Shown here piece by piece: positions 1 through 64,000 of a DNA stretch of 64,000 nucleotides. Numbering within the stretch: the first letter of the stretch is position 1; every line of letters begins with the position of its first letter. The position numbers and the translations under genes are program-made. The DNA is taken from positions 124,781 to 188,780 of the forward strand of contig NZ_JAAOYW010000001.1 in the NCBI RefSeq assembly GCF_011761235.1. The letters are read 5' to 3'. This DNA is from Frigoribacterium faeni. GTDB lineage: Bacteria > Actinomycetota > Actinomycetes > Actinomycetales > Microbacteriaceae. The notes beneath the pieces are model-generated. The model made no database searches. It worked only from the letters and a program-made list of their open reading frames with translations, and was not told the DNA's origin.

Positions 1-753
1 CGTCTCGAAGACGGCGAAGACCGCGAACACGAGCAGGTCGCCGCTCGGCCCGACCGGCAGCCGGCGCACGATGCGCGAGGCGGGCACCTCGACCCCGTCG
101 AGGCGCGTGCTGTGGCTCTCCGTCGCCCGCATGCCGATCGTGTCCCAGTCGCCGAGCGACGACCAGCCGGGCTGCTCCCGGTGCACGAAGCCGTGCACGA
201 GCTGCGGCGCCGCCGGGTCGGTGTCGTCCCGGCCGAAGACGCCGAGGCGGGTCCAGACGGGCGAGAGCGACGTCGCGGTCTTGGTGCCGGTGAACCGCCA
301 GCCGCCGTCGCCCGTGGGCTCGGCGCGCGTCGTCGAGTCCTGCAGCACGAGGTCGTTGCCCGGCTCGCTCACGCCGAAGGCGAAGACCTCGCCCGCGGCC
401 GCGTCCGCGAGCACGAGGTCGAGCGACCGGTCGCCGCGCGCCCGCAGCACCGCCGCGCACCCGGTCCAGACGAGGTGCATCCCCACGGCCAGCGCCGTGG
501 CGGGGGCGGCCGTGGCCAGGCGGGACTGCAGGGCCGCGACCTGTTCGAGTCCCAGGCCCGCGCCTCCGTCGTCCTCGGGCACGAACAGCGTCAGGTAGCC
601 CCGCTCGCGGAGCTCGGCGAGGTCGTCGTGCGGGAACGAGCCCTCCCGGTCGTGCCCGGCGGCCCGGGCGCGGAACCGCTCGAGGAGGTCGTCCGGCAGC
701 ACCGCGTCGGCGCTCCACGAGGAGGCGGGGGCTGGGCGGGCGCCGTCGGTCAT
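1..753 (-). CDS. acyl-CoA dehydrogenase family protein (3' part lies outside the window)
   Basis: The 251 N-terminal residues of a flavin acyl-CoA dehydrogenase, reading off the left edge of the window. Family members oxidise acyl-CoA thioesters at C2-C3 with FAD in the cytoplasm. The first ~120 residues fit the helical N-terminal domain (GYLTLFVPEDDGGAGLGLEQ). The middle beta-domain follows, with FAFGVSEPGND and WRFTGTKTATSLSP. The ATG at 751-753 follows a TACCCT box by six bases, so the mRNA is probably leaderless. The gene is divergent from the SGNH hydrolase. The C-terminal domain with the catalytic glutamate is not visible, so the substrate is unknown and an acyl-CoA oxidase-like member is possible. 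Confidence 0.85.
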   Translation of the reverse strand, partial: MTDGARPAPASSWSADAVLPDDLLERFRARAAGHDREGSFPHDDLAELRERGYLTLFVPEDDGGAGLGLEQVAALQSRLATAAPATALAVGMHLVWTGCAAVLRARGDRSLDLVLADAAAGEVFAFGVSEPGNDLVLQDSTTRAEPTGDGGWRFTGTKTATSLSPVWTRLGVFGRDDTDPAAPQLVHGFVHREQPGWSSLGDWDTIGMRATESHSTRLDGVEVPASRIVRRLPVGPSGDLLVFAVFAVFET

Positions 754-798
754 GCCCCGAGGGTAGCCACGTCGGTCCTCGGCGGTAACGTGGAGGCC
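754..798. promoter_or_regulatory. compact divergent leaderless promoter pair
   Basis: A 45-base gap separates two divergent start codons. On the minus strand TACCCT (760-765) lies six bases before the ATG of the acyl-CoA dehydrogenase. On the plus strand TAACGT (786-791) lies seven bases before the ATG at 799. Neither gene has room for a normal leader with a Shine-Dalgarno sequence, and no convincing -35 box is seen. Confidence 0.55.
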
Positions 799-1587
799 AT
801 GACTCAGCTGCACCCCTGGTCGCGGTACGTCGCCATCGGAGACTCGTTCACCGAGGGCATCGGAGACCCCGAGGAGCGCTCGCCCGGCGGCCACCGCGGG
901 TGGGCCGACCGGGTCGCCGAGGTCCTCGGCTCGTCGGCGGACGACTTCGCCTACGCCAACCTCGCGGTGCGCGGCCGCCTGCTCCGCCAGATCATCGACG
1001 AGCAGGCCGACGCGGCCCTCGCGCTGCGGCCCGACCTCATCTCGGTGTCGGCCGGCGGCAACGACATCATCCGCCCCGGCACCGACCCCGACGAGGTCGC
1101 GGCGGGCTTCGACGGCCTCGTCGAGAAGCTGCGCAGAGACGGGGCCACCGTGGTCGTCTTCACCGGCCCCGACATCGGGCTGACCCCCGTGCTCGGCAGG
1201 CTGCGCGGCAAGGTGGCCATCTACAACGAGCACGTGCACGCCATCGCGCTGAAGCACGACGCCGTGGTCGCCGACATGTGGGCGCTCCGCCAGCTCGGCG
1301 ACTCGCGCATGTGGGCCCCCGACCGGCTGCACTTCAGCCCCCTCGGGCACCACACGATCGCCCGGGCCGTGCTCGGCGCCCTCGCCGTCGAGAACGACCT
1401 CGAGCCCTGGCGTCCCGAGCCCCTCGAGCGCCGCCCCTGGCGCCAGGCGCGTGCGGAGGACGTGGGCTGGGCCCGCGAGTACCTCGTGCCCTGGGTGGTG
1501 CGTCGCATCCGCCACCAGTCGTCGGGCGACGGCCTGCAGCCGAAGCGCCCCGACGCCGTCACCGTCCTCTACCGCGACGGGCAGTAG
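799..1587 (+). CDS. SGNH/GDSL family hydrolase
   Basis: A 262-residue esterase or lipase-like hydrolase of the SGNH fold. The nucleophile block I is GDSFTEG with Ser16. Block III is GGND with Asn88. Block V is DRLHFSPLGH with Asp175 and His178, so the catalytic set is complete. No signal peptide or membrane segment is visible, which points to a cytoplasmic enzyme. The ATG at 799 follows a TAACGT box by seven bases; an upstream extension in the same frame lacks family similarity and was ignored. The substrate cannot be told from sequence; small esters or acyl groups on glycans are typical for the family. Confidence 0.88.
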   Translation: MTQLHPWSRYVAIGDSFTEGIGDPEERSPGGHRGWADRVAEVLGSSADDFAYANLAVRGRLLRQIIDEQADAALALRPDLISVSAGGNDIIRPGTDPDEVAAGFDGLVEKLRRDGATVVVFTGPDIGLTPVLGRLRGKVAIYNEHVHAIALKHDAVVADMWALRQLGDSRMWAPDRLHFSPLGHHTIARAVLGALAVENDLEPWRPEPLERRPWRQARAEDVGWAREYLVPWVVRRIRHQSSGDGLQPKRPDAVTVLYRDGQ

Positions 1588-1590
1588 CCC

Positions 1591-1623
1591 GGCCGAGGCC
1601 GCGGCCGAGGGCCGAGGGCCGAG
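1591..1623 (+). repeat. short tandem repeat of a 7-mer
   Basis: The unit GGCCGAG occurs three times in perfect tandem at 1603-1623 and once more at 1591-1597. It lies directly after the SGNH hydrolase stop and before the convergent carboxypeptidase stop. It looks like replication slippage in non-coding DNA. Confidence 0.8.
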
Positions 1624-1664
1624 GAGGCGGCGGCCGGCTCGCGCAGGCCGCCCGGCCTCCGGGT

Positions 1665-2921
1665 TCAGTCGCCCCGGCCCAGGACCTCACGGGGGTGCGT
1701 GAGCCGCCACCACGCGCCGGGCTCGGGGATGGCGGCGTCGAGCACGAGCGGCACCTCGACCTCGTCGCCCTCGACGTCGAAGCGCACCGTGCCGACCTCG
1801 CTGCCGGCCTCGGCGGGCCCGACCTCGTCCGTCTCGACCGACGAGGTGACCGCCGCGTCGCCCCAGACGAGCACCTCGGCGTCCTCGGCCGCGACCGCCT
1901 GGGCCGAGGCGCCCCAGGGCAGGTCGTACCGGGCCCAGACGTCGTCCCGGGTCGCGAGCTGCACGGTGCGGAACTGGCCCGTCACGCTCTGCAGCAGGCG
2001 CTGCACGTCCGCGTCGAGGGCGTCGTGGTCGACGCCGCCGAGCACCACGCCGACCACCGTGACCGTCCGCCCGGCGACCGTCTGGTCCGCGGCGAAGAGC
2101 AGGCAGGCGCCGGCCTCGTCGAGGGTGCCGGTCTTGATGCCCTTGACGCCGTCGAGCCCGAGCAGCTCGTTCGAGTTGTCGATGACGCCGACACCGGGCA
2201 CGGTCGTCTCGTCGGTGCCGACGATCGCCGCCACGTCGGGATCGGCGAGGGCCAGCGCGCCGAGCGCCACGAGGTCGGTGGCGGTGCTCGTGTTCCGGGG
2301 CGACAGGCCGGTCGGCTCGACGATGGTCGTCTGGCCGAGCCCGTGCTCGGCGAGCCAGGCGGAGGCGGCGGCCACGAAGGCCTCGTCCGAGCCGAACGCC
2401 CAGCGCGCCAGGGTCGTCGCGTAGTTGTTGGCGGACTCGATCAGGGTCACCTCGAGCAGCTCCCGCTCGGTGAGCACGGTGCCCGCCGACATCGGCACGA
2501 CCTTGCCGTCGACGGCGCGGTACGTGTCGTAGAGCGCGGCGTCCGCCGCGCTGAGGGTGACGGAGGGCCCGTCGCCGCCCGCGAGCGGCTTCGCGTCGAG
2601 GACGACCAGGGCCGTGACGACCTTGCTGATGCTGGCGATCGGCCTCGGCTGGGCGTCGCCGCTCGTCGTGAGGCTGTCGTCGAAGCCCAGCGCCTCGACC
2701 GCGGTCGCCCCGTACGCCGGGAACGAGAGGGCGGCGTCCGGCTGGGGAGGCGCCTCCCAGGTGGACGCGGAGGCGGCGGCGGGGGCCAGCGGACGAAGGA
2801 GCGTGAGCGGCAGGTACGTGCCGACGGCCAGCACCGCCACGACCACCAGCGCGACCGCCGCCCGTCGTCGGCGCAGAACGGCCCGGCGGCGCGCGGCCCG
2901 CGCGTCGGGTCCGTCGGTCAC
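1665..2921 (-). CDS. dacA: D-alanyl-D-alanine carboxypeptidase (peptidase S11, DacA type)
   Basis: A 418-residue low-molecular-weight penicillin-binding protein that trims the terminal D-Ala of peptidoglycan stem peptides. An Arg-rich N-terminus is followed by one hydrophobic segment (residues ~20-42), so the enzyme is exported or membrane-anchored. The three S11 motifs are present: SISK with Ser97 and Lys100, SAN at 163-165, and KTG at 263-265. The region after ~300 is probably the C-terminal beta-domain. The GTG start at 2919-2921 overlaps the TGA of the upstream SpoU methyltransferase gene as GTGA, giving translational coupling. It could also act on other D-amino-acyl peptides. Confidence 0.88.
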   Translation of the reverse strand: MTDGPDARAARRRAVLRRRRAAVALVVVAVLAVGTYLPLTLLRPLAPAAASASTWEAPPQPDAALSFPAYGATAVEALGFDDSLTTSGDAQPRPIASISKVVTALVVLDAKPLAGGDGPSVTLSAADAALYDTYRAVDGKVVPMSAGTVLTERELLEVTLIESANNYATTLARWAFGSDEAFVAAASAWLAEHGLGQTTIVEPTGLSPRNTSTATDLVALGALALADPDVAAIVGTDETTVPGVGVIDNSNELLGLDGVKGIKTGTLDEAGACLLFAADQTVAGRTVTVVGVVLGGVDHDALDADVQRLLQSVTGQFRTVQLATRDDVWARYDLPWGASAQAVAAEDAEVLVWGDAAVTSSVETDEVGPAEAGSEVGTVRFDVEGDEVEVPLVLDAAIPEPGAWWRLTHPREVLGRGD

Positions 2922-3757
2922 GAGCCCGCCCCTCCCCCGGTGCCGGACGCCGTGGGCGGCACCCGCAGCGCCCACAGGGCGACGGCGGAGGCGGCGGCCA
3001 CGTTGAGGCTGTCGACGCCGTGGAGCATGGGGATCGTCACGACCCGGTCGGAGGCGCGCAGGGCGTCGCGGCTGAGGCCGTCGCCCTCGGTGCCGAGCAG
3101 CAGGGCGACGCGCTCGGGCGCCGACGCGGCGTACTCGTCGAGGGGCACCGCGTCGTCGGCCAGGGCCAGGGCCGCGACCTCGAAGCCGGCCTCGCGCAGC
3201 AGGTCGGCGCCCGCGGGCCACTCGGGCAGGCGGGTCCAGGGCACCTGCAGCACCGTGCCCATGCTGACGCGGACGCTGCGGCGGTAGAGCGGGTCGGCGC
3301 AGCGCGGCGTGACGAGCACGGCGTCGGCGCCGAGCCCGGCCACGGCACGGAAGATGGCGCCGACGTTCGTGTGGTCGACGATGTCCTCGAGCACGACCAC
3401 CCGTCGCGCCCCGGCCAGGAGCGACTCGACGCTCGGCAGGGCGGGCCGGTGCATGGCCGCGAGGGCGCCCCGGTGCAGGTGGTAGCCCGTCAGGGTCTCG
3501 AGCAGGGCCGCGTCGCCGACGAAGATCTCGCCGTCGAGGTGGGCCACGAGCGGCTCGACGTCGGCCAGCCACCGCTCGGTCATCAGCACCGAGCGGGGCA
3601 CGTGGCCGGCGCGCAGCGCGCGCTCGATCACCTTGCTCGACTCGGCGATGTACAGGCCGCCCTCGGGCTCCGAGACCCGGCGCAGGGCGACGTCGGTCAG
3701 GCGCGCGTAGTCCGCGAGGTCGGGGCGGTCGAGGTCGGTGATGCGGGTGATGCGCAC
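2918..3757 (-). CDS. TrmH/SpoU family RNA 2'-O-ribose methyltransferase
   Basis: A 279-residue SPOUT-class methyltransferase that uses S-adenosylmethionine to methylate a ribose in rRNA or tRNA. An N-terminal substrate-binding domain (~1-110) precedes the knotted catalytic domain. Motif 1 is DHTNVGAIFRAVAG, motif 2 is LLGTEGDGLS, and motif 3 is IPMLHGVDSLNVAAASAVAL. The GTG start is at 3755-3757, and the reading frame ends inside the carboxypeptidase start. The exact target nucleotide cannot be assigned. A TACCCT sequence ~70 bases upstream (near 3824-3829) could be its -10, but this is uncertain. Confidence 0.85.
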   Translation of the reverse strand: MRITRITDLDRPDLADYARLTDVALRRVSEPEGGLYIAESSKVIERALRAGHVPRSVLMTERWLADVEPLVAHLDGEIFVGDAALLETLTGYHLHRGALAAMHRPALPSVESLLAGARRVVVLEDIVDHTNVGAIFRAVAGLGADAVLVTPRCADPLYRRSVRVSMGTVLQVPWTRLPEWPAGADLLREAGFEVAALALADDAVPLDEYAASAPERVALLLGTEGDGLSRDALRASDRVVTIPMLHGVDSLNVAAASAVALWALRVPPTASGTGGGAGS

Positions 3758-3942
3758 GGCGCTCCAGGGCAGGACGTCCGGTCGGCGACGACGCGGGAGG
3801 GACGAGGTTCGGGACGGGGTCCAGGGTAACGTCCCTCCCGATCGGCCCCCGGGCCGCCGTGCCGCGGCCGCCCGGCGCGCCCGACGGATCGTCAGCCCCC
3901 GGCCCTAGGCTGACGTCGACCCGTCCCGAAGGAGACCCGATC

Positions 3943-4932
3943 GTGACCGACCCGGCCACCCCGCCGGCCGCAGCCGGCCCCGCCCAGCCGGCCCGCGCCT
4001 CCTCGGCCGGTCGCGGCGACACCGTCGAGGCGGCCGTCGACGTGCTCGGGGGCCGTCGCGTCGCCGTCCTCACCGGCGCCGGCATCAGCACCGACTCCGG
4101 CATCCCCGACTACCGCGGCGCGGGCGCCCCGCCCCGCAACCCCATGACGTTCCAGCAGTTCCTCTCGAGCGAGCGGTACCGCAAGCGCTACTGGGCCGGC
4201 AGCCACGTGGGCTGGAAGACCTTCAGCGCCTCCGCCCCGAACGCCGGTCACCGGGCGCTCGCCGAGCTCGAGCGGGCGGGCGTCGTCAACGGCGTCGTGA
4301 CGCAGAACGTCGACGCCCTGCACGAACGTGCGGGGTCGCGTCGCGTCGTCGACCTGCACGGCACCGTCGACCGCGTCGTCTGCCTCACCTGCGGGCAGTC
4401 GTTCGCCCGCGACACCGTGGCCGCCCGGCTCGCCGCCGACAACCCGTGGATCGACGAGCCCGAGAGCGTCCGCCTCGCCCCCGACGGCGACGTCGAGGTC
4501 GCCGACATCGACGCGTTCGTCGTGCCCTCGTGCACGGTCTGCGGCGGCCTGCTCAAGCCGGACGTCGTCTTCTTCGGCGAGTTCGTGCCCGTCGAGCGCT
4601 TCGCCGAGGCCCGGTCGCTCGTCGTGGGCGCCGAGGCGCTGCTCGTGGTCGGGTCGTCCCTCGTCGTCAACTCGGGCATCCGGCTGCTCGACCAGGCGAC
4701 CCGCCGGCGCCTGCCCGTCGTCATCGTCAACCGCGGCGACACGAACGGCGACTCGCGGGCGGCGGTGAAGATCGACGGCGGCACGTCCGAGACCCTCGGC
4801 GCCCTCGTCGAGCACCTCGTGCCCCTGGCGGCGGCCTCGGCGACGGCGGCGACCCTGCGTGCCGCCCCGGGCCCGACCCCGCCGTCGATCCCGACCGGCC
4901 CGCGGGGGCCCGCCGCCCCGGAGGCCTCGTGA
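3943..4932 (+). CDS. Sir2-family NAD-dependent protein deacylase
   Basis: A 329-residue sirtuin that removes acyl groups from lysine using NAD+ and releases nicotinamide. The NAD-binding GAGIS motif is at 45-49, QNVD at 121-124 and the catalytic His at 139 (LHGT). Zinc ligands are Cys147, Cys150, Cys197 and Cys200. A long insertion lies between the Cys pairs. The first ~25 and last ~25 residues are Ala/Pro-rich tails without similarity. The GTG start at 3943 is chosen because AAGGAG (3929-3934) lies nine bases upstream; a TAGGCT box (3906-3911) is a likely -10. It overlaps the next gene by four bases. The target proteins are unknown. Confidence 0.9.
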   Translation: MTDPATPPAAAGPAQPARASSAGRGDTVEAAVDVLGGRRVAVLTGAGISTDSGIPDYRGAGAPPRNPMTFQQFLSSERYRKRYWAGSHVGWKTFSASAPNAGHRALAELERAGVVNGVVTQNVDALHERAGSRRVVDLHGTVDRVVCLTCGQSFARDTVAARLAADNPWIDEPESVRLAPDGDVEVADIDAFVVPSCTVCGGLLKPDVVFFGEFVPVERFAEARSLVVGAEALLVVGSSLVVNSGIRLLDQATRRRLPVVIVNRGDTNGDSRAAVKIDGGTSETLGALVEHLVPLAAASATAATLRAAPGPTPPSIPTGPRGPAAPEAS

Positions 4933-5567
4933 CGCTGCTGTACCTGGTCCGCCACGGCGAGACCGACTGGAACCGCGCCCGCCGCATCCAGGGGGCGACC
5001 GACATCCCCCTGAACGACCTCGGGCGGCGTCAGGCCGCCGAGGCCGGCGACCTGCTGGCCCGCCGCAGGGTCGAGCGCGTCCTGGCGAGTCCCCTCTCGC
5101 GGGCGGCCGAGACCGGCTCGATCATCGCGCGACGGCTCGGCCTGCCCGCGCCCGAGCTGGTGCCCGCGGTGGCCGAGCGCCGCTACGGCGACGCCGAGGG
5201 GCTGACGGGCTCCGAGGTCGAACGGCGCTTCCCCGCGGGCACGCCGGTGCCGGGCCGCGAGGGGCGGCGCGAGCTGCTCGCCCGCGTGCTGCCGGTGCTC
5301 GTCGACGTCGGGCGCTCGGCGGGCGAGGGGCCGGTCGTCGTCGCGACGCACGGCGCCGTCATCCGGGCGGTGGTCACGCACGTCGCCGGCGACGACGTCC
5401 TGCACCTCGGCGTCCCCATCCGGAACGGGTCGATCCACTCCTTCGACGTCCGCGACGACGCCCTCGTGCTCCGCGAGTTCGACGACCCGATCGAGCTCGA
5501 GTCCGAGCAGGCCGGGTCGGCCGCGTTCGACCGACAGAACGCGCTCGAGGGCCGCTCGCGCGACTAG
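4929..5567 (+). CDS. histidine phosphatase family protein
   Basis: A 212-residue member of the phosphoglycerate mutase-like phosphatases, which work through a phosphohistidine. The signature LVRHGETDWN gives catalytic His9. The second His is in VVVATHGAVIRAVV near residue 142. Its size fits small acid-phosphatase or cofactor-independent branch enzymes rather than GpmA. The GTG start overlaps the sirtuin stop as GTGA, so the two are co-translated. Its TAG stop shares the bases CTAG (5564-5567) with the stop of the convergent glycosyltransferase. The substrate is not predictable. Confidence 0.87.
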   Translation: MTLLYLVRHGETDWNRARRIQGATDIPLNDLGRRQAAEAGDLLARRRVERVLASPLSRAAETGSIIARRLGLPAPELVPAVAERRYGDAEGLTGSEVERRFPAGTPVPGREGRRELLARVLPVLVDVGRSAGEGPVVVATHGAVIRAVVTHVAGDDVLHLGVPIRNGSIHSFDVRDDALVLREFDDPIELESEQAGSAAFDRQNALEGRSRD

Positions 5568-6658
5568 CGGCCGCGCCTCCTCGGCGACCGTCCCGTCGCG
5601 AGCAGCAGCTCGAGCAGCACCTCGGCCGATCCCGCCCAGCTGAACTGCGACGCCTGCCGCACGGAGGCCGCGGAGCGCTCTGCCCACTCCCCCTCGAGGC
5701 GGCGCACGGCCGCCGCGATCGACGACGGCGACTCGGGATCGAAGTAGAGCGCGGCGTCGCCGCCGATCTCGCGGAAGATCGGGATGTCGCTCACCACGGC
5801 GGGCGTCCCGAGGGCCATGCCCTCGACGAGCGGGATGCCGAACCCCTCGGCGCGGCTGGCGGTGACGACTGCGGTCGCGCCCAGCAGCACGTCGCGGTAC
5901 TCCTCGTCGGTCGCGCCGTCGTGGAACACGAGCGACCCGGCCGGTGCCAGGGCCGACAAGGAGGCGCGCTCCCGCTCCGACACGCGGCTCATCAGGTGCA
6001 GGCGGTGGCCGTCGAGCAGGGGCAGCGCCCTGACGAGGGCGGACACGTTCTTGTACGGCATGAACGAGCCCATGTAGACGAGGTCGCGGCCGTCCGGCGC
6101 CGTCCGGGGCACGGCGTCGACCACGGGGTCCGCCGCGTTCGACACGACGGTGACGGGGCGGCGGGTGAGCCGGTGCCGCGCCATCTCGTCGCGCGTGGTG
6201 CGGCTGACGGTGACCACCGCGTCGGCCCGGTCGAGCAGCAGCCGCTGCGGCCACCAGGCCAGGTGGTAGAGGCGCCACAGCAGGCGGAGCGGCAGGGCGA
6301 ACTCGGGCGGCGGCGTCCGGTTCGTGTAGTAGATCAGGTCGTGCAGGGTCAGCACGAGCCGGTGTCGTCGGCCCCACGACCCCATCGTCTGCATCGGCGA
6401 CCACACCACGTCCGGGCGGGCGGCGGCGACCTGCCGGGCCACGAGCGGCTCGAGCGGGCTGGTCGGGTCGCCCACGAGCAGGTGCGGCAGGTCCGGCAGC
6501 TTGTCGAGCTGCCGGGGGTCCGAGACGAGCATCGTCAGCTCGACGTCGTCGCCGTCGCGGGTCAGCTCGGCGAGGGCCCCGACCACGCCGGCCGTGAAGC
6601 GGCTGATGCCGTCGTGCCGGCCGGTGCGGACGTAGCGGCAGTCGACCGCGATCCTCAC
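5564..6658 (-). CDS. family 4 glycosyltransferase
   Basis: A 364-residue GT-B fold retaining glycosyltransferase. The N-terminal acceptor domain begins VRIAVDCRYVRTGRHDGISRF, which contains the glycine-rich loop. The C-terminal donor domain has YMGSFMPYKNV and the E-x7-E-like element RAEGFGIPLVEGMALGTP. No transmembrane segment is seen, so it acts at the cytoplasmic face. The GTG at 6656-6658 overlaps the stop of the upstream alpha/beta hydrolase as GTGA. Likely roles are cell-surface polysaccharide or glycolipid assembly, but donor and acceptor are unknown. Confidence 0.85.
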   Translation of the reverse strand: MRIAVDCRYVRTGRHDGISRFTAGVVGALAELTRDGDDVELTMLVSDPRQLDKLPDLPHLLVGDPTSPLEPLVARQVAAARPDVVWSPMQTMGSWGRRHRLVLTLHDLIYYTNRTPPPEFALPLRLLWRLYHLAWWPQRLLLDRADAVVTVSRTTRDEMARHRLTRRPVTVVSNAADPVVDAVPRTAPDGRDLVYMGSFMPYKNVSALVRALPLLDGHRLHLMSRVSERERASLSALAPAGSLVFHDGATDEEYRDVLLGATAVVTASRAEGFGIPLVEGMALGTPAVVSDIPIFREIGGDAALYFDPESPSSIAAAVRRLEGEWAERSAASVRQASQFSWAGSAEVLLELLLATGRSPRRRGR

Positions 6659-7560
6659 GCGACGAACCCCTGGACCGCGGCGGCCGCCTCCTGCGGCTTC
6701 TCGTAGTGGACGAGGTGGCCGACCCCCTCGATCACCGTGAGGCGTGCGTCGGCGAACACCCGCTGCAGGCGACGCTGCGCCGGCAGCGCCGTGATGTCGT
6801 CGCGGTCGGCGGCGATCAGCAGGGTGGGCACGCCGACGCGCGCCGCGTAGCTGCTGACGTCGCTCGACACGGAGGCGCGGAACGCGTCGAGCACCACGCG
6901 CCGGTCCGCGAACCGCGAGAAGTACGAGTCGTGCTGGTCGTGGATCCAGCGGCGGAGGGCACGGTCGCCGGTCTTGACCATGGCGAGGCTCGTGAACCGG
7001 ACCACCGCGCCGTTCTGCAGCACCGACAGGCCGGCCGCCTCGGGCAGGGCCGCGCCCGCCCAGTAGTAGAAGACGGCCAGTCGCGTCACGACGCCGCGCG
7101 GCCCCGACAGCGCGGGAGCGGCGATCGGGTTGACGAGCACGAGCCGGGAGGCGCGCAGGCCGTCCGCCAGGGCGGCCGACGCCACGATCGAGCCGAACGA
7201 GTGCCCGAGCACGACCACCGACTCGTCGAGCCCGACGGCGGCGGCGAAGGCGGTCAGCCAGGTCGCGTAGGCGGCGACCGAGTGCTCGCCCTCGAGCGGG
7301 CCGGACTCGCCGAAGCCGGGCAGGTCGGGCATGACGACCCGGACGCCGGTCAGGTGGGCGACGACCGGCTCGAGCCCGTGGTGGTCGCCCCGGAACCCGT
7401 GCACGGCCAGCACGACCGGGCTGTCGTCGTCGGCTCCCGGCGTGTCGTAGGACCACCAGTGCGTGTCGCTGCCGGCGACCCGGACGACCTCCTCGCGGAC
7501 TGCGACGGCCTCGAGGAGGCGGCGGTACGGCGACGGGACACGGGGCTCTCTGACGATCAC
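6655..7560 (-). CDS. alpha/beta hydrolase
   Basis: A 301-residue alpha/beta hydrolase fold enzyme. The oxyanion region is VLAVHGFRGDHHG. The nucleophile elbow GHSFGS carries Ser121, an acid residue lies in IAADRDDIT (Asp252-255) and His282 is in EGVGHLVHYEKP. A cap domain fills ~140-235. No signal peptide is visible. The GTG start at 7558-7560 is preceded six bases upstream by TAGACT (7567-7572), so initiation is probably leaderless. It forms an operon with the downstream glycosyltransferase through a four-base overlap. The substrate is unknown; esterase, lactonase and haloalkane dehalogenase are all within the family. Confidence 0.87.
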   Translation of the reverse strand: MIVREPRVPSPYRRLLEAVAVREEVVRVAGSDTHWWSYDTPGADDDSPVVLAVHGFRGDHHGLEPVVAHLTGVRVVMPDLPGFGESGPLEGEHSVAAYATWLTAFAAAVGLDESVVVLGHSFGSIVASAALADGLRASRLVLVNPIAAPALSGPRGVVTRLAVFYYWAGAALPEAAGLSVLQNGAVVRFTSLAMVKTGDRALRRWIHDQHDSYFSRFADRRVVLDAFRASVSSDVSSYAARVGVPTLLIAADRDDITALPAQRRLQRVFADARLTVIEGVGHLVHYEKPQEAAAAVQGFVA

Positions 7561-7631
7561 GGGCCGAGTCTACGGAGCCGGTCGTGGCGAGGGGCGCGCG
7601 CTCGGCCCCGTGCGGTCCTAGAGTTGGCCGG
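7561..7631. promoter_or_regulatory. divergent leaderless promoters of the hydrolase and treS
   Basis: TAGACT at 7567-7572 on the minus strand precedes the hydrolase GTG (7560) by six bases. TAGAGT at 7619-7624 on the plus strand precedes the treS GTG (7632) by seven bases. No Shine-Dalgarno sequence fits either start. Confidence 0.55.
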
Positions 7632-9368
<1,737 letters not shown>

Positions 9369-9371
<3 letters not shown>

Positions 9372-9381
9372 GCTCGGGGGC
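9369..9381 (+). promoter_or_regulatory. leaderless -10 box sharing the treS stop codon
   Basis: TAGGCT at 9369-9374 lies exactly seven bases before the GTG at 9382. Its first three bases are the treS stop codon TAG. The exonuclease could therefore be transcribed independently of treS from a promoter buried in its 3' end. Confidence 0.5.
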
Positions 9382-10194
9382 GTGAGCCAGATCGACCGCA
9401 CCGACGCCGTTCCCCTCGTCCCCTCGTCCGAGGGCACCGACGAGGGCAGGGTCGGCGGCGCCGCCGCGGTGCCGGCGGGCGACGTCCCCGCGGCCTGGTG
9501 GAAGGCACTGGGCGTCTTCGACCTCGAGACGACGGGCATCGACGTCGAGACGGCCCGGATCGTCACGGCCCACGTGGGCCTGATCGACGCGTCCGGCGCC
9601 AGCATCGCGCACGGCGAGTGGCTCGCCGACCCGGGCGTCGAGATCCCCGAGCAGGCCAGCGCCGTGCACGGCATCTCCACCGAGCGGGCGCGGGCCGAGG
9701 GGCGACCCGCGGCCGAGGTCGTCGCCGAGATCGTGGCGGCGCTGCGGGCCGTCTTCGCGCGCGGCGTGCCCCTCGTGGTCTACAACGCCCCCTACGACCT
9801 CACCCTGCTCGACCGCGAGGCGCGGCGCCACGGCATCGAGCCGCTCGGCGACGTCGGCGAGATCGGCTGCGTCATCGACCCACTGGTGATCGACAAGGCC
9901 GTCGACCGCTTCCGCAAGGGCAAGCGCACCCTCGAGGCCGCCGCCTCCGTCTACGGCGTCGTCCTCGACGACGCGCACGACGCGGGGGCCGACGCCGTGG
10001 CGGCGGGGCGGGTGGCCCAGGCCATGGCCCGGCGCTATCCCGAGCAGCTCGACGTGCCGACCACCGACCTGCACGACCTGCAGATCGGCTGGTGCTCGAC
10101 CCAGGCCGCGTCGTTCCAGGAGTACATGCGCCGCAAGGACCCGACGTTCACGACGTCGGGCGAGTGGCCCCACCGCTCGCTGCCCGGGGCCTGA
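9382..10194 (+). CDS. DnaQ-like DEDDh 3'-5' exonuclease
   Basis: A 270-residue exonuclease of the DnaQ superfamily, which removes nucleotides from 3' ends with two metal ions. Exo I is FDLETTGID with Asp47 and Glu49, Exo II is YNAPYDLTLL with Asp139, and Exo III is HDAGADAVAAGR with His199 and Asp204. An N-terminal tail of ~40 residues and a C-terminal extension of ~55 residues flank the domain. It is annotated in relatives as the epsilon-like subunit of DNA polymerase III, but a separate repair or RNA-processing exonuclease is equally possible. It ends before a bidirectional terminator shared with the L31 gene. Confidence 0.87.
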   Translation: MSQIDRTDAVPLVPSSEGTDEGRVGGAAAVPAGDVPAAWWKALGVFDLETTGIDVETARIVTAHVGLIDASGASIAHGEWLADPGVEIPEQASAVHGISTERARAEGRPAAEVVAEIVAALRAVFARGVPLVVYNAPYDLTLLDREARRHGIEPLGDVGEIGCVIDPLVIDKAVDRFRKGKRTLEAAASVYGVVLDDAHDAGADAVAAGRVAQAMARRYPEQLDVPTTDLHDLQIGWCSTQAASFQEYMRRKDPTFTTSGEWPHRSLPGA

Positions 10195-10233
10195 TCCGGC
10201 GACTGCCCGTTCCGGCGGTCGCCGAGACGCAGA

Positions 10234-10263
10234 AGAGGCGGCCCACCGTGGTGGACCGCCTCT
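10234..10263. terminator. bidirectional hairpin terminator
   Basis: A 13-base-pair stem (10234-10246 with 10251-10263, one mismatch that is G-U on one strand) with loop CGTG. It lies between the convergent exonuclease and L31 genes. No T-run follows on either side. Confidence 0.75.
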
Positions 10264-10316
10264 GTCGACGTCGGGGCCGGAGCCCCTGCGCGCTCTGGCC
10301 CTCTGGGGGCTCTGGC

Positions 10317-10565
10317 CTACTTGCCGAAGTTCTTGTAGCGCGAGTTGAACTTCTCGACGCGACCGGCCGAGTCGAGGATGCGCTGCTTGCCCGTGTAGAA
10401 CGGGTGCGACTCGGACGAGATCTCGACGTCGATGACCGGGTAGGTCTCACCGTCGAGCTCGATGGTCTTGTCGCTCGTCGTCGTGGAGCGCGTGAGGAAC
10501 GTGGCGCCCGATGCGAGGTCGCGGAAGACGATCTGCTTGTACTCGGGGTGGATGTCGGTCTTCAT
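10317..10565 (-). CDS. rpmE2: 50S ribosomal protein L31 type B
   Basis: An 82-residue ribosomal protein of the large subunit that contacts 5S rRNA and bridges to the small subunit. It begins [17 protein letters not shown] and ends [10 protein letters not shown], as in type B L31. It lacks the four-cysteine zinc motif of type A, so it is the zinc-independent form. In other bacteria the type B gene is often repressed by Zur, but no Zur-like palindrome was recognised here. AGGACG upstream is a reasonable ribosome site, and TATCGT (10645-10650, minus strand) is a possible -10. Confidence 0.95.
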
Positions 10566-10684
10566 GATCGTCCTAGGTCTAGCGGTGGATGGTGGTGTGA
10601 AGTTCGGGAGGCAGGTCGCACGAGTGCTCCGGGCCAGCTGTCAACGATACCAGACCACGGGGCCGGATCGAAGGAGGCGAGGGG

Positions 10685-11470
10685 TCAGCGAGCCGACCGT
10701 GCCGTGTAGCGGCCGTCCTCGGCCGTGACCTCGAGCTCGACGCCGAACGTGGCGCCGAGGGTCTCGGCCGTGACCACCTCGTCGATCGGACCGGAGGCGA
10801 CGACGCGGCCGCGGTCGAGGAGCAGCGCGTGGGTGAAGCCCCGCGGGATCTCCTCGACGTGGTGGGTGACCATGACGATGGCGGGCGCGCCGTCCGACTG
10901 CGCGTACCCGGACAGCATGCGGAGCAGTTCTTCGCGGGCGCCGAGGTCGAGGCTGGCGGCGGGCTCGTCGAGCAGCAGCAGCTCGGGGTCGGTCATGACC
11001 GCGCGGGCGATCTGGACGCGCTTCTGCTCGCCGTCGCTGAGCTCGCCGAAGGTGCGCTCCGACAGGTGGTCGAGGCTCCACTCGTCGAGCACCCGGTGGG
11101 CCCGGCGCACGTCGACCGTCTCGTACTCCTCGTTCCAGCGGCCCGTGACGGAGTACGCGGCGGTGAGGACGACGTCGACGACCTTCTCCTTCGCGGGGAT
11201 GCGTCGAGCGATGGTGGTCGAGGCGAACCCGATGCGCGGCCGCAGGTCGAAGAGGTCGACCTGGCCCAGGTCGCCGCCGAGCACCTCGGCGCGGCCGGAG
11301 CTCGGGTGGGTCTGGGCGGCGGCCACCTGCAGCAGCGACGACTTGCCCGCGCCGTTCGGGCCGAGGACGACCCAGCGCTCGTCCGAGTCGACGGTCCAGC
11401 TCAGCGAGTCGACGACGGGGACGCCGCCGCGGACGAGGGAGACATCGGTCAGCTGCAGGACGGTAGGCAT
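10685..11470 (-). CDS. ABC transporter ATP-binding protein
   Basis: A 261-residue single ABC ATPase. Walker A is GPNGAGKSS (from residue 37), the signature is FGELSDGEQKR, Walker B is ELLLLDEPAASLD and the switch His follows in MVTHHVEEIP. It resembles the ModF/YlmA-like stand-alone ATPases more than those with a partner permease. No membrane component is adjacent, so a transport role is not shown. The ATG at 11470 follows TAGGCT (11478-11483) by seven bases, and that box contains the TAG stop of glgA. Confidence 0.85.
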   Translation of the reverse strand: MPTVLQLTDVSLVRGGVPVVDSLSWTVDSDERWVVLGPNGAGKSSLLQVAAAQTHPSSGRAEVLGGDLGQVDLFDLRPRIGFASTTIARRIPAKEKVVDVVLTAAYSVTGRWNEEYETVDVRRAHRVLDEWSLDHLSERTFGELSDGEQKRVQIARAVMTDPELLLLDEPAASLDLGAREELLRMLSGYAQSDGAPAIVMVTHHVEEIPRGFTHALLLDRGRVVASGPIDEVVTAETLGATFGVELEVTAEDGRYTARSAR

Positions 11471-11483
11471 GGTCGACAGCCTA
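11471..11483 (-). promoter_or_regulatory. leaderless -10 box sharing the glgA stop codon
   Basis: On the minus strand TAGGCT reads from 11483 to 11478, seven bases before the ATG of the ABC ATPase. Its TAG is the stop codon of glgA. This allows expression separate from glgA. Confidence 0.5.
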
Positions 11484-12665
11484 GCGACGCAGGGTCTCGT
11501 AGACCTGGAGGGTGCGGCCCGCGATCCGCGACCAGGAGAACTCGCTCTCCGCGCGCATGCGCCCTGCCCGGCCCATCAGCCGGGCGAGCGCGGGGTCGGA
11601 CACGACCTCGGTCAGCGTCCGGGCCAGGTCGGCGACGAACTTCTCGGGGTCGAGGGGCGTGCCGGTGCCGTCCTGCGCCTGCTCGAGGGGGACGATGCGG
11701 CCGGTGAGGCCGTCGGCCACGACCTCGGGGATGCCGCCCGTGTCGGAGCCGACGACGGGGACGCCGCAGGCCATCGCCTCGAGGTTGACGATGCCGAGGG
11801 GCTCGTACACGGACGGGCAGACGAAGGTCGTGGCGGCGCTGAGCACCGCGCTGAGCTCGTGACGGGGCAGGACGCGCTCGATCCAGACCACGCCGGTCCG
11901 CTCCTCCTGCAGCTCATGGACGAGGCCGCTCACCTCGGCCATGATCTCGGGGGTGTCGGGAGCGCCGGCGCAGAGCACGAGCTGCACGTCGGCGGGCAGC
12001 AGCTTCGCGGCGCGGAGCAGGTAGGGCAGGCCCTTCTGGCGGGTGATGCGGCCGACGAAGACGACCGACGGGCGATCGGGGTCGATGCCGAGCCCGCGCA
12101 CGACCTCGGCGTCGTCGACGCGCTGCCAGGCCTCGAGGTCGATGCCGTTGTAGACGACGCTGACCTTCTGCTCGTCGATGCCCGGGTACGACCGCAGGAT
12201 GTCGCGGCGCATGCCCTCGCTGACGGCGATGACGGCGTCCGCGGTCTCGTAGGCCTGTCGCTCGATCCAGCTCGAGACGCGGTAGCCGCCGCCGAGCTGC
12301 TCGGCCTTCCACGGGCGCAGGGGCTCGAGGCTGTGGGCGGTGAGCACGTGGGGGACGTCGTGCAGCATCTGGGCGAGCTGCCCCGCGGCGTTGGCGTACC
12401 AGGTGTGGCTGTGCACGATGTCGGCGCCCGCGACGTCCTGCGCGATGCGCACGTCGGTGCCGAGGGTGCGCAGGGCGCCGTTCGCGGCCGACAGCTCGGC
12501 CAGGTCGGGGTAGCCCGTCGTGTCGGGCTCGGGGTCGACGTCGCCGAAGGCACGGACCTGCACCTCGATCGACTGCCTCAGCGCCTTCGCGAGCTCGACG
12601 ACGTGGACGCCGGCGCCTCCGTAGACGTTCGGCGGATATTCCTTGGTGATGACATCGACTCGCAC
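11481..12665 (-). CDS. glgA: actinobacterial glycogen synthase / maltose-1-phosphate synthase (GlgA/GlgM)
   Basis: A 394-residue GT4-type glucosyltransferase using ADP-glucose. It opens VRVDVITKEYPPNVYGGAGVHV, the family's KxGG-like substrate loop. The donor domain has VVFVGRITRQKGLPYLL and the E-x7-E element CPSVYEPLGIVNLEAMACG. In actinobacteria this family either elongates glycogen or makes maltose 1-phosphate for GlgE; sequence reading cannot separate the two. The GTG at 12665 is preferred over the ATG at 12671 because it matches the family start and lies seven bases after TACGGT (12673-12678). It is divergent from glgC, its substrate supplier. Confidence 0.9.
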   Translation of the reverse strand: MRVDVITKEYPPNVYGGAGVHVVELAKALRQSIEVQVRAFGDVDPEPDTTGYPDLAELSAANGALRTLGTDVRIAQDVAGADIVHSHTWYANAAGQLAQMLHDVPHVLTAHSLEPLRPWKAEQLGGGYRVSSWIERQAYETADAVIAVSEGMRRDILRSYPGIDEQKVSVVYNGIDLEAWQRVDDAEVVRGLGIDPDRPSVVFVGRITRQKGLPYLLRAAKLLPADVQLVLCAGAPDTPEIMAEVSGLVHELQEERTGVVWIERVLPRHELSAVLSAATTFVCPSVYEPLGIVNLEAMACGVPVVGSDTGGIPEVVADGLTGRIVPLEQAQDGTGTPLDPEKFVADLARTLTEVVSDPALARLMGRAGRMRAESEFSWSRIAGRTLQVYETLRR

Positions 12666-12712
12666 GAGCATCACCGTAGTCGTGCGGCTCGGAAACGTGC
12701 CATTCTGGCCGC
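12666..12712. promoter_or_regulatory. divergent glgA/glgC promoter region
   Basis: On the minus strand TACGGT (12673-12678) lies seven bases before the glgA GTG. On the plus strand CATTCT (12701-12706) lies six bases before the glgC ATG; this box is weaker, lacking the leading T. The 22 bases between them would hold any shared regulator site. No palindrome was recognised. Confidence 0.5.
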
Positions 12713-13954
12713 ATGGCATCAAAGAAGATCTTCGGCATCGTCCTGGCGGGGGGCGAGGGCAAGCGCCTCATGCCGCTCACCGCCGACCGGGCCAAGCCCG
12801 CGGTCCCCTTCGGCGGCAACTACCGCCTCATCGACTTCGCGCTCTCGAACCTCATCAACTCGGGTCTGCGCCAGATCGTCGTCCTGACGCAGTACAAGTC
12901 GCACAGCCTCGACCGCCACGTCTCGCAGACCTGGTCGATCGAGGGGCTCCTGGGCGCGTACGTGGCCTCGGTGCCGGCCCAGCAGCGCCTCGGCAAGCGG
13001 TGGTTCGCCGGCAGCGCCGACGCCATCCTGCAGAGCCTCAACCTGCTGCGCGACGAGAAGCCCGACATCGTCGTCGTGGTCGGCGCCGACCACGTCTACC
13101 GGATGGACTTCGAGCAGATGGTGGAGGCGCACATCGCCTCGGGCGCCGGCGTCACCGTCGCGGCCATCCGCCAGCCGATCTCGCTCGCCGACCAGTTCGG
13201 CGTCATCGAGGTCGACGGCGACGACCCGACCCGCATCGGCCGGTTCCTCGAGAAGCCGACCGACGCGACCGGTCTGCCCGACTCCCCCGACGAGATCCTC
13301 GCCTCGATGGGCAACTACGTCTTCGACGCCGACGTGCTGATCGACGCCGTGCTGCGCGACGGCGAGAAGCCGGACTCGAACCACGACATGGGCGGCGACA
13401 TCGTGCCGGACTTCGTCTCGCGGGGCGACGCGGCCGTCTACGACCTGAACCGCAACGACGTCCCGGGCTCGACCGAGCGCGACCGCTACTACTGGCGCGA
13501 CGTCGGCACCATCGACTCGTTCTACGACGCGCACCGCGACCTCATCTCGGCGCTGCCGATCTTCAACCTCTACAACACCGACTGGCCGATCTTCAGCCAA
13601 CAGCTCAACTCGCCGCCCGCCAAGTTCGTCCGCGACGGCCTGGGCAACCTGGGCACGACGATCGACTCGGTGGTCTCGCTCGGGTCGCTCCTCTCCGGCG
13701 CCCACGTCGAGCGCAGCGTGCTCGGCCCGTGGTGCACCCTCGACTCGGGCTCCCGCGTCGTCGACTCGATCGTCTTCGAGCGGGCGCACATCGGGCCGAA
13801 CGCCACGGTCAACCGCGCGATCCTCGACAAGGACGTCGTCATCGCCGAGGGCGCCTCGGTCGGCGTCGACGCCGAGGCCGACCGGGCGCGAGGCTTCACC
13901 GTGACGCCGTCGGGCATCACCGTCGTGGGCAAGGGCGTCCGCGTCGACCGCTGA
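12713..13954 (+). CDS. glgC: glucose-1-phosphate adenylyltransferase (ADP-glucose pyrophosphorylase)
   Basis: A 413-residue enzyme that makes ADP-glucose from ATP and glucose 1-phosphate, the committed step to glycogen. The nucleotidyltransferase signature [19 protein letters not shown] is at the N-terminus, with [10 protein letters not shown] following. [10 protein letters not shown] carries the catalytic Asp, and [10 protein letters not shown] binds glucose 1-phosphate. The C-terminal ~120 residues form the left-handed beta-helix (hexapeptide-like) domain. Family length is 400-430. It stands alone, back to back with glgA, in a window rich in hexose-phosphate genes. Allosteric control by sugar phosphates is expected from the family. 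Confidence 0.96.
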
Positions 13955-14024
13955 CGCCGCCGGGCCCGCCTCGTCGCCGTGACGCACGGTGACGTCGCGG
14001 GCCGGTCGCGTCTCGGCCGGACGT

Positions 14025-14036
14025 TAGGGTGATCGC
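14025..14036 (+). promoter_or_regulatory. leaderless -10 box of serB
   Basis: TAGGGT at 14025-14030 is six bases before the GTG at 14037. No ribosome-binding sequence fits in the gap. Confidence 0.5.
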
Positions 14037-14675
14037 GTGCCCCGCTTCCTGACCGTCCTCGACGTCGACTCCACTCTCATCGAGGACGAGGTCATCGAGA
14101 TCCTCGCCGAGGCCGCCGGCTCGCGCGACGAGGTCGCCGCGATCACCGAGCGGGCCATGGCGGGCGAGCTCGACTTCGCCGAGAGCCTGCACGCCCGGGT
14201 CGCCACGCTCGCCGGGCTGCCCTCGTCCGTGTTCGCGGACGCCGCCTCGCGCATCCGCGTCACCGCCGGCGTCCCCGAGCTGGTCGCCGGGCTGCACGCC
14301 CACGGCAGCGTCGTCGGCGTCGTCTCCGGCGGGTTCCACGAGGTGCTCGACCCCATCGCCGACGGTCTCGGCCTCGACTTCTGGCGGGCCAACCGGCTCG
14401 AGGTCGTCGACGGCACGCTGACCGGCCGCGTCGAGGGCCCCGTCGTCGACGCCGCGGGCAAGGCCGCGGCCCTCCGCGAGTGGGCCGAGGAGGCGGGGGT
14501 CGCCTCCGCCCACACGGTCGCCGTCGGCGACGGGGCCAACGACCTGCTGATGATGGAGGCCGCCGCGCTCTCCGTGGCCTTCAACGCCAAGCCCCGCGTG
14601 CGGGACAGGGCCGACGTCGTCGTCACGCACTGCGACCTGTCGCAGGTGCTGCCCCTCCTCGGCCTGCGCGGCTGA
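14037..14675 (+). CDS. serB: phosphoserine phosphatase (HAD family)
   Basis: A 212-residue HAD phosphatase that makes L-serine from phosphoserine. Motif I is LDVDSTLIEDEV with nucleophile Asp9 and Asp11, motif II is VVSGGFHEV, and motif IV is AVGDGANDLLMM. There is no N-terminal ACT domain, unlike mycobacterial SerB2, so this is the short form. The GTG start sits six bases after TAGGGT. It is convergent with fabG, with only 37 bases between the stops. Closely related HAD enzymes on other phosphates cannot be excluded. Confidence 0.9.
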   Translation: MPRFLTVLDVDSTLIEDEVIEILAEAAGSRDEVAAITERAMAGELDFAESLHARVATLAGLPSSVFADAASRIRVTAGVPELVAGLHAHGSVVGVVSGGFHEVLDPIADGLGLDFWRANRLEVVDGTLTGRVEGPVVDAAGKAAALREWAEEAGVASAHTVAVGDGANDLLMMEAAALSVAFNAKPRVRDRADVVVTHCDLSQVLPLLGLRG

Positions 14676-14712
14676 GGCGGCCGGGCCGACGGCCTGCCGG
14701 CGGGCTGCCGGC

Positions 14713-15423
14713 CTAGTGGCCCATGCCCAGGCCGCCGTCGACCGGGACGACCGCGCCCGAGATGTACCCGGCGTCGTCGCTCGCCAGCCAGGTGATCGCC
14801 TTGGCGACCTCGGCCGCGGTCCCGAAGCGGCCGGCCGGGATGCTCTTCTTGTAGTCGGCCTGCTGCTCCTCGGGGAGCACCGCCGTCATGTCGGTCTCGA
14901 CGAACCCCGGGGCCACGACGTTCGCGGTGATGCCGCGGGCGCCCACCTCCCGCGTCAGCGACCGGGCGAAGCCGACGAGGGCCGCCTTCGACGCCGAGTA
15001 GTTGGCCTGTCCGGCCCCGCCGAGCAGCCCGACGACGCTCGACACGAGCACGATGCGGCCGAAGCGGGCCTTGAGCATCCCCTTCGAGGCGCGCTTCACG
15101 ACGCGGAACGCGCCGCCCAGGTTGGTGTCGACGACCGAGGTGAAGTCGTCCTCCGTCATGCGCATGAGGAGGCCGTCCTTGGTGATGCCGGCGTTGGCCA
15201 CGACCACCTCGACGGGACCGAGCTCGGCCTCGACGGCGGTGAATGCCGCGTCCACGCTCGCGGCGTCGGTCACGTCGGCGACGACCGTGAGGGTGCCCTC
15301 GGGGCCCTGTCCGCTGCGGGCGGTGACGGCCACGCGGTGTCCCTGGGCGACGAACTCCTCGGCGATGGCGAACCCGATGCCTCGGTTGCCGCCGGTGACG
15401 AGGACGGTGCGGGGGGTGGTCAT
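14713..15423 (-). CDS. fabG: 3-oxoacyl-ACP reductase (SDR family)
   Basis: A 236-residue classical short-chain dehydrogenase. The cofactor motif TGGNRGIG is at 10-17, NAG follows at the end of strand 4 (VVANAGITKD), and the catalytic set is Ser in SSVVG with YSASK for Tyr and Lys. It is close to mycobacterial-type FabG1/MabA, which reduces 3-ketoacyl-ACP with NADPH in fatty-acid elongation. The ATG at 15421-15423 has GAGGAG upstream, and TAGGCT (15479-15484, minus strand) is a likely -10. No other fatty-acid genes are adjacent, so a different keto substrate remains possible. Confidence 0.85.
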   Translation of the reverse strand: MTTPRTVLVTGGNRGIGFAIAEEFVAQGHRVAVTARSGQGPEGTLTVVADVTDAASVDAAFTAVEAELGPVEVVVANAGITKDGLLMRMTEDDFTSVVDTNLGGAFRVVKRASKGMLKARFGRIVLVSSVVGLLGGAGQANYSASKAALVGFARSLTREVGARGITANVVAPGFVETDMTAVLPEEQQADYKKSIPAGRFGTAAEVAKAITWLASDDAGYISGAVVPVDGGLGMGH

Positions 15424-15478
15424 GGTGGTGCTCCTCGGGATCGACGACGGGGGTGCTCTGGTCCGGGGACCGCGTGCC

Positions 15479-15484
15479 AGCCTA
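15479..15484 (-). promoter_or_regulatory. candidate -10 box of fabG
   Basis: TAGGCT on the minus strand, about 55 bases before the fabG start. The transcript would carry a short leader with a GAGGAG ribosome site. Confidence 0.4.
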
Positions 15485-15549
15485 CTGTCGGTCGTCGGAG
15501 TTACGATCGTGCTGCGCGCCGACCCTCGGCGTCCCGAGCCCGTGAGGCC

Positions 15550-15891
15550 ATGAAGACATCGAACCCGATCACCACGCTCCCCCCGTCGCCTGCTGACGAC
15601 CGTCACGCGCGCATGCGCCGTTACCTGCTGGCGACGGGCATCCGCATCGTGTGCATCGCCCTCTGCTTCGTCATCCCCCTCAGCTGGTGGACGCTGATCC
15701 CCGTCCTCGGCGCCGTCGTCATCCCCTACGTGGCCGTCGTGCTCGCGAACGTCGGCCACGAGACGGGCCAAGATGTCGAGCGCCCCGGCGGCGTCGAGGT
15801 CTGGCGCGCACCGCAGCAGCCGTGGTCGCCGCCCGCCCCGCACGACCCCGACGACGACCCCGTGGTCGGCGCCGACGGGGTGCCGCGGTGA
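15550..15891 (+). CDS. DUF3099-like small membrane protein
   Basis: A 113-residue protein with two closely spaced hydrophobic segments (about 24-46 and 50-68), separated by the turn SWW. A hydrophilic, Pro/Asp-rich C-terminal tail follows. This matches actinobacterial DUF3099 proteins, whose function is unknown. The ATG at 15550 was chosen over upstream in-frame codons because the protein similarity and hydrophobic pattern begin after it. The stop overlaps the next ATG by one base (TGATG). Its placement before the small Cys protein and SURF1 suggests a link to membrane or oxidase biogenesis, which is only inference. Confidence 0.75.
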   Translation: MKTSNPITTLPPSPADDRHARMRRYLLATGIRIVCIALCFVIPLSWWTLIPVLGAVVIPYVAVVLANVGHETGQDVERPGGVEVWRAPQQPWSPPAPHDPDDDPVVGADGVPR

Positions 15892-16136
15892 TGCTCGGCA
15901 TCGGGCAGCCGGGCCCCGGCGACGTCCAGTGCTCCCGAGCGGGCTGCACCGAGGCGGCCGTGCACGCCGTCAACTGGCGCAACCCCAAGATCCACGGCCT
16001 CGAGCGCGTCAAGGTCTGGTCGGCCTGCGACGAGCACGTGGGCTACCTCGCCGAGTTCCTCCGTGCCCGCGACTTCCCCGTCGTCCTGACGCCCGCGGGC
16101 GAGACGGTCGAGCGGGTCGAGCAGGAGGCGCGGTGA
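15891..16136 (+). CDS. small conserved-type protein with a possible zinc site
   Basis: An 81-residue soluble protein that I do not recognise by name. It contains Cys14 and Cys19 (CSRAGC) and Cys46 with His49 (CDEH), a spacing that could bind one zinc or other metal. There is no signal peptide. The ATG at 15891 overlaps the DUF3099 stop; a GTG one codon earlier is also possible. Its own stop overlaps the SURF1 start by four bases (GTGA). Tight coupling on both sides says it is real and co-expressed with SURF1. Confidence 0.75.
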   Translation: MLGIGQPGPGDVQCSRAGCTEAAVHAVNWRNPKIHGLERVKVWSACDEHVGYLAEFLRARDFPVVLTPAGETVERVEQEAR

Positions 16137-17005
16137 GGGCGCCCGGGTCGGTCACGGCCCGCACCACCCCCGCCACGAAGTGGCTGGGGTACCTCGCGGT
16201 CGTCGTCGTCTTCGCGACGATCTGCGGCCTGCTCGCCCACTGGCAGTGGAGCAGGCACGAAGAGAAGGCCGCCGTCGTCCGCCAGCTCGAGCAGCGCTAC
16301 GACGCGACGCCCGTCCCCCTGCAGGAGGCGCTGCCCGAGTTGTCCTCGTACGACCCGGCCCTCGAGTGGCAGCCCGTCTCGATGACCGGGCGCTACCTCG
16401 TCGACGACGAGCTGCTCGTCCGCAACAGGCCCCTCAACGGCCAGCCCGGCTTCGACGTCCTCGTGCCGTTCCAGGTGACCGGAGGCGACGTCTTCGTGGT
16501 CGACCGCGGCTGGGTGCCGACGGGCAACGACCAGGACGCCCCCGACGAGGTGCCGGCTCCCCCGACGGGCGAGGTGACCGTCACCGCCCGGCTCAAGCCG
16601 GGCGAGCCCGCCCTCGGCGACCGGACCGGCGTCCCGGGCACGAACCAGATCGCGACGATCCAGCTCAGCGAGGTGCAGAAGCGCGTCGACGGCGACATCT
16701 ACCGGGCCGCGTACGGCGAGCTCGTCTCGGAGGACCCTGCCCCTGCCGAGGCGCCCGTCAAGGCCAGCGCGCCCGAGATCGACACGGGCCTGAACCTGTC
16801 GTACTTCGTGCAGTGGATCATGTTCGCGGTCGGTGCCTTCGGGTTCCTCTTCTACGTCTTCCGCCAGGAACGCCGCAACCGCCTGCTCGACGAGGCCGAC
16901 GACGAGACCCCGGAGGAGGCGGCCGAGCGAGAGCGCCGACGAGCGTCGCGCCCCCGCGCCGACCACGAAGAAGAGGACGAGCTGCTCGACGCCGCCGGCC
17001 GCTGA
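16133..17005 (+). CDS. SURF1 family cytochrome oxidase assembly protein
   Basis: A 290-residue membrane protein. It has one N-terminal transmembrane segment (about 15-37, WLGYLAVVVVFATICG) and one near residues 225-245 (FVQWIMFAVGAFGFLFYVF), with a large extracytoplasmic domain between. Conserved SURF1 features are the HWQW start, LLVRNRPLNGQPGFDVLVPF and VDRGWVP. A charged C-terminal tail rich in Glu and Arg follows. SURF1 aids insertion of haem A or copper into cytochrome c oxidase subunit I, which fits ctaA and ctaB 7-9 kb away. The GTG start is coupled to the preceding small gene. Confidence 0.9.
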   Translation: MRAPGSVTARTTPATKWLGYLAVVVVFATICGLLAHWQWSRHEEKAAVVRQLEQRYDATPVPLQEALPELSSYDPALEWQPVSMTGRYLVDDELLVRNRPLNGQPGFDVLVPFQVTGGDVFVVDRGWVPTGNDQDAPDEVPAPPTGEVTVTARLKPGEPALGDRTGVPGTNQIATIQLSEVQKRVDGDIYRAAYGELVSEDPAPAEAPVKASAPEIDTGLNLSYFVQWIMFAVGAFGFLFYVFRQERRNRLLDEADDETPEEAAERERRRASRPRADHEEEDELLDAAGR

Positions 17006-17023
17006 GCCGCACCGAGGCCCGTG

Positions 17024-17065
17024 CACGACGACGCCGCCCGGAGGTGTCCGGGCGGCGTCGTCGTG
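17024..17065. terminator. strong bidirectional hairpin terminator
   Basis: A perfect 19-base-pair stem (17024-17042 with 17047-17065) closed by loop GGTG. It separates convergent SURF1 and ABC-F genes. No T-tract is present. Confidence 0.85.
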
Positions 17066-17077
17066 TGCAGGCCCGCG

Positions 17078-18676
<1,599 letters not shown>

Positions 18677-18826
18677 AGCAGAAGTCCAATCGATTGGGGA
18701 GATGTCCACAACGGGGCCCGGTGGAGGGCCGCCTCTAGGATGAGGACGTCGCGTGGAGAGGGGTCGCAGCACTGCGCTGCCGACCAGCCGCTCGGCCGAT
18801 CAACCTACCCATTCTAGGAGACTCGC

Positions 18827-19432
18827 ATGACTGACACCGCCGCAACGATCTCGCGGCCGGTCCTCGCCGACCGGCTCGTGGCCCGCAGCTGGGCGACCGA
18901 CGTGGCCCTGGTGCTCGGCGGGGTCGGCTTCACCGCGGCCCTGGCGCAGGTGCAGGTGCCGATGTGGCCCGTGCCCATCACGGGTCAGACCCTCGCGGTG
19001 ATGCTCGTGGGCGCGACGCTCGGCGCCCGTCGGGGCGCCCTGTCCATGCTGACGTACCTCGTCCTCGGCGTCGCCGGGCTCCCGATCTTCGCCGAGTTCA
19101 CCGGCGGCCCGCTCAGCGTCCTGCGCCCGAGCTTCGGGTTCGTCCTCGGATTCGTCCCCGCCGCCCTGGTCATCGGCTGGCTCTCGCAGCGCGACTGGGA
19201 CAAGAAGTGGTGGCTGTCGGCGGTGGCGTTCTTCCTGGCGAGCCTCATCCCGTTCGCGACAGGTCTCCCCTACATGGCCGTCGTCCTCGCTCAGCTCGGC
19301 GTCGACGCGTCCCTCGGCAACGTCCTGGCCCTGGGCGTCTACCCGTTCATCGTGGGCGGCGTCGCCAAGTGGCTCATCGCCGCGTCGGCGCTGCCGCTGG
19401 CCTGGCGCGCCCTGGGGCGTCTCGGCCGCTGA
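18827..19432 (+). CDS. bioY: biotin ECF transporter substrate-binding protein BioY
   Basis: A 201-residue membrane protein with about six hydrophobic segments. It is the S-component that binds biotin and works alone or with the shared EcfA/EcfT energising module. The VPMWPVPITGQTLAVMLVGATLG segment and LVLGVAGLPIFAEFTGG are characteristic. AGGAG at 18816-18820 lies six bases before the ATG. BioM and BioN are not adjacent, so the module would be elsewhere or absent. It is monocistronic, ending at a very strong hairpin. No BirA or BioR operator was recognised. Confidence 0.92.
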   Translation: MTDTAATISRPVLADRLVARSWATDVALVLGGVGFTAALAQVQVPMWPVPITGQTLAVMLVGATLGARRGALSMLTYLVLGVAGLPIFAEFTGGPLSVLRPSFGFVLGFVPAALVIGWLSQRDWDKKWWLSAVAFFLASLIPFATGLPYMAVVLAQLGVDASLGNVLALGVYPFIVGGVAKWLIAASALPLAWRALGRLGR

Positions 19433-19445
19433 CGCCGCCTCCCCG

Positions 19446-19493
19446 CGCACGACGAGAGCCCCGGTCGATCCCGACCGGGGCTCTCGTCGTGCG
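19446..19493. terminator. very strong bidirectional hairpin terminator
   Basis: A perfect 22-base-pair stem (19446-19467 with 19472-19493) closed by loop ATCC, between convergent bioY and the suf operon. It is the longest perfect hairpin I saw in the window and has no T-tract. Confidence 0.88.
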
Positions 19494-19502
19494 TGCGGCG
19501 TC

Positions 19503-19835
19503 CTAGATGGAGAAGCCGATGGCCCGCATCATGTCCCGACCGTCGTCGGTGATGCGGTCCGGGCCCCACGGGGGCATCCAGACCCAGTTGATGCGGAACG
19601 CGTCGACGACGCCGTCGAGCGCGTTCGCCGTGTCGGCCTCGATCACGTCGGTGAGCGGGCAGCCCGCCGACGTCAGCGTCATGCTGATGATGAGGGCGTT
19701 CTCGTGCTCCTCGTCCATGGCGAGGTCGTAGATGAGGCCGAGGTCGACGATGTTCACCCCGAGCTCGGGGTCGACGACCTCCTTCAGGGCCTCGATGGTC
19801 GCGTCGAACTTCTCGGGGGCGAGAGCGACGGCCAT
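19503..19835 (-). CDS. sufT: SufT-like metal-sulfur cluster assembly protein (MIP18/DUF59 family)
   Basis: A 110-residue MIP18-family protein that assists maturation of Fe-S proteins. Conserved features are EVVDPELGVNIVDLGLIYDL near residues 18-37, TSAGCPL with the conserved Cys, and WVWMPPWGPDRI near the end. It is the last gene of the suf operon, starting two bases after the sufC stop. Its context supports a role as an accessory factor or carrier. Operon co-expression is expected from the promoter upstream of sufB. Confidence 0.88.
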   Translation of the reverse strand: MAVALAPEKFDATIEALKEVVDPELGVNIVDLGLIYDLAMDEEHENALIISMTLTSAGCPLTDVIEADTANALDGVVDAFRINWVWMPPWGPDRITDDGRDMMRAIGFSI

Positions 19836-19837
19836 GG

Positions 19838-20629
19838 TCAGCCGACCGCCGGGGTCGTCTCGCCGGCCGCGGCGGCCGCCGCGCTGACGTAGCGGTCGTA
19901 GCCCTCGTCCTCGAGACGGTCCGCGAGCTCGGGGCCGCCCTGCTCGGCGACGTGGCCGTCGACGAAGACGTGGACGAAGTCGGGCTTGATGTACCGGAGG
20001 ATGCGCGTGTAGTGGGTGATCATCAGCAGACCGAGGCCCGTGTTGGCCTTGGCGCGGTTGACGCCCTCCGACACGATCTTCAGAGCGTCGACGTCGAGGC
20101 CGGAGTCCGTCTCGTCGAGGACGGCGAACTTGGGCTTCAGCAGCTCGAGCTGCATGATCTCGTGGCGCTTCTTCTCGCCGCCCGAGAAGCCCTCGTTGAC
20201 GTTCCGCTCCGCGAAAGAGGCGTCCATCTTGAGGTCGCTCATGTGGGTGCGGAGGTCCTTGATCCAGGTGCGGATCGCGGGGGCCTCGCCGTCGAGGGCC
20301 GTCTTCGCCGTGCGCAGGAAGTTCGCCACGGTGACGCCGGGGATCTCGACGGGGTACTGCATGGCCAGGAACAGCCCGGCCTTCGCGCGCTCGTCGACCG
20401 ACATGTCGAGCACCTCGCGCCCGTCGAGCAGGATGCTGCCTCCGTCGACGTTGTAGCGGGGGTGCCCGGCGATCGTGTACGCGAGGGTGGACTTGCCGGA
20501 GCCGTTCGGGCCCATGACGGCGTGGATCTCGCCCTCCTTGATGGTCAGGTCGACGCCCTTGAGGATGGGCTTGGTGCCCTGGTCGGTGTCGATGCTGACC
20601 TTGAGGTCGCGGATCTCGAGAGTGGACAT
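19838..20629 (-). CDS. sufC: Fe-S cluster assembly ATPase SufC
   Basis: A 263-residue ABC-type ATPase that drives conformational change of the SufB-SufD scaffold. Walker A is MGPNGSGKST (from residue 39), the signature is FSGGEKKRHE, and Walker B is FAVLDETDSGLD, with the SufC-typical DETDSGLD. The C-terminus has an Ala-rich tail (about 250-257). It lies after the Rieske gene and before sufT, all on the minus strand with small gaps. Confidence 0.95.
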   Translation of the reverse strand: MSTLEIRDLKVSIDTDQGTKPILKGVDLTIKEGEIHAVMGPNGSGKSTLAYTIAGHPRYNVDGGSILLDGREVLDMSVDERAKAGLFLAMQYPVEIPGVTVANFLRTAKTALDGEAPAIRTWIKDLRTHMSDLKMDASFAERNVNEGFSGGEKKRHEIMQLELLKPKFAVLDETDSGLDVDALKIVSEGVNRAKANTGLGLLMITHYTRILRYIKPDFVHVFVDGHVAEQGGPELADRLEDEGYDRYVSAAAAAAGETTPAVG

Positions 20630-20640
20630 GCGTTCTTTCC

Positions 20641-20976
20641 TTACTGTGCGACGTCGGCGGACGACGCGGCGGTGTCGACGTACACGTCACCGTCGACGAC
20701 GGTGACACGGAAGACCGGGACAGGTTCGTAGGCGGGGAGGGTCTTCGGCGTGCCGGTCGTCAGCTCGAACTTCGAGCCGTGCGCCCAGCACTCGAGCGAG
20801 TCGTCCTCGACGAAGCCCTCGGAGAGCGAGATGTCGCCGTGCGTGCACGTGTCGCCGATGGCGTGGATGTCGCCCGCGCTGTCCTTGACGACGGCGACGG
20901 CGATGCCGTCGACGACGACCCTCTTGGCCTGGGCGGGCGCGACGTCGTCGACGCCGCAGACCCTGACGCCGGCCAT
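20641..20976 (-). CDS. Rieske-type [2Fe-2S] ferredoxin in the suf operon
   Basis: A 111-residue stand-alone Rieske protein similar to ferredoxin components of aromatic-ring dioxygenases. Cluster ligands are Cys44 and His46 (CTH) and Cys63 and His66 (CWAH). Here no oxygenase is nearby. It sits between sufD and sufC, and its ATG overlaps the sufD stop by one base, so it is co-translated with the cluster-assembly machine. It may supply electrons for cluster assembly; that role is inference. Confidence 0.9.
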   Translation of the reverse strand: MAGVRVCGVDDVAPAQAKRVVVDGIAVAVVKDSAGDIHAIGDTCTHGDISLSEGFVEDDSLECWAHGSKFELTTGTPKTLPAYEPVPVFRVTVVDGDVYVDTAASSADVAQ

Positions 20977-22199
20977 CAGGCGACCGACCCGGCGGTGGGG
21001 AGGCCCTCGCCCGCGGTCAGCTCGACCTCGAGGGCGTCGATGAGGCGCTCCTGGAGCTCGGGCTCGCCGATCTTCTGCACGACCTCGCTGAGGAACCCGA
21101 GGACGACCAGACGCCGCGCCTCGTGCTCCGAGATGCCGCGCGACTGCAGGTAGAAGAGGTGCTCGTCGTCGAACCGGCCCGTGGCGCTGGCGTGGCCGGC
21201 ACCGGCGATGTCGCCCGTCTCGATCTCGAGGTTCGGGATGGAGTCGGCGCGGGTGCCCTCGCTGAGCACGAGGTTGCGGTTCTGCTCGTAGCTGTCGGTG
21301 CCGGGCGCCGAGCGTGCGATGAGCACGTCGCCGATCCAGACGGTGCGGGCCCCCTCGCCCTGCAGGGCTCCCTTGTAGTTGACGCGGCTGCGGCTGTTCG
21401 GCGCGTCGTGGTGCACGTAGACCTGCTGCTCGAGGTGCTGGCCCGCGTCGGCGAAGTAGACGCCGTAGAGCTCGGCGTCCGAGCCCTGCCCCGCGAGGTG
21501 GGCGGACGGGTTGACGCGGACGACCGAGCCGCCGAGCGACACGACGAAGTGCTTGAGCTGCGCGTCACGGCCGATCGTGGCGAAGTGGCTCGCGAGGTGG
21601 ATCGCGTCGTCGTCCCACTCCTGCAGGGTCACGACGGTGAGCTGTGCGCCGTCGTCGACGACGATCTCGACGTTCTCGACGAGCTGGGCGGATCCGGTGT
21701 TGCGGAGCACCACGAGCGAGCGGGTGTTCGCCGTCGCGTGGATCAGCGTGTGACCGGCCCGGGGTTCGCGGTCGAGACCGGAGCGACCGATGGTGACGGT
21801 CGACGGCTCGTCGCCGGTGAGGGTGACCGCCAGGACCTTCTCGGTGGCGGCCCACGCGTTCGAGGAGGCCTTGTCCTCGGGCGAGCCGGCCGTGCCGACG
21901 CGCGCGTCGTCCCGACCGACCCAGTCGACGGCCGCCCCGCCGGTCTCCCGGGCCAGGTAGGCGTACGGGGAACCGTCGAGGACGCCGTCGATGAGGGGAC
22001 GGAGGCGGTCGACCGGACTGAGCTTCCAGTCGACCTCCCGGCCGGTCACGTCGGCGAAGGCCGCGGGGTCGGTGGAGCGGAAGCGGGCAGAGCGGGTCTG
22101 GACGGGCACGAGGCCCCATCCGCCGTCGCTGTGCGCCGCCGCGCCGTGCTGGACGCCCTGGGGCGCGGGATCTGTGGTGGTGGGTGCTGCGGCGGACAT
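20976..22199 (-). CDS. sufD: Fe-S cluster assembly scaffold protein SufD
   Basis: A 407-residue scaffold subunit that pairs with SufB and binds SufC. The core beta-helix has TLIHATANTRSLVVL and VNYKGALQGEGARTVWIGDV, and the C-terminal helices carry SRGISEHEARRLVVLGF. The N-terminal ~60 residues differ from relatives, with an Ala/Thr-rich start. Its ATG lies directly after the sufB stop. As in other SufD proteins the sequence is less conserved than SufB. Confidence 0.95.
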   Translation of the reverse strand: MSAAAPTTTDPAPQGVQHGAAAHSDGGWGLVPVQTRSARFRSTDPAAFADVTGREVDWKLSPVDRLRPLIDGVLDGSPYAYLARETGGAAVDWVGRDDARVGTAGSPEDKASSNAWAATEKVLAVTLTGDEPSTVTIGRSGLDREPRAGHTLIHATANTRSLVVLRNTGSAQLVENVEIVVDDGAQLTVVTLQEWDDDAIHLASHFATIGRDAQLKHFVVSLGGSVVRVNPSAHLAGQGSDAELYGVYFADAGQHLEQQVYVHHDAPNSRSRVNYKGALQGEGARTVWIGDVLIARSAPGTDSYEQNRNLVLSEGTRADSIPNLEIETGDIAGAGHASATGRFDDEHLFYLQSRGISEHEARRLVVLGFLSEVVQKIGEPELQERLIDALEVELTAGEGLPTAGSVA

Positions 22200-23618
22200 C
22201 TAGCCGACGGATCCTTCCATGCTCATCTCGATGAGCTTGTTGAGCTCGAGCGCGTACTCCATGGGCAGCTCGCGGGCGATGGGCTCGATGAACCCGCGCA
22301 CGATCATGGCCATGGCCTCGTCCTCGGCCATGCCTCGCGACATCAGGTAGAAGAGCTGTTCCTCACTGACGCGCGAGACCGTGGCCTCGTGGCCGAGCTG
22401 CACGTCGTCGACGCGGATGTCGATCGCAGGGTAGGTGTCCGACCGCGAGACGGTGTCGACCAGCAGCGCGTCACAGCGCACCGTGTTGGCCGAGTGGTGC
22501 GCGGCGTCGTCGACTCGGACCTCGCCGCGGTAGCCGGCACGGCCGCCGCCTCGGGCGATCGACTTCGAGACGATCGACGACGTCGTGTACGGCGCCATGT
22601 GGATCATCTTCGCGCCGGCGTCCTGGTGCTGGCCGGGACCGGCGAAGGCGACGGACAGCGTCTCGCCCTTGGCGTGCTCGCCGACGAGGTAGATGGACGG
22701 GTACTTCATCGTCACCTTGGAGCCGATGTTGCCGTCGATCCACTCCATCGTTGCGCCCTCGTGGGCGATGGCCCGCTTGGTGACGAGGTTGTAGACGTTG
22801 TTCGACCAGTTCTGGATGGTCGTGTACCGCACGCGGGCGTTCTTCTTGACGATGATCTCGACGACGGCCGAGTGCAGCGAGTCGCTCTTGTAGATCGGCG
22901 CCGTGCAGCCCTCGATGTAGTGGACGTAGCTGCCCTCGTCCGCGATGATCAGCGTCCGCTCGAACTGGCCCATGTTCTCGGTGTTGATGCGGAAGTACGC
23001 CTGGAGGGGGATCTCGACGTGGACGCCCTTGGGCACGTACACGAACGACCCGCCCGACCACACCGCCGTGTTCAGCGCGGCGAACTTGTTGTCGCCGGCG
23101 GGGATGACGGTGCCGAAGTGCTCCTGGAAGAACTCGGGGTGCTCGCGCAGGGCCGTGTCCGTGTCCATGAAGATGACGCCCTGCTCCTCCAGGTCCTCGC
23201 GGATCTGGTGGTAGACGACCTCGGACTCGTACTGCGCGGCGACGCCGGCGACGAGGCGGTTGCGCTCGGCCTCGGGGATGCCCAGCTTCTCGTACGTGTT
23301 CTTGATGTCGTCGGGGAGCTCGTCCCACGTCGTCGCCTGCTTCTCGGTGGAGCGGACGAAGTACTTGATGTTGTCGAAGTCGATGCCGGAGAGGTCGGCG
23401 CCCCAGGTCGGCATCGGCTTGCGCTCGAAGAGCGCGAGGCCCTTGAGGCGGTTCTTGAGCATCCACTCGGGCTCGCTCTTCAGCGCCGAGATGTCGCTCA
23501 CGACCTCGGGAGAGATGCCGCGGCGGGCGGATGCGCCCGCAGCGTCCGAGTCGGACCAGCCGAACTCGTACTGCCCCAGGCTCTCGAGCTCTGGTCGGTC
23601 GATCAACACGTCTGACAT
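22200..23618 (-). CDS. sufB: Fe-S cluster assembly protein SufB
   Basis: A 472-residue scaffold on which Fe-S clusters are built with SufC and SufD. Family motifs include [14 protein letters not shown] near the N-terminus, [28 protein letters not shown] with a conserved Cys, and [17 protein letters not shown] near the C-terminus. The ATG at 23616-23618 has AAAGAGGTAG upstream. No SufB intein is present. It is the first gene of sufB-sufD-Rieske-sufC-sufT. No SufR-type regulator gene precedes it. Confidence 0.96.
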
Positions 23619-23864
23619 GACTACCTCTTTCTCTGCTGGGCCGAACACGGGTCGGGTCGTGACCATTCCCCGGTCGGATGGTGGCCCAGCCGCTCGCGCT
23701 GCGAGACGGACGCCCCGACGAGCCTCGACGACCTGCCTGCGTGGAGCGGAGGCGGAGCCGGCGTTGCTTAGGATGATGCGAGGTCCGCGCACCGCTTCTG
23801 CGGATCTCACGGCCCTCGGGCGTCGTCGTCGACGCCTGAGTCGGGTGTGTCCCTGAACTCCTCG

Positions 23865-23893
23865 ATTCTACAGGGCCGAGCGGCGGATGTGAC
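23865..23893 (-). promoter_or_regulatory. candidate promoter of the suf operon
   Basis: On the minus strand a weak -35 GTCACA (23888-23893), a 17-base spacer and -10 TAGAAT (23865-23870). The transcript would have a leader of roughly 240 bases before sufB. This overlaps the region just upstream of ctaA. No SufR-like operator was recognised in the 290-base gap. Confidence 0.35.
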
Positions 23894-23908
23894 GAAAGGC
23901 AGCAACTC

Positions 23909-24880
23909 GTGAGCAACGCACAGGTGACCCGGCCCGGCCCCGCCACGCGCCTCTGGCGGTGGCTGCCGACCACGACCGACCGTCGCGTCCGCTTCGTCGC
24001 CTGGGCGTCGCTCGTCTGCCAGGTCCTGCTGATCGGCACGGGAGGCGCGGTGCGGCTCACCGGGTCCGGGCTGGGCTGCCCGACGTGGCCGCGCTGCACC
24101 GCCGACTCCTTCGTGAGCACTCCCGAGATGGGCGTGCACGGCGTCATCGAGTTCGGCAACCGCCTCCTCACGTTCGTGCTCACCGCGGTCGTCATCCTCG
24201 CGTTCCTCTTCGTCCTCCGCATGCGCGCGGTCCGCCGCGAGCTGTTCTGGCTCACCTTCGCGCAGGGCATGAGCATCCCCCTCCAGGCCGTGCTCGGGGG
24301 CATCACGGTCCTCACGGGCCTCAACCCGTACATCGTGGGCGCGCACTTCCTCGTGTCCATCGCGCTCGTCGCCCTCGCGACGACCTTCGTCTGGCGGGTG
24401 CTCCGCGGGCCTCGGGGCGGCCACGCGGCCACTCCCCGTGGCTACGCGCGCCTCGTCCACGTCCTCTCGGGCGTCGTGCTGGTGACGGTCGTCGTCGGGG
24501 TGCTGACGACCGGCTCGGGCCCGCACGCCGGCGACGCCGCCACGCCCCGCAACGGCCTCGACCCGGCGGTGATGGACCACGTGCACAGCTGGCCGGCCTA
24601 CGCCACGCTCGCCCTCACCGTGGCGCTGGTCGCCTGGACGCTCCGCACGGGGCTCCCCCGGCGGTTCCCCCTGGCGCTCCTCGCCGTCGAGCTGGTCCAG
24701 ATCGCGGTCGGCATCACGCAGGCGCGCACCGGTCTCCCGCCGCTCCTCGTGGGCAGCCACATGGTGCTCGCCGCGCTCCTGGTCGCCGCCACGACGGCCG
24801 TGGTGCTGTCCCTGCGCGAGGACCAGAGCCCCTCGGAGGCCCAGCTGCCGCTCGGCTCCCCCGAGGCCGTCCGCGCCTGA
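23909..24880 (+). CDS. ctaA: haem A synthase CtaA (COX15)
   Basis: A 323-residue integral membrane protein that converts haem O to haem A for cytochrome aa3 oxidase. About eight hydrophobic segments are visible. Conserved features include GGAVRLTGSGLGCPTWPRC, with a Cys pair in the first loop, VIEFGNRLLTFVL with an axial His-type helix partner, and GSHMVLAALL. The GTG start at 23909 has GAAAGGC upstream. It is divergent from suf and convergent with ctaB. The last ~25 residues are a hydrophilic tail. Confidence 0.94.
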   Translation: MSNAQVTRPGPATRLWRWLPTTTDRRVRFVAWASLVCQVLLIGTGGAVRLTGSGLGCPTWPRCTADSFVSTPEMGVHGVIEFGNRLLTFVLTAVVILAFLFVLRMRAVRRELFWLTFAQGMSIPLQAVLGGITVLTGLNPYIVGAHFLVSIALVALATTFVWRVLRGPRGGHAATPRGYARLVHVLSGVVLVTVVVGVLTTGSGPHAGDAATPRNGLDPAVMDHVHSWPAYATLALTVALVAWTLRTGLPRRFPLALLAVELVQIAVGITQARTGLPPLLVGSHMVLAALLVAATTAVVLSLREDQSPSEAQLPLGSPEAVRA

Positions 24881-24886
24881 GGCGTC

Positions 24887-25146
24887 GTGCCGGCCGCGGG
24901 TCGGTGCGCGCCGGACCGTCGTCGAGGTCGAGGTCGAGGTCGAGGTCGTCGTCCCCGAGGGCGACGGACCCGTGACGTGCGTCGAGGTCGGTCAGCCGGC
25001 CGTCGACAGCCCGTCGCGGAGGAGCGGCTGCCGGTCGCACGAGCCGGACGCCTCGGGGGCAGGGGCGTCCAGGTCGACCCGACCCGCGCCTCCTCGGGCT
25101 CTCGGTCGGCCAGGGCCACGAGGTCCTCGGGCACGCCGATCCGCAC
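24887..25146 (-). pseudogene. possible decayed small gene downstream of ctaB
   Basis: A GTG at 25146 on the minus strand opens a stretch with strong GC3 bias and a balanced composition (VRIGVPEDLVALADREPEEARV). Past ~25080 the coding-like signal moves to another frame (VDLDAPAPEASGSCDRQPLL, then TGA). Past ~25020 it moves to a third frame (VDGRLTDLDARHGSVALGDD), which runs into the Asp-Leu repeat. A remnant with two frameshifts fits, but GC-rich spacer DNA can mimic this. No family is recognised. Confidence 0.25.
24921..24947 (+). repeat. hexamer tandem repeat (GTCGAG)
   Basis: Four perfect copies of GTCGAG plus a partial GTC. On the minus strand it would read as alternating Asp-Leu. Confidence 0.85.
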
Positions 25147-25199
25147 GGACCTCGGCGGGGCCCGGCCCGACAGGGCCCCAGCCGCCCTGGGTGACCGCC

Positions 25200-26123
25200 C
25201 TAGAAGGGGAGGAGGGGGTCGATGCCGACGGCGAGGAAGAGCAGCGTCAGGTAGGTGATCGAGCTGTGGAAGACGCGCATGGGGCGCACCTCGGCGACCT
25301 GCTGGATGGCGCGGCTGTAGAGCCGGTGGGACTCCCACACGAACCACGTGCCGCTCGCCAGGGCGACGACGGTGTACAGCACGCCCATGTGGGCGACGGG
25401 CACGAGCAGGAGCGAGCAGGCGACCGTGGCCCAGGCGTAGAGGACCACCTGGAGGCCGACCAGCGAACGGCCCCGGACGACGGCCAGCATCGGGACGGAG
25501 GCCGCGGCGTAGTCGGCGCGGTACTTCATCGAGAGGGGCCAGTAGTGCGGCGGGGTCCAGAGGAAGATGACCATGAACAGGATGACCGGCGGCCAGCTCA
25601 GGTCGTTCGTCACGGCGGCCCAGCCGATGAGCACGGGCATGCAGCCGGCGATGCCGCCCCAGACGATGTTCTGAGGCGTGCGGCGCTTGAGCCACAGCGT
25701 GTAGACGAGCACGTAGAAGAGGATCGCGCCGAGGGACAGGGCGGCCGAGAGCAGGTTGACCGTGAGGGCCAGCCAGACGATCGACGCCAGGCCCACGATC
25801 CACGAGAAGGCGAGCGCCTCGCGGTCGGTCACCTCGCCGGTGACGAGGGGGCGCCCCTGGGTGCGCTTCATGATGCGGTCGATGTCGCGGTCGATGTAGC
25901 AGTTGAACGCCGACGCCGAGCCGGCGCTGAGGGCGCCGCCGATCAGGGTGGCGGCCACGAGCCACAGGTTCGGCACGCCGCCCTGGGCCAGGAACATGGT
26001 CGGGGCGGTGGTGACGAGCAGCAGCTCCATCACGCGGGGCTTCGTCAACGCGACGTAGGCGCGAGCCTTGCGACGGATGCCCCGGGGTCCGGCGGTGGGG
26101 CGGGTGTCGATGGCTGCGGTCAT
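25200..26123 (-). CDS. ctaB: protohaem IX farnesyltransferase (haem O synthase) CtaB
   Basis: A 307-residue UbiA-family membrane prenyltransferase that adds a farnesyl group to haem B, giving haem O for CtaA. The first Asp-rich motif is [15 protein letters not shown] near residues 77-91, and [17 protein letters not shown] carries the second conserved region. About nine hydrophobic segments are visible. AGAGGGA upstream is the ribosome site and TAGACT (26160-26165, minus strand) a possible -10. It is divergent from tkt, the common actinobacterial order. Confidence 0.95.
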
Positions 26124-26424
26124 GGGTCCCTCTGACGAGATGTACGGTTCGGCCCGGAGAGTCTAGGCGAAGACCGGCGACGCTGACGGCGGAACGGGGC
26201 GCCTCCTGCGGGCGGGGCGACCCCTTTCGTCCCTATACTTGCAGGTGCTTGCCAGTCGCACGCCCGCACGGCGACGGAATCCTCGACATCGAACCATCCG
26301 CTCCCTGTCCTGTGGCCTCCACCTCGTGCCCGAGCGGCCGCAGCCGACGACGTCTCGGCAGGCGCACGTCAGCGCGGGAGCGAATCGACCCCGCGCAGTT
26401 CGCAACAAGAAGGGTCATCTTCCA
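26124..26424. other. divergent ctaB-tkt intergenic region
   Basis: A 301-base gap. TATACT at 26234-26239 on the plus strand is a good -10 for the tkt operon, without a recognisable -35, which would give a leader of about 180 bases. AGAAGG near 26408 is the tkt ribosome site. TAGACT at 26160-26165 on the minus strand could serve ctaB. No riboswitch was recognised in the leader. Confidence 0.5.
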
Positions 26425-28518
26425 GTGGCAGATCTGCAGTGGGAATCCATTGACAACAAGGCCGTCGACACGGTCCGCGTCCTCGCGGCCGACGCGGTCG
26501 AGAAGGTCGGGAACGGCCACCCGGGGACGGCGATGAGCCTCGCTCCCGCCGCGTACCTCCTCTTCCAGAAGGTCATGCGCCGTGACCCGAGCGACGCCGA
26601 GTGGATCGGTCGCGACCGCTTCGTGCTGTCCGTGGGCCACAGCTCGCTGACGCAGTACGTCCAGTTCTACCTCGGCGGCTACGGCCTCGAGCTCGACGAC
26701 CTCAAGGCGCTCCGCACCTGGGGCTCCAAGACGCCCGGCCACCCCGAGTACGGCCACACCGACGGCGTCGAGATCACCACCGGCCCCCTCGGCCAGGGCC
26801 TCGCCTCCGCCGTGGGCATGGCCTACGCCGCCCGCTTCGAGCGCGGCCTCTTCGACCCCGAGGCCGCCGTGGGCACCTCGCCGTTCGACCACTTCGTCTA
26901 CGTCATCGCCGGCGACGGCGACCTGCAGGAGGGCGTCACCAGCGAGGCCTCCTCGCTGGCCGGCCACCAGCAGCTCGGCAACCTCGTCGTGATCTACGAC
27001 TCCAACCAGATCTCCATCGAGGACGACACCAACATCGCCTTCACCGAGGACGTCCAGAAGCGCTACGAGGCCTACGACTGGCAGGTCCAGGTCGTCGACT
27101 GGAAGAAGACCGGCGAGTACGTCGAGGACGTCGCCGCGCTGAACGACGCCGTCGAGGCGGCCAAGGCCGAGACGAGCAAGCCCTCGCTCATCATCCTCAA
27201 GACCATCATCGGCTGGCCCTCGCCGAAGAAGCAGAACTCCGGCAAGATCCACGGCTCGGCGCTCGGCGCCGAGGAGCTCGCGGGCCTGAAGGAGGTCCTC
27301 GGCTTCGACCCCGAGAAGACCTTCGACGTCGACCCCGAGGTCCTCGAGCACACCCGCAAGGCCGTCGAGCGCGGCCAGGTGCAGCACGCCGAGTGGCGCA
27401 CCTCCTTCGACGAGTGGGCCGCGGCCAACCCCGAGAAGAAGACGCTCCTCGACCGCGTCCTCACCGGCGAGCTCCCCGAGGGCCTCGACGAGGCGCTGCC
27501 GGTCTTCCCGACCGACAAGGAGGTCTCGACCCGGGCCGCCTCGGGCAAGGTCATCAACGCCATCGCGGGCGTCGTCCCCGAGTTCTGGGGCGGATCGGCC
27601 GACCTGGCCGAGTCGAACCTCACGACCATCGCCGGCGGCGGCTCGTTCGTGCCGACCGAGTGGTCGACGCACGAGTGGCAGGGCAACCCCTACGGCCGGG
27701 TGCTGCACTTCGGCATCCGCGAGCACGCCATGGGCTCGATCATGAACGGCATCGCCCTGCACGGCAACACGCGCGTGTTCGGCGGCACGTTCCTCATCTT
27801 CAGCGACTACATGCGCCCCGCGGTGCGCCTCGCTGCGCTGATGAAGTCGCCGGTCACCTACGTCTGGACCCACGACTCCGTGGCCCTCGGCGAGGACGGC
27901 CCGACGCACCAGCCGATCGAGCAGCTGGCCGCCCTGCGTGCGATCCCCGACTTCGACGTGGTCCGTCCCGCCGACGCCAACGAGACCGCCTGGGCCTGGA
28001 AGACCATCCTCGACCGCCACAGCGGCCCCGCGGGCCTGGCCCTCAGCCGCCAGAACCTGCCCGTCTTCGAGCGTGGTGACGGCGACGCCGAGGGGGACGT
28101 CTTCGCCTCGGCGAAGAACGTCGCCAAGGGCGCCTACGTCCTGGCCGAGGCTCCCGGGGGCACGCCCGACGTGATCCTCGTGGCCACCGGCTCCGAGGTC
28201 CAGATCGCCGTCGAGGCCCGCGAGGTCCTGCGCGGCGAGGGCGTGAACGCCCGCGTCGTCTCGGCCCCGAGCCTCGAGTGGTTCGACGAGCAGAGCGCCG
28301 AGTACAAGGAGGCGGTCCTCCCGGCCGCCGTCAAGGCCCGCGTCTCGATCGAGGCCGGAGTCGCGCTGCCGTGGCGCGGCATCGTCGGCGACGCCGGACG
28401 CAGCATCTCCATCGAGCACTTCGGCGCCTCCGCCGACTACAAGACCCTCTACCGCGAGTTCGGCATCACGACCGAAGCCGCCGTGGCCGCCGCCAAGGAC
28501 TCGCTGGCCGCTCTCTGA
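26425..28518 (+). CDS. tkt: transketolase
   Basis: A 697-residue thiamine diphosphate enzyme that moves two-carbon units between ketose and aldose phosphates in the pentose-phosphate pathway. The N-terminal domain has [28 protein letters not shown] and the ThDP-binding GDGDLQEG. The middle domain has [19 protein letters not shown], and the C-terminal domain carries GSEVQIA. The GTG at 26425 gives the family start ([17 protein letters not shown]); an upstream extension in frame has no similarity. It leads tkt-tal-pgi-zwf-opcA-pgl. Confidence 0.96.
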
Positions 28519-28544
28519 GCGCCGGCAAGAAAGAGAAGAACGAC

Positions 28545-29675
28545 ATGACCGACACCAACACCGCACAGCTCTCCGCCGCGGGCGTCAGCATCTGGCTCGA
28601 CGACCTCTCGCGTGAGCGAATCAACGCCGGCGGCCTCGAGAAGCTGATCGCCGAGCGCAACGTCGTGGGCGTCACCACGAACCCGACGATCTTCGCCTCG
28701 GCCCTCGCCAAGGGCGAGGCCTACGACGACCAGGTCGCCCTGCTCGCCAAGACCGGCGTCAGCGTCACCGACGCGGTCTTCGAGATCACGACCGACGACG
28801 TCACCCGCGCCTGCGACATCTTCCGCGGCATCTACGACGACTCGAAGGGCTTCGACGGCCGCGTGTCGATCGAGGTCGAGCCGGGTCTCGCCCACGACGC
28901 GAAGGGCACCATCGACCAGGCGGTCAAGCTCGCCGCCAAGGTCGGCCGCCCCAACGCGCTCATCAAGATCCCCGCGACCGTCGAGGGCCTCGAGGCCATC
29001 ACCGCGGTGATCGCCAAGGGCATCAGCGTCAACGTCACCCTCATCTTCAGCCTCGAGCGCTACCGCGCGGTCATCAACGCGTACCTCACCGGTCTCGAGC
29101 AGGCCAAGGCCGCGGGCATCGACATCAGCGAGATCCACTCGGTGGCCTCGTTCTTCGTGTCGCGCGTCGACAGCGAGATCGACAAGCGCCTCGAGGCCGT
29201 CGGCACCGACGAGGCCAAGGCGCTCAAGGGCAAGGCGGGCGTCGCGAACGCCCAGCTCGCCTACGAGGTCTACACGCAGGCCTTCGACACCGAGCGCGCC
29301 AAGGGCCTCCTGGCCGCCGGTGCGAACGTTCAGCGTCCGCTCTGGGCCTCGACCGGCGTCAAGGACCCGGCCGTGCTCGACACCACCTACGTGGTCGAGC
29401 TCGTCGCGGCCGACGTCGTCAACACCATGCCCGAGAAGACCCTCGAGGCGACCTTCGACCACGGCGAGGTCCGTGGCGACACGATCAGCTCCTCCTACGC
29501 CTCGGCCAACGAGGTCATGGACGCGGTCGCGGCCCAGGGCGTCTCGTACGACGAGGTCACCGAGCTGCTCGAGAAGGAGGGCGTCGAGAAGTTCATCGTG
29601 TCCTGGAACGAGCTGCTCGACACCGTCACCGCGGCCCTCGAGTCGTCCAAGCCCACCGCCGAGGACGCCAAGTGA
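28545..29675 (+). CDS. tal: transaldolase
   Basis: A 376-residue class I aldolase-type enzyme moving a dihydroxyacetone unit between sugar phosphates. The N-terminus has [12 protein letters not shown], then [12 protein letters not shown]. The Schiff-base lysine is in [13 protein letters not shown], and the C-terminus ends with [13 protein letters not shown]. Length fits the actinobacterial (~370-residue) subfamily. AAGAGAAG precedes the ATG at 28545, 26 bases after the tkt stop. It is coupled to pgi by a GTGA overlap. Confidence 0.96.
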
Positions 29676-31267
29676 CCATCACGATCGCCGCGAGCGGCGA
29701 CGCGGCCACGGCCGTCGAGACCGTCGTGCCCCAGCTGGTCAGCGACCTCGTCGCCTCCGGCATCACGGCGCAGAACCCCACGCTGTGGGGCCCGGACGCC
29801 GAGGAGGAGTCGGCCAAGCGGCTCGGCTGGACCGAGGCGGTCGTCGTCTCGACCCCCCTCCTCGACGAGATCGACGCGCTCCGCGAGGAGCTCGCCGCCA
29901 AGGGCGTCGACCACGTCGTCCTCGCCGGCATGGGCGGCTCGTCGCTCGCCCCCGAGGTCATCACCCGCACCTACGGCGTCGAGCTGACCGTGCTCGACGC
30001 GACGGAGCCGGGCCAGGTGCTCACCGCCCTGCACGACCGCCTCGAGCGCACCGTGCTCGTGGTGTCGTCGAAGTCGGGCTCGACCGTCGAGACCGCCAGC
30101 CAGCGGAAGACCTTCGAGAAGGCCTTCCGCGACGCGGGCATCGACCCCGTCGAGCGCATCGTCGTCGTCACCGACCCGGGCTCGCCCCTGGACGGCCAGG
30201 CGCGTGAGGCCGGCTACCGCGTCTTCAACGCCGACCCCAACATCGGCGGCCGCTACTCGGCCCTGTCGGCCTTCGGCCTCGTGCCGTCCGGCCTCGCCGG
30301 CGCCGACGTGCGCGAGCTGCTCGCCGAGGCCGACGCGGTCACGGTCGAGCTCTCGCAGGACAGCGCGGACAACCCCGGGCTCGTGCTCGGCGCCGTCCTC
30401 GCGGGCACCTCGCCCCTGCGCGACAAGATCGCCATCGTGGCCGACGGCACGCACATCATCGGGTTCCCCGACTGGGCCGAGCAGCTGATCGCCGAGTCGA
30501 CCGGCAAGCAGGGCCGGGGTCTCCTCCCCGTCGTGCTCGGCACGGACGCGCCGGAGATCAGCCTCGGACTGCACGACGTGCAGGTCGTCCGCCTGGTCGC
30601 CAACGCCGCCGAGACCCGTGAGGTCGCTCCCGGCGAGGTCGAGATCTCCGGGTCGCTCGGCGGCCAGATCATGGTGTGGGAGTACGCGGTCGCCGTGGCG
30701 GGCCGTCTGCTCGACATCAACCCGTTCGACCAGCCCGACGTCGAGTCGGCCAAGGTCGCCACGCGTGCGCTGCTCGACGACCGTCCGGCCCCGACTCCCC
30801 CGGCGTTCACCGCCGAGGGCGTCGAGGTCCGCCAGGTCGGCGGCGTCGAGCTCGGCGACTCGCTCGAGTCGGCCGTCTCGGCCCTGCTGTCGGCCCTGAC
30901 CGACGACGGCTACCTGTCGGTCCAGGCCTACGCCGACCGGGTCGCGTTCCCCCAGCTCGAGGAGATCCGCGACGTCCTCGCGGCGCGCACGCAGCGGCCC
31001 GTCACCTTCGGGTGGGGACCGCGGTTCCTGCACTCCACGGGTCAGTACCACAAGGGCGGTCCCGCCAACGGCGTGTTCCTGCAGATCACCCAGACGGCGT
31101 CCACCGACCTGGAGATCCCGGAGAGCCCGTTCACGTTCGGCCAGCTCGTCCAGGCGCAGGCCGCCGGAGACGCCGCCGTGCTGGCGGACCACGGCCGTCC
31201 GGTCCTGACGCTGACCGTGGCCGACGTCGCGGGCGTCCTGCCCGCGCTGCTCGCCGCGGTCCGCTGA
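29672..31267 (+). CDS. pgi: glucose-6-phosphate isomerase
   Basis: A 531-residue sugar isomerase interconverting glucose 6-phosphate and fructose 6-phosphate. The SIS domains have [13 protein letters not shown] and [14 protein letters not shown], and the catalytic region contains [19 protein letters not shown]. The C-terminal part has [19 protein letters not shown]. It belongs to the actinobacterial branch in which SIS motifs are spread over a protein related to transaldolase/isomerase fusions. The GTG start overlaps the tal stop by four bases. A 95-base gap then precedes zwf. Confidence 0.93.
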
Positions 31268-31362
31268 GCCGGAGGGGGTCGGCGTCCGAGAGGACGCCGG
31301 CCCCCTTCGCCGTGGTCGGGGAATCCCGACCGCACCGAGAACGACCCGAAGGAACAACCACG

Positions 31363-32898
31363 ATGCCTCCCGTCGAGATCACTCCGGAGCACAACCCGCT
31401 GCGCCTCCCCTCCGACCGACGCCTCAACCGCATCGCCGGACCGAGCGGCCTCATCATCTTCGGCGTGACCGGCGACCTGTCGCGCAAGAAGCTCATGCCC
31501 GCCGTGTACGACCTCGCTCACCGCGGTCTGCTCCCTCCCGGCTTCGCGCTCGTCGGCTTCGCCCGGCGCGAGTTCGAGGGCCAGGACTTCGAGCAGGTCG
31601 TCTACGAGGCCGTCAAGCAGCACGCCCGCACCCCCTTCGACGAGGACGTCTGGCGTCAGCTCAAGGAGGGGTTCCGCTTCGTGCAGGGCACCTTCGACGA
31701 TGCCGAGGCCTTCACCCGCCTCAAGGACACGATCGAGGAGCTGGACCGGGAGCGGGGCACGATGGGCAACCACGCCTTCTACCTGTCCATCCCGCCGAAG
31801 GCGTTCCCGATGGTGACCGAGCAGCTCCGCTCGAGCGGGCTCGCCGAGGAGAAGGACGGCGCGTGGCGACGCGTCGTCATCGAGAAGCCCTTCGGGAGCG
31901 ACCTGCGCACGGCCCGCGAGCTCAACGCCGTCGTCGAGAGCGTGTTCGAGCCCGACTCGGTGTTCCGCATCGACCACTACCTCGGCAAGGAGACGGTCCA
32001 GAACCTCCTGACGCTGCGCTTCGCCAACCAGATGTACGAGCCGCTCTGGAACAGCAACTACGTGGACCACGTGCAGATCACGATGGCCGAGGACATCGGC
32101 GTCGGCGGTCGCGCCGGCTACTACGACGGCATCGGAGCCGCTCGGGACGTCATCCAGAACCACCTCCTCCAGCTGCTGGCGCTGACCGCCATGGAGGAGC
32201 CCGTCACGTTCGCCGCCTCGCACCTGCGGGCCGAGAAGGAGAAGGTGCTCTCGGCCGTCCGCATCCCCGAGGACATCGCCGCCGGCACGGCCCGTGGCCA
32301 GTACTCCGGCGGCTGGCAGGGCGGGGAGAAGGTCCTCGGGTTCCTCGACGAGGAGGGCATGAACCCGCAGAGCGTCACCGAGACGTTCGCCGCGGTCAAG
32401 CTCGAGATCGCGACGCGACGCTGGGCGGGCGTGCCGTTCTACCTGCGCGCCGGCAAGCGCCTCGGGCGTCGGGTGACCGAGATCGCCGTCGTCTTCAAGC
32501 AGGTGCCGGAGAACATCTTCGGCACCCAGAGCTCCCTGGGCCAGAACGCCTTGGTGATCCGTGTGCAGCCCGACGAGGGCGTCACCCTGCGCTTCGGCTC
32601 GAAGGTGCCCGGCATCGGCACCCAGGTCCGCGACGTCACGATGGACTTCGGCTACGGGCACGCGTTCACCGAGGCCAGCCCCGAGGCCTACGAGCGTCTC
32701 ATCCTCGACGTCCTGCTCGGCGACCCGCCCCTCTTCCCGCGTCACGAGGAGGTCGAGCTGTCCTGGAAGATCCTCGACCCGATCGAGGAGTTCTGGGCCA
32801 CGCAGGGCCAGCCCGAGCAGTACCGCCCCGGGACCTGGGGCCCCCAGTCCGCCGATGAACTCATGGCCCGAGACGGCCGCACCTGGAGACGCCCGTGA
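31363..32898 (+). CDS. zwf: glucose-6-phosphate 1-dehydrogenase
   Basis: A 511-residue enzyme that oxidises glucose 6-phosphate to the 6-phosphogluconolactone with NADP+ or a related cofactor. The Rossmann motif is IFGVTGDLSRKKLMPAVYDL, and the substrate and catalytic motif is RIDHYLGKETVQNL. VPFYLRAGKRL follows in the C-terminal domain. GAAGGAAC precedes the ATG at 31363. It overlaps opcA by four bases (GTGA), and OpcA is its expected allosteric partner. Confidence 0.97.
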   Translation: MPPVEITPEHNPLRLPSDRRLNRIAGPSGLIIFGVTGDLSRKKLMPAVYDLAHRGLLPPGFALVGFARREFEGQDFEQVVYEAVKQHARTPFDEDVWRQLKEGFRFVQGTFDDAEAFTRLKDTIEELDRERGTMGNHAFYLSIPPKAFPMVTEQLRSSGLAEEKDGAWRRVVIEKPFGSDLRTARELNAVVESVFEPDSVFRIDHYLGKETVQNLLTLRFANQMYEPLWNSNYVDHVQITMAEDIGVGGRAGYYDGIGAARDVIQNHLLQLLALTAMEEPVTFAASHLRAEKEKVLSAVRIPEDIAAGTARGQYSGGWQGGEKVLGFLDEEGMNPQSVTETFAAVKLEIATRRWAGVPFYLRAGKRLGRRVTEIAVVFKQVPENIFGTQSSLGQNALVIRVQPDEGVTLRFGSKVPGIGTQVRDVTMDFGYGHAFTEASPEAYERLILDVLLGDPPLFPRHEEVELSWKILDPIEEFWATQGQPEQYRPGTWGPQSADELMARDGRTWRRP

Positions 32899-33842
32899 TC
32901 GTCGATCTGCCCGCCAGCACCATCAGCCGAGTCCAGAAGGCGCTCGTCACCATCCGCGAGGAGGGCGGCGCGGTCGCCCTCGGTCGCGTCCTCACCCTCG
33001 TCATCTCGACCCGGCACGGCGAGGAGGAGGAGGCCATCGAGGCGGCCAACGACGCCTCGCGCGAGCACCCCATGCGAGTCATCGTCGTCTCGACCGCCGA
33101 CGACGACCAGGCCGAGGAGGCGCGGCTCGACGCCCAGATCCGCGTCGGCGGCGACGCCGGCGCGAGCGAGGTCATCCTCCTCCGTGCCTACGGCGACACC
33201 GCGAGCGACGAGGAGGGCCTGGTCACGGGGCTGCTGCTGCCCGACGCCCCCGTCGTCGTCTGGTGGCCGGGGACGGCGCCGGAGGTCGTGGCCGAGTCGG
33301 CCCTGGGTCGCATCGCCCAGCGGCGCATCACCGACGCTGCGAGCCAGTCCGATCCCCGCCAGACCATCGTCGACCTCGCCGACACCTACCAGCCCGGCGA
33401 CACCGACTTCGCCTGGACGCGTCTGACCCTCTGGCGCACCCAGCTCGCCGCGGTGCTCGACCAGCCGCCGTACGAGCCCGTCACCGAGGTCCGCGTCGAC
33501 GGGGCGCCCGACTCGCCGTCGACCCTGCTCCTGGCCGCCTGGCTCAGGCTGCAGCTGCAGGTGCCCGTCGTCTACGAGCTGACGACGGGCGGCACGGGGT
33601 CGAGCGGCATCCACGGCGTCCGTCTCGTGCGCCCCTCGGGTCCCATCGTGCTCGAGCGTGCCGTCGTCGACGTGGCGACGCTGACCCAGCCCGACCAGCC
33701 GACGCACGACCTGTCGCTGCCACGCCGGTCGCTCCGGGACTGCCTCGCCGAGGAACTCCGTAGACTCGACCCCGACGACCTCTTCGGTGACGTCGTGAAG
33801 CACGGGGTTCGCCAGCTGGCCGAACCCGTCGAGAGCAACTAA
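32895..33842 (+). CDS. opcA: glucose-6-phosphate dehydrogenase assembly protein OpcA
   Basis: A 315-residue protein found in actinobacteria and cyanobacteria that promotes Zwf assembly and can tune its redox response. Family features are MIVDLPASTISRVQKALV, LRAYGDTASDEEGLVTGLLLPDAPVVVWWPG and the later DTDFAWTRLTLWRTQLAAVLD. Like other actinobacterial OpcA it has only one or two cysteines, so the cyanobacterial redox control is unlikely to apply. The GTG start is coupled to zwf. Confidence 0.95.
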   Translation: MIVDLPASTISRVQKALVTIREEGGAVALGRVLTLVISTRHGEEEEAIEAANDASREHPMRVIVVSTADDDQAEEARLDAQIRVGGDAGASEVILLRAYGDTASDEEGLVTGLLLPDAPVVVWWPGTAPEVVAESALGRIAQRRITDAASQSDPRQTIVDLADTYQPGDTDFAWTRLTLWRTQLAAVLDQPPYEPVTEVRVDGAPDSPSTLLLAAWLRLQLQVPVVYELTTGGTGSSGIHGVRLVRPSGPIVLERAVVDVATLTQPDQPTHDLSLPRRSLRDCLAEELRRLDPDDLFGDVVKHGVRQLAEPVESN

Positions 33843-33856
33843 GGCAGACTGAGACA

Positions 33857-34627
33857 GTGAGCAACGAACGCCGGGTGCTGGTGCACCCCGACAAGGAATC
33901 GCTGGGCGCCTCGGTCGCCGCGCGCTTCATCACCAAGATCATCGACGTGCTCGAAGAGCAGAACTACGCGTCCGTCGTCGTCAGCGGGGGCTCCGTGAGC
34001 ACCGTCGTGCTGGCGGCGATCAACGCCTCGCCGGCCCGCGACAGCGTCGACTGGTCGAAGGTCTCGTTCTGGTGGGCCGACGAGCGGTGGGTCGAGGCCG
34101 GTCACGCCGATCGCAACGACCGTCAGGCCGGGCTCGACCTGCTGTCGCACATCGGGGTCGACCCGCAGAACGTGCACCGGTTCGGCGCCGTGGGCGAGTT
34201 CGACGACGTCGAGGCGGCCGCCGTCTCCTACCGTGCCGAGCTCCTCGAGCACGCCCAGGGCGACGACGAGGCTCCCCGCTTCGACATCACCCTGCTCGGC
34301 GTCGGTCCCGACGGCCACGTGGCCTCGCTCTTCCCCGACGCCCCGCAGGTCCGCATGAGCGGCCCCACCGTCCTGACGGTGGACGACTCCCCCAAGCCGC
34401 CGCCCGTGCGCCTCACCCTGAGCCTGCCCGTCATCAACAACTCGCAGCGGGTCTGGATGATCCTCGCGGGTGCGGAGAAGGCCTCCTCCCTCGGGCTCGC
34501 CCTCGCCGGCGCCGGCGCCGACCAGGTGCCCGTGGCCGGGGTCAAGGGCCGCAAGCGGACCGTCTTCTTCGTCGATCGCGACGCCGCCGCCGAGGTGCCC
34601 GAGAACCTGATCGCCTCGACCTACTGA
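33857..34627 (+). CDS. pgl: 6-phosphogluconolactonase
   Basis: A 256-residue lactonase (NagB-like fold) hydrolysing 6-phosphogluconolactone. SGGSVSTVVLAAI lies near residue 34, VSFWWADERWV near 70 and LLGVGPDGHVASLFP near 150. A GTG start at 33857 follows the opcA stop by 14 bases. It is the last gene of the operon, followed by a 15-base-pair hairpin. The gnd gene, which makes ribulose 5-phosphate, is not in this window. Confidence 0.95.
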   Translation: MSNERRVLVHPDKESLGASVAARFITKIIDVLEEQNYASVVVSGGSVSTVVLAAINASPARDSVDWSKVSFWWADERWVEAGHADRNDRQAGLDLLSHIGVDPQNVHRFGAVGEFDDVEAAAVSYRAELLEHAQGDDEAPRFDITLLGVGPDGHVASLFPDAPQVRMSGPTVLTVDDSPKPPPVRLTLSLPVINNSQRVWMILAGAEKASSLGLALAGAGADQVPVAGVKGRKRTVFFVDRDAAAEVPENLIASTY

Positions 34628-34659
34628 GCCCGTGGGCGTCGACTCCTGACGCACGGACG

Positions 34660-34694
34660 AGAGAAGCCCCGCAGCAGTGCTGCGGGGCTTCTCT
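34660..34694 (+). terminator. hairpin terminator after pgl
   Basis: A perfect 15-base-pair stem (34660-34674 with 34680-34694) with loop CAGTG. It also faces the convergent rbpA gene. Only GGTG follows, with no T-run. Confidence 0.85.
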
Positions 34695-34739
34695 GGTGCG
34701 GGGGCCGGTCGAGGCCGGCTCAGCCGTGACGCGGGGGTG

Positions 34740-35096
34740 CTACGCCTTGCCGCGCCGGACGCGCAGCTGCTGCAACGCCTCTTCGAGGAGCTGTGCCGCC
34801 TCCTCTTCGGAGCGACGCTCCTTCACGTAGGCGAGGTGCGTCTTGTAGGGCTCGAGCTTGGCGACGGTCGGCGGGTTGGCCTTGTCGCGACCGGCGGGCA
34901 GGCCGCTGGACGGCGAGTCGACGGTCTCGGGGATCTCTTCGTCGGGCACGTTGGCCGCGAAGTGGCGGACGACCTCGTTGCCGAGGGCGTCCCAGTACGA
35001 GATGGTCACGCGCTCGGCGTGGTACCCGCGGTCCTGCTCGCCCATCGGGCCGGCACCGACGCGGGAACCGCGGATGGCGCTGCCTCCCGAGGCCAT
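34740..35096 (-). CDS. rbpA: RNA polymerase-binding protein RbpA
   Basis: A 118-residue actinobacterial transcription factor that binds the principal sigma factor and RNA polymerase and helps open promoters. The N-terminal tail begins MASGGSAIRGSRVGAGPM, a small beta domain follows (about 38-65), then the sigma-interaction part has KLEPYKTHLAYVKERRSEEEAAQLLEEALQ. There are no cysteines, so the zinc site of Streptomyces RbpA is absent. It starts with the A of the secG stop (TGATG overlap). Confidence 0.9.
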   Translation of the reverse strand: MASGGSAIRGSRVGAGPMGEQDRGYHAERVTISYWDALGNEVVRHFAANVPDEEIPETVDSPSSGLPAGRDKANPPTVAKLEPYKTHLAYVKERRSEEEAAQLLEEALQQLRVRRGKA

Positions 35097-35347
35097 CAGC
35101 TGACCGCCGAGAACTTGGTGATGAGGCCGAGGACCACGATGCACGTGATCCAGACCAGCCCGAGGAACACGGTGATGCGGTTCAGGTTGCGCTCGGCGAC
35201 CCCGGACGCGCCCAGGTTGCTGGTCACACCGCCGCCGAACATGTCGGACAGACCGCCGCCGCGACCGCGGTGCAGGAGTATGAGGAGGGTCAGCAGGAGG
35301 CTCGTGATGCCGAGCAGCACCTGCAGGATGACCTGCAGAATTTCCAA
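35096..35347 (-). CDS. secG: preprotein translocase subunit SecG
   Basis: An 83-residue membrane protein with two hydrophobic segments (about 3-23 and 55-76) and a Gly-rich loop (HRGRGGGLSDMFGGG) between them. It stabilises the SecYEG channel. It starts with TTG at 35345-35347, the only start that gives a full first helix, with GAAAGGTCC upstream. TATACT (35381-35386, minus strand) is its likely -10, placed just after the tpiA terminator. It is coupled to rbpA. Confidence 0.9.
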   Translation of the reverse strand: MEILQVILQVLLGITSLLLTLLILLHRGRGGGLSDMFGGGVTSNLGASGVAERNLNRITVFLGLVWITCIVVLGLITKFSAVS

Positions 35348-35380
35348 GGGGGACCTTTCGATGCGGTGAGACCGTTGACG

Positions 35381-35386
35381 AGTATA
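35381..35386 (-). promoter_or_regulatory. -10 box of secG-rbpA
   Basis: TATACT on the minus strand, about 35 bases before the TTG start of secG and just downstream of the tpiA terminator. No good -35 is seen. Confidence 0.5.
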
Positions 35387-35400
35387 ACTGCCGGACGCGC

Positions 35401-35440
35401 CGACGGGTCCCTCACCCGCGGTGGAGGGAGGGACCCGTCG
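35401..35440 (-). terminator. hairpin terminator after tpiA
   Basis: A perfect 13-base-pair stem (35401-35413 with 35428-35440) and a 14-base loop. It separates gap-pgk-tpiA from secG-rbpA. Confidence 0.75.
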
Positions 35441-35451
35441 GACAGGCGGCG

Positions 35452-36240
35452 TCAGACGCCGACGTGGGACTCGAAGCGCACGATGCTGGCGAACTCGTCG
35501 ACGTCGAGGCTCGCGCCGCCGACGAGCGCGCCGTCGACGTTCGGCTCGCGCATGAACGACGCGATGTTGGACGACTTGACCGAACCGCCGTAGAGGATGC
35601 GGGTCGCGGCCGCCCGGTCGGCCCCGACGATCTCGACGAGCGCCTCGCGGAGAGCGGCACAGACCTGCTCGGCCTGGTCGGCCGTCGCGGCCTTGCCGGA
35701 GCCGATGGCCCAGACGGGCTCGTACGCGACGACGATCTCGGCCGTGGCCGGGACGTCGGCGAGGGAGGCGCGGAGCTGGGCGACGGGGACGGCGCTCGGA
35801 CCGTGCGTCTCCAGGTCGTCGGCCGTCTCGCCGACGCAGATCACGGGGACGAGGCCGTGGCGGTGGGCCGCCGCCACCTTGCTCGCGACGACGGAGTCGT
35901 CCTCGGCGTGCAGGGTGCGGCGCTCGGAGTGGCCGACGAGGACGTAGCGGACGTCGAGCTTCGCGAGCGACGCTCCGGAGACCTCGCCGGTGTACGCGCC
36001 GGAGTCGTGCGCCGACAGGTCCTGGGCGCCGAGCACGAGCGAGAGGCCGTCGGCGTCGAGCAGCGTCTGCACGCTGCGGAGGTCGGTGAAGGGCGGGAAG
36101 ACCGCCGCCTCGACGGACGAGTGGTCGTGCTTCGCGTCCTTGAGGCTCCAGGCGAGCTTCTGCACGAAGGCGATCGCCTGCAGGTGGTCGAGGTTCATCT
36201 TCCAGTTGCCGGCGATGAGGGGCGTGCGTGTGGTCACCAT
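35452..36240 (-). CDS. tpiA: triose-phosphate isomerase
   Basis: A 262-residue (beta/alpha)8 enzyme interconverting dihydroxyacetone phosphate and glyceraldehyde 3-phosphate. The N-terminus has IAGNWKMN with the substrate Lys. The catalytic His is in VLVGHSERR, and the catalytic Glu is in AYEPVWAIGSGKAAT with loop 6. GALVGGASLD binds the phosphate. An ATG at 36240 gives 262 residues. A GTG one codon later (36237) would overlap the pgk stop as GTGA; both fit. Confidence 0.97.
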   Translation of the reverse strand: MVTTRTPLIAGNWKMNLDHLQAIAFVQKLAWSLKDAKHDHSSVEAAVFPPFTDLRSVQTLLDADGLSLVLGAQDLSAHDSGAYTGEVSGASLAKLDVRYVLVGHSERRTLHAEDDSVVASKVAAAHRHGLVPVICVGETADDLETHGPSAVPVAQLRASLADVPATAEIVVAYEPVWAIGSGKAATADQAEQVCAALREALVEIVGADRAAATRILYGGSVKSSNIASFMREPNVDGALVGGASLDVDEFASIVRFESHVGV

Positions 36241-37445
36241 CCGAGGACCTCCAGTCCGGGGAGTCGTTTGCCCTCGAGGAACTCGAGGCTGGCTCCACCA
36301 CCGGTGGAGATGTGGCCGAACTGGTCGTCGTCGAAGCCGAGGGCACGGACGGCCGCGGCCGAGTCCCCTCCCCCGACGACGCCCAGTCCGTCGACGCGCG
36401 TCAGCGCGTCGGCGACCGTCTTCGTGCCGTGGGCGAAGGCGTCGAACTCGAAGACCCCCATGGGCCCGTTCCAGAAGACCGTCTTCGACGCCGCGACGAT
36501 CTCGGCGAAGCGCGCCGCGGTGTCCGGGCCGATGTCGAGGCCGATGGCGCCCTCGCCGAGGTCGGACGTCTCGATGCCGTCGGCGGGGACGACGGCGTGG
36601 TCGGCGTCCGCGGAGAAGGCCGAGGCGACGACGACGTCGGTGGGCAGCACGATCTGGACCCCCCGGTCGGCGGCGTCGGCGAGGTACCCCTGCACCCGCT
36701 CGATCTGGTCCTTCTCGAGGAGGCTGCCCCCGACGGCGTGGCCCTGCGCGGCGAGGAACGTGAAGAGCATCCCGCCGCCGACGAGCAGCGAGTCGACGCG
36801 CGGCAGCAGGTGCTCGATGACCCCGAGCTTGTCGGACACCTTCGAGCCGCCGAGCACCACGGTGTACGGACGCTCGGGCGTCTCGGTGAGCTTCTCGAGG
36901 ACGGCGAGCTCGGACTCGATCAGCGAGCCCGCGGCGCTCGGCAGCAGCTGCGGCAGCTCGTAGACGCTGGCCTGCTCCCGGTGGACGACGCCGAAGCCGT
37001 CGGAGACGAACAGGTCACCGTGGGCGGCGAGCTGCTCGGCGAACGCACGTCGCTCGTCCGCGTCCTTCGAGGTCTCGGCCGGGCTGAAGCGGAGGTTCTC
37101 GAGGACGACCACCTGTCCGTCGGCCAGGCCGGCCACCGCCTCCTCGGCCTCGTCGCCGACCGTCGACGGGAGGAACGAGACGTCGGCGTCGAGCAGCTCG
37201 CCGAGGCGCTCGGCGACGGGGCGGAGGCTGTACTCGGCCACGGGCTCGCCGTCGGGTCGCCCGAGGTGCGAGACGACCACGACGCGGGCGCCGTCGGCCA
37301 CGAGGGACTGCAGGGTGCCGACGGAGGCGCGGACGCGGCCGTCGTCGGTGATCACGCCGTCCTTGAGCGGGACGTTGAGGTCGCACCGGACGATCACGCG
37401 CTTGCCCGACGTCGAGCCGAGGGACTCGAGGGTTCGGAGGGTCAT
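36234..37445 (-). CDS. pgk: phosphoglycerate kinase
   Basis: A 403-residue glycolytic kinase making ATP from 1,3-bisphosphoglycerate. The N-terminal substrate domain has VIVRCDLNVPLKDG and HLGRPDGE. The C-terminal nucleotide domain has GGSKVSDKLGV, the hinge TVFWNGPMGVFE and VVGGGDSAAAV. The ATG at 37445 is preferred to an ATG three codons earlier because AGAGAA lies at the proper distance. An intercistronic hairpin sits between gap and pgk. It overlaps tpiA at its 3' end. Confidence 0.96.
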   Translation of the reverse strand: MTLRTLESLGSTSGKRVIVRCDLNVPLKDGVITDDGRVRASVGTLQSLVADGARVVVVSHLGRPDGEPVAEYSLRPVAERLGELLDADVSFLPSTVGDEAEEAVAGLADGQVVVLENLRFSPAETSKDADERRAFAEQLAAHGDLFVSDGFGVVHREQASVYELPQLLPSAAGSLIESELAVLEKLTETPERPYTVVLGGSKVSDKLGVIEHLLPRVDSLLVGGGMLFTFLAAQGHAVGGSLLEKDQIERVQGYLADAADRGVQIVLPTDVVVASAFSADADHAVVPADGIETSDLGEGAIGLDIGPDTAARFAEIVAASKTVFWNGPMGVFEFDAFAHGTKTVADALTRVDGLGVVGGGDSAAAVRALGFDDDQFGHISTGGGASLEFLEGKRLPGLEVLGW

Positions 37446-37483
37446 GGCACTCATTTCTCTGGGGAGGGTCGTTGCAGTGACGA

Positions 37484-37516
37484 GGAGGCGGCCAGGCCGA
37501 GGGCCTGACCGCCTCC
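37484..37516 (-). terminator. intercistronic hairpin between gap and pgk
   Basis: A 15-base-pair stem (37484-37498 with 37502-37516), loop GAG, whose single mismatch is a G-U pair on the minus-strand RNA. It lies in the 94-base gap between the gap stop and the pgk start. It could be a partial terminator or an RNA-stabilising or processing site. Confidence 0.6.
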
Positions 37517-37539
37517 GGGGTCGATCGTGGTGCCGGTGC

Positions 37540-38559
<1,020 letters not shown>

Positions 38560-38704
38560 TCAGGCGTCGCGGGGACGCGTGGAGGGGGCGGGCGACCAGG
38601 CCCGTGGCGCTCGATCCGGCCAGGGCGACCGGGCTTCGAGTCCGTCTACGACAGTACCAGCCGACCGCCTGGGTGACGCGGGTCCGCTCCCGCCGTGCGC
38701 GAGC

Positions 38705-39685
38705 TCAGTCGAGGTCGAGGTCGGACGGCAGGCTCGCCTCGGTGCCCGGCAGGCCGAGGTCGGACGCCTTCTTGTCGGCCATGGCGAGGAGGCGGCGGAT
38801 GCGGCCGGCCACGGCGTCCTTCGTCATGGGCGGGTCGGCGTGGTGCCCGAGCTCGTCCAGGCTCGCGTCGCGGTGCGCGAGCCGGAGGTCGCCGGCGTAC
38901 TTGAGGTGGTCGGGGATGTCGTCCCCGAGGAGCTCCATGGCGCGTTCGACCCGGGCGCACGCTGCGACCGCGGCCTGGGCGCTGCGGCGCAGGTTGGCGT
39001 CGTCGAAGTTGACGAGGCGGTTCGCGGTGGCCCGCACCTCGCGGCGCTGGCGCATCTCCTCCCACTCGCTCACGCTCTTGTGGGCGCCCATGACGGTCAG
39101 CATCGCGCTGATGGCCTCGCCCTCGCGGACGAGGACGCGGTGCACGCCGCGGACCTCGCGGGCCTTCGCCGAGATGCCGAGGCGGCCGGCGGCGCCGACG
39201 AGGGCCATGGCGGACTCGTTGCCCGGGCAGACCACCTCGAGCGAGGCGGACCGACCGGGGTCGGTCAAGGTGCCCTGGGCGAGGAAGGCGCCCCGCCAGA
39301 TGGCGGCGAGGTCTTCTCGGGAGCCCGTCGTCAGCCGGTTGGGCAGGCCGCGGACCGGTCGGCGCCGCGCGTCCATGAGACCCGTCTGCCGGGCCAGGGT
39401 CTCGCCGGCCTCGTGCACCCGCACGAGGTACTGGGCCGTGCGGCGCGTGCCCGAGGCCGACACCATCGAGACGTCGCTGCGGGCGCCGTACAGCTCGGCG
39501 AGGTCCTTGCGGACGCGCCGGGCGATGACCGGGCTGTCGAGCTCGGCCTCGACCGCGATGCGCCCCGAGATGACGTGCAGACCGCCCGCGAAGCGCAGGA
39601 TGGTCGCCACCTCGGCGGCCCGGACCGTCGTCCTGCTCACCTCGACGCGAGCGAGTTCTTCTTTGACGTCGGCCGTCTGTGCCAC
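38705..39685 (-). CDS. whiA: DNA-binding protein WhiA
   Basis: A 326-residue regulator with a LAGLIDADG-like N-terminal domain and a C-terminal helix-turn-helix (about 230-315, [15 protein letters not shown] then [34 protein letters not shown]). It controls sporulation in Streptomyces and cell-division genes more widely. The GTG at 39685 fits AAAGAGGAA upstream and the family length of ~325. It lies directly after rapZ; the usual intervening yvcK gene is absent. In unicellular relatives it probably affects division. Confidence 0.92.
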
Positions 39686-39770
39686 TGGTCGTTCCTCTTT
39701 CATCAGTCGTTGTCGGGCGTGCGGGACGAGGCCCCGCTCAGCCGGAGGGCGCACCCGTGCGACGGCCGGA

Positions 39771-40652
39771 TCACTCCCGGCCCAGGTCGCGGTGCTTCAC
39801 GGCGACGGCCACCCCGGGGAGCCCGCGCAGATGCGCCGCCAGCTCGCCGACCAGGGTGACGGAACGGTGCTTGCCGCCCGTGCAGCCGATGGCGATCGTA
39901 GCGTGTCTCTTGTTCTCGCGCTGGTACCCGGCGAGCACCGGCTCGCAGGCGGCGCCGAACGCCCGGACGAAGTCGTGCGCCCCGCTCTGGGCCATCACGT
40001 AGCTCGTCACCGGCTCGTCCAGCCCCGACTGCGCCCGCAGCTCGGGCACCCAGAACGGGTTCGGCAGGAAGCGCGCGTCGCCCACCATGTCGGCGTCCGC
40101 CGGCAGACCGTACTTGAAGCCGAAGCTCAGCACCGTCACCTGGACCCCCGCCCGCTCCGACTCGGCGAACTTCTCGGTGATGGTCGTGGCCAGCTGGTGG
40201 ATGTTCAGCTCGGACGTGTCGATGATGACGTCGCTCGTCTCGCGGAGCTCCTCCATCCGGGAGCGCTCGGCGACGATGCCGTCGAGCAGCGTGCCGTCGC
40301 CCTGCAGCGGATGCGGCCGCCGCACCTGCTCGAACCGGCGCACGAGGGCCGCGTCGGTGGCGTCGAGGAACAGGACCCGCACCTTGCTCGGCATGCTCTC
40401 GCGGAGCGTGCGCACCGCCTCCTGGGCCTCGGAGAAGAGGCGGCCGCCCCGGACGTCGACGACGGCCGCGATCTTCGGCAGGGAGTCGCCGGCGCGCTCG
40501 GCCAGGTCGAGCAGGGGGCGCAGCATCTGGGCCGGGAGGTTGTCGACGACGTACCAGCCGAGGTCTTCGAGGGCGTTGCCCACCGTGGACCGGCCCGCGC
40601 CGGACATGCCGGTGACGATCATGACCTCTTGCTGCTCGTGTGCGTCGCTCAT
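39771..40652 (-). CDS. rapZ: RNase adapter protein RapZ
   Basis: A 293-residue P-loop protein with Walker [10 protein letters not shown] near residues 15-23. Conserved features are [36 protein letters not shown] and, at the C-terminus, the domain with [11 protein letters not shown]. In E. coli RapZ guides GlmZ/GlmY small-RNA decay by RNase E and senses glucosamine 6-phosphate; in actinobacteria its role is unclear. GAAGG upstream of the ATG at 40652 fits. It belongs to the uvrC-rapZ-whiA cluster. Confidence 0.93.
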
Positions 40653-40704
40653 GGTGGCGTGGCCTTCGCTGGTGACGGGTCGGGACGGGACGGGCGGATC
40701 GATT

Positions 40705-42611
40705 CTAGGCGGGCGCCCGGGCGTCGTCGGCCTCGCGGTCGGACGCGGCGGCCTCAGCGGAGCCCAGCTGGCCCACGATGGCGGCGGCGAGGGTCGGCCC
40801 GATCCCACGGATCGAGGAGATCTCGTCCGGCGTCGCCTGCTTGAGGCGCTTCACCGAGCCGAACTCCTTGAGGAGACGGGCCACCCTCGACGGCCCGAGC
40901 CCCGGGATCTCCGCGAGCTGCGTGGTGATGTCGCGCTTGCGGCGCTGGCGCTGGTGCGTGATGGCAAAGCGGTGCGCCTCGTCGCGGATGCGCTGGATGA
41001 GGAACAGCGCGTCGGAGTTGCGGGGCAGGATCACCGGGAAGTCGTCGTCCGGGAGCCAGATCTCCTCGAGGCGCTTGGCGATGCCGCAGAGCGCGACGTC
41101 GGTGACGCCGGCGTCGTCGAGCGCGCGCCGCGCGGCGGCGACCTGGGGCTGCCCGCCGTCGACGATGAGCAGGTTCGGCCGGTACGCGAAGCGCTTGCGC
41201 TCCTCGCCGACCTCGGCCACGGGCGCGAGCTCGTCGTCGAGACGGGCGAGCCGACGGCTCAGCGTCTGGTAGATGGACTCGGTGTCGTCGGTGGACTGCG
41301 GGATGTTGAAGCGCCGGTACTGGTCCTTGCGGGGCAGGCCGTCCTCGAAGACGACCATCGACGCCACGATGTTCGTGCCGGAGAGGTGCGAGACGTCGTA
41401 GCACTCCATCCGGAGCGGGGCGTCCGTCATGCCCAGCGCCTCCTGGATGTCGGCGAGGGCCGTGGACCGCGTGGCGAAGTCGGCGCTGCGCCGCGTCTTG
41501 TAGAGCATGAGGGACTGCTGGGCGTTGAGGGTGGCGGTCTGCATGAGGGCGGCCTTCTCGCCGCGCTGGGCCGTCCGCACCTGGACGCGGCCCCTCCCCC
41601 GGATCTCGCTGAGCACCGCCTCGAGGGCGTCGTTGTCGTCGGGCACCGTGGTGACGACGATCTCCCGCGGGACCTCGGCGCCCGCGGTGTACCGGCCCTG
41701 GAGCACCTGCTCGACGAGGTCGCCCGTCGAGATGTCGATCTCCTTGTCGACGACCCACCCGCGGGATCCGCGGATGCGGCCGCCGCGCACGGTGAACAGC
41801 TGGACCGCCGCCGCCAGCTCGTCCTCGACGAGCGCGTAGAGGTCGAGGTCGACGGAGTCGCGGAGGACCACGGCGGACTTGTCGAGGACGGCCTCGAGGG
41901 CCTGCACCTGGTCGCGGTAGCGGGCGGCGTCCTCGTAGCGCTGCTCGAGGGCCGCCGTCTTCATGGCCTTCTGCTTGTCGGCGATGACCTTCTTGTCGTA
42001 GCTGCCCATGAACCGGACGAACTCGTCGACGACGACCCGGTGCTCCTCGATGGTGACCTTGTGCGAGCACGGCCCGCCGCAGCGCCCGATCTGCCCGGGG
42101 AAGCAGGGCTTGCCGGTCTCCATCGCCTTCTTGTAGCTGCTGTCGGAGCACGTCCTGATCGGGAACACCTTGATCATCTGGTCGATGGTGTCGTGCACGG
42201 CCCAGATCTTGGGGTACGGGCCGAAGTACTTGGCGCCCTTGATCTTGGGGTTGCGCGTGACCATCACCCGCGGTGCCTCGTCGCCGAGCGTGACGGCCAT
42301 GAACGGGTAGGTCTTGTCGTCGCGGAACTTGACGTTGAAGGGCGGGTCGAATTCCTTGATCCAGGTGTACTCGAGCTGGAGGGCCTCGATGTCGCTGCCG
42401 ACGACCGTCCACTCGACGCTCCGCGCGGTGAGGACCATGCGCCGCGTCCGCTCGTGCAGGGTCGGCAGCGGGGCGAAGTAGTTGCTCAGCCGGGCCCGGA
42501 GGTTCTTCGCCTTGCCGACGTAGAGGACCCGACCGCGCTCGTCGCGCCAGCGGTAGACGCCGGGGTCGGTCGGGATCTCGCGTGCCGGAGGTCGCCAGGA
42601 GACGGTGTTGC

Positions 42612-42615
<4 letters not shown>
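40705..42615 (-). CDS. uvrC: excinuclease ABC subunit UvrC
   Basis: A 636-residue nuclease that makes both incisions around DNA lesions with UvrB. The N-terminal GIY-YIG domain begins [27 protein letters not shown]. The UvrB-interacting UVR motif is near 205-240. The RNase H-like C-terminal nuclease has [24 protein letters not shown] and [12 protein letters not shown] helix-hairpin-helix pair ends the protein ([30 protein letters not shown]). The start overlaps the uvrA stop as ATGA. Confidence 0.96.
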
Positions 42616-45572
<2,957 letters not shown>

Positions 45573-45585
45573 TCTTGCCATTCTA
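45573..45585 (-). promoter_or_regulatory. leaderless -10 box of uvrA
   Basis: TAGAAT on the minus strand (45580-45585) is exactly seven bases before the GTG at 45572. The alternative ATG at 45581 would lie inside the box itself, which argues for the GTG start. Confidence 0.55.
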
Positions 45586-45643
45586 CGGAGGCCTCCGACA
45601 TCGAGGTCGGGCAGACGACGAGGTCGGAGGAAGCGTCCGCGCG

Positions 45644-46546
45644 CTAGAGGACGGGTTCGGTGGTGGTGAGGTCGGCGGAGACGGTCCACAGCCGCTCGGC
45701 CGCGGAGCGGTCGCGGGCGTGCGGCTTGGCCGCGACGACGGCCGGGGCGCCGGTCAGCTGGAACCATCCGGCCGGGCCCCAGTATTCCCCGCCCTGCACG
45801 GCGCCGTCGACCGTGGCGTGGACGAGCGGCTCGGCACCGGCCTCCTTGCCCTGCGAGAAGGTGTGGAGGGCCGAGGTGACGACGGCGGGCGGGCGGCGCG
45901 GCTCGACGACCGGAGGTCGGGGGTCGCTGAGCGACTCGAGGGACAGGCCCGGGTGGGCGACGACGCTGCGGACGGACGACCCTGCCGCCCGCAGCCGACG
46001 GTCGAGCTCGAAGCCGAAGGTCATGACGGCCAGCTTCGACCGCGCGTAGGCGACCGCGCCGGAGTAGCTCGCCACCATCATGGGGTCGTCGAGGTCGAGC
46101 CGGACGAATCGGTGGCTGATGCTGCCGAGGTGGACGACGCGGCCGCCAGGGGCGGCGGCGAGGGCCGGGAGCAGGTGCGAGACGAGGGCGAAGTGGCCCA
46201 GGTGGTTCGTGCCGAACTGGAGCTCGAAGCCGTCGGCGGTCGTCTGCCGCCGTCGCGAGCCGACGACCCCGGCGTTGAGGAGCACCGCGTCGACGCCCCC
46301 TGCCGCGGTGAGCGCGTCGGCGCCCGACCGGACCGAGGACAGGTCGGCGAGGTCGAGATCAACGGTGGAGACGTCGGCGCCGGCCACGCGGTCGCGCACG
46401 GCGTCCGCAGCCCGGACCGCGCGCTCGGGGCTGCGGGCCGCGATGACGACCTGATGGCCGAGCGAGGCGATGCGCTCGGCCGCGTAGTAGCCCAGCCCTG
46501 CGGTGGCGCCGGTGACGACGACCCGCAGCCGACGATCAGCGGGCAT
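45644..46546 (-). CDS. short-chain dehydrogenase/reductase
   Basis: A 300-residue extended-classical SDR. The cofactor motif is TGATAGLG (about 11-18), NAG is in [10 protein letters not shown], and the YxxxK is YARSK, with Ser in LGSISH. Similar proteins are labelled retinol dehydrogenase or protochlorophyllide reductase-like oxidoreductases. It lies between uvrB and uvrA, with its ATG overlapping the uvrB end by 11 bases, so it is co-translated with a repair gene. No link to DNA repair is known; the substrate is unknown. Confidence 0.85.
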
Positions 46547-48602
46547 GGCCGGCGGCCTCCATCTGGCGCAGGTCCTTCTTGAGGTCGGCGACCTCGTCAC
46601 GCAGTCGACCGGCGAGCTCGAACTTGAGCTCGGCAGCGGCCTGGAGCATCTGCTCGTTCAGGTCGGCGATGATCGACTCGAGGCCGTTCGCCGCGGCGGC
46701 GGCCTTGCCCTCGCGACGGAGGTTGGGCGTGGGCGCCCGCTTGCCGCCCTGACGGCCGGCCAGGAGCTCGGCCGTGTCGGCGCCCTCCCGGGCGAGGACC
46801 TCGGTGATGTCCGCGATCTTCTTGCGGAGCGGCTGCGGGTCGATGCCGCGCTCGAGGTTGTACGCGACCTGCTTCTCGCGGCGACGGTCCGTCTCTTCGA
46901 GGGCGTTGCGCATGGAGTCGGTCATCACGTCGGCGTACATGTGCACCTGCCCGGAGACGTTGCGGGCTGCGCGCCCGATCGTCTGGATGAGCGACGTCGA
47001 CGAGCGGAGGAACCCCTCTTTGTCGGCGTCGAGGATGGCGACCAGGGAGACCTCGGGCAGGTCGAGGCCCTCGCGGAGCAGGTTGATGCCCACGAGCACG
47101 TCGTAGACGCCCTGCCGGAGCTCGGTCAGCAGCTCGACCCGGCGGAGGGTGTCGACGTCGGAGTGGAGGTAGCGGACGCGCACACCGGCCTCGGTCAGGA
47201 AGTCGGTCAGCTCTTCGGCCATCTTCTTGGTCAGGGTGGTCACGAGCACCCGCTCGTCCTTCTCGACGCGGACGCGGATCTCGTCGAGCAGGTCGTCGAT
47301 CTGGCCCTCGGAGGGCTTGACGACGATCTCGGGGTCGACGAGGCCGGTCGGACGGATGATCTGCTCGACGACGCTGTCCGTGATGCCGAGCTCGTACTTG
47401 CCGGGGGTCGCCGACAGGTAGACCTTCTGGCCGACCCTGTTCAGGAACTCCTCGAACTTCAGCGGCCGGTTGTCGAGGGCGCTGGGCAGGCGGAAGCCGT
47501 GGTCGACGAGGGTGCGCTTGCGGGAGGCGTCGCCCTCGTACATCGCCCCGATCTGCGGCACGGTCACGTGGGACTCGTCGATGACGACGAGGAAGTCGTC
47601 GGCGAAGTAGTCGAGGAGGCAGTGCGGCGCCTCGCCGGGCCCCCGCCCGTCGATGTGGGCCGAGTAGTTCTCGATGCCGTTGCAGAAGCCGATCTGCTCC
47701 ATCATCTCGAGGTCGAACGTGGTGCGCATGCGGAGCCGCTGGGACTCGAGCAGCTTGCCCTGCCGGTCGAGCTCGTCGAGCCGCGTGGCGAGCTCCTCCT
47801 TGATGGTGCCGATGGCGCGGTGCATCACGTCGGTGCCGGCGACGTAGTGCGACCCGGGGAACACGGAGACCGCGTCCATCGTGCGGACCACGTCTCCCGT
47901 CAGCGGGTGGAGGGCGTAGAGCGCCTCGATCTCGTCGCCGAACATCTCGATGCGGATGGCGAGCTCTTCGTACATCGGGATGATCTCGATGGTGTCGCCC
48001 CGCACGCGGAAGTTGCCGCGCGAGAAGTCGATGTCGTTGCGCTGGTACTGCATCGAGACGAAGCGGCGGATCAGGGTCTCACGGTCGATGCGCATGCCCA
48101 CCTGCAGGGCGATCATGGCCTGCATGTAGCCCTCGGGGGTGCCCAGTCCGTAGATGCACGAGACCGTCGAGACGACGATGACGTCGCGACGGCTGAGGAG
48201 GGAGTTGGTGGTGGAGTGTCGCAGGCGCTCGACCTCGGCGTTGATCGAGCTGTCCTTCTCGATGAAGGTGTCGGTCTGCGGGACGTAGGCCTCTGGCTGG
48301 TAGTAGTCGTAGTACGAGACGAAGTACTCGACGGCGTTGTGGGGGAACATCTCGCGGAACTCGTTGGCCAGCTGGGCCGCGAGCGTCTTGTTGTGGGCGA
48401 GCACGAGGGTCGGGCGCTGGACCTGCTCGACGAGCCAGGCGGTCGTCGCGGACTTGCCGGTGCCGGTCGCGCCGAGCAGCACGACGTCGGTCTCGCCCGC
48501 GTTGATGCGCCCGGCGAGCTCGGCGATGGCCGCGGGCTGGTCGCCGCTGGGCTCGTACTCGCTGACGACTTCGAAGGGGCGGACGCTGCGGGTCGGTTCC
48601 AT
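46536..48602 (-). CDS. uvrB: excinuclease ABC subunit UvrB
   Basis: A 688-residue helicase-like protein that verifies lesions and recruits UvrC. Walker A is [11 protein letters not shown], the beta-hairpin region has [15 protein letters not shown], and VVIDESH is motif [30 protein letters not shown] and [10 protein letters not shown] are motifs V and VI. The C-terminal UVR domain contacts UvrC. The ATG at 48602 follows TAGACT (48610-48615) by seven bases, and that box contains the coaE stop. No LexA box was recognised. Confidence 0.97.
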
Positions 48603-48615
48603 GTCGTCGAGTCTA
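48603..48615 (-). promoter_or_regulatory. leaderless -10 box sharing the coaE stop codon
   Basis: TAGACT on the minus strand (48610-48615) is seven bases before the uvrB ATG. Its TAG is the coaE stop codon, so uvrB can be expressed apart from coaE. Confidence 0.55.
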
Positions 48616-49263
48616 GGAGCGACCCCTGACACTCTCCCCCGGCGAGCCCGCCGCCTTCGCCGCTGACAGCGAACGCAGCACCTCCCAGACCTCGTCGGCC
48701 CTCTCGAGCGTCGCCTCGAGCGAGCCCGAGGAGTCGACGACGAGGTCCGCCACGGCCAGGCGGGCGTCGTCGTCGGCCTGCGCGTCCACCCGCCGGACGG
48801 CCTCGTCGCGGGTCATCCCCCGCAGCCGGACGAGGCGGTCGACGCGCACCTCCCGGGGCGCGTGGACGACGACGACCACGTCGAACTCCCCCGCTCCCCG
48901 GGTCTCGACGAGCAGGGGGACGTCGTAGACGACGACGCGGGCGGGGTCGTCGGCCACCGCCTCCTCCATGCGACGGCGGGAGAGCTCCCGGACGGCAGGG
49001 TGCGTGATGGCCTCGAGGTCACGGCGTGCGGCCGGGTCGGAGAAGACCACGGCGCCGAGGGCCGGTCGGTCGAGCTCGCCGGCGGCCGTGAGCACGCCGT
49101 CGCCGAAGCGACGGCGGACCGCCTCGAGGCCCGGCGTGCCGAGCGCCACGACCTCGCGCGCCAGTCGGTCGGCGTCGACGTGGGCCGCGCCCCTCTCGGC
49201 CAGTCGACGGGACACGACGCTCTTGCCGGCGGCGATGCCGCCGGTCAGGCCACAGACGAACAT
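48613..49263 (-). CDS. coaE: dephospho-CoA kinase
   Basis: A 216-residue P-loop kinase that adds the 3'-phosphate in the last step of coenzyme A synthesis. The Walker A is GGIAAGKS (8-15) at the start, [11 protein letters not shown] follows, and [11 protein letters not shown] is the substrate-binding loop. There is no C-terminal UPF0157 domain, unlike mycobacterial CoaE fusions. The ATG is six bases after TAGCCT (49270-49275, minus strand), suggesting leaderless expression. It lies after rpsA, separated by a hairpin. Confidence 0.93.
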
Positions 49264-49275
49264 GCGTCGAGGCTA
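49264..49275 (-). promoter_or_regulatory. leaderless -10 box of coaE
   Basis: TAGCCT on the minus strand (49270-49275), six bases before the ATG. It lies downstream of the rpsA terminator hairpin, as an independent promoter should. Confidence 0.5.
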
Positions 49276-49321
49276 CCCGCCGCCGTGGACGGAGGGCCCC
49301 TCCTGACGGAGCCCGGGAACG

Positions 49322-49360
49322 CCGAACGGCGGCCCCTTCGAGGAAGGGACCGCCGTTCGG
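49322..49360 (-). terminator. hairpin terminator after rpsA
   Basis: A 17-base-pair stem (49322-49338 with 49344-49360; the only mismatch becomes G-U on the minus-strand RNA) and loop CGAGG. Confidence 0.8.
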
Positions 49361-49387
49361 AGGGCGCGGCACCAGGGTGCCGACGAC

Positions 49388-50833
49388 CTAGTTGCTGCTG
49401 GAGAGCTTCTCGCGCAGAGCCGCGAGCGACTCGTCGTCGGCGAGGGTGCCGGCGCCGGCGGTCTCGCTCGAGAAGGTCGAGCCCGACGGAGCCTCGAAGG
49501 AGGCCTCTTCGGTGAGGGACGCAGCGACCTGCTTCTTGTGCGCCTCCCAGCGAGCCTGGGCGGCAGCGTAGTCCTGCTCCCACTTCTCGCGCTGCGAGTC
49601 GAAGCCCTCGCGCCACTCGTTGGTCTCCGGGTCGAAGCCCTCGGGGTACTTGTAGTTGCCCTGGTCGTCGTACTCGGTGAGCATGCCGTAGAGCGCCGGG
49701 TCGAACTCGGTGCCCTCGGGGTCCACGCCCTCGTTGGCCTGCTTGAGGCTCAGCGAGATGCGGCGACGGTCGAGGTCGATGTCGATGACCTTGACGAACA
49801 CCTCGTCGCCGACGGCGACGACCTGCTCGGCCAGCTCGACGTGCTTCGCCGACAGCTCGGAGATGTGCACGAGGCCCTCGATGCCGTCCGCGACGCGGAC
49901 GAACGCGCCGAAGGGGACGAGCTTCGTGACCTTGCCCGGCGCGACCTGACCGATCGCGTGGGTACGGGCGAAGACCTGCCACGGGTCCTCCTGGGTGGCC
50001 TTGAGCGAGAGCGACACGCGCTCACGGTCGAGGTCGACCTCGAGGATCTCGACGGTGACTTCCTGACCGACCTCGACGACCTCGCTGGCGTGCTCGATGT
50101 GCTTCCAGCTGAGCTCGGAGACGTGCACGAGGCCGTCCACGCCGCCGAGGTCGACGAAGGCGCCGAAGTTGACGATCGAGGAGACGACGCCCTTGCGGAC
50201 CTGGCCCTTGTGCAGGTTGTTGAGGAAGGTGGTGCGGCTCTCGGACTGCGTCTGCTCGAGGAGCGCACGGCGCGACAGGACCACGTTGTTGCGGTTCTTG
50301 TCGAGCTCGAGGATCTTGGCCTCGATCTCCTGGCCCAGGTAGGGCGTGAGGTCGCGGACGCGGCGCAGCTCGATGAGCGACGCGGGCAGGAAGCCACGGA
50401 GGCCGATGTCGACGATGAGGCCGCCCTTGACGACCTCGATGACCGTTCCGGTGACGACGCCGTCGGCGTCCTTGATCTTCTCCACGTCGCCCCAGGCACG
50501 CTCGTACTGGGCGCGCTTCTTGGACAGGATCAGACGGCCTTCCTTGTCCTCCTTCTGGAGGACGAGGGCCTCGACCGTGTCGCCGACCTCGACGACCTCG
50601 GTGGGGTCGACGTCGTGCTTGATCGAGAGCTCGCGCGAGGGGATGACGCCCTCGGTCTTGTAGCCGACGTCGAGGAGGACCTCGTCGCGGTCGATCTTCA
50701 CGACGGTGCCCTCGATGAGGTCGCCGTCGTTGAAGAACTTCAGGGTCTTCTCGACCGCGGCCAGGAAGTCATCAGCGGATCCGATGTCGTTGATGGCGAC
50801 CTGCTTGGGTGCCTTGGTCGTTACGGTTGTCAT
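49388..50833 (-). CDS. rpsA: 30S ribosomal protein S1
   Basis: A 481-residue RNA-binding protein that brings mRNA to the 30S subunit. Four S1 repeats run from about 36 to 355: GDLIEGTVVKIDRDEVLLDVG, then GVVTGTVIEVVKGGLIVDIG, GQVRKGVVSSIVNFGAFVDLG and GQVAPGKVTKLVPFGAFVRV. This is the four-repeat actinobacterial form, shorter than the six-repeat E. coli protein. The last ~110 residues are acidic and aromatic with low complexity. GGAG lies upstream of the ATG. Its role may matter less for leaderless mRNAs. Confidence 0.96.
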   Translation of the reverse strand: MTTVTTKAPKQVAINDIGSADDFLAAVEKTLKFFNDGDLIEGTVVKIDRDEVLLDVGYKTEGVIPSRELSIKHDVDPTEVVEVGDTVEALVLQKEDKEGRLILSKKRAQYERAWGDVEKIKDADGVVTGTVIEVVKGGLIVDIGLRGFLPASLIELRRVRDLTPYLGQEIEAKILELDKNRNNVVLSRRALLEQTQSESRTTFLNNLHKGQVRKGVVSSIVNFGAFVDLGGVDGLVHVSELSWKHIEHASEVVEVGQEVTVEILEVDLDRERVSLSLKATQEDPWQVFARTHAIGQVAPGKVTKLVPFGAFVRVADGIEGLVHISELSAKHVELAEQVVAVGDEVFVKVIDIDLDRRRISLSLKQANEGVDPEGTEFDPALYGMLTEYDDQGNYKYPEGFDPETNEWREGFDSQREKWEQDYAAAQARWEAHKKQVAASLTEEASFEAPSGSTFSSETAGAGTLADDESLAALREKLSSSN

Positions 50834-50946
50834 GTAGTTAGTGCTCCAGTGAAAGCATGTATCGGGCCGTGGTCGTCCGGAGGGCGGGCCTTCTCGGGGG
50901 TGTCGACCGCGGCGTGCGGACAGAACGGCGCAGATAGCGCTGGTAC

Positions 50947-50976
50947 ATAGTACCCACGCACCGGGCCCCCGGGCAA
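50947..50976 (-). promoter_or_regulatory. candidate promoter of rpsA
   Basis: On the minus strand -35 TTGCCC (50971-50976), an 18-base spacer and -10 TACTAT (50947-50952). The transcript would carry a leader of about 105 bases, enough for S1 autoregulation, which is known in E. coli. Confidence 0.5.
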
Positions 50977-50979
50977 CGA

Positions 50980-52671
50980 TCAGGAGAGCAGGGCGCGGCG
51001 CAGCGTGTCGAGCCCGACTCCCCCGAGCTGGAGCGCCTCGCGGTGGAACGCCCTGAGGTCGAAGTCCGCCCCCTCGCGACGGCTGCGCTCGGCCCTGAGC
51101 TCCTCCCAGATGCGCTGCCCGACCTTGTAGGACGGCGCCTGGCCCGGCCAGCCGAGGTAGCGGTCCACCTCGAAGCGCACGAACTCGTCGTCCATGTTCA
51201 CGTTGGCCCGCATGAACGGCAGGGCGTTGGCGTGGCTCCACGTCTCGGTCGAGCCCGGGAACCTCTTGCCCAGGTGGACGCCGATGTCGAGCACCACCCT
51301 GGCGGCGCGCATGCGCTGGCCGTCCAGCATGCCGAGACGGTCGCCCGGGTCGGAGAGCCAGCCGAGCTCGTCCATGAGCCGCTCGGCGTAGAGGGCCCAC
51401 CCCTCGGCGTGCCCCGACGTCCCGGCCAGCTGTCGGCGCCACGTGTTGAGCAGGGCGCTGTTGTAGACGGCCTGTCCGAGCTGGAGGTGGTGCCCCGGCA
51501 CCCCCTCGTGGAACACCGTCGTCGTCTCGCGCCACGTCCCGAACCGGGTGACCCCCTCGGGCACGGACCACCACATGCGCCCGGGGCGCGAGAAGTCGTC
51601 GCTGGGGCTCGTGTAGTAGATGCCGCCGTCCTTCGTCGGGGCGATCCGGCACTCGAGGCGGCGGACGGGCTCCGGCACGTCGAAGTGCGTCCCCGCCAGC
51701 TCGGCCACGGCCCGGTCGCTGAGCTGCTGCATCCACCGCTGCAGGGCGTCGGTGCCCTCGAGCTGTCGCGCGGGGTCGGCGTCGAGGACGGCGATGGCGC
51801 GCGCGACGTCAGCGCCCGGCTCGATCTGACGGGCCACCGCCTCCTGCTCGCTCGTCATGCGCGCGAGCTCGTCCAGGCCCCACTCGTAGGTCTCGTCGAG
51901 GTCGATCGTCGCGCCCAGGAACCGCCGCGAGTGCAGGGCGTAGGCGTCGCGCCCGACGCCGTCCTCGGCGGCCGCGGCGGGCAGGAGCTCGTCGAGCAGG
52001 AACCGCCGCGTCGCCAGGTAGCCCTCGCCGGCCGAGGAGGCGCCCCTCGCCAGGTCGGACGCCAGCGCCTCGGAGGGGGCCGACCCGTCGGCGAGGCGGG
52101 CCCCGGACGCGAGCTCGGCGAAGAACCCGTCGGGAGCCCCGATGCGGGCGCACTGCTCGGCGACGGCCTCGACCTGACGTCGGGCGGGGACGACGCCCTG
52201 CGCGATGCCCTCGCGGAGCGTCTCGACGAGCCCGTCCAGGGCACGGTCCACCCGGCCGAGCCGGGAGGCCACGTGCGTCCAGTCCTGTTCGGTGTCCGTG
52301 GGCATGAGGTCGTAGACGTCGCGGATCTCCTGCACCGGCGAGGCCAGCACGCTCAGGTCGCGCAGCTCGAGCCGCTGCTCGGCGTGCTCGAGGTCGAGCC
52401 GGAGCTCGGCGCCGAGGTCGTCCTGCGTGACGCGGTCGACGTCGTCCGTCGGCCGGGCGGCCTCCAGCTCGGCGAGGACGCGCCGCACCGCCTCGACGCG
52501 GCGTTCGTGGCCGGCGGGCGAATAGTCGCCGTACTCGCCCGTGCGGCCCTCACGGCCGATCCACGTCGCGACGGTCGGGTCGAGGTCGACCATCTCGTCG
52601 ACCCAGCGCTCGGCGATGCCGTCGATCGGGGTCTGCGGGCGGACGGGAGGCGTGGTGGGCTCGTCGGTCAT
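50980..52671 (-). CDS. DUF885 family protein (putative metallopeptidase)
   Basis: A 563-residue protein of the DUF885 family, thought to be zinc peptidases. The metal motif is HEGVPGHHLQ, an HExxxGHH variant, and a downstream Glu lies in GHAEGWALYAERLM. There is no signal peptide, so it acts in the cytoplasm. Length fits the family (~550-600). The ATG lies six bases after TAGCCT (52678-52683). It is transcribed toward rpsA. The peptide substrate is unknown. Confidence 0.85.
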   Translation of the reverse strand: MTDEPTTPPVRPQTPIDGIAERWVDEMVDLDPTVATWIGREGRTGEYGDYSPAGHERRVEAVRRVLAELEAARPTDDVDRVTQDDLGAELRLDLEHAEQRLELRDLSVLASPVQEIRDVYDLMPTDTEQDWTHVASRLGRVDRALDGLVETLREGIAQGVVPARRQVEAVAEQCARIGAPDGFFAELASGARLADGSAPSEALASDLARGASSAGEGYLATRRFLLDELLPAAAAEDGVGRDAYALHSRRFLGATIDLDETYEWGLDELARMTSEQEAVARQIEPGADVARAIAVLDADPARQLEGTDALQRWMQQLSDRAVAELAGTHFDVPEPVRRLECRIAPTKDGGIYYTSPSDDFSRPGRMWWSVPEGVTRFGTWRETTTVFHEGVPGHHLQLGQAVYNSALLNTWRRQLAGTSGHAEGWALYAERLMDELGWLSDPGDRLGMLDGQRMRAARVVLDIGVHLGKRFPGSTETWSHANALPFMRANVNMDDEFVRFEVDRYLGWPGQAPSYKVGQRIWEELRAERSRREGADFDLRAFHREALQLGGVGLDTLRRALLS

Positions 52672-52683
52672 GCACCGAGGCTA
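52672..52683 (-). promoter_or_regulatory. leaderless -10 box of the DUF885 gene
   Basis: TAGCCT on the minus strand (52678-52683), six bases before the ATG at 52671. Confidence 0.5.
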
Positions 52684-52762
52684 GCGAGGGCGTCGGGTGC
52701 GCGCCTCCCCTGCCTGCCCGGACCGGCAGACGAGGGCCGGTCCCGCAGGCCGGGACGACGAA

Positions 52763-52800
52763 CGGGGCGCCGCGTCGACCGGGGTCGACGCGGCGCCCCG
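52763..52800 (-). terminator. hairpin terminator of the PTS operon
   Basis: A perfect 17-base-pair stem (52763-52779 with 52784-52800) with loop CGGG, just after ptsH. It ends the operon that begins at the deoR-type gene. Confidence 0.85.
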
Positions 52801-52815
52801 CGGGACGGGACCGTG

Positions 52816-53085
52816 CTACTCGGCGTCGAGGTCGGTCTCGAGCAGCGTCGCGAGCTCGTCGAGGGCCGCGTCGGCGTTGTCGCCCTCGGTCGCGAGGACG
52901 ACCTCGTCGCCGTGGCCGATGCCGAGCGAGAGCACGCCGAGGATGCTGGCGGCGTTGACGCTCTTGCCGGCGGGCGAGGTGAGCGTGACCTTCGCGCCGC
53001 TCTTGCCCGCTGCCTGGCTGAACAGCGAGGCGGGGCGCGCGTGCAGGCCGACGCTCGAGGCGATGGTGACGGTGCGTTCTGGCAT
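52816..53085 (-). CDS. ptsH: phosphocarrier protein HPr
   Basis: An 89-residue phosphocarrier that passes phosphate from EI to the PTS EIIA proteins. The active-site His15 is in VGLHARPAS, and Ser47 in AASILGVLSLGIG aligns with the regulatory Ser46 of Firmicutes. CAAGGAGAAG lies before the ATG. HPr here is the last gene of the polyol PTS operon, after a 58-base gap from the dehydrogenase. EI is not in the window. If this is the only HPr gene, its expression would be tied to the DeoR regulator. Confidence 0.95.
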   Translation of the reverse strand: MPERTVTIASSVGLHARPASLFSQAAGKSGAKVTLTSPAGKSVNAASILGVLSLGIGHGDEVVLATEGDNADAALDELATLLETDLDAE

Positions 53086-53143
53086 TTCTTCTCCTTGGTC
53101 GGGACCGGTCTGGTCGGGGTGCGGGCCGGGGCCCGGGGCTGTG

Positions 53144-54208
53144 TCAGTCGTGCGCGTGCGGCTCGACGGTCACCTTGATGGCCTCGCCGCTGGCGATGGC
53201 CTCGAGGGCGTCGTGCAGGCGCTCGAGAGGGAAGCTGTGGGTGACGAGGTCGGCGACGACCACCTCGCCCGAGGCGATGAGCCGGAGGGCCTCGCGGTTG
53301 TGCGCCGGGCTCGACCCGTTCACGCCCACGACGGTCAGCTCACGGTAGTGCACGAGGTTCGAGTCGATGCTGATCATCGAGTCGCCGCGGGCCAGGCCCC
53401 CGAAGAGGCTGAGCCGCCCGCCCGGCGCGAGCAGGGCGAGCGCCCCCTCCTGGGCGGGGCGGGAGGCCGCGGCCGTGACGACGACGTCGACGCCGAGACC
53501 GCCGGAGGCGGCGCGGACCTGGTCGAGGACGCCCTGACGGTCCGTCCCCGCCTCCACCGCGATCGCCAGGTCGGGCCGGACCAGGGCGGCGGCCCGCTCG
53601 AGGCGCTCCGCGTTCGCGTCGAGGAGGAACACCTGCCGGGCTCCCCTCGCCCGGGCCAGCCGCACGTGCATGCAGCCGATCGGGCCGGAGCCGATCACGA
53701 GGACGCTGTCGCCCTCGCCGACCCGGGCGAGCTCCTGGCCGTTCAGGACGCAGGCGAGGGGCTCGACGAGCGATGCCTCGACGGACGTCACGTGGTCGGG
53801 GACGCGGTTGACGCCGTCGACGGCCAGGACGGCGGCGGGGACCACCATGTACTCGGCGAAGCCCCCGGGGTACTGGTAGCCGATGCTCGTCTGACGGGGG
53901 CACACGCTCGGTCGCCCGGCGAGGCACACCTCGCACGTGCCGCACGGGACCGCCGCGATGACCTGGACACGGTCGCCCGGGACCCAGCCGTCGACGTCCT
54001 CCCCGACCTCGACCACCGTCCCGGCGACCTCGTGGCCCATGACCTGCGGGCCCGTCATGTTGGGGTGGCCCGACCGGAGGATCTTGAGGTCGGTGCCGCA
54101 GGCGGAGCAGTTGTCGACACGGAGGAGCAGCTCACCGCGAGCGGCCCCGGGCGTCGTCACGTCGTCGAGACGCACGTCACCCGGGGCCCACCACTTCGCT
54201 GCTCTCAC
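53144..54208 (-). CDS. zinc-dependent MDR dehydrogenase (polyol or polyol-phosphate dehydrogenase-like)
   Basis: A 354-residue medium-chain alcohol dehydrogenase. Catalytic zinc ligands are Cys37 (CSACGTD), His59 and Glu60 (MGHE). Structural zinc ligands are Cys89, Cys92, Cys95 and Cys103. The Rossmann motif is VIGSGPIGCMHVRLA. Relatives include sorbitol, galactitol-1-phosphate (GatD) and threonine dehydrogenases. In the PTS operon it likely oxidises the imported polyol phosphate, replacing MtlD. The GTG start at 54208 follows the EIIA stop by 19 bases. Confidence 0.85.
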   Translation of the reverse strand: MRAAKWWAPGDVRLDDVTTPGAARGELLLRVDNCSACGTDLKILRSGHPNMTGPQVMGHEVAGTVVEVGEDVDGWVPGDRVQVIAAVPCGTCEVCLAGRPSVCPRQTSIGYQYPGGFAEYMVVPAAVLAVDGVNRVPDHVTSVEASLVEPLACVLNGQELARVGEGDSVLVIGSGPIGCMHVRLARARGARQVFLLDANAERLERAAALVRPDLAIAVEAGTDRQGVLDQVRAASGGLGVDVVVTAAASRPAQEGALALLAPGGRLSLFGGLARGDSMISIDSNLVHYRELTVVGVNGSSPAHNREALRLIASGEVVVADLVTHSFPLERLHDALEAIASGEAIKVTVEPHAHD

Positions 54209-54227
54209 GCGGAGACCGTGCCGCCCG

Positions 54228-54692
54228 TCACTCGTCGTCGTCGGTCGACGCGAGCAGCTCGTACACCTCGGCGGTCGTCGTGGCGCCGCGCAGGGCGGCG
54301 GCCGCGTCCGGGTCCATGAGGATGCTGGCGAGCTGGCTGAGGATCGCGATGTGGCCGTTGCCGGCCGCGGCGATCCCCACGGCGACCGAGACCTCGTTGC
54401 CGTCCCAGTCGACCGGGGTCGGGAAGCGGAGCACGACGAGCGCGTCCTTCTTCACCGAGTCCTTGCCGGCGAGGGTGCCGTGCGGGATGGCCACGCCCTC
54501 GCCCACGTAGGTCGAGACCGAGTTCTCGCGCTCGAACATCGCGTCGACGTACGACTCGTCGATCGCGCCTGCCTCGATGAGCGCCTGGCCGGCGGCCCGG
54601 ATGGCCTCGTCACGGCTGGCGGCCTTCTCGTCGAGGCGGATGGAGGACTCGGCGAGGAGAGCGGTCAGCTCGGGTGCCTGCTGGTCGGCCAT
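54228..54692 (-). CDS. PTS mannitol/fructose-type EIIA protein
   Basis: A 154-residue EIIA domain of the fructose-mannitol family. It takes phosphate from HPr on His71 (VAIPHGTLAGKD) and gives it to EIIB. IGIAAAGNGHIAILSQLA follows, close to the mannitol EIIA (MtlF) branch. It is a separate polypeptide, coded two bases after the EIIB gene. The EIIC-EIIB-EIIA order on three proteins points to a mannitol-like system. Confidence 0.92.
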   Translation of the reverse strand: MADQQAPELTALLAESSIRLDEKAASRDEAIRAAGQALIEAGAIDESYVDAMFERENSVSTYVGEGVAIPHGTLAGKDSVKKDALVVLRFPTPVDWDGNEVSVAVGIAAAGNGHIAILSQLASILMDPDAAAALRGATTTAEVYELLASTDDDE

Positions 54693-54694
54693 CG

Positions 54695-55003
54695 TCAGAC
54701 CTCGACCGTCGAGCCGTCCTGGATCGCCTTGACGACCTTGGCGACGGCGGGGTCGCCCATGAACAGCTGGAAGGGCACGACGGGGATGTTCGGCACGACG
54801 CCGCGGGCACGCTCGGCGAGGTTGTTCTGCGTGACGACCACGTCGGCGTCGGACGGGATGTCGGCGACGGGCGAGTGCTCGACGGTGACGCCGCTCTTCT
54901 TGAGCTGCTTCTTGAGGGTCGAGGCCAGCATCACGCTGCTGCCCATGCCCGCGTCGCACGCGACGATGAGCTTCTTGATCGAGGAACCGTCGAGGGTTGC
55001 CAT
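54695..55003 (-). CDS. PTS mannitol-type EIIB protein
   Basis: A 102-residue EIIB domain of the mannitol branch. The phosphocysteine Cys16 is in VACDAGMGSSVM, the hallmark of MtlA-type IIB. It accepts phosphate from EIIA and passes it to the sugar bound by EIIC. It is coded between the EIIC and EIIA genes as a free protein instead of being fused to EIIC as in E. coli MtlA. Confidence 0.92.
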   Translation of the reverse strand: MATLDGSSIKKLIVACDAGMGSSVMLASTLKKQLKKSGVTVEHSPVADIPSDADVVVTQNNLAERARGVVPNIPVVPFQLFMGDPAVAKVVKAIQDGSTVEV

Positions 55004-55061
55004 GTCAGTCTCCTTGTGTCTCGGGGGTGGGGGGCCGACCGTGGTCGGCCCCCCGAGTCAA

Positions 55062-56222
55062 TCAGTTGGACGCTGTGGGCGCGGCCGTGCCCTTGCTGGT
55101 CGCCTTGTTGGCCGCGGTGGCGGCCTGGGCGTCGGCGAGCTGGCGAGCGGCGTCGTCCTCGGCCGCGGCCTCGCGCTTCTCCTTGCGGCCGAAGCCCATG
55201 AGGAACGAGCAGACCACGAACGAGACGGCGGCGGACAGCAGGATGCCGACGAGGATCAGCGGGAAGTCGCCGGGGGCGGAGACCAGCGCGTAGGCGATGA
55301 TGCTGCCGGGCGACGGGCTGGCGACCAGGCCGACGCCCGTGAGGAGGAAGAAGCCCACGCCCGTCGCGCCGCCGAGGACGGCGCCGATGAGGAGGATGGG
55401 CTTCATCAGCACGTACGGGAAGTAGATCTCGTGGATGCCGCCGAAGAACTGGACGATGATCGCCGCGGGCGCGGACGGACGGATGGCACGCGGTCCGAAG
55501 AACAGGAACGCGAGCAGGATGCCGAGGCCCGGACCGGGGTTCGACTCGAGCATGAAGAGGATCGACTTGCCCGAGTCCGCTGCCTGGTCGATGCCGAGCG
55601 GCGTGAGCACGCCCTGGTTGATGGCGTTGTTGAGGAACAGGATCTTCGCGGGCTCGATGAGCAGCGAGGCCAGCGGCAGCAGGCCGCGCTCGACCAGGAA
55701 GTCCACGCCGTTGCCGAGGATCGTCGTCAGGCCGGACGTCAGCGGCGCGATGCCGAAGTAGGCGCCGATGGCCATGGCCCCGCCGAAGATGCCGAGCGAG
55801 AAGTTGTTGACGAGCATCTCGAAGCCGGACTTGATGCGGCCGTCGAGGGCGCGGTCGAACTGCTTGAGCAGCAGCGCGGCCAGCGGGCCGACGATCATGG
55901 CGCCGAGGAACTGCGGCTTGTCGGTCGCGACGATGACGCCCATGACGGCGATCGAGGCGATGACGGCGCCGCGCTGCCCGTGGACCATGCGACCGCCGGT
56001 GTAGGCGATGAGGATCGGCAGCAGGTACAGGATGATCGGGTCGACCAGCGACGCGATCGTCTCGTTGGGGGTCCATCCGGTGGGGATGAACAGGGCCGTG
56101 ATGAGGCCCCAGGCGATGAACGCGCCGATGTTCGGCATGACCATGCCGGCGAGGAAGCCGCCGAAGCGCTGGACGCGCGCGCGGGCACCGGTGCCGGTGA
56201 CCGCGGGGGTGAATTCGGACAT
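55062..56222 (-). CDS. mtlA: PTS mannitol-type EIIC permease
   Basis: A 386-residue membrane permease of the mannitol PTS branch. The start region GGFLAGMVMPNIGAFIAWG and TALFIPTGW is characteristic of MtlA. GGIHEIYFPYVLMKP carries the conserved GIHE sugar-binding motif. About eight hydrophobic segments end near 335, followed by an Ala-rich charged tail in place of the EIIB domain. Mannitol is the most likely substrate by family; another hexitol or pentitol remains possible. Confidence 0.9.
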   Translation of the reverse strand: MSEFTPAVTGTGARARVQRFGGFLAGMVMPNIGAFIAWGLITALFIPTGWTPNETIASLVDPIILYLLPILIAYTGGRMVHGQRGAVIASIAVMGVIVATDKPQFLGAMIVGPLAALLLKQFDRALDGRIKSGFEMLVNNFSLGIFGGAMAIGAYFGIAPLTSGLTTILGNGVDFLVERGLLPLASLLIEPAKILFLNNAINQGVLTPLGIDQAADSGKSILFMLESNPGPGLGILLAFLFFGPRAIRPSAPAAIIVQFFGGIHEIYFPYVLMKPILLIGAVLGGATGVGFFLLTGVGLVASPSPGSIIAYALVSAPGDFPLILVGILLSAAVSFVVCSFLMGFGRKEKREAAAEDDAARQLADAQAATAANKATSKGTAAPTASN

Positions 56223-56244
56223 GAGAGCAGGTACTCCTTCGTAC

Positions 56245-57267
56245 TCAGTGGTGAGTCTGGGTGAGGGGGGTGGGCAGGGACGTGGTGCGTCGGGTGGAGA
56301 TCGAGGAGGCGGCGCCCGCGTCCCCGACGAGCGGGGCCGTCAGGTCGGGGTGCGCCACCAACGACGCCTCGGACGCGTCGAGGTCGTCGGGGCACGGGAC
56401 GGTGGTGCCGGGCAGCCGGGTGGCGGCGGCACCCCAGGTGAGGGCGGCGAGGAGAGCGTCGCGAGGGGCGCCTCCTGCGGTCTCGCTCGCCAGGTAGCCG
56501 GCGAGGAAGCTGTCGCCGGCGCCGACGGTGCTGCGCGGCACGTCGACGCGGGAGGTGCCGACGACCACGCCGTCGGGACCCACGAGGACGCCGCCCTCGG
56601 CCCCGAGGCTCACCAGCACGGTCGGGACGCCGGCGGCACGGACGGCCTCGGCCGCGGAGACGACGTCGGCGAGGGTCGCGAGGGTGCGGCCTGCGAGCTC
56701 GGCCAGCTCGGCGAGGTTCGGCTTGAGGAGGTCGGGACGGGCCTCGACCGCCGCGGACAGGGCGTCGCCGCTGGTGTCGACCGCGAGCCGGGCACCGCTC
56801 CGCCGGACGTCGGCGACGAACCGGGCGAAGGTGGCGGTGCTGATCTCCGGCGGCAGGCTGCCCGACACGACGACCCACGTCGCCGCCTCGGCCGTCGCGC
56901 GGACGACGGCCGTGATCGCGGTCAGGTCGTCGTGCCCGAGCGCGAGCCCGGGCTCGTTCAGCTTGGTCACGGTGCCGCCGGGCTCGGCCACGGTGAGGTT
57001 CGAGCGCGTCCGGCCCGAGACGGGCACGTAGCGGGCGCTCACGCCGGCCGCGTCGAGGAGGGCGCTGAGCTCGGCGCCCTCGCGTCCGCCGACCGGCAGG
57101 ACGGCGACGCTGTCCACGCCGTGCGCGGTCAGCGCGCGGGCGACGTTGACCCCCTTGCCTGCGGGCTCGAGGAGGGGCGCCCCCGTGCGCAGGACGTCGC
57201 CGCGGTCGAGGCGGTCGACCTCGACCGTGCGGTCGAGGCTGGGGTTGAGGGTGACGGTGACGATCAC
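56245..57267 (-). CDS. PfkB-family 1-phosphofructokinase-like kinase
   Basis: A 340-residue PfkB kinase of the FruK/LacC branch. It starts VIVTVTLNPSLDRTVEVDRL, has PAGKGVNVAR (from residue 35) and the ATP-site GAGDS with Asp252 as catalytic base. FruK adds a phosphate to C6 of fructose 1-phosphate; LacC acts on tagatose 6-phosphate. Its place between DeoR and the PTS permease shows that a ketose phosphate is the pathway intermediate. The GTG start overlaps the DeoR stop as GTGA. The last ~25 residues are Ser/Thr-rich. Confidence 0.88.
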   Translation of the reverse strand: MIVTVTLNPSLDRTVEVDRLDRGDVLRTGAPLLEPAGKGVNVARALTAHGVDSVAVLPVGGREGAELSALLDAAGVSARYVPVSGRTRSNLTVAEPGGTVTKLNEPGLALGHDDLTAITAVVRATAEAATWVVVSGSLPPEISTATFARFVADVRRSGARLAVDTSGDALSAAVEARPDLLKPNLAELAELAGRTLATLADVVSAAEAVRAAGVPTVLVSLGAEGGVLVGPDGVVVGTSRVDVPRSTVGAGDSFLAGYLASETAGGAPRDALLAALTWGAAATRLPGTTVPCPDDLDASEASLVAHPDLTAPLVGDAGAASSISTRRTTSLPTPLTQTHH

Positions 57268-58025
57268 ACGATCACCACCCGGGGGCCGGAGCGCTCGACG
57301 TCGTCGGCGAGGTCGGCGTCGACGCCGCTGTCGGTGACGACGGTGTCGACCTCGGACAGCGGGGCGACGCGGGCGAAGTCCTCGCGGCCGAACTTCGAGT
57401 GGTCGGTGAGGATGACGGTGCGCCGGGAGGCCGCCATGAGGGCCTTCTTGACCCGGGCCTCGGCGAGGTCGGGCGTGGTCAGGCCCCTCTCGGCCGAGAG
57501 GCCGTTCGTGCCCATGAAGGCGACGTCGGCGAAGACCTCGGCGATCTGCGTGCGCGTCCACTCCCCCACGGCGGCGAGCGTGCGACCGCGGACGACGCCC
57601 CCGAGGAGGTGCAGGGTCACGTTGGGCCGGGACACGAGCACGTTGGCCACGGGCAGCGAGTGCGTCACCACGGTGAGCTCACGGTCGACGGGCAGCAGCT
57701 CGGCGAACCGCACCGTGGTCGTGCCGGCGTCGACGATGATCGAGCCGCCGTCGGGCAGCTCGTCGAGGGCGGCTCGGGCGATGCGCTCCTTCTCGCCGGC
57801 GGCGGAGCTCTGTCGGTCGGCGACGTGCGGCTCGATGCCGAGGCGCTCGACCGCGATGGCACCGCCGTGCACCCGCCGGAGGACCCCGCGCCGCTCGAGC
57901 GCGGTCAGGTCGCGCCGCACCGTCTCGGGCGTGACCGACAGCTCACGGGCCAGCCCGGCGACCTCGACACGGCCGCGCGTGCGCGCCGAGTCCAGGATCT
58001 GCTGGTGGCGCTCGGGAGCGTACAT
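57264..58025 (-). CDS. DeoR/GlpR-family transcriptional regulator
   Basis: A 253-residue repressor-type protein. The N-terminal winged helix is VEVAGLARELSVTPETVRRDLTALERRG, and the C-terminal DeoR sensor domain has VDAGTTTVRFAELL and LTDHSKFGREDFARVAPL. Such sensors bind sugar phosphates. It is the first gene of the seven-gene PTS operon and probably autoregulates it. An inverted repeat around the promoter is a candidate operator. The ATG is at 58025. Confidence 0.9.
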   Translation of the reverse strand: MYAPERHQQILDSARTRGRVEVAGLARELSVTPETVRRDLTALERRGVLRRVHGGAIAVERLGIEPHVADRQSSAAGEKERIARAALDELPDGGSIIVDAGTTTVRFAELLPVDRELTVVTHSLPVANVLVSRPNVTLHLLGGVVRGRTLAAVGEWTRTQIAEVFADVAFMGTNGLSAERGLTTPDLAEARVKKALMAASRRTVILTDHSKFGREDFARVAPLSEVDTVVTDSGVDADLADDVERSGPRVVIV

Positions 58026-58120
58026 GCGCGGAGACTCCGTCGTCAGTCGTGCGGCTCGCCCGGCCGCGAGGCCGGACGGGGAGAGCAGGGGGCGGGCAGT
58101 GCGGGAGATCGGGTGGTGCA

Positions 58121-58171
58121 GAACGGATGTTGTTCCGCGCTTATATAAGTCCGTTCCGTCCCGCCGGTCAA
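58121..58171 (-). promoter_or_regulatory. promoter and candidate DeoR operator of the PTS operon
   Basis: On the minus strand -35 TTGACC (58166-58171), a 17-base spacer and -10 TTATAT (58143-58148). An inverted repeat GAACGGA (58121-58127) and TCCGTTC (58150-58156), spaced by 22 bases, brackets the -10, and the perfect palindrome CTTATATAAG (58140-58149) lies between. Two GTTCCG copies also occur (58132, 58153). A repressor bound here would block the polymerase. Confidence 0.6.
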
Positions 58172-58251
58172 GTCGGGCGCGCGTGTCGCCCCCGTTCGTG
58201 CCCGTTCGGGGGTGGCGGACGCCGGCCCGCGTGCCCGTCCGTCTGCGTCCG

Positions 58252-58293
58252 GCGGTCAGGGCGCAGCGGTCAGTGCGCGGCGGTCAGTGCGCG
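58252..58293 (+). repeat. 14-base tandem repeat at the 3' end of polA
   Basis: Three tandem copies of GCGGTCAGTGCGCG: 58252-58265 (12 of 14 bases), 58266-58279 and 58280-58293 (both exact). The last copy includes the polA stop, so the repeat probably arose by duplication outward from the gene end. Confidence 0.9.
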
Positions 58294-60959
58294 GCGGCGT
58301 CCCAGCTCTCGCCGAGTCCGACGCTGACCTCGAGCGGCACGCGGAGGTCGGCGGCGCCGCTCATGCGGCGGCTCACGATGTCGCGGACGTCGTCCACCTC
58401 GCCGGGGGCGACCTCGACGATCATCTCGTCGTGCACCTGCAGCAGGACGCGACTGGCCATCTCGCGCTCGTCGAGCTCGCTGCGCACGCTGAGCATCGCC
58501 CGCTTCATGATGTCGGCGGCCGAGCCCTGGATGGGCGCGTTCAGCGCCGCCCGCTCGGCGTTCTCGCGGAGCACCCGGTTCGGCGACTTGAGATCGGCGA
58601 AGGGACGGCGACGGCCGAAGATGGTCTCGGTGTAGCCGTCCTCGCGCGCCTTCTCGACGACGTCGCGGAGGTACTGGCGGACCGCGCCGAACCGCTCGAA
58701 GTAGTCGGTCATCAGCTGCTTCGCCTCGGAGCTCTCGATGCGCAGCTGCTTCGACAGCCCGAACGCGCTGAGGCCGTAGGCGAGGCCGTAGGACATCGCC
58801 TTGACCTTGGTGCGCATCGCCGGGCTGACGTCGGCGGGCTCGACTCCGAAGATGCGGGCGCCCACGAACCGGTGCAGGTCCTCACCGACGTTGAACGCCT
58901 CGATGAGGCCGGCGTCGCCGGACAGGTGCGCCATGATGCGCATCTCGATCTGCGAGTAGTCGGCCGTCAGCAGCGTCTCGTACTCGGGGCCGTGGACGAA
59001 CGCGGCGCGGATCTCGCGCCCCACCGCGGCCTTGACGGGGATGTTCTGCAGGTTCGGGTCGACGGACGAGATGCGGCCCGTCGTCGTGCCCGTCTGGTCG
59101 TACGTGGTGTGGATGCGCCCGTCGTCGGCGATCGACTTCTCGAGGGTGTCGATGATCTGACGGAGCTTGGTCGCGTCGCGGTGCTGCAGCAGCAGCCCGA
59201 GGAACGGGTGGGGATGCTTCTCCTGCAGGTCGGCCAGGGAGGCCGCGTCGGTGGAGAAGCCCGTCTTCGTCGCCCGCGTCCGCGGCATCTCGAGCTGGTC
59301 GAAGAGGACCTCCTGCAGCTGCTTCGGCGAGCCGAGGTTGACCTCGCGGCCGATCTCGGCGAAGGCGTCGGAGGCGAGCCCGGCCGCGGTCTCGCCGAGC
59401 CTGGTCGACAGCTCGGCCAGGGCGGGGCGCGCGGCGGCCACGCCCGTGAGCTCCATGTCGCCGAGCACGGGGACGAGCGGCAGCTCGAGGTCGACGAGCA
59501 CCGACCGGGAGCCCTCGTCGAGCGCTTCCGTGAACGACTCGGAGAGCCGCAGCGTGTACCAGGCCTCCGTCGCGACCCCGACCTGCTCGTCGGCGGGGAC
59601 GAGCTGGTTCGGGTCGGCCACGGGGAGGGTCTCGCCGAGCTGCTCGTAGACGAGGTCGGTCAGGGCGAACGACGTGCGGCCCGGTCGGAGCAGCCACGCG
59701 GCGACCCGCGTGTCGCCCACGATGCCCGTGAGCGCGAGGCCCGCCCGCGAGAGGGCCTTGTACGCGCGCTTGGCGTCGTGCAGCACCTTCGGGGAGTCGG
59801 CGTCGAGCCACGCCTCGAGGGCGACGTAGTCGCCGCGCCCGGTCGCCCAGGGGACGTAGGCCGACTCGTCGTGCGACGAGATGCCGAGGCCGACGACGCC
59901 GTCGGGGCCGTACTCGACGCTGAGGCCGACGGGCGACGCCGGGTCGGAGGCGTGCTTGCGCAGCCAGAACGCCAGCTCTTCGTCGACGAGGGTGCGCACG
60001 ACGGGCAGGCCCTCGGGCGCGGCGACGACGGCGGCCTCGCCCGCCGCCTCGCCGGGCGCGGAGCCCCCGGCGTCGGCGAGCGTCAGCACGCGCTCGAGGA
60101 GGGTGCGGAACTGGAGCTTGTCGAACAGCTCGCGGACCGCGTCCTGGTCGACGGGGCGGCGCTCGAGGTCGCCGGGCGCGACCGGCAGCTCGACGTCGGT
60201 CACGAGGCGGTTGAGGCGACGGTTGCGGATCGCCCGCTCTTTCTGCTCGCGCAGGTTGCCGCCGACCACGCCCTTGATGTCGTCGGCGTGCGCGAGGACC
60301 TCGTCGAGGCTGCCGAACTGGGTGATCCACTTGACGGCCGTCTTCTCGCCGACCTTGTCGATGCCGATCAGGTTGTCGCTCGTCTCGCCGACGAGGGCGG
60401 CGATCTCGGGATACTGGTGGGGCTCGATGCCGTAGCGCTCGAAGACCTTGTCGCGGTCGTAGCGCGTGAGCTCGCTCACGCCCCTGGCCGACGGGTAGAG
60501 CAGCGTGACGTCGTCGTTCACCATCTGGATGGCGTCGCGGTCGCCCGACACGATCAGGACGCGGTAGCCGTCGGCCCGCCCCCGCACGGCCAGGGTCGCG
60601 AGGATGTCGTCGGCCTCGTAGTCCTCTTTGGTGATGGTCGTGATGCCCATCGCGTGGAGGGCCTCCTGCAGCAGGGGGATCTGCCCCACGAACTCGACCG
60701 GGGTCTCGGACCGCGTGCCCTTGTACTCGGGGTACTCGCGGGTGCGGAACGAGAACCGCGAGATGTCGAATGCGACGGCGAGGTGGGTCGGCTTCTCGTT
60801 CTTGACGAGGCTCAGCAGCATCGAGATGAAGCCGTGGATGGCGTTGGTGTGCTGCCCCTCCCGGTTCACGAAGCTGTCGACGGGCAGGGCGTAGAACGCC
60901 CGGAACGCGAGGGAATGGCCGTCGATGACCAGGAGGGTAGGCTTCGTTTCGTCCGACAC
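58284..60959 (-). CDS. polA: DNA polymerase I
   Basis: An 891-residue polymerase for gap filling and Okazaki-fragment processing. The 5' nuclease domain (1-~300) has VIDGHSLAFRAFYALP and EADDILATLA. The central 3'-5' exonuclease-like domain (~310-490) lacks the Asp and Glu metal ligands (LSVEYGPDG where DTE is usual), so it probably does not proofread. Polymerase motifs are DYSQIEMRIMAH, the O-helix RTKVKAMSYGLAYG and LLQVHDEMIVEV. The GTG at 60959 is six bases after TAGGCT (60966-60971). Confidence 0.97.
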   Translation of the reverse strand: MSDETKPTLLVIDGHSLAFRAFYALPVDSFVNREGQHTNAIHGFISMLLSLVKNEKPTHLAVAFDISRFSFRTREYPEYKGTRSETPVEFVGQIPLLQEALHAMGITTITKEDYEADDILATLAVRGRADGYRVLIVSGDRDAIQMVNDDVTLLYPSARGVSELTRYDRDKVFERYGIEPHQYPEIAALVGETSDNLIGIDKVGEKTAVKWITQFGSLDEVLAHADDIKGVVGGNLREQKERAIRNRRLNRLVTDVELPVAPGDLERRPVDQDAVRELFDKLQFRTLLERVLTLADAGGSAPGEAAGEAAVVAAPEGLPVVRTLVDEELAFWLRKHASDPASPVGLSVEYGPDGVVGLGISSHDESAYVPWATGRGDYVALEAWLDADSPKVLHDAKRAYKALSRAGLALTGIVGDTRVAAWLLRPGRTSFALTDLVYEQLGETLPVADPNQLVPADEQVGVATEAWYTLRLSESFTEALDEGSRSVLVDLELPLVPVLGDMELTGVAAARPALAELSTRLGETAAGLASDAFAEIGREVNLGSPKQLQEVLFDQLEMPRTRATKTGFSTDAASLADLQEKHPHPFLGLLLQHRDATKLRQIIDTLEKSIADDGRIHTTYDQTGTTTGRISSVDPNLQNIPVKAAVGREIRAAFVHGPEYETLLTADYSQIEMRIMAHLSGDAGLIEAFNVGEDLHRFVGARIFGVEPADVSPAMRTKVKAMSYGLAYGLSAFGLSKQLRIESSEAKQLMTDYFERFGAVRQYLRDVVEKAREDGYTETIFGRRRPFADLKSPNRVLRENAERAALNAPIQGSAADIMKRAMLSVRSELDEREMASRVLLQVHDEMIVEVAPGEVDDVRDIVSRRMSGAADLRVPLEVSVGLGESWDAAAH

Positions 60960-60971
60960 CCCGTCAGCCTA
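60960..60971 (-). promoter_or_regulatory. leaderless -10 box of polA
   Basis: TAGGCT on the minus strand (60966-60971), six bases before the GTG start at 60959. Confidence 0.5.
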
Positions 60972-61004
60972 GCGGGCGCCCCCGACAGTCGATCCGGAGC
61001 AGCG

Positions 61005-61529
61005 ATGACCGACGCGACCACCCCCTCCTCGGCCCCGGCCGGCCCCGACGAGACGACGCCGGGCCCGGCTCCCGCCCCCTCCGACGACGCGGGACGGACG
61101 GTGCGGCCCGACGCGGTCCTGAGCGACGCCGCCGCCGAGCTCTTCGGGCGGCGCGGCGTCGGGGCGCTGGCCGAGAAGATGGGCATCGAGATCCTCGAGA
61201 TGAGCGCCGAGCGCGCCGTCGGACGGATGCCGGTCGAGGGCAACACCCAGCCCGTCGGCATCCTGCACGGCGGGGCGCACGTCGTGCTGGCCGAGACGCT
61301 CGGCTCGGTCGCGGCCAACGTCCACGCCGGCGCCGGGCGCCTCGCGATGGGGATCGAGCTCAACGCGAGCCACAGCCGCTCGGCGGCGACGGGCTGGGTC
61401 ACCGGCACCTGCACCGCCGTGCACCTCGGGCGGACCCTCGCCACGCACCAGGTGGTGATGACGGACGACCGGGGCCGGCTGCTCTCGACCGTCCGCATCA
61501 CGAACTACCTCACCGACGCCCGCGGCTGA
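61005..61529 (+). CDS. hotdog-fold thioesterase (PaaI-like)
   Basis: A 174-residue acyl-CoA thioesterase of the hotdog fold. The core has GIEILEMSAERAVGRMPVEGNTQPVGILHGGAHVVLAETLGS, with the usual catalytic HGG-AxxE element. The first ~35 residues are Pro/Ala/Asp-rich and look disordered. CCGGAG precedes the ATG at 61005. It resembles menaquinone DHNA-CoA thioesterases (MenI-type) and PaaI proteins; the exact acyl group is not determined. It is divergent from polA. Confidence 0.87.
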   Translation: MTDATTPSSAPAGPDETTPGPAPAPSDDAGRTVRPDAVLSDAAAELFGRRGVGALAEKMGIEILEMSAERAVGRMPVEGNTQPVGILHGGAHVVLAETLGSVAANVHAGAGRLAMGIELNASHSRSAATGWVTGTCTAVHLGRTLATHQVVMTDDRGRLLSTVRITNYLTDARG

Positions 61530-61591
61530 CGACGGCGGCCGCGGCCTGGGGCCAGGGCCCAGACCTGACGCCGCACCCACCGGACGACGAG

Positions 61592-61624
61592 GAGAGGCCC
61601 GCCCCCACCGGGGACGGGCCTCTC
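61592..61624. terminator. bidirectional hairpin terminator
   Basis: A ten-base-pair outer stem (61592-61601 with 61615-61624), extended by a C-rich/G-rich inner part with one bulge. It lies between the convergent thioesterase and response-regulator genes. Confidence 0.65.
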
Positions 61625-61637
61625 TCTGGCGGTCTCG

Positions 61638-62243
61638 CTACTTCTTGACGCTGAGCTGCTCGATGATCGCCTGCGCGACGTCGTGCATGGTCAGGCGGCG
61701 GTCCATCGACGCCTTCTGGATCCAGCGGAAGGCCTCGGGCTCGGTCAGGCCCATCTTCTCGTTGAGCAGGCCCTTGGCCCGGTCGACGAGCTTGCGGGTC
61801 TCGAAGCGCTCGACGAGGTCGGCGACCTCGGCCTCGAGCGTGATGATCTGCGTGTAGCGCGAGAGGGCGATCTCGATCGCGGGCAGCAGGTCGTTCGGCG
61901 TGAACGGCTTGACGACGTAGGCCAGGGCGCCGGCCTCGCTGGCCCGCTCGACCAGTTCTTTCTGGCTGAAGGCGGTGAGCAGCACGACGGGGGCGATGTG
62001 GTTCTTGCTCAGGGTCTCGGCCGCGGAGATGCCGTCGAGCTTCGGCATCTTGACGTCCATGATGACGAGGTCGGGGCGGAGCTCGGTGGCGAGCGCGACG
62101 GCCGTCTCGCCGTCTCCGGCCTCGCCGACCACCTCGAACCCGTTGTCGCGGAGGATCTCGACGATGTCGAGACGGATGAGGGACTCATCCTCCGCGACGA
62201 CGACGCGACGGGGTGCTGCTGGTGTTGCTTCCTGGTCACTCAC
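61638..62243 (-). CDS. pdtaR: ANTAR-domain response regulator (PdtaR type)
   Basis: A 201-residue response regulator. The receiver domain has VVVAEDESLIRLDIVEIL, the phosphoacceptor Asp63 in VIMDVKMPKLDG and the conserved Lys in YVVKPFTPNDL. The C-terminal ANTAR domain (~140-195, AKGLLNEKMGLTEPEAFRWIQ) binds dual-hairpin RNA to prevent termination. It matches mycobacterial PdtaR, whose sensor PdtaS is coded elsewhere. The GTG start is seven bases after TAGGCT (62251-62256). Confidence 0.92.
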   Translation of the reverse strand: MSDQEATPAAPRRVVVAEDESLIRLDIVEILRDNGFEVVGEAGDGETAVALATELRPDLVIMDVKMPKLDGISAAETLSKNHIAPVVLLTAFSQKELVERASEAGALAYVVKPFTPNDLLPAIEIALSRYTQIITLEAEVADLVERFETRKLVDRAKGLLNEKMGLTEPEAFRWIQKASMDRRLTMHDVAQAIIEQLSVKK

Positions 62244-62265
62244 GAAGCAGAGCCTACGGTATTCT
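62244..62265. promoter_or_regulatory. divergent promoters of pdtaR and tRNA-Leu
   Basis: TAGGCT on the minus strand (62251-62256) is seven bases before the pdtaR GTG. TATTCT on the plus strand (62260-62265) ends 17 bases before the mature tRNA 5' end and is its likely -10. No -35 is obvious. Confidence 0.5.
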
Positions 62266-62282
62266 CGCTGCGATCGTCGTGA

Positions 62283-62365
62283 GCCGGATTGGCGGAATGG
62301 CAGACGCGGGGCACTCAAAATGCTCTGTCCGAGAGGGCGTGTGGGTTCGAGTCCCACATCCGGCA
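62283..62365 (+). tRNA. tRNA-Leu (anticodon CAA)
   Basis: An 83-base class II tRNA. The acceptor stem pairs GCCGGAT (62283-62289) with ATCCGGC (62358-62364), and the discriminator is A. The anticodon loop is CTCAAAA with anticodon CAA at 62316-62318, reading UUG. A long variable arm follows (GTCCGAGAGGGC), and the T arm contains GGGTTCGAGTCCC. CCA is not encoded and must be added. Confidence 0.95.
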
Positions 62366-62663
62366 CGGTCGACCGTGGCTCCCCGGCGTGTGGGCCGTGC
62401 GGCCCCGTCAGGGAGGTCGTCCCGACGTGCCGCACCGAGCGGATCTCGACTTCCTGTGCCGAAACAGTGGACACGGGCCTCTCGTGCACTACGCTGGGGT
62501 GACTGGTTGTTGTGTTACGCATTTGTATCTCGCGACGTGCCAGGTCGGTGGTCCTCGGACCACGGGCCAGGGGGCGTCGTTCTCAGAGGGAGCGGACAAA
62601 AAGGCACCGCGACGAGCGATCTCGAAATCGAGATCGACAACTCTGATTGAAGGAACAAGAAAA
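62366..62663 (+). promoter_or_regulatory. cold-shock gene promoter and long 5' leader
   Basis: A -35 TGGACA (62468-62473), a 16-base spacer and -10 TACGCT (62490-62495) form a good promoter. Transcription from about 62502 would give a leader of about 160 bases before the ATG at 62664, as in other cold-shock mRNAs whose leaders change fold with temperature. AAGGAAC before the ATG is the ribosome site. The 100 bases before the promoter, after the tRNA, hold nothing recognised. Confidence 0.55.
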
Positions 62664-62867
62664 ATGGCAACAGGCACCGTTAAGTGGTTCAACTCCGAAA
62701 AGGGCTTCGGCTTCATCACCCCCGACGACGGATCCACTGACGTCTTCGCGCACTTCTCCGCGATCGCCGGCGACGGCTACCGCAACCTGGAGGAGAACCA
62801 GAAGGTCGAGTTCGACACGGCTCAGGGCAACAAGGGCCTCCAGGCCGAGAACATCCGCGTCATCTGA
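62664..62867 (+). CDS. cspA: cold-shock protein (CspA family)
   Basis: A 67-residue single cold-shock domain that binds single-stranded RNA and DNA and melts RNA structure. It begins [23 protein letters not shown]1 is KGFGFI and RNP2 is VFAHF. Length is typical. A hairpin terminator follows after a 56-base gap. The long leader suggests post-transcriptional control. Constitutive or growth-phase members look the same by sequence. Confidence 0.96.
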
Positions 62868-62923
62868 CTCGGCGGCGTCCTCGAGACGCCGACAGGAGAC
62901 GGTCTGACCGTCCCCGACCACAG

Positions 62924-62951
62924 GCCCCGATCTGCTCCGGCAGATCGGGGC
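62924..62951 (+). terminator. hairpin terminator after cspA
   Basis: An 11-base-pair perfect stem (62924-62934 with 62941-62951) with loop CTCCGG, followed by TTCGTC. It is the only terminator in the window with a slight T-rich tail. Confidence 0.8.
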
Positions 62952-62994
62952 TTCGTCATGTCCGGAGCGATCGGCGACCAGGCGCACCGGTCCG

Positions 62995-63603
62995 TCAGCG
63001 AGGACGAGGCAGGCCGAGGAGGCGCGCCACCGGTTCGTAGTCGGCCACCGCCTCCTGGTACTCACGGTCCGTCTCGTCGCCGAGCTCGCCGTCGGACAGC
63101 TCGGGCCCGGGGACCCGGGCGTCCCTCGCGGTGCGCGCCGCCCGCCACCGCACGGTCCTGCTCGACCACAGCGCGAGTTCGTCGCCCGTGGCGTCGTCGG
63201 GTGCCGACGCAGCCACGTCCCACGGCACGCGGACCGCGGGCAGCACCTCCCCCGGCTTGGGGGCGACGGTCCGGTCCGCGGCGGCCGCGTCGACGAAGAG
63301 GCGCCGGGTGCCGGCGGCCACGACCGCTCCGACCAGCCCGCCCGAGACGACGAAGGCCGCGAGGTCGACGAGGCCCTCCACGTGCCAGACCGCCCCGGCG
63401 ACCGTGCCCATGAAGAAGGCGCCCGTCGCTCCCCCGGTCAGCGTCCACGCGTCGACGAGACGCGCCCGGCGCGAGGACCCGCCTCCGTCGTCTCGGACAC
63501 GACTGCGCCGGGTGGCCTCGACGTCGTGGCCCGTGTCGCTGGGGACCACCCAGAGGACGCCGTCCACGACGAAGCAACGGGGGTGCGACGCGCCGACGGA
63601 CAT
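62995..63603 (-). CDS. membrane protein of unknown function
   Basis: A 202-residue protein I cannot assign to a family. Two hydrophobic segments (about 53-71 and 78-98, GATGAFFMGTVAGAVW and LAAFVVSGGLVGAVVAAG) form a likely membrane hairpin. The N-terminus (SHPRCFVVDGVLWVVPSDT) and the C-terminal ~95 residues are soluble and charged, probably both cytoplasmic. The ATG is six bases after TAGTCT (63610-63615), so expression is probably leaderless. It is downstream of pyk, separated by a hairpin. Confidence 0.7.
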   Translation of the reverse strand: MSVGASHPRCFVVDGVLWVVPSDTGHDVEATRRSRVRDDGGGSSRRARLVDAWTLTGGATGAFFMGTVAGAVWHVEGLVDLAAFVVSGGLVGAVVAAGTRRLFVDAAAADRTVAPKPGEVLPAVRVPWDVAASAPDDATGDELALWSSRTVRWRAARTARDARVPGPELSDGELGDETDREYQEAVADYEPVARLLGLPRPR

Positions 63604-63615
63604 GCGGTGAGACTA
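63604..63615 (-). promoter_or_regulatory. leaderless -10 box of the unknown membrane gene
   Basis: TAGTCT on the minus strand (63610-63615), six bases before the ATG at 63603. Confidence 0.45.
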
Positions 63616-63648
63616 CGCCCGGCTCCCCGGGGCGAGCGCAGGGACGAC

Positions 63649-63684
63649 GACGGCCGGGCCCCTCCGAGGAGGTGCCCGGCCGTC
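63649..63684 (-). terminator. hairpin terminator after pyk
   Basis: A near-perfect 17-base stem (63649-63665 with 63668-63684, one mismatch) with the tip opening to a small loop. It ends the pyk transcript before the unknown membrane gene. Confidence 0.75.
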
Positions 63685-63702
63685 TGCCGCGCGGGGTGCC
63701 TG

Positions 63703-64000
63703 CTACTTGCTGGCGTAGGCGGGCGCCGCCTCGCCGTGGGCGTCGCCGACCCGGTGCACGCGCAGGTCGTTGGTCGACCCGGCGATGCCGGGAGGGGACC
63801 CGGCGATGACGATCACCTTCTCGCCCGAGAGGGCGAGGTCGTTGCCGAGCAGGATGTCGTCGACCTGCTCGAACATCGCGTCGGTGTGCGTGACGTTCTC
63901 GACCAGGAACGACTGCACGCCCCAGCTGACGGCCATGCGTCGGCGGGTCGCCTCGTTGGGCGTGAACGCCAGGATCGGGATGGAGTGGCGGAGGCGCGAC
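63703..64000 (-). CDS. pyk: pyruvate kinase, C-terminal part (5' end outside the window)
   Basis: About 98 C-terminal residues of pyruvate kinase, which makes pyruvate and ATP from phosphoenolpyruvate. The visible part is the C-terminal regulatory domain: SRLRHSIPILAFTPNEATRRR, then SWGVQSFLVENVTHTD, and VIVIAGSPPGIAGSTNDLRVHRVG near the end. This is the family's final alpha/beta domain with a normal C-terminus (AAPAYASK). The catalytic barrel lies beyond the right edge. Confidence 0.93.
   Translation of the reverse strand, partial: SRLRHSIPILAFTPNEATRRRMAVSWGVQSFLVENVTHTDAMFEQVDDILLGNDLALSGEKVIVIAGSPPGIAGSTNDLRVHRVGDAHGEAAPAYASK

Follow-up and report, generated by a model that had tools for sequence, protein, structure and literature searches.

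A candidate operon for mannitol catabolism through fructose 1-phosphate in Frigoribacterium faeni and other Actinomycetota

The genes fruR, fruK, and ptsH are typical of fructose operons. Why, then, should they flank a phosphotransferase system (PTS) of the mannitol type, and how would the imported polyol be used by an operon that encodes a zinc-dependent medium-chain dehydrogenase (MDR) and no mannitol-1-phosphate 5-dehydrogenase (MtlD)? The question is posed by a gene cluster of Frigoribacterium faeni, located in the 64,000-nucleotide stretch of DNA analyzed here (the window). We consider it fairly probable that this operon, as judged from its sequence, specifies a mannitol catabolic route through fructose 1-phosphate; the reading draws on gene content, conservation, partner statistics, and trees, from which we infer substrate, product, and regulation.

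The operon comprises seven genes on the minus strand (52816-58025). From its upstream end, it encodes FruR, a DeoR-family regulator with DeoRC and HTH_DeoR domains (57264-58025; PF00455, 180.3 bits; PF08220, 54.9 bits); FruK, a PfkB-family 1-phosphofructokinase with a GTG start at 57267 (56245-57267); a mannitol-type EIIC (55062-56222); a mannitol-type EIIB carrying the motif ACDAGMGSS (54695-55003; PF02302, 58.2 bits); a mannitol/fructose-type EIIA with the phospho-site IPHGT and an ATG start at 54692 (54228-54692; PF00359, 126.6 bits); the zinc MDR dehydrogenase, for which we propose the activity of a mannitol-1-phosphate 2-dehydrogenase (fructose-1-phosphate forming) (53144-54208; PF08240 and PF00107, both over cut-off); and the phosphocarrier HPr, the product of ptsH (52816-53085; PF00381, 92.4 bits; TIGR01003, 89.4 bits, cut-off 47.9). 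With starts as assigned, the gaps from fruR to ptsH are only -4, 22, 58, 2, 19, and 58 bases, so a single operon is likely. Profile searches of the operon's genes found no MtlD among them, and tpiA, pgk, and gap, identified by motif only, are found some 14 kb from it, at 35452-38544. A preliminary description of this DNA had given the same order of seven genes, the EIIB and EIIA motifs, the lack of a mannitol-1-phosphate 5-dehydrogenase, and the presence of the three glycolytic genes, and in all of these it was correct.

That description also assigned the EII components to the mannitol branch, with which our results agree. The window EIIC, with GGIHE at residue 261, scores 467.8 bits against TIGR00851, just under the cut-off of 468.4, which the EIICs of three congeners exceed at 468.6. 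In a quick tree of 85 hand-picked rows it falls in a clade neighboring the MtlD-partnered EIICs, and in the same tree the MDR-paired EIICs of four other loci (L201, L207-L209) fall inside the MtlD-linked clade, which points to mannitol. The EIIC is predicted to transport and phosphorylate mannitol. FruK contains the motif GAGDS and passes its family test (TIGR03828) marginally, at 292.2 bits where 292 is required, or 0.2 bits over. In a quick tree it groups with other Microbacteriaceae FruKs from such operons; FruA-linked actinobacterial FruKs (those accompanying the FruA-type fructose EIIC) interleave with operon FruKs, and the FruK of E. coli is a long branch outside both. Displacement of the window FruK from the FruA operon of its congeners was rejected, given that four FruA-linked congener FruKs form a separate clade in that tree.

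The dehydrogenase scores over the cut-off of no NCBIfam equivalog: it falls far short of galactitol-1-phosphate 5-dehydrogenase, GatD (NF007642, 122.4 bits; cut-off 550), and of L-threonine 3-dehydrogenase, Tdh (TIGR00692, 197.2 bits; cut-off 458.35). Its identity to SorE, GatD, and Tdh is only 27-29%, and with 27% to E. coli SorE, the L-sorbose 1-phosphate reductase, it shows no close full-length similarity to that enzyme. The likely zinc ligands are C37, H59, E60, and E149, with further cysteines at 89, 92, 95, and 103, and Asp197 follows the second Rossmann strand; these residues presumably serve as they do in other MDR enzymes. A His-Tyr motif (287-288) occurs in the window MDR and in SorE and not in GatD or Tdh, a sequence match that is suggestive only. 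An AlphaFold model (pLDDT 92.4) has sorbitol dehydrogenase 3qe3 and ketose reductase 1e3j among its nearest structures (Z 43.4; 1.9-2.0 A over 340-342 residues), which would place the enzyme in the polyol branch of the zinc MDRs. Threonine dehydrogenase 2dq4 (Z 43.3) and a putative dehydrogenase, 4ej6 (Z 44.4), are nearly tied with these; because so many MDRs score alike, the fold does not fix the substrate.

The pathway that we propose would begin with EIIC, EIIB, and EIIA, which would take up mannitol and phosphorylate it to mannitol 1-phosphate, using phosphate supplied by HPr. The MDR would then oxidize this product at C2, the carbon adjacent to the phosphorylated one, yielding fructose 1-phosphate; FruK would convert that to fructose 1,6-bisphosphate for entry into lower glycolysis without 6-phosphofructokinase. 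Because D-mannitol is symmetric, oxidation at the far end by MtlD yields fructose 6-phosphate, and oxidation here would yield fructose 1-phosphate. Passage of mannitol through fructose 1-phosphate would also account for fruR, fruK, and ptsH within a mannitol operon.

Congeners bear on both the history of the locus and the identity of the polyol. Among 16 genomes of the genus, the MDR (four genomes) and FruA (12 genomes) are mutually exclusive, probably the result of one event and not independent data. Twelve congeners keep the window-type EII with neither MDR nor FruK beside it (11 show it complete, and one has it truncated at the end of a contig), and in every one of them a frame of 380-386 amino acids matches Mannitol_dh_C. 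Thirteen other Microbacteriaceae MDR loci occupy the same site among polA, a gene for a DUF885 protein, and rpsA (polA is in view at 12; L137 shows the downstream side only), so recent insertion of the MDR and FruK genes is less likely; all 13 were found via the MDR, and loci without it, such as L116, lie outside that sample. Elsewhere in the window's genome a canonical MtlD of 379 amino acids (NF002652, 398.5 bits; cut-off 356) is the sole match, at position 672k of contig C1, so that MtlD is not simply missing from this organism. The preliminary description had called for a genome search for mtlD and held that a copy elsewhere, if it were the one induced by mannitol, would tell against its route: the copy exists, which is half of that objection, and it is an orphan gene in the vicinity of ilvC and serA. 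In a relative, G021, whose genome gave no match for a mannitol EIIC, an MtlD homolog is likewise found near serA. A second mannitol-type PTS, a fused IICBA, is encoded in the window's genome as well.

Might the PTS and MDR instead serve another polyol, such as D-arabitol, sorbitol, galactitol, or a rarer hexitol, with the FruK-like kinase acting on the resulting ketose phosphate? The failure of the MDR to reach any named equivalog would suit this, as would the quick tree, in which most MDR-linked EIICs form a clade of their own apart from the MtlD-linked EIICs. We nevertheless think it unlikely: the window EIIC is of mannitol type, the MDR is also paired with the four EIICs inside the MtlD-linked clade, and the 12 congeners keep this EII with a Mannitol_dh_C protein in the genome. 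On sequence grounds, mannitol is the likeliest polyol.

The arrangement is no quirk of one strain. Among the 80 best MDR relatives listed, EII genes share the locus in every case, FruK in 72, FruA in one, and MtlD in none; all seven genes are present at 69 of these loci, 53 of which have the window's exact order and strands. From these relatives, 49 operon-bearing genomes were searched whole. A FruA-type fructose EIIC over cut-off was absent from 47 and MtlD over cut-off from 43, and FruK was present in all 49 at E 1e-40 or better (over cut-off in 43); in most of them, therefore, no PTS besides that of the operon is evident that could supply FruK with fructose 1-phosphate. Streptosporangium subroseum (L139), for example, has neither MtlD nor FruA over cut-off. 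Counting against the proposed route, all six Microbacteriaceae among the 49 keep MtlD.

An even sample of 396 Actinomycetota, in which 36 genomes showed a mannitol EIIC at E 1e-60, links FruK to the kind of dehydrogenase. MtlD is the partner of the EIIC at 13 loci, none of which has FruK nearby, the window-type MDR at 12 including the window (FruK near eight), and a SorE-type MDR at seven, L213 among them (FruK near all seven). FruK thus accompanies 15/19 MDR or SorE-type loci versus 0/13 MtlD loci (Fisher p 7e-6, kinship ignored). The four MDR loci without FruK in the fetched stretch are L207-L210. Of 22 EIIC genomes without MtlD, 11 have the window-type MDR beside the EIIC and seven more the SorE type; L206, L216, L220, and L224 have neither MDR nor FruK near it. 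FruA and the MDR coexist in G045, G048, G100, G107, G361, and G376. The fragmented assembly of G048 has an MDR ortholog (54%) and no mannitol EIIC match, with only a 25-codon EIIC-like fragment at a contig edge. These exceptions weigh against the route, as do the MtlD and the second mannitol-type PTS of the window's genome, the low identity of its MDR to SorE, GatD, and Tdh, the failure of that MDR to reach any NCBIfam equivalog, and the narrow margin of its FruK score. In favor of the route, a single FruK at each of three loci (L201, L221, and L222) shares its cluster with FruA as well as the MDR, as if both make its substrate. The partner counts, and the 47 genomes with no fructose EIIC to feed FruK otherwise, support without proving the C2 route via a ketose 1-phosphate and FruK put forward in the preliminary description.

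These counts also weigh on the idea that the MDR is a non-orthologous MtlD making fructose 6-phosphate, with FruK a fellow traveler for fructose. The 43 genomes with no MtlD over cut-off would need some mannitol-phosphate dehydrogenase, but FruK would have no evident substrate source in the 47 FruA-less genomes and its presence beside MDR and SorE-type enzymes and not beside MtlD would go unexplained, which makes the idea improbable. Slightly more improbable still is an EII turned fructose PTS feeding FruK, with the MDR reversed to make mannitol 1-phosphate toward an osmolyte or serving a side branch: the operon tends to occur where FruA is missing, and fruR, fruK, and ptsH lie beside FruA in L240 and L241, yet the EIIC stays mannitol-type and, of the 22 MtlD-less genomes in the phylum sample, 11 pair it with the window-type MDR and seven more with the SorE type.

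A candidate promoter (58141-58171, minus strand) consists of TTGACC, about 18 bases, and TATATAA, with the core AACGGACTT between the hexamers; this is a candidate operator to which FruR may bind, and FruR probably senses fructose 1-phosphate. The core A(A/T)CGG(A/G)CTT lies upstream of fruR in all 21 Microbacteriaceae sequences checked, at a distance of up to about 200 bases (258 for the window). The form AAACGG(A/G)C was discarded as a site common to FruA loci, since L235-L238 do not contain it; the window, too, lacks this precise form, which occurs in L138, L139, L201, and L207.

Catabolism through this operon would be a real and widespread variant of mannitol use, probably uncharacterized. 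With rather less assurance, though still as the better bet, we suggest that the mannitol-1-phosphate 2-dehydrogenase is a new activity in a pathway widespread in Actinomycetota, which joins mannitol to the fructose regulon, bypasses fructose 6-phosphate and 6-phosphofructokinase, and has arisen at least twice, with the window-type and with the SorE-type MDR. Plants, fungi, and brown algae are rich in mannitol. If the proposal is true, pathway calls based on MtlD overlook the use of mannitol by many actinobacteria, a precise function can be given to a large group of orthologous dehydrogenases named by no NCBIfam equivalog, mannitol carbon joins glycolysis downstream of 6-phosphofructokinase, and the recruitment of two MDR subfamilies, only distantly related, to the same step makes a neat case of convergence. 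We did not find the term "mannitol-1-phosphate 2-dehydrogenase" in openly licensed literature, nor, in the portions available, a description of the step from mannitol 1-phosphate to fructose 1-phosphate; the closest account found in print, a Pontimonas genome paper, notes an operon of this kind and, in its available portion, does not mention a C2 route. Pontimonas salivibrio, in which that operon spans C3B54_111140-111147, is reported to grow on mannitol but not on fructose.

In the mtlA-mtlD system of E. coli, as proposed here, the polyol is taken up and phosphorylated by a mannitol-type EII before a dehydrogenase acts on it; there, however, MtlD, of another dehydrogenase family, yields fructose 6-phosphate, where the window has a zinc MDR and FruK. 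The galactitol pathway (GatABC, GatD, and tagatose 6-phosphate kinase) combines, as the window does, a PTS, a zinc MDR (there a polyol-phosphate dehydrogenase), and a PfkB-family kinase, leading to a ketose 1,6-bisphosphate. GatD, however, oxidizes at C5 to a ketose 6-phosphate, the window EII is mannitol-type, and the two MDRs are 29% identical. SorE of E. coli reduces L-sorbose 1-phosphate to sorbitol 6-phosphate (PMC12817954). It is likewise an MDR-type enzyme that interconverts ketose 1-phosphate and hexitol phosphate at the carbon next to a C1 phosphate, and its homologs sit with MtlA and FruK at the seven loci noted above (47-50% identity, six of them 47-49% over full length); unlike the proposed enzyme, it works in the reductive direction within the sorbose pathway, and the window MDR is 27% identical to it. 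In Haloarcula hispanica, mannitol carbon is reported to reach fructose 1-phosphate and then, via 1-phosphofructokinase, fructose 1,6-bisphosphate, but by ABC uptake, oxidation of free mannitol to fructose, and ketohexokinase, with no phosphorylated polyol (PMC11519228). In Streptomyces lividans a zinc-binding dehydrogenase and a 1-phosphofructokinase are expressed more highly on mannitol, but the route suggested there differs from that of the window in running by ABC uptake, oxidation to free fructose, and a fructose PTS (PMC10731712).

The genes fruR, fruK, EIIC, EIIB, EIIA, a zinc MDR dehydrogenase, and ptsH lie tightly spaced on the minus strand at 52816-58025, and none of them encodes MtlD, the classical mannitol-phosphate dehydrogenase. 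The preliminary description, which claimed a mannitol-type phosphotransferase system (PTS) operon with an MDR dehydrogenase and a 1-phosphofructokinase (FruK) and without MtlD, was correct in gene content. Upstream of fruR lies a candidate promoter/operator core (58141-58171), flanked in the window by the -35 and -10 hexamers; all 21 Microbacteriaceae sequences examined retain this core.

The MDR enzyme retains the expected zinc ligands and has Asp 197 just past Rossmann strand 2, a position at which Asp usually denotes NAD. Its structure model (pLDDT 92.4) best matches the putative dehydrogenase 4ej6 (Z 44.4), followed by three tied matches: sorbitol dehydrogenase and ketose reductase, both at Z 43.4, and threonine dehydrogenase at Z 43.3. 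It exceeds the cut-off for no NCBIfam equivalog, and no characterized phosphohexitol dehydrogenase among those compared is close to it. His287-Tyr288 is common to this enzyme and SorE, is absent from GatD and Tdh, and recurs in some weaker MDR relatives (L017-L020).

A contig scan based on seven aligned MDR orthologues gave at least 465 confirmed relatives. Among the best 80 of these, a sample biased toward top scorers, EII genes are present at all 80 MDR loci, with FruK at 72, FruR at 74, HPr at 76, the fructose-type PTS (FruA) at one, and MtlD at none. At five of the eight loci lacking FruK (L132, L170, L181, L187, and L205) the MDR gene is within 2.4 kb of the contig start, so that fruK would be cut off; FruK is absent from the stretch examined in the others (L167, L173, and L193). 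The hosts include Streptosporangiaceae, Thermomonosporaceae, Micromonosporaceae, Pseudonocardiaceae, Nocardiopsidaceae, Catenulisporaceae, Cellulomonadaceae, and Microbacteriaceae.

Whole-genome searches covered 49 of these 80 relatives. MtlD exceeds the cut-off in six, all Microbacteriaceae (those of L126, L127, L135, L140, L148, and L154), with weaker matches in 14 more (E up to 0.001, all below 94 bits versus 356); fructose EIIC does so in two (Nocardiopsis eucommiae and Cellulomonas iranensis), with a 24-bit match in one other. FruK is found at E 1e-40 or better in all 49 and above the cut-off, as one copy each, in 43; additional weaker PfkB matches occur in 28. By subtraction, 41 genomes have neither MtlD nor FruA above the cut-off, leaving their mannitol-type PTS without MtlD and their FruK without a fructose PTS to supply it. 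An MDR enzyme making fructose 1-phosphate would fill both gaps.

An even sample of 396 Actinomycetota contained 36 genomes with mannitol EIIC at E 1e-60. MtlD, at the same threshold, is present in 14 and adjoins EIIC in 13, the exception being the genome of the window; at none of these 13 MtlD-EIIC loci did tblastn find MDR or FruK within the surrounding 12 to 16.5 kb. The 22 genomes without MtlD comprise 11 with a window-type MDR (51-61% identity) beside EIIC, seven with a distant MDR and FruK, and four (L206, L216, L220, and L224) with no MtlD, MDR, or FruK in the stretch fetched around EIIC. FruK is nearby at 8 of 12 MDR loci (window included), at 7 of 7 distant-MDR loci, and at none of the 13 MtlD loci (p 7e-6 by a Fisher test that ignores kinship). 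Its absence near MDR in L207-L210 counts against the proposed route; L207-L209, which belong to a genus of the same class, have a fused IICBA, a FruR-like regulator, and a divergent MDR, with no FruK close by.

In the distant-MDR group (L213, L214, L215, L223, L225, L226, and L227) an MtlA IICBA lies beside FruK and a SorE homologue. At six loci the dehydrogenase is 47-49% identical to Escherichia coli SorE over its full length, and the seventh, cut by a contig end, is 50% identical over 151 residues; identity to the window MDR is only 27-29%. Judged from these sequences, this is a second, independent pairing of a dehydrogenase with MtlA and FruK. The one FruK scanned from this lineage, whose origin we would guess to be in the Coriobacteriia, scores 318.9 bits (1-phosphofructokinase cut-off 292).

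The absence of MtlD noted in the preliminary description holds for the operon; elsewhere in the 3.2-Mb genome, an orphan MtlD is encoded near ilvC and serA (L029, G000:C1, approximately 672 kb). This enzyme could oxidize mannitol 1-phosphate, counting against that role for the MDR. MtlD is, however, constantly present and apart from the PTS throughout the genus, and a homologue also lies near serA in a genome without a mannitol EIIC match (G021), which suggests another role, possibly biosynthetic, such as mannitol synthesis; mtlD is tied to osmolyte synthesis in related bacteria in an excerpt of PMC12422013. Fructose EIIC has no match in the genome of the window. A second mannitol-type PTS cluster (L028:1756-7328, G000:C2, approximately 409.8-415.3 kb; also in G004 and L117) encodes a ROK regulator, an RPE/AlsE-kind epimerase, a 6-phospho-3-hexuloisomerase (TIGR03127, 167.9 bits, cut-off 160), an SDR resembling sorbitol-6-phosphate dehydrogenase, and a fused IICBA, and may serve an unusual hexitol route via 3-hexulose or allulose phosphate.

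In a quick tree, operon FruKs and FruA-linked FruKs interleave. At L201, L221, and L222 a single FruK gene sits together with FruA as well as with the MDR operon. MDR-operon EIICs mostly form one clade; those of L201 and L207-L209 fall inside the MtlD-linked clade, which indicates an exchange of partners while the substrate probably stayed the same. In Microbacteriaceae, 13 MDR loci outside the genus of the window, all chosen via their MDR, share the chromosomal site of the window, so that an ancestral presence of MDR and FruK there is probable; G031 (L116) has an EII at this site without MDR. Within the genus (16 genomes), four have MDR without FruA and 12 have FruA without MDR; at the same site the latter keep FruR and EIIC in 12 of 12 and EIIB, EIIA, and HPr in 11 of 12, a contig end interrupting the site in the twelfth (L108). 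This split is probably one event, because the two MDR-bearing congeners included in the EIIC tree are sisters there.

The route proposed earlier, in which the MDR would oxidize a hexitol 1-phosphate, most likely mannitol 1-phosphate, at C2 to a ketose 1-phosphate for FruK, is well supported by comparative evidence. Against it, FruA is not missing from every MDR genome, and G048 has MDR with no mannitol EIIC match in its fragmented assembly, where an EIIC-like piece of only 25 codons lies at a contig edge. The openly licensed papers searched yielded no description of the step from mannitol 1-phosphate to fructose 1-phosphate. SorE probably also accepts fructose 1-phosphate. Its reduction of L-sorbose 1-phosphate to sorbitol 6-phosphate (PMC12817954, in excerpt) is chemically of one type with the conversion of fructose 1-phosphate into mannitol 1-phosphate. 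The operon probably represents a novel form of mannitol catabolism and not a new kind of system. Haloarcula (PMC11519228) and Streptomyces lividans (PMC10731712), according to excerpts of both papers, convert mannitol to fructose 1-phosphate through free fructose, whereas the operon in the window would do so through mannitol 1-phosphate.
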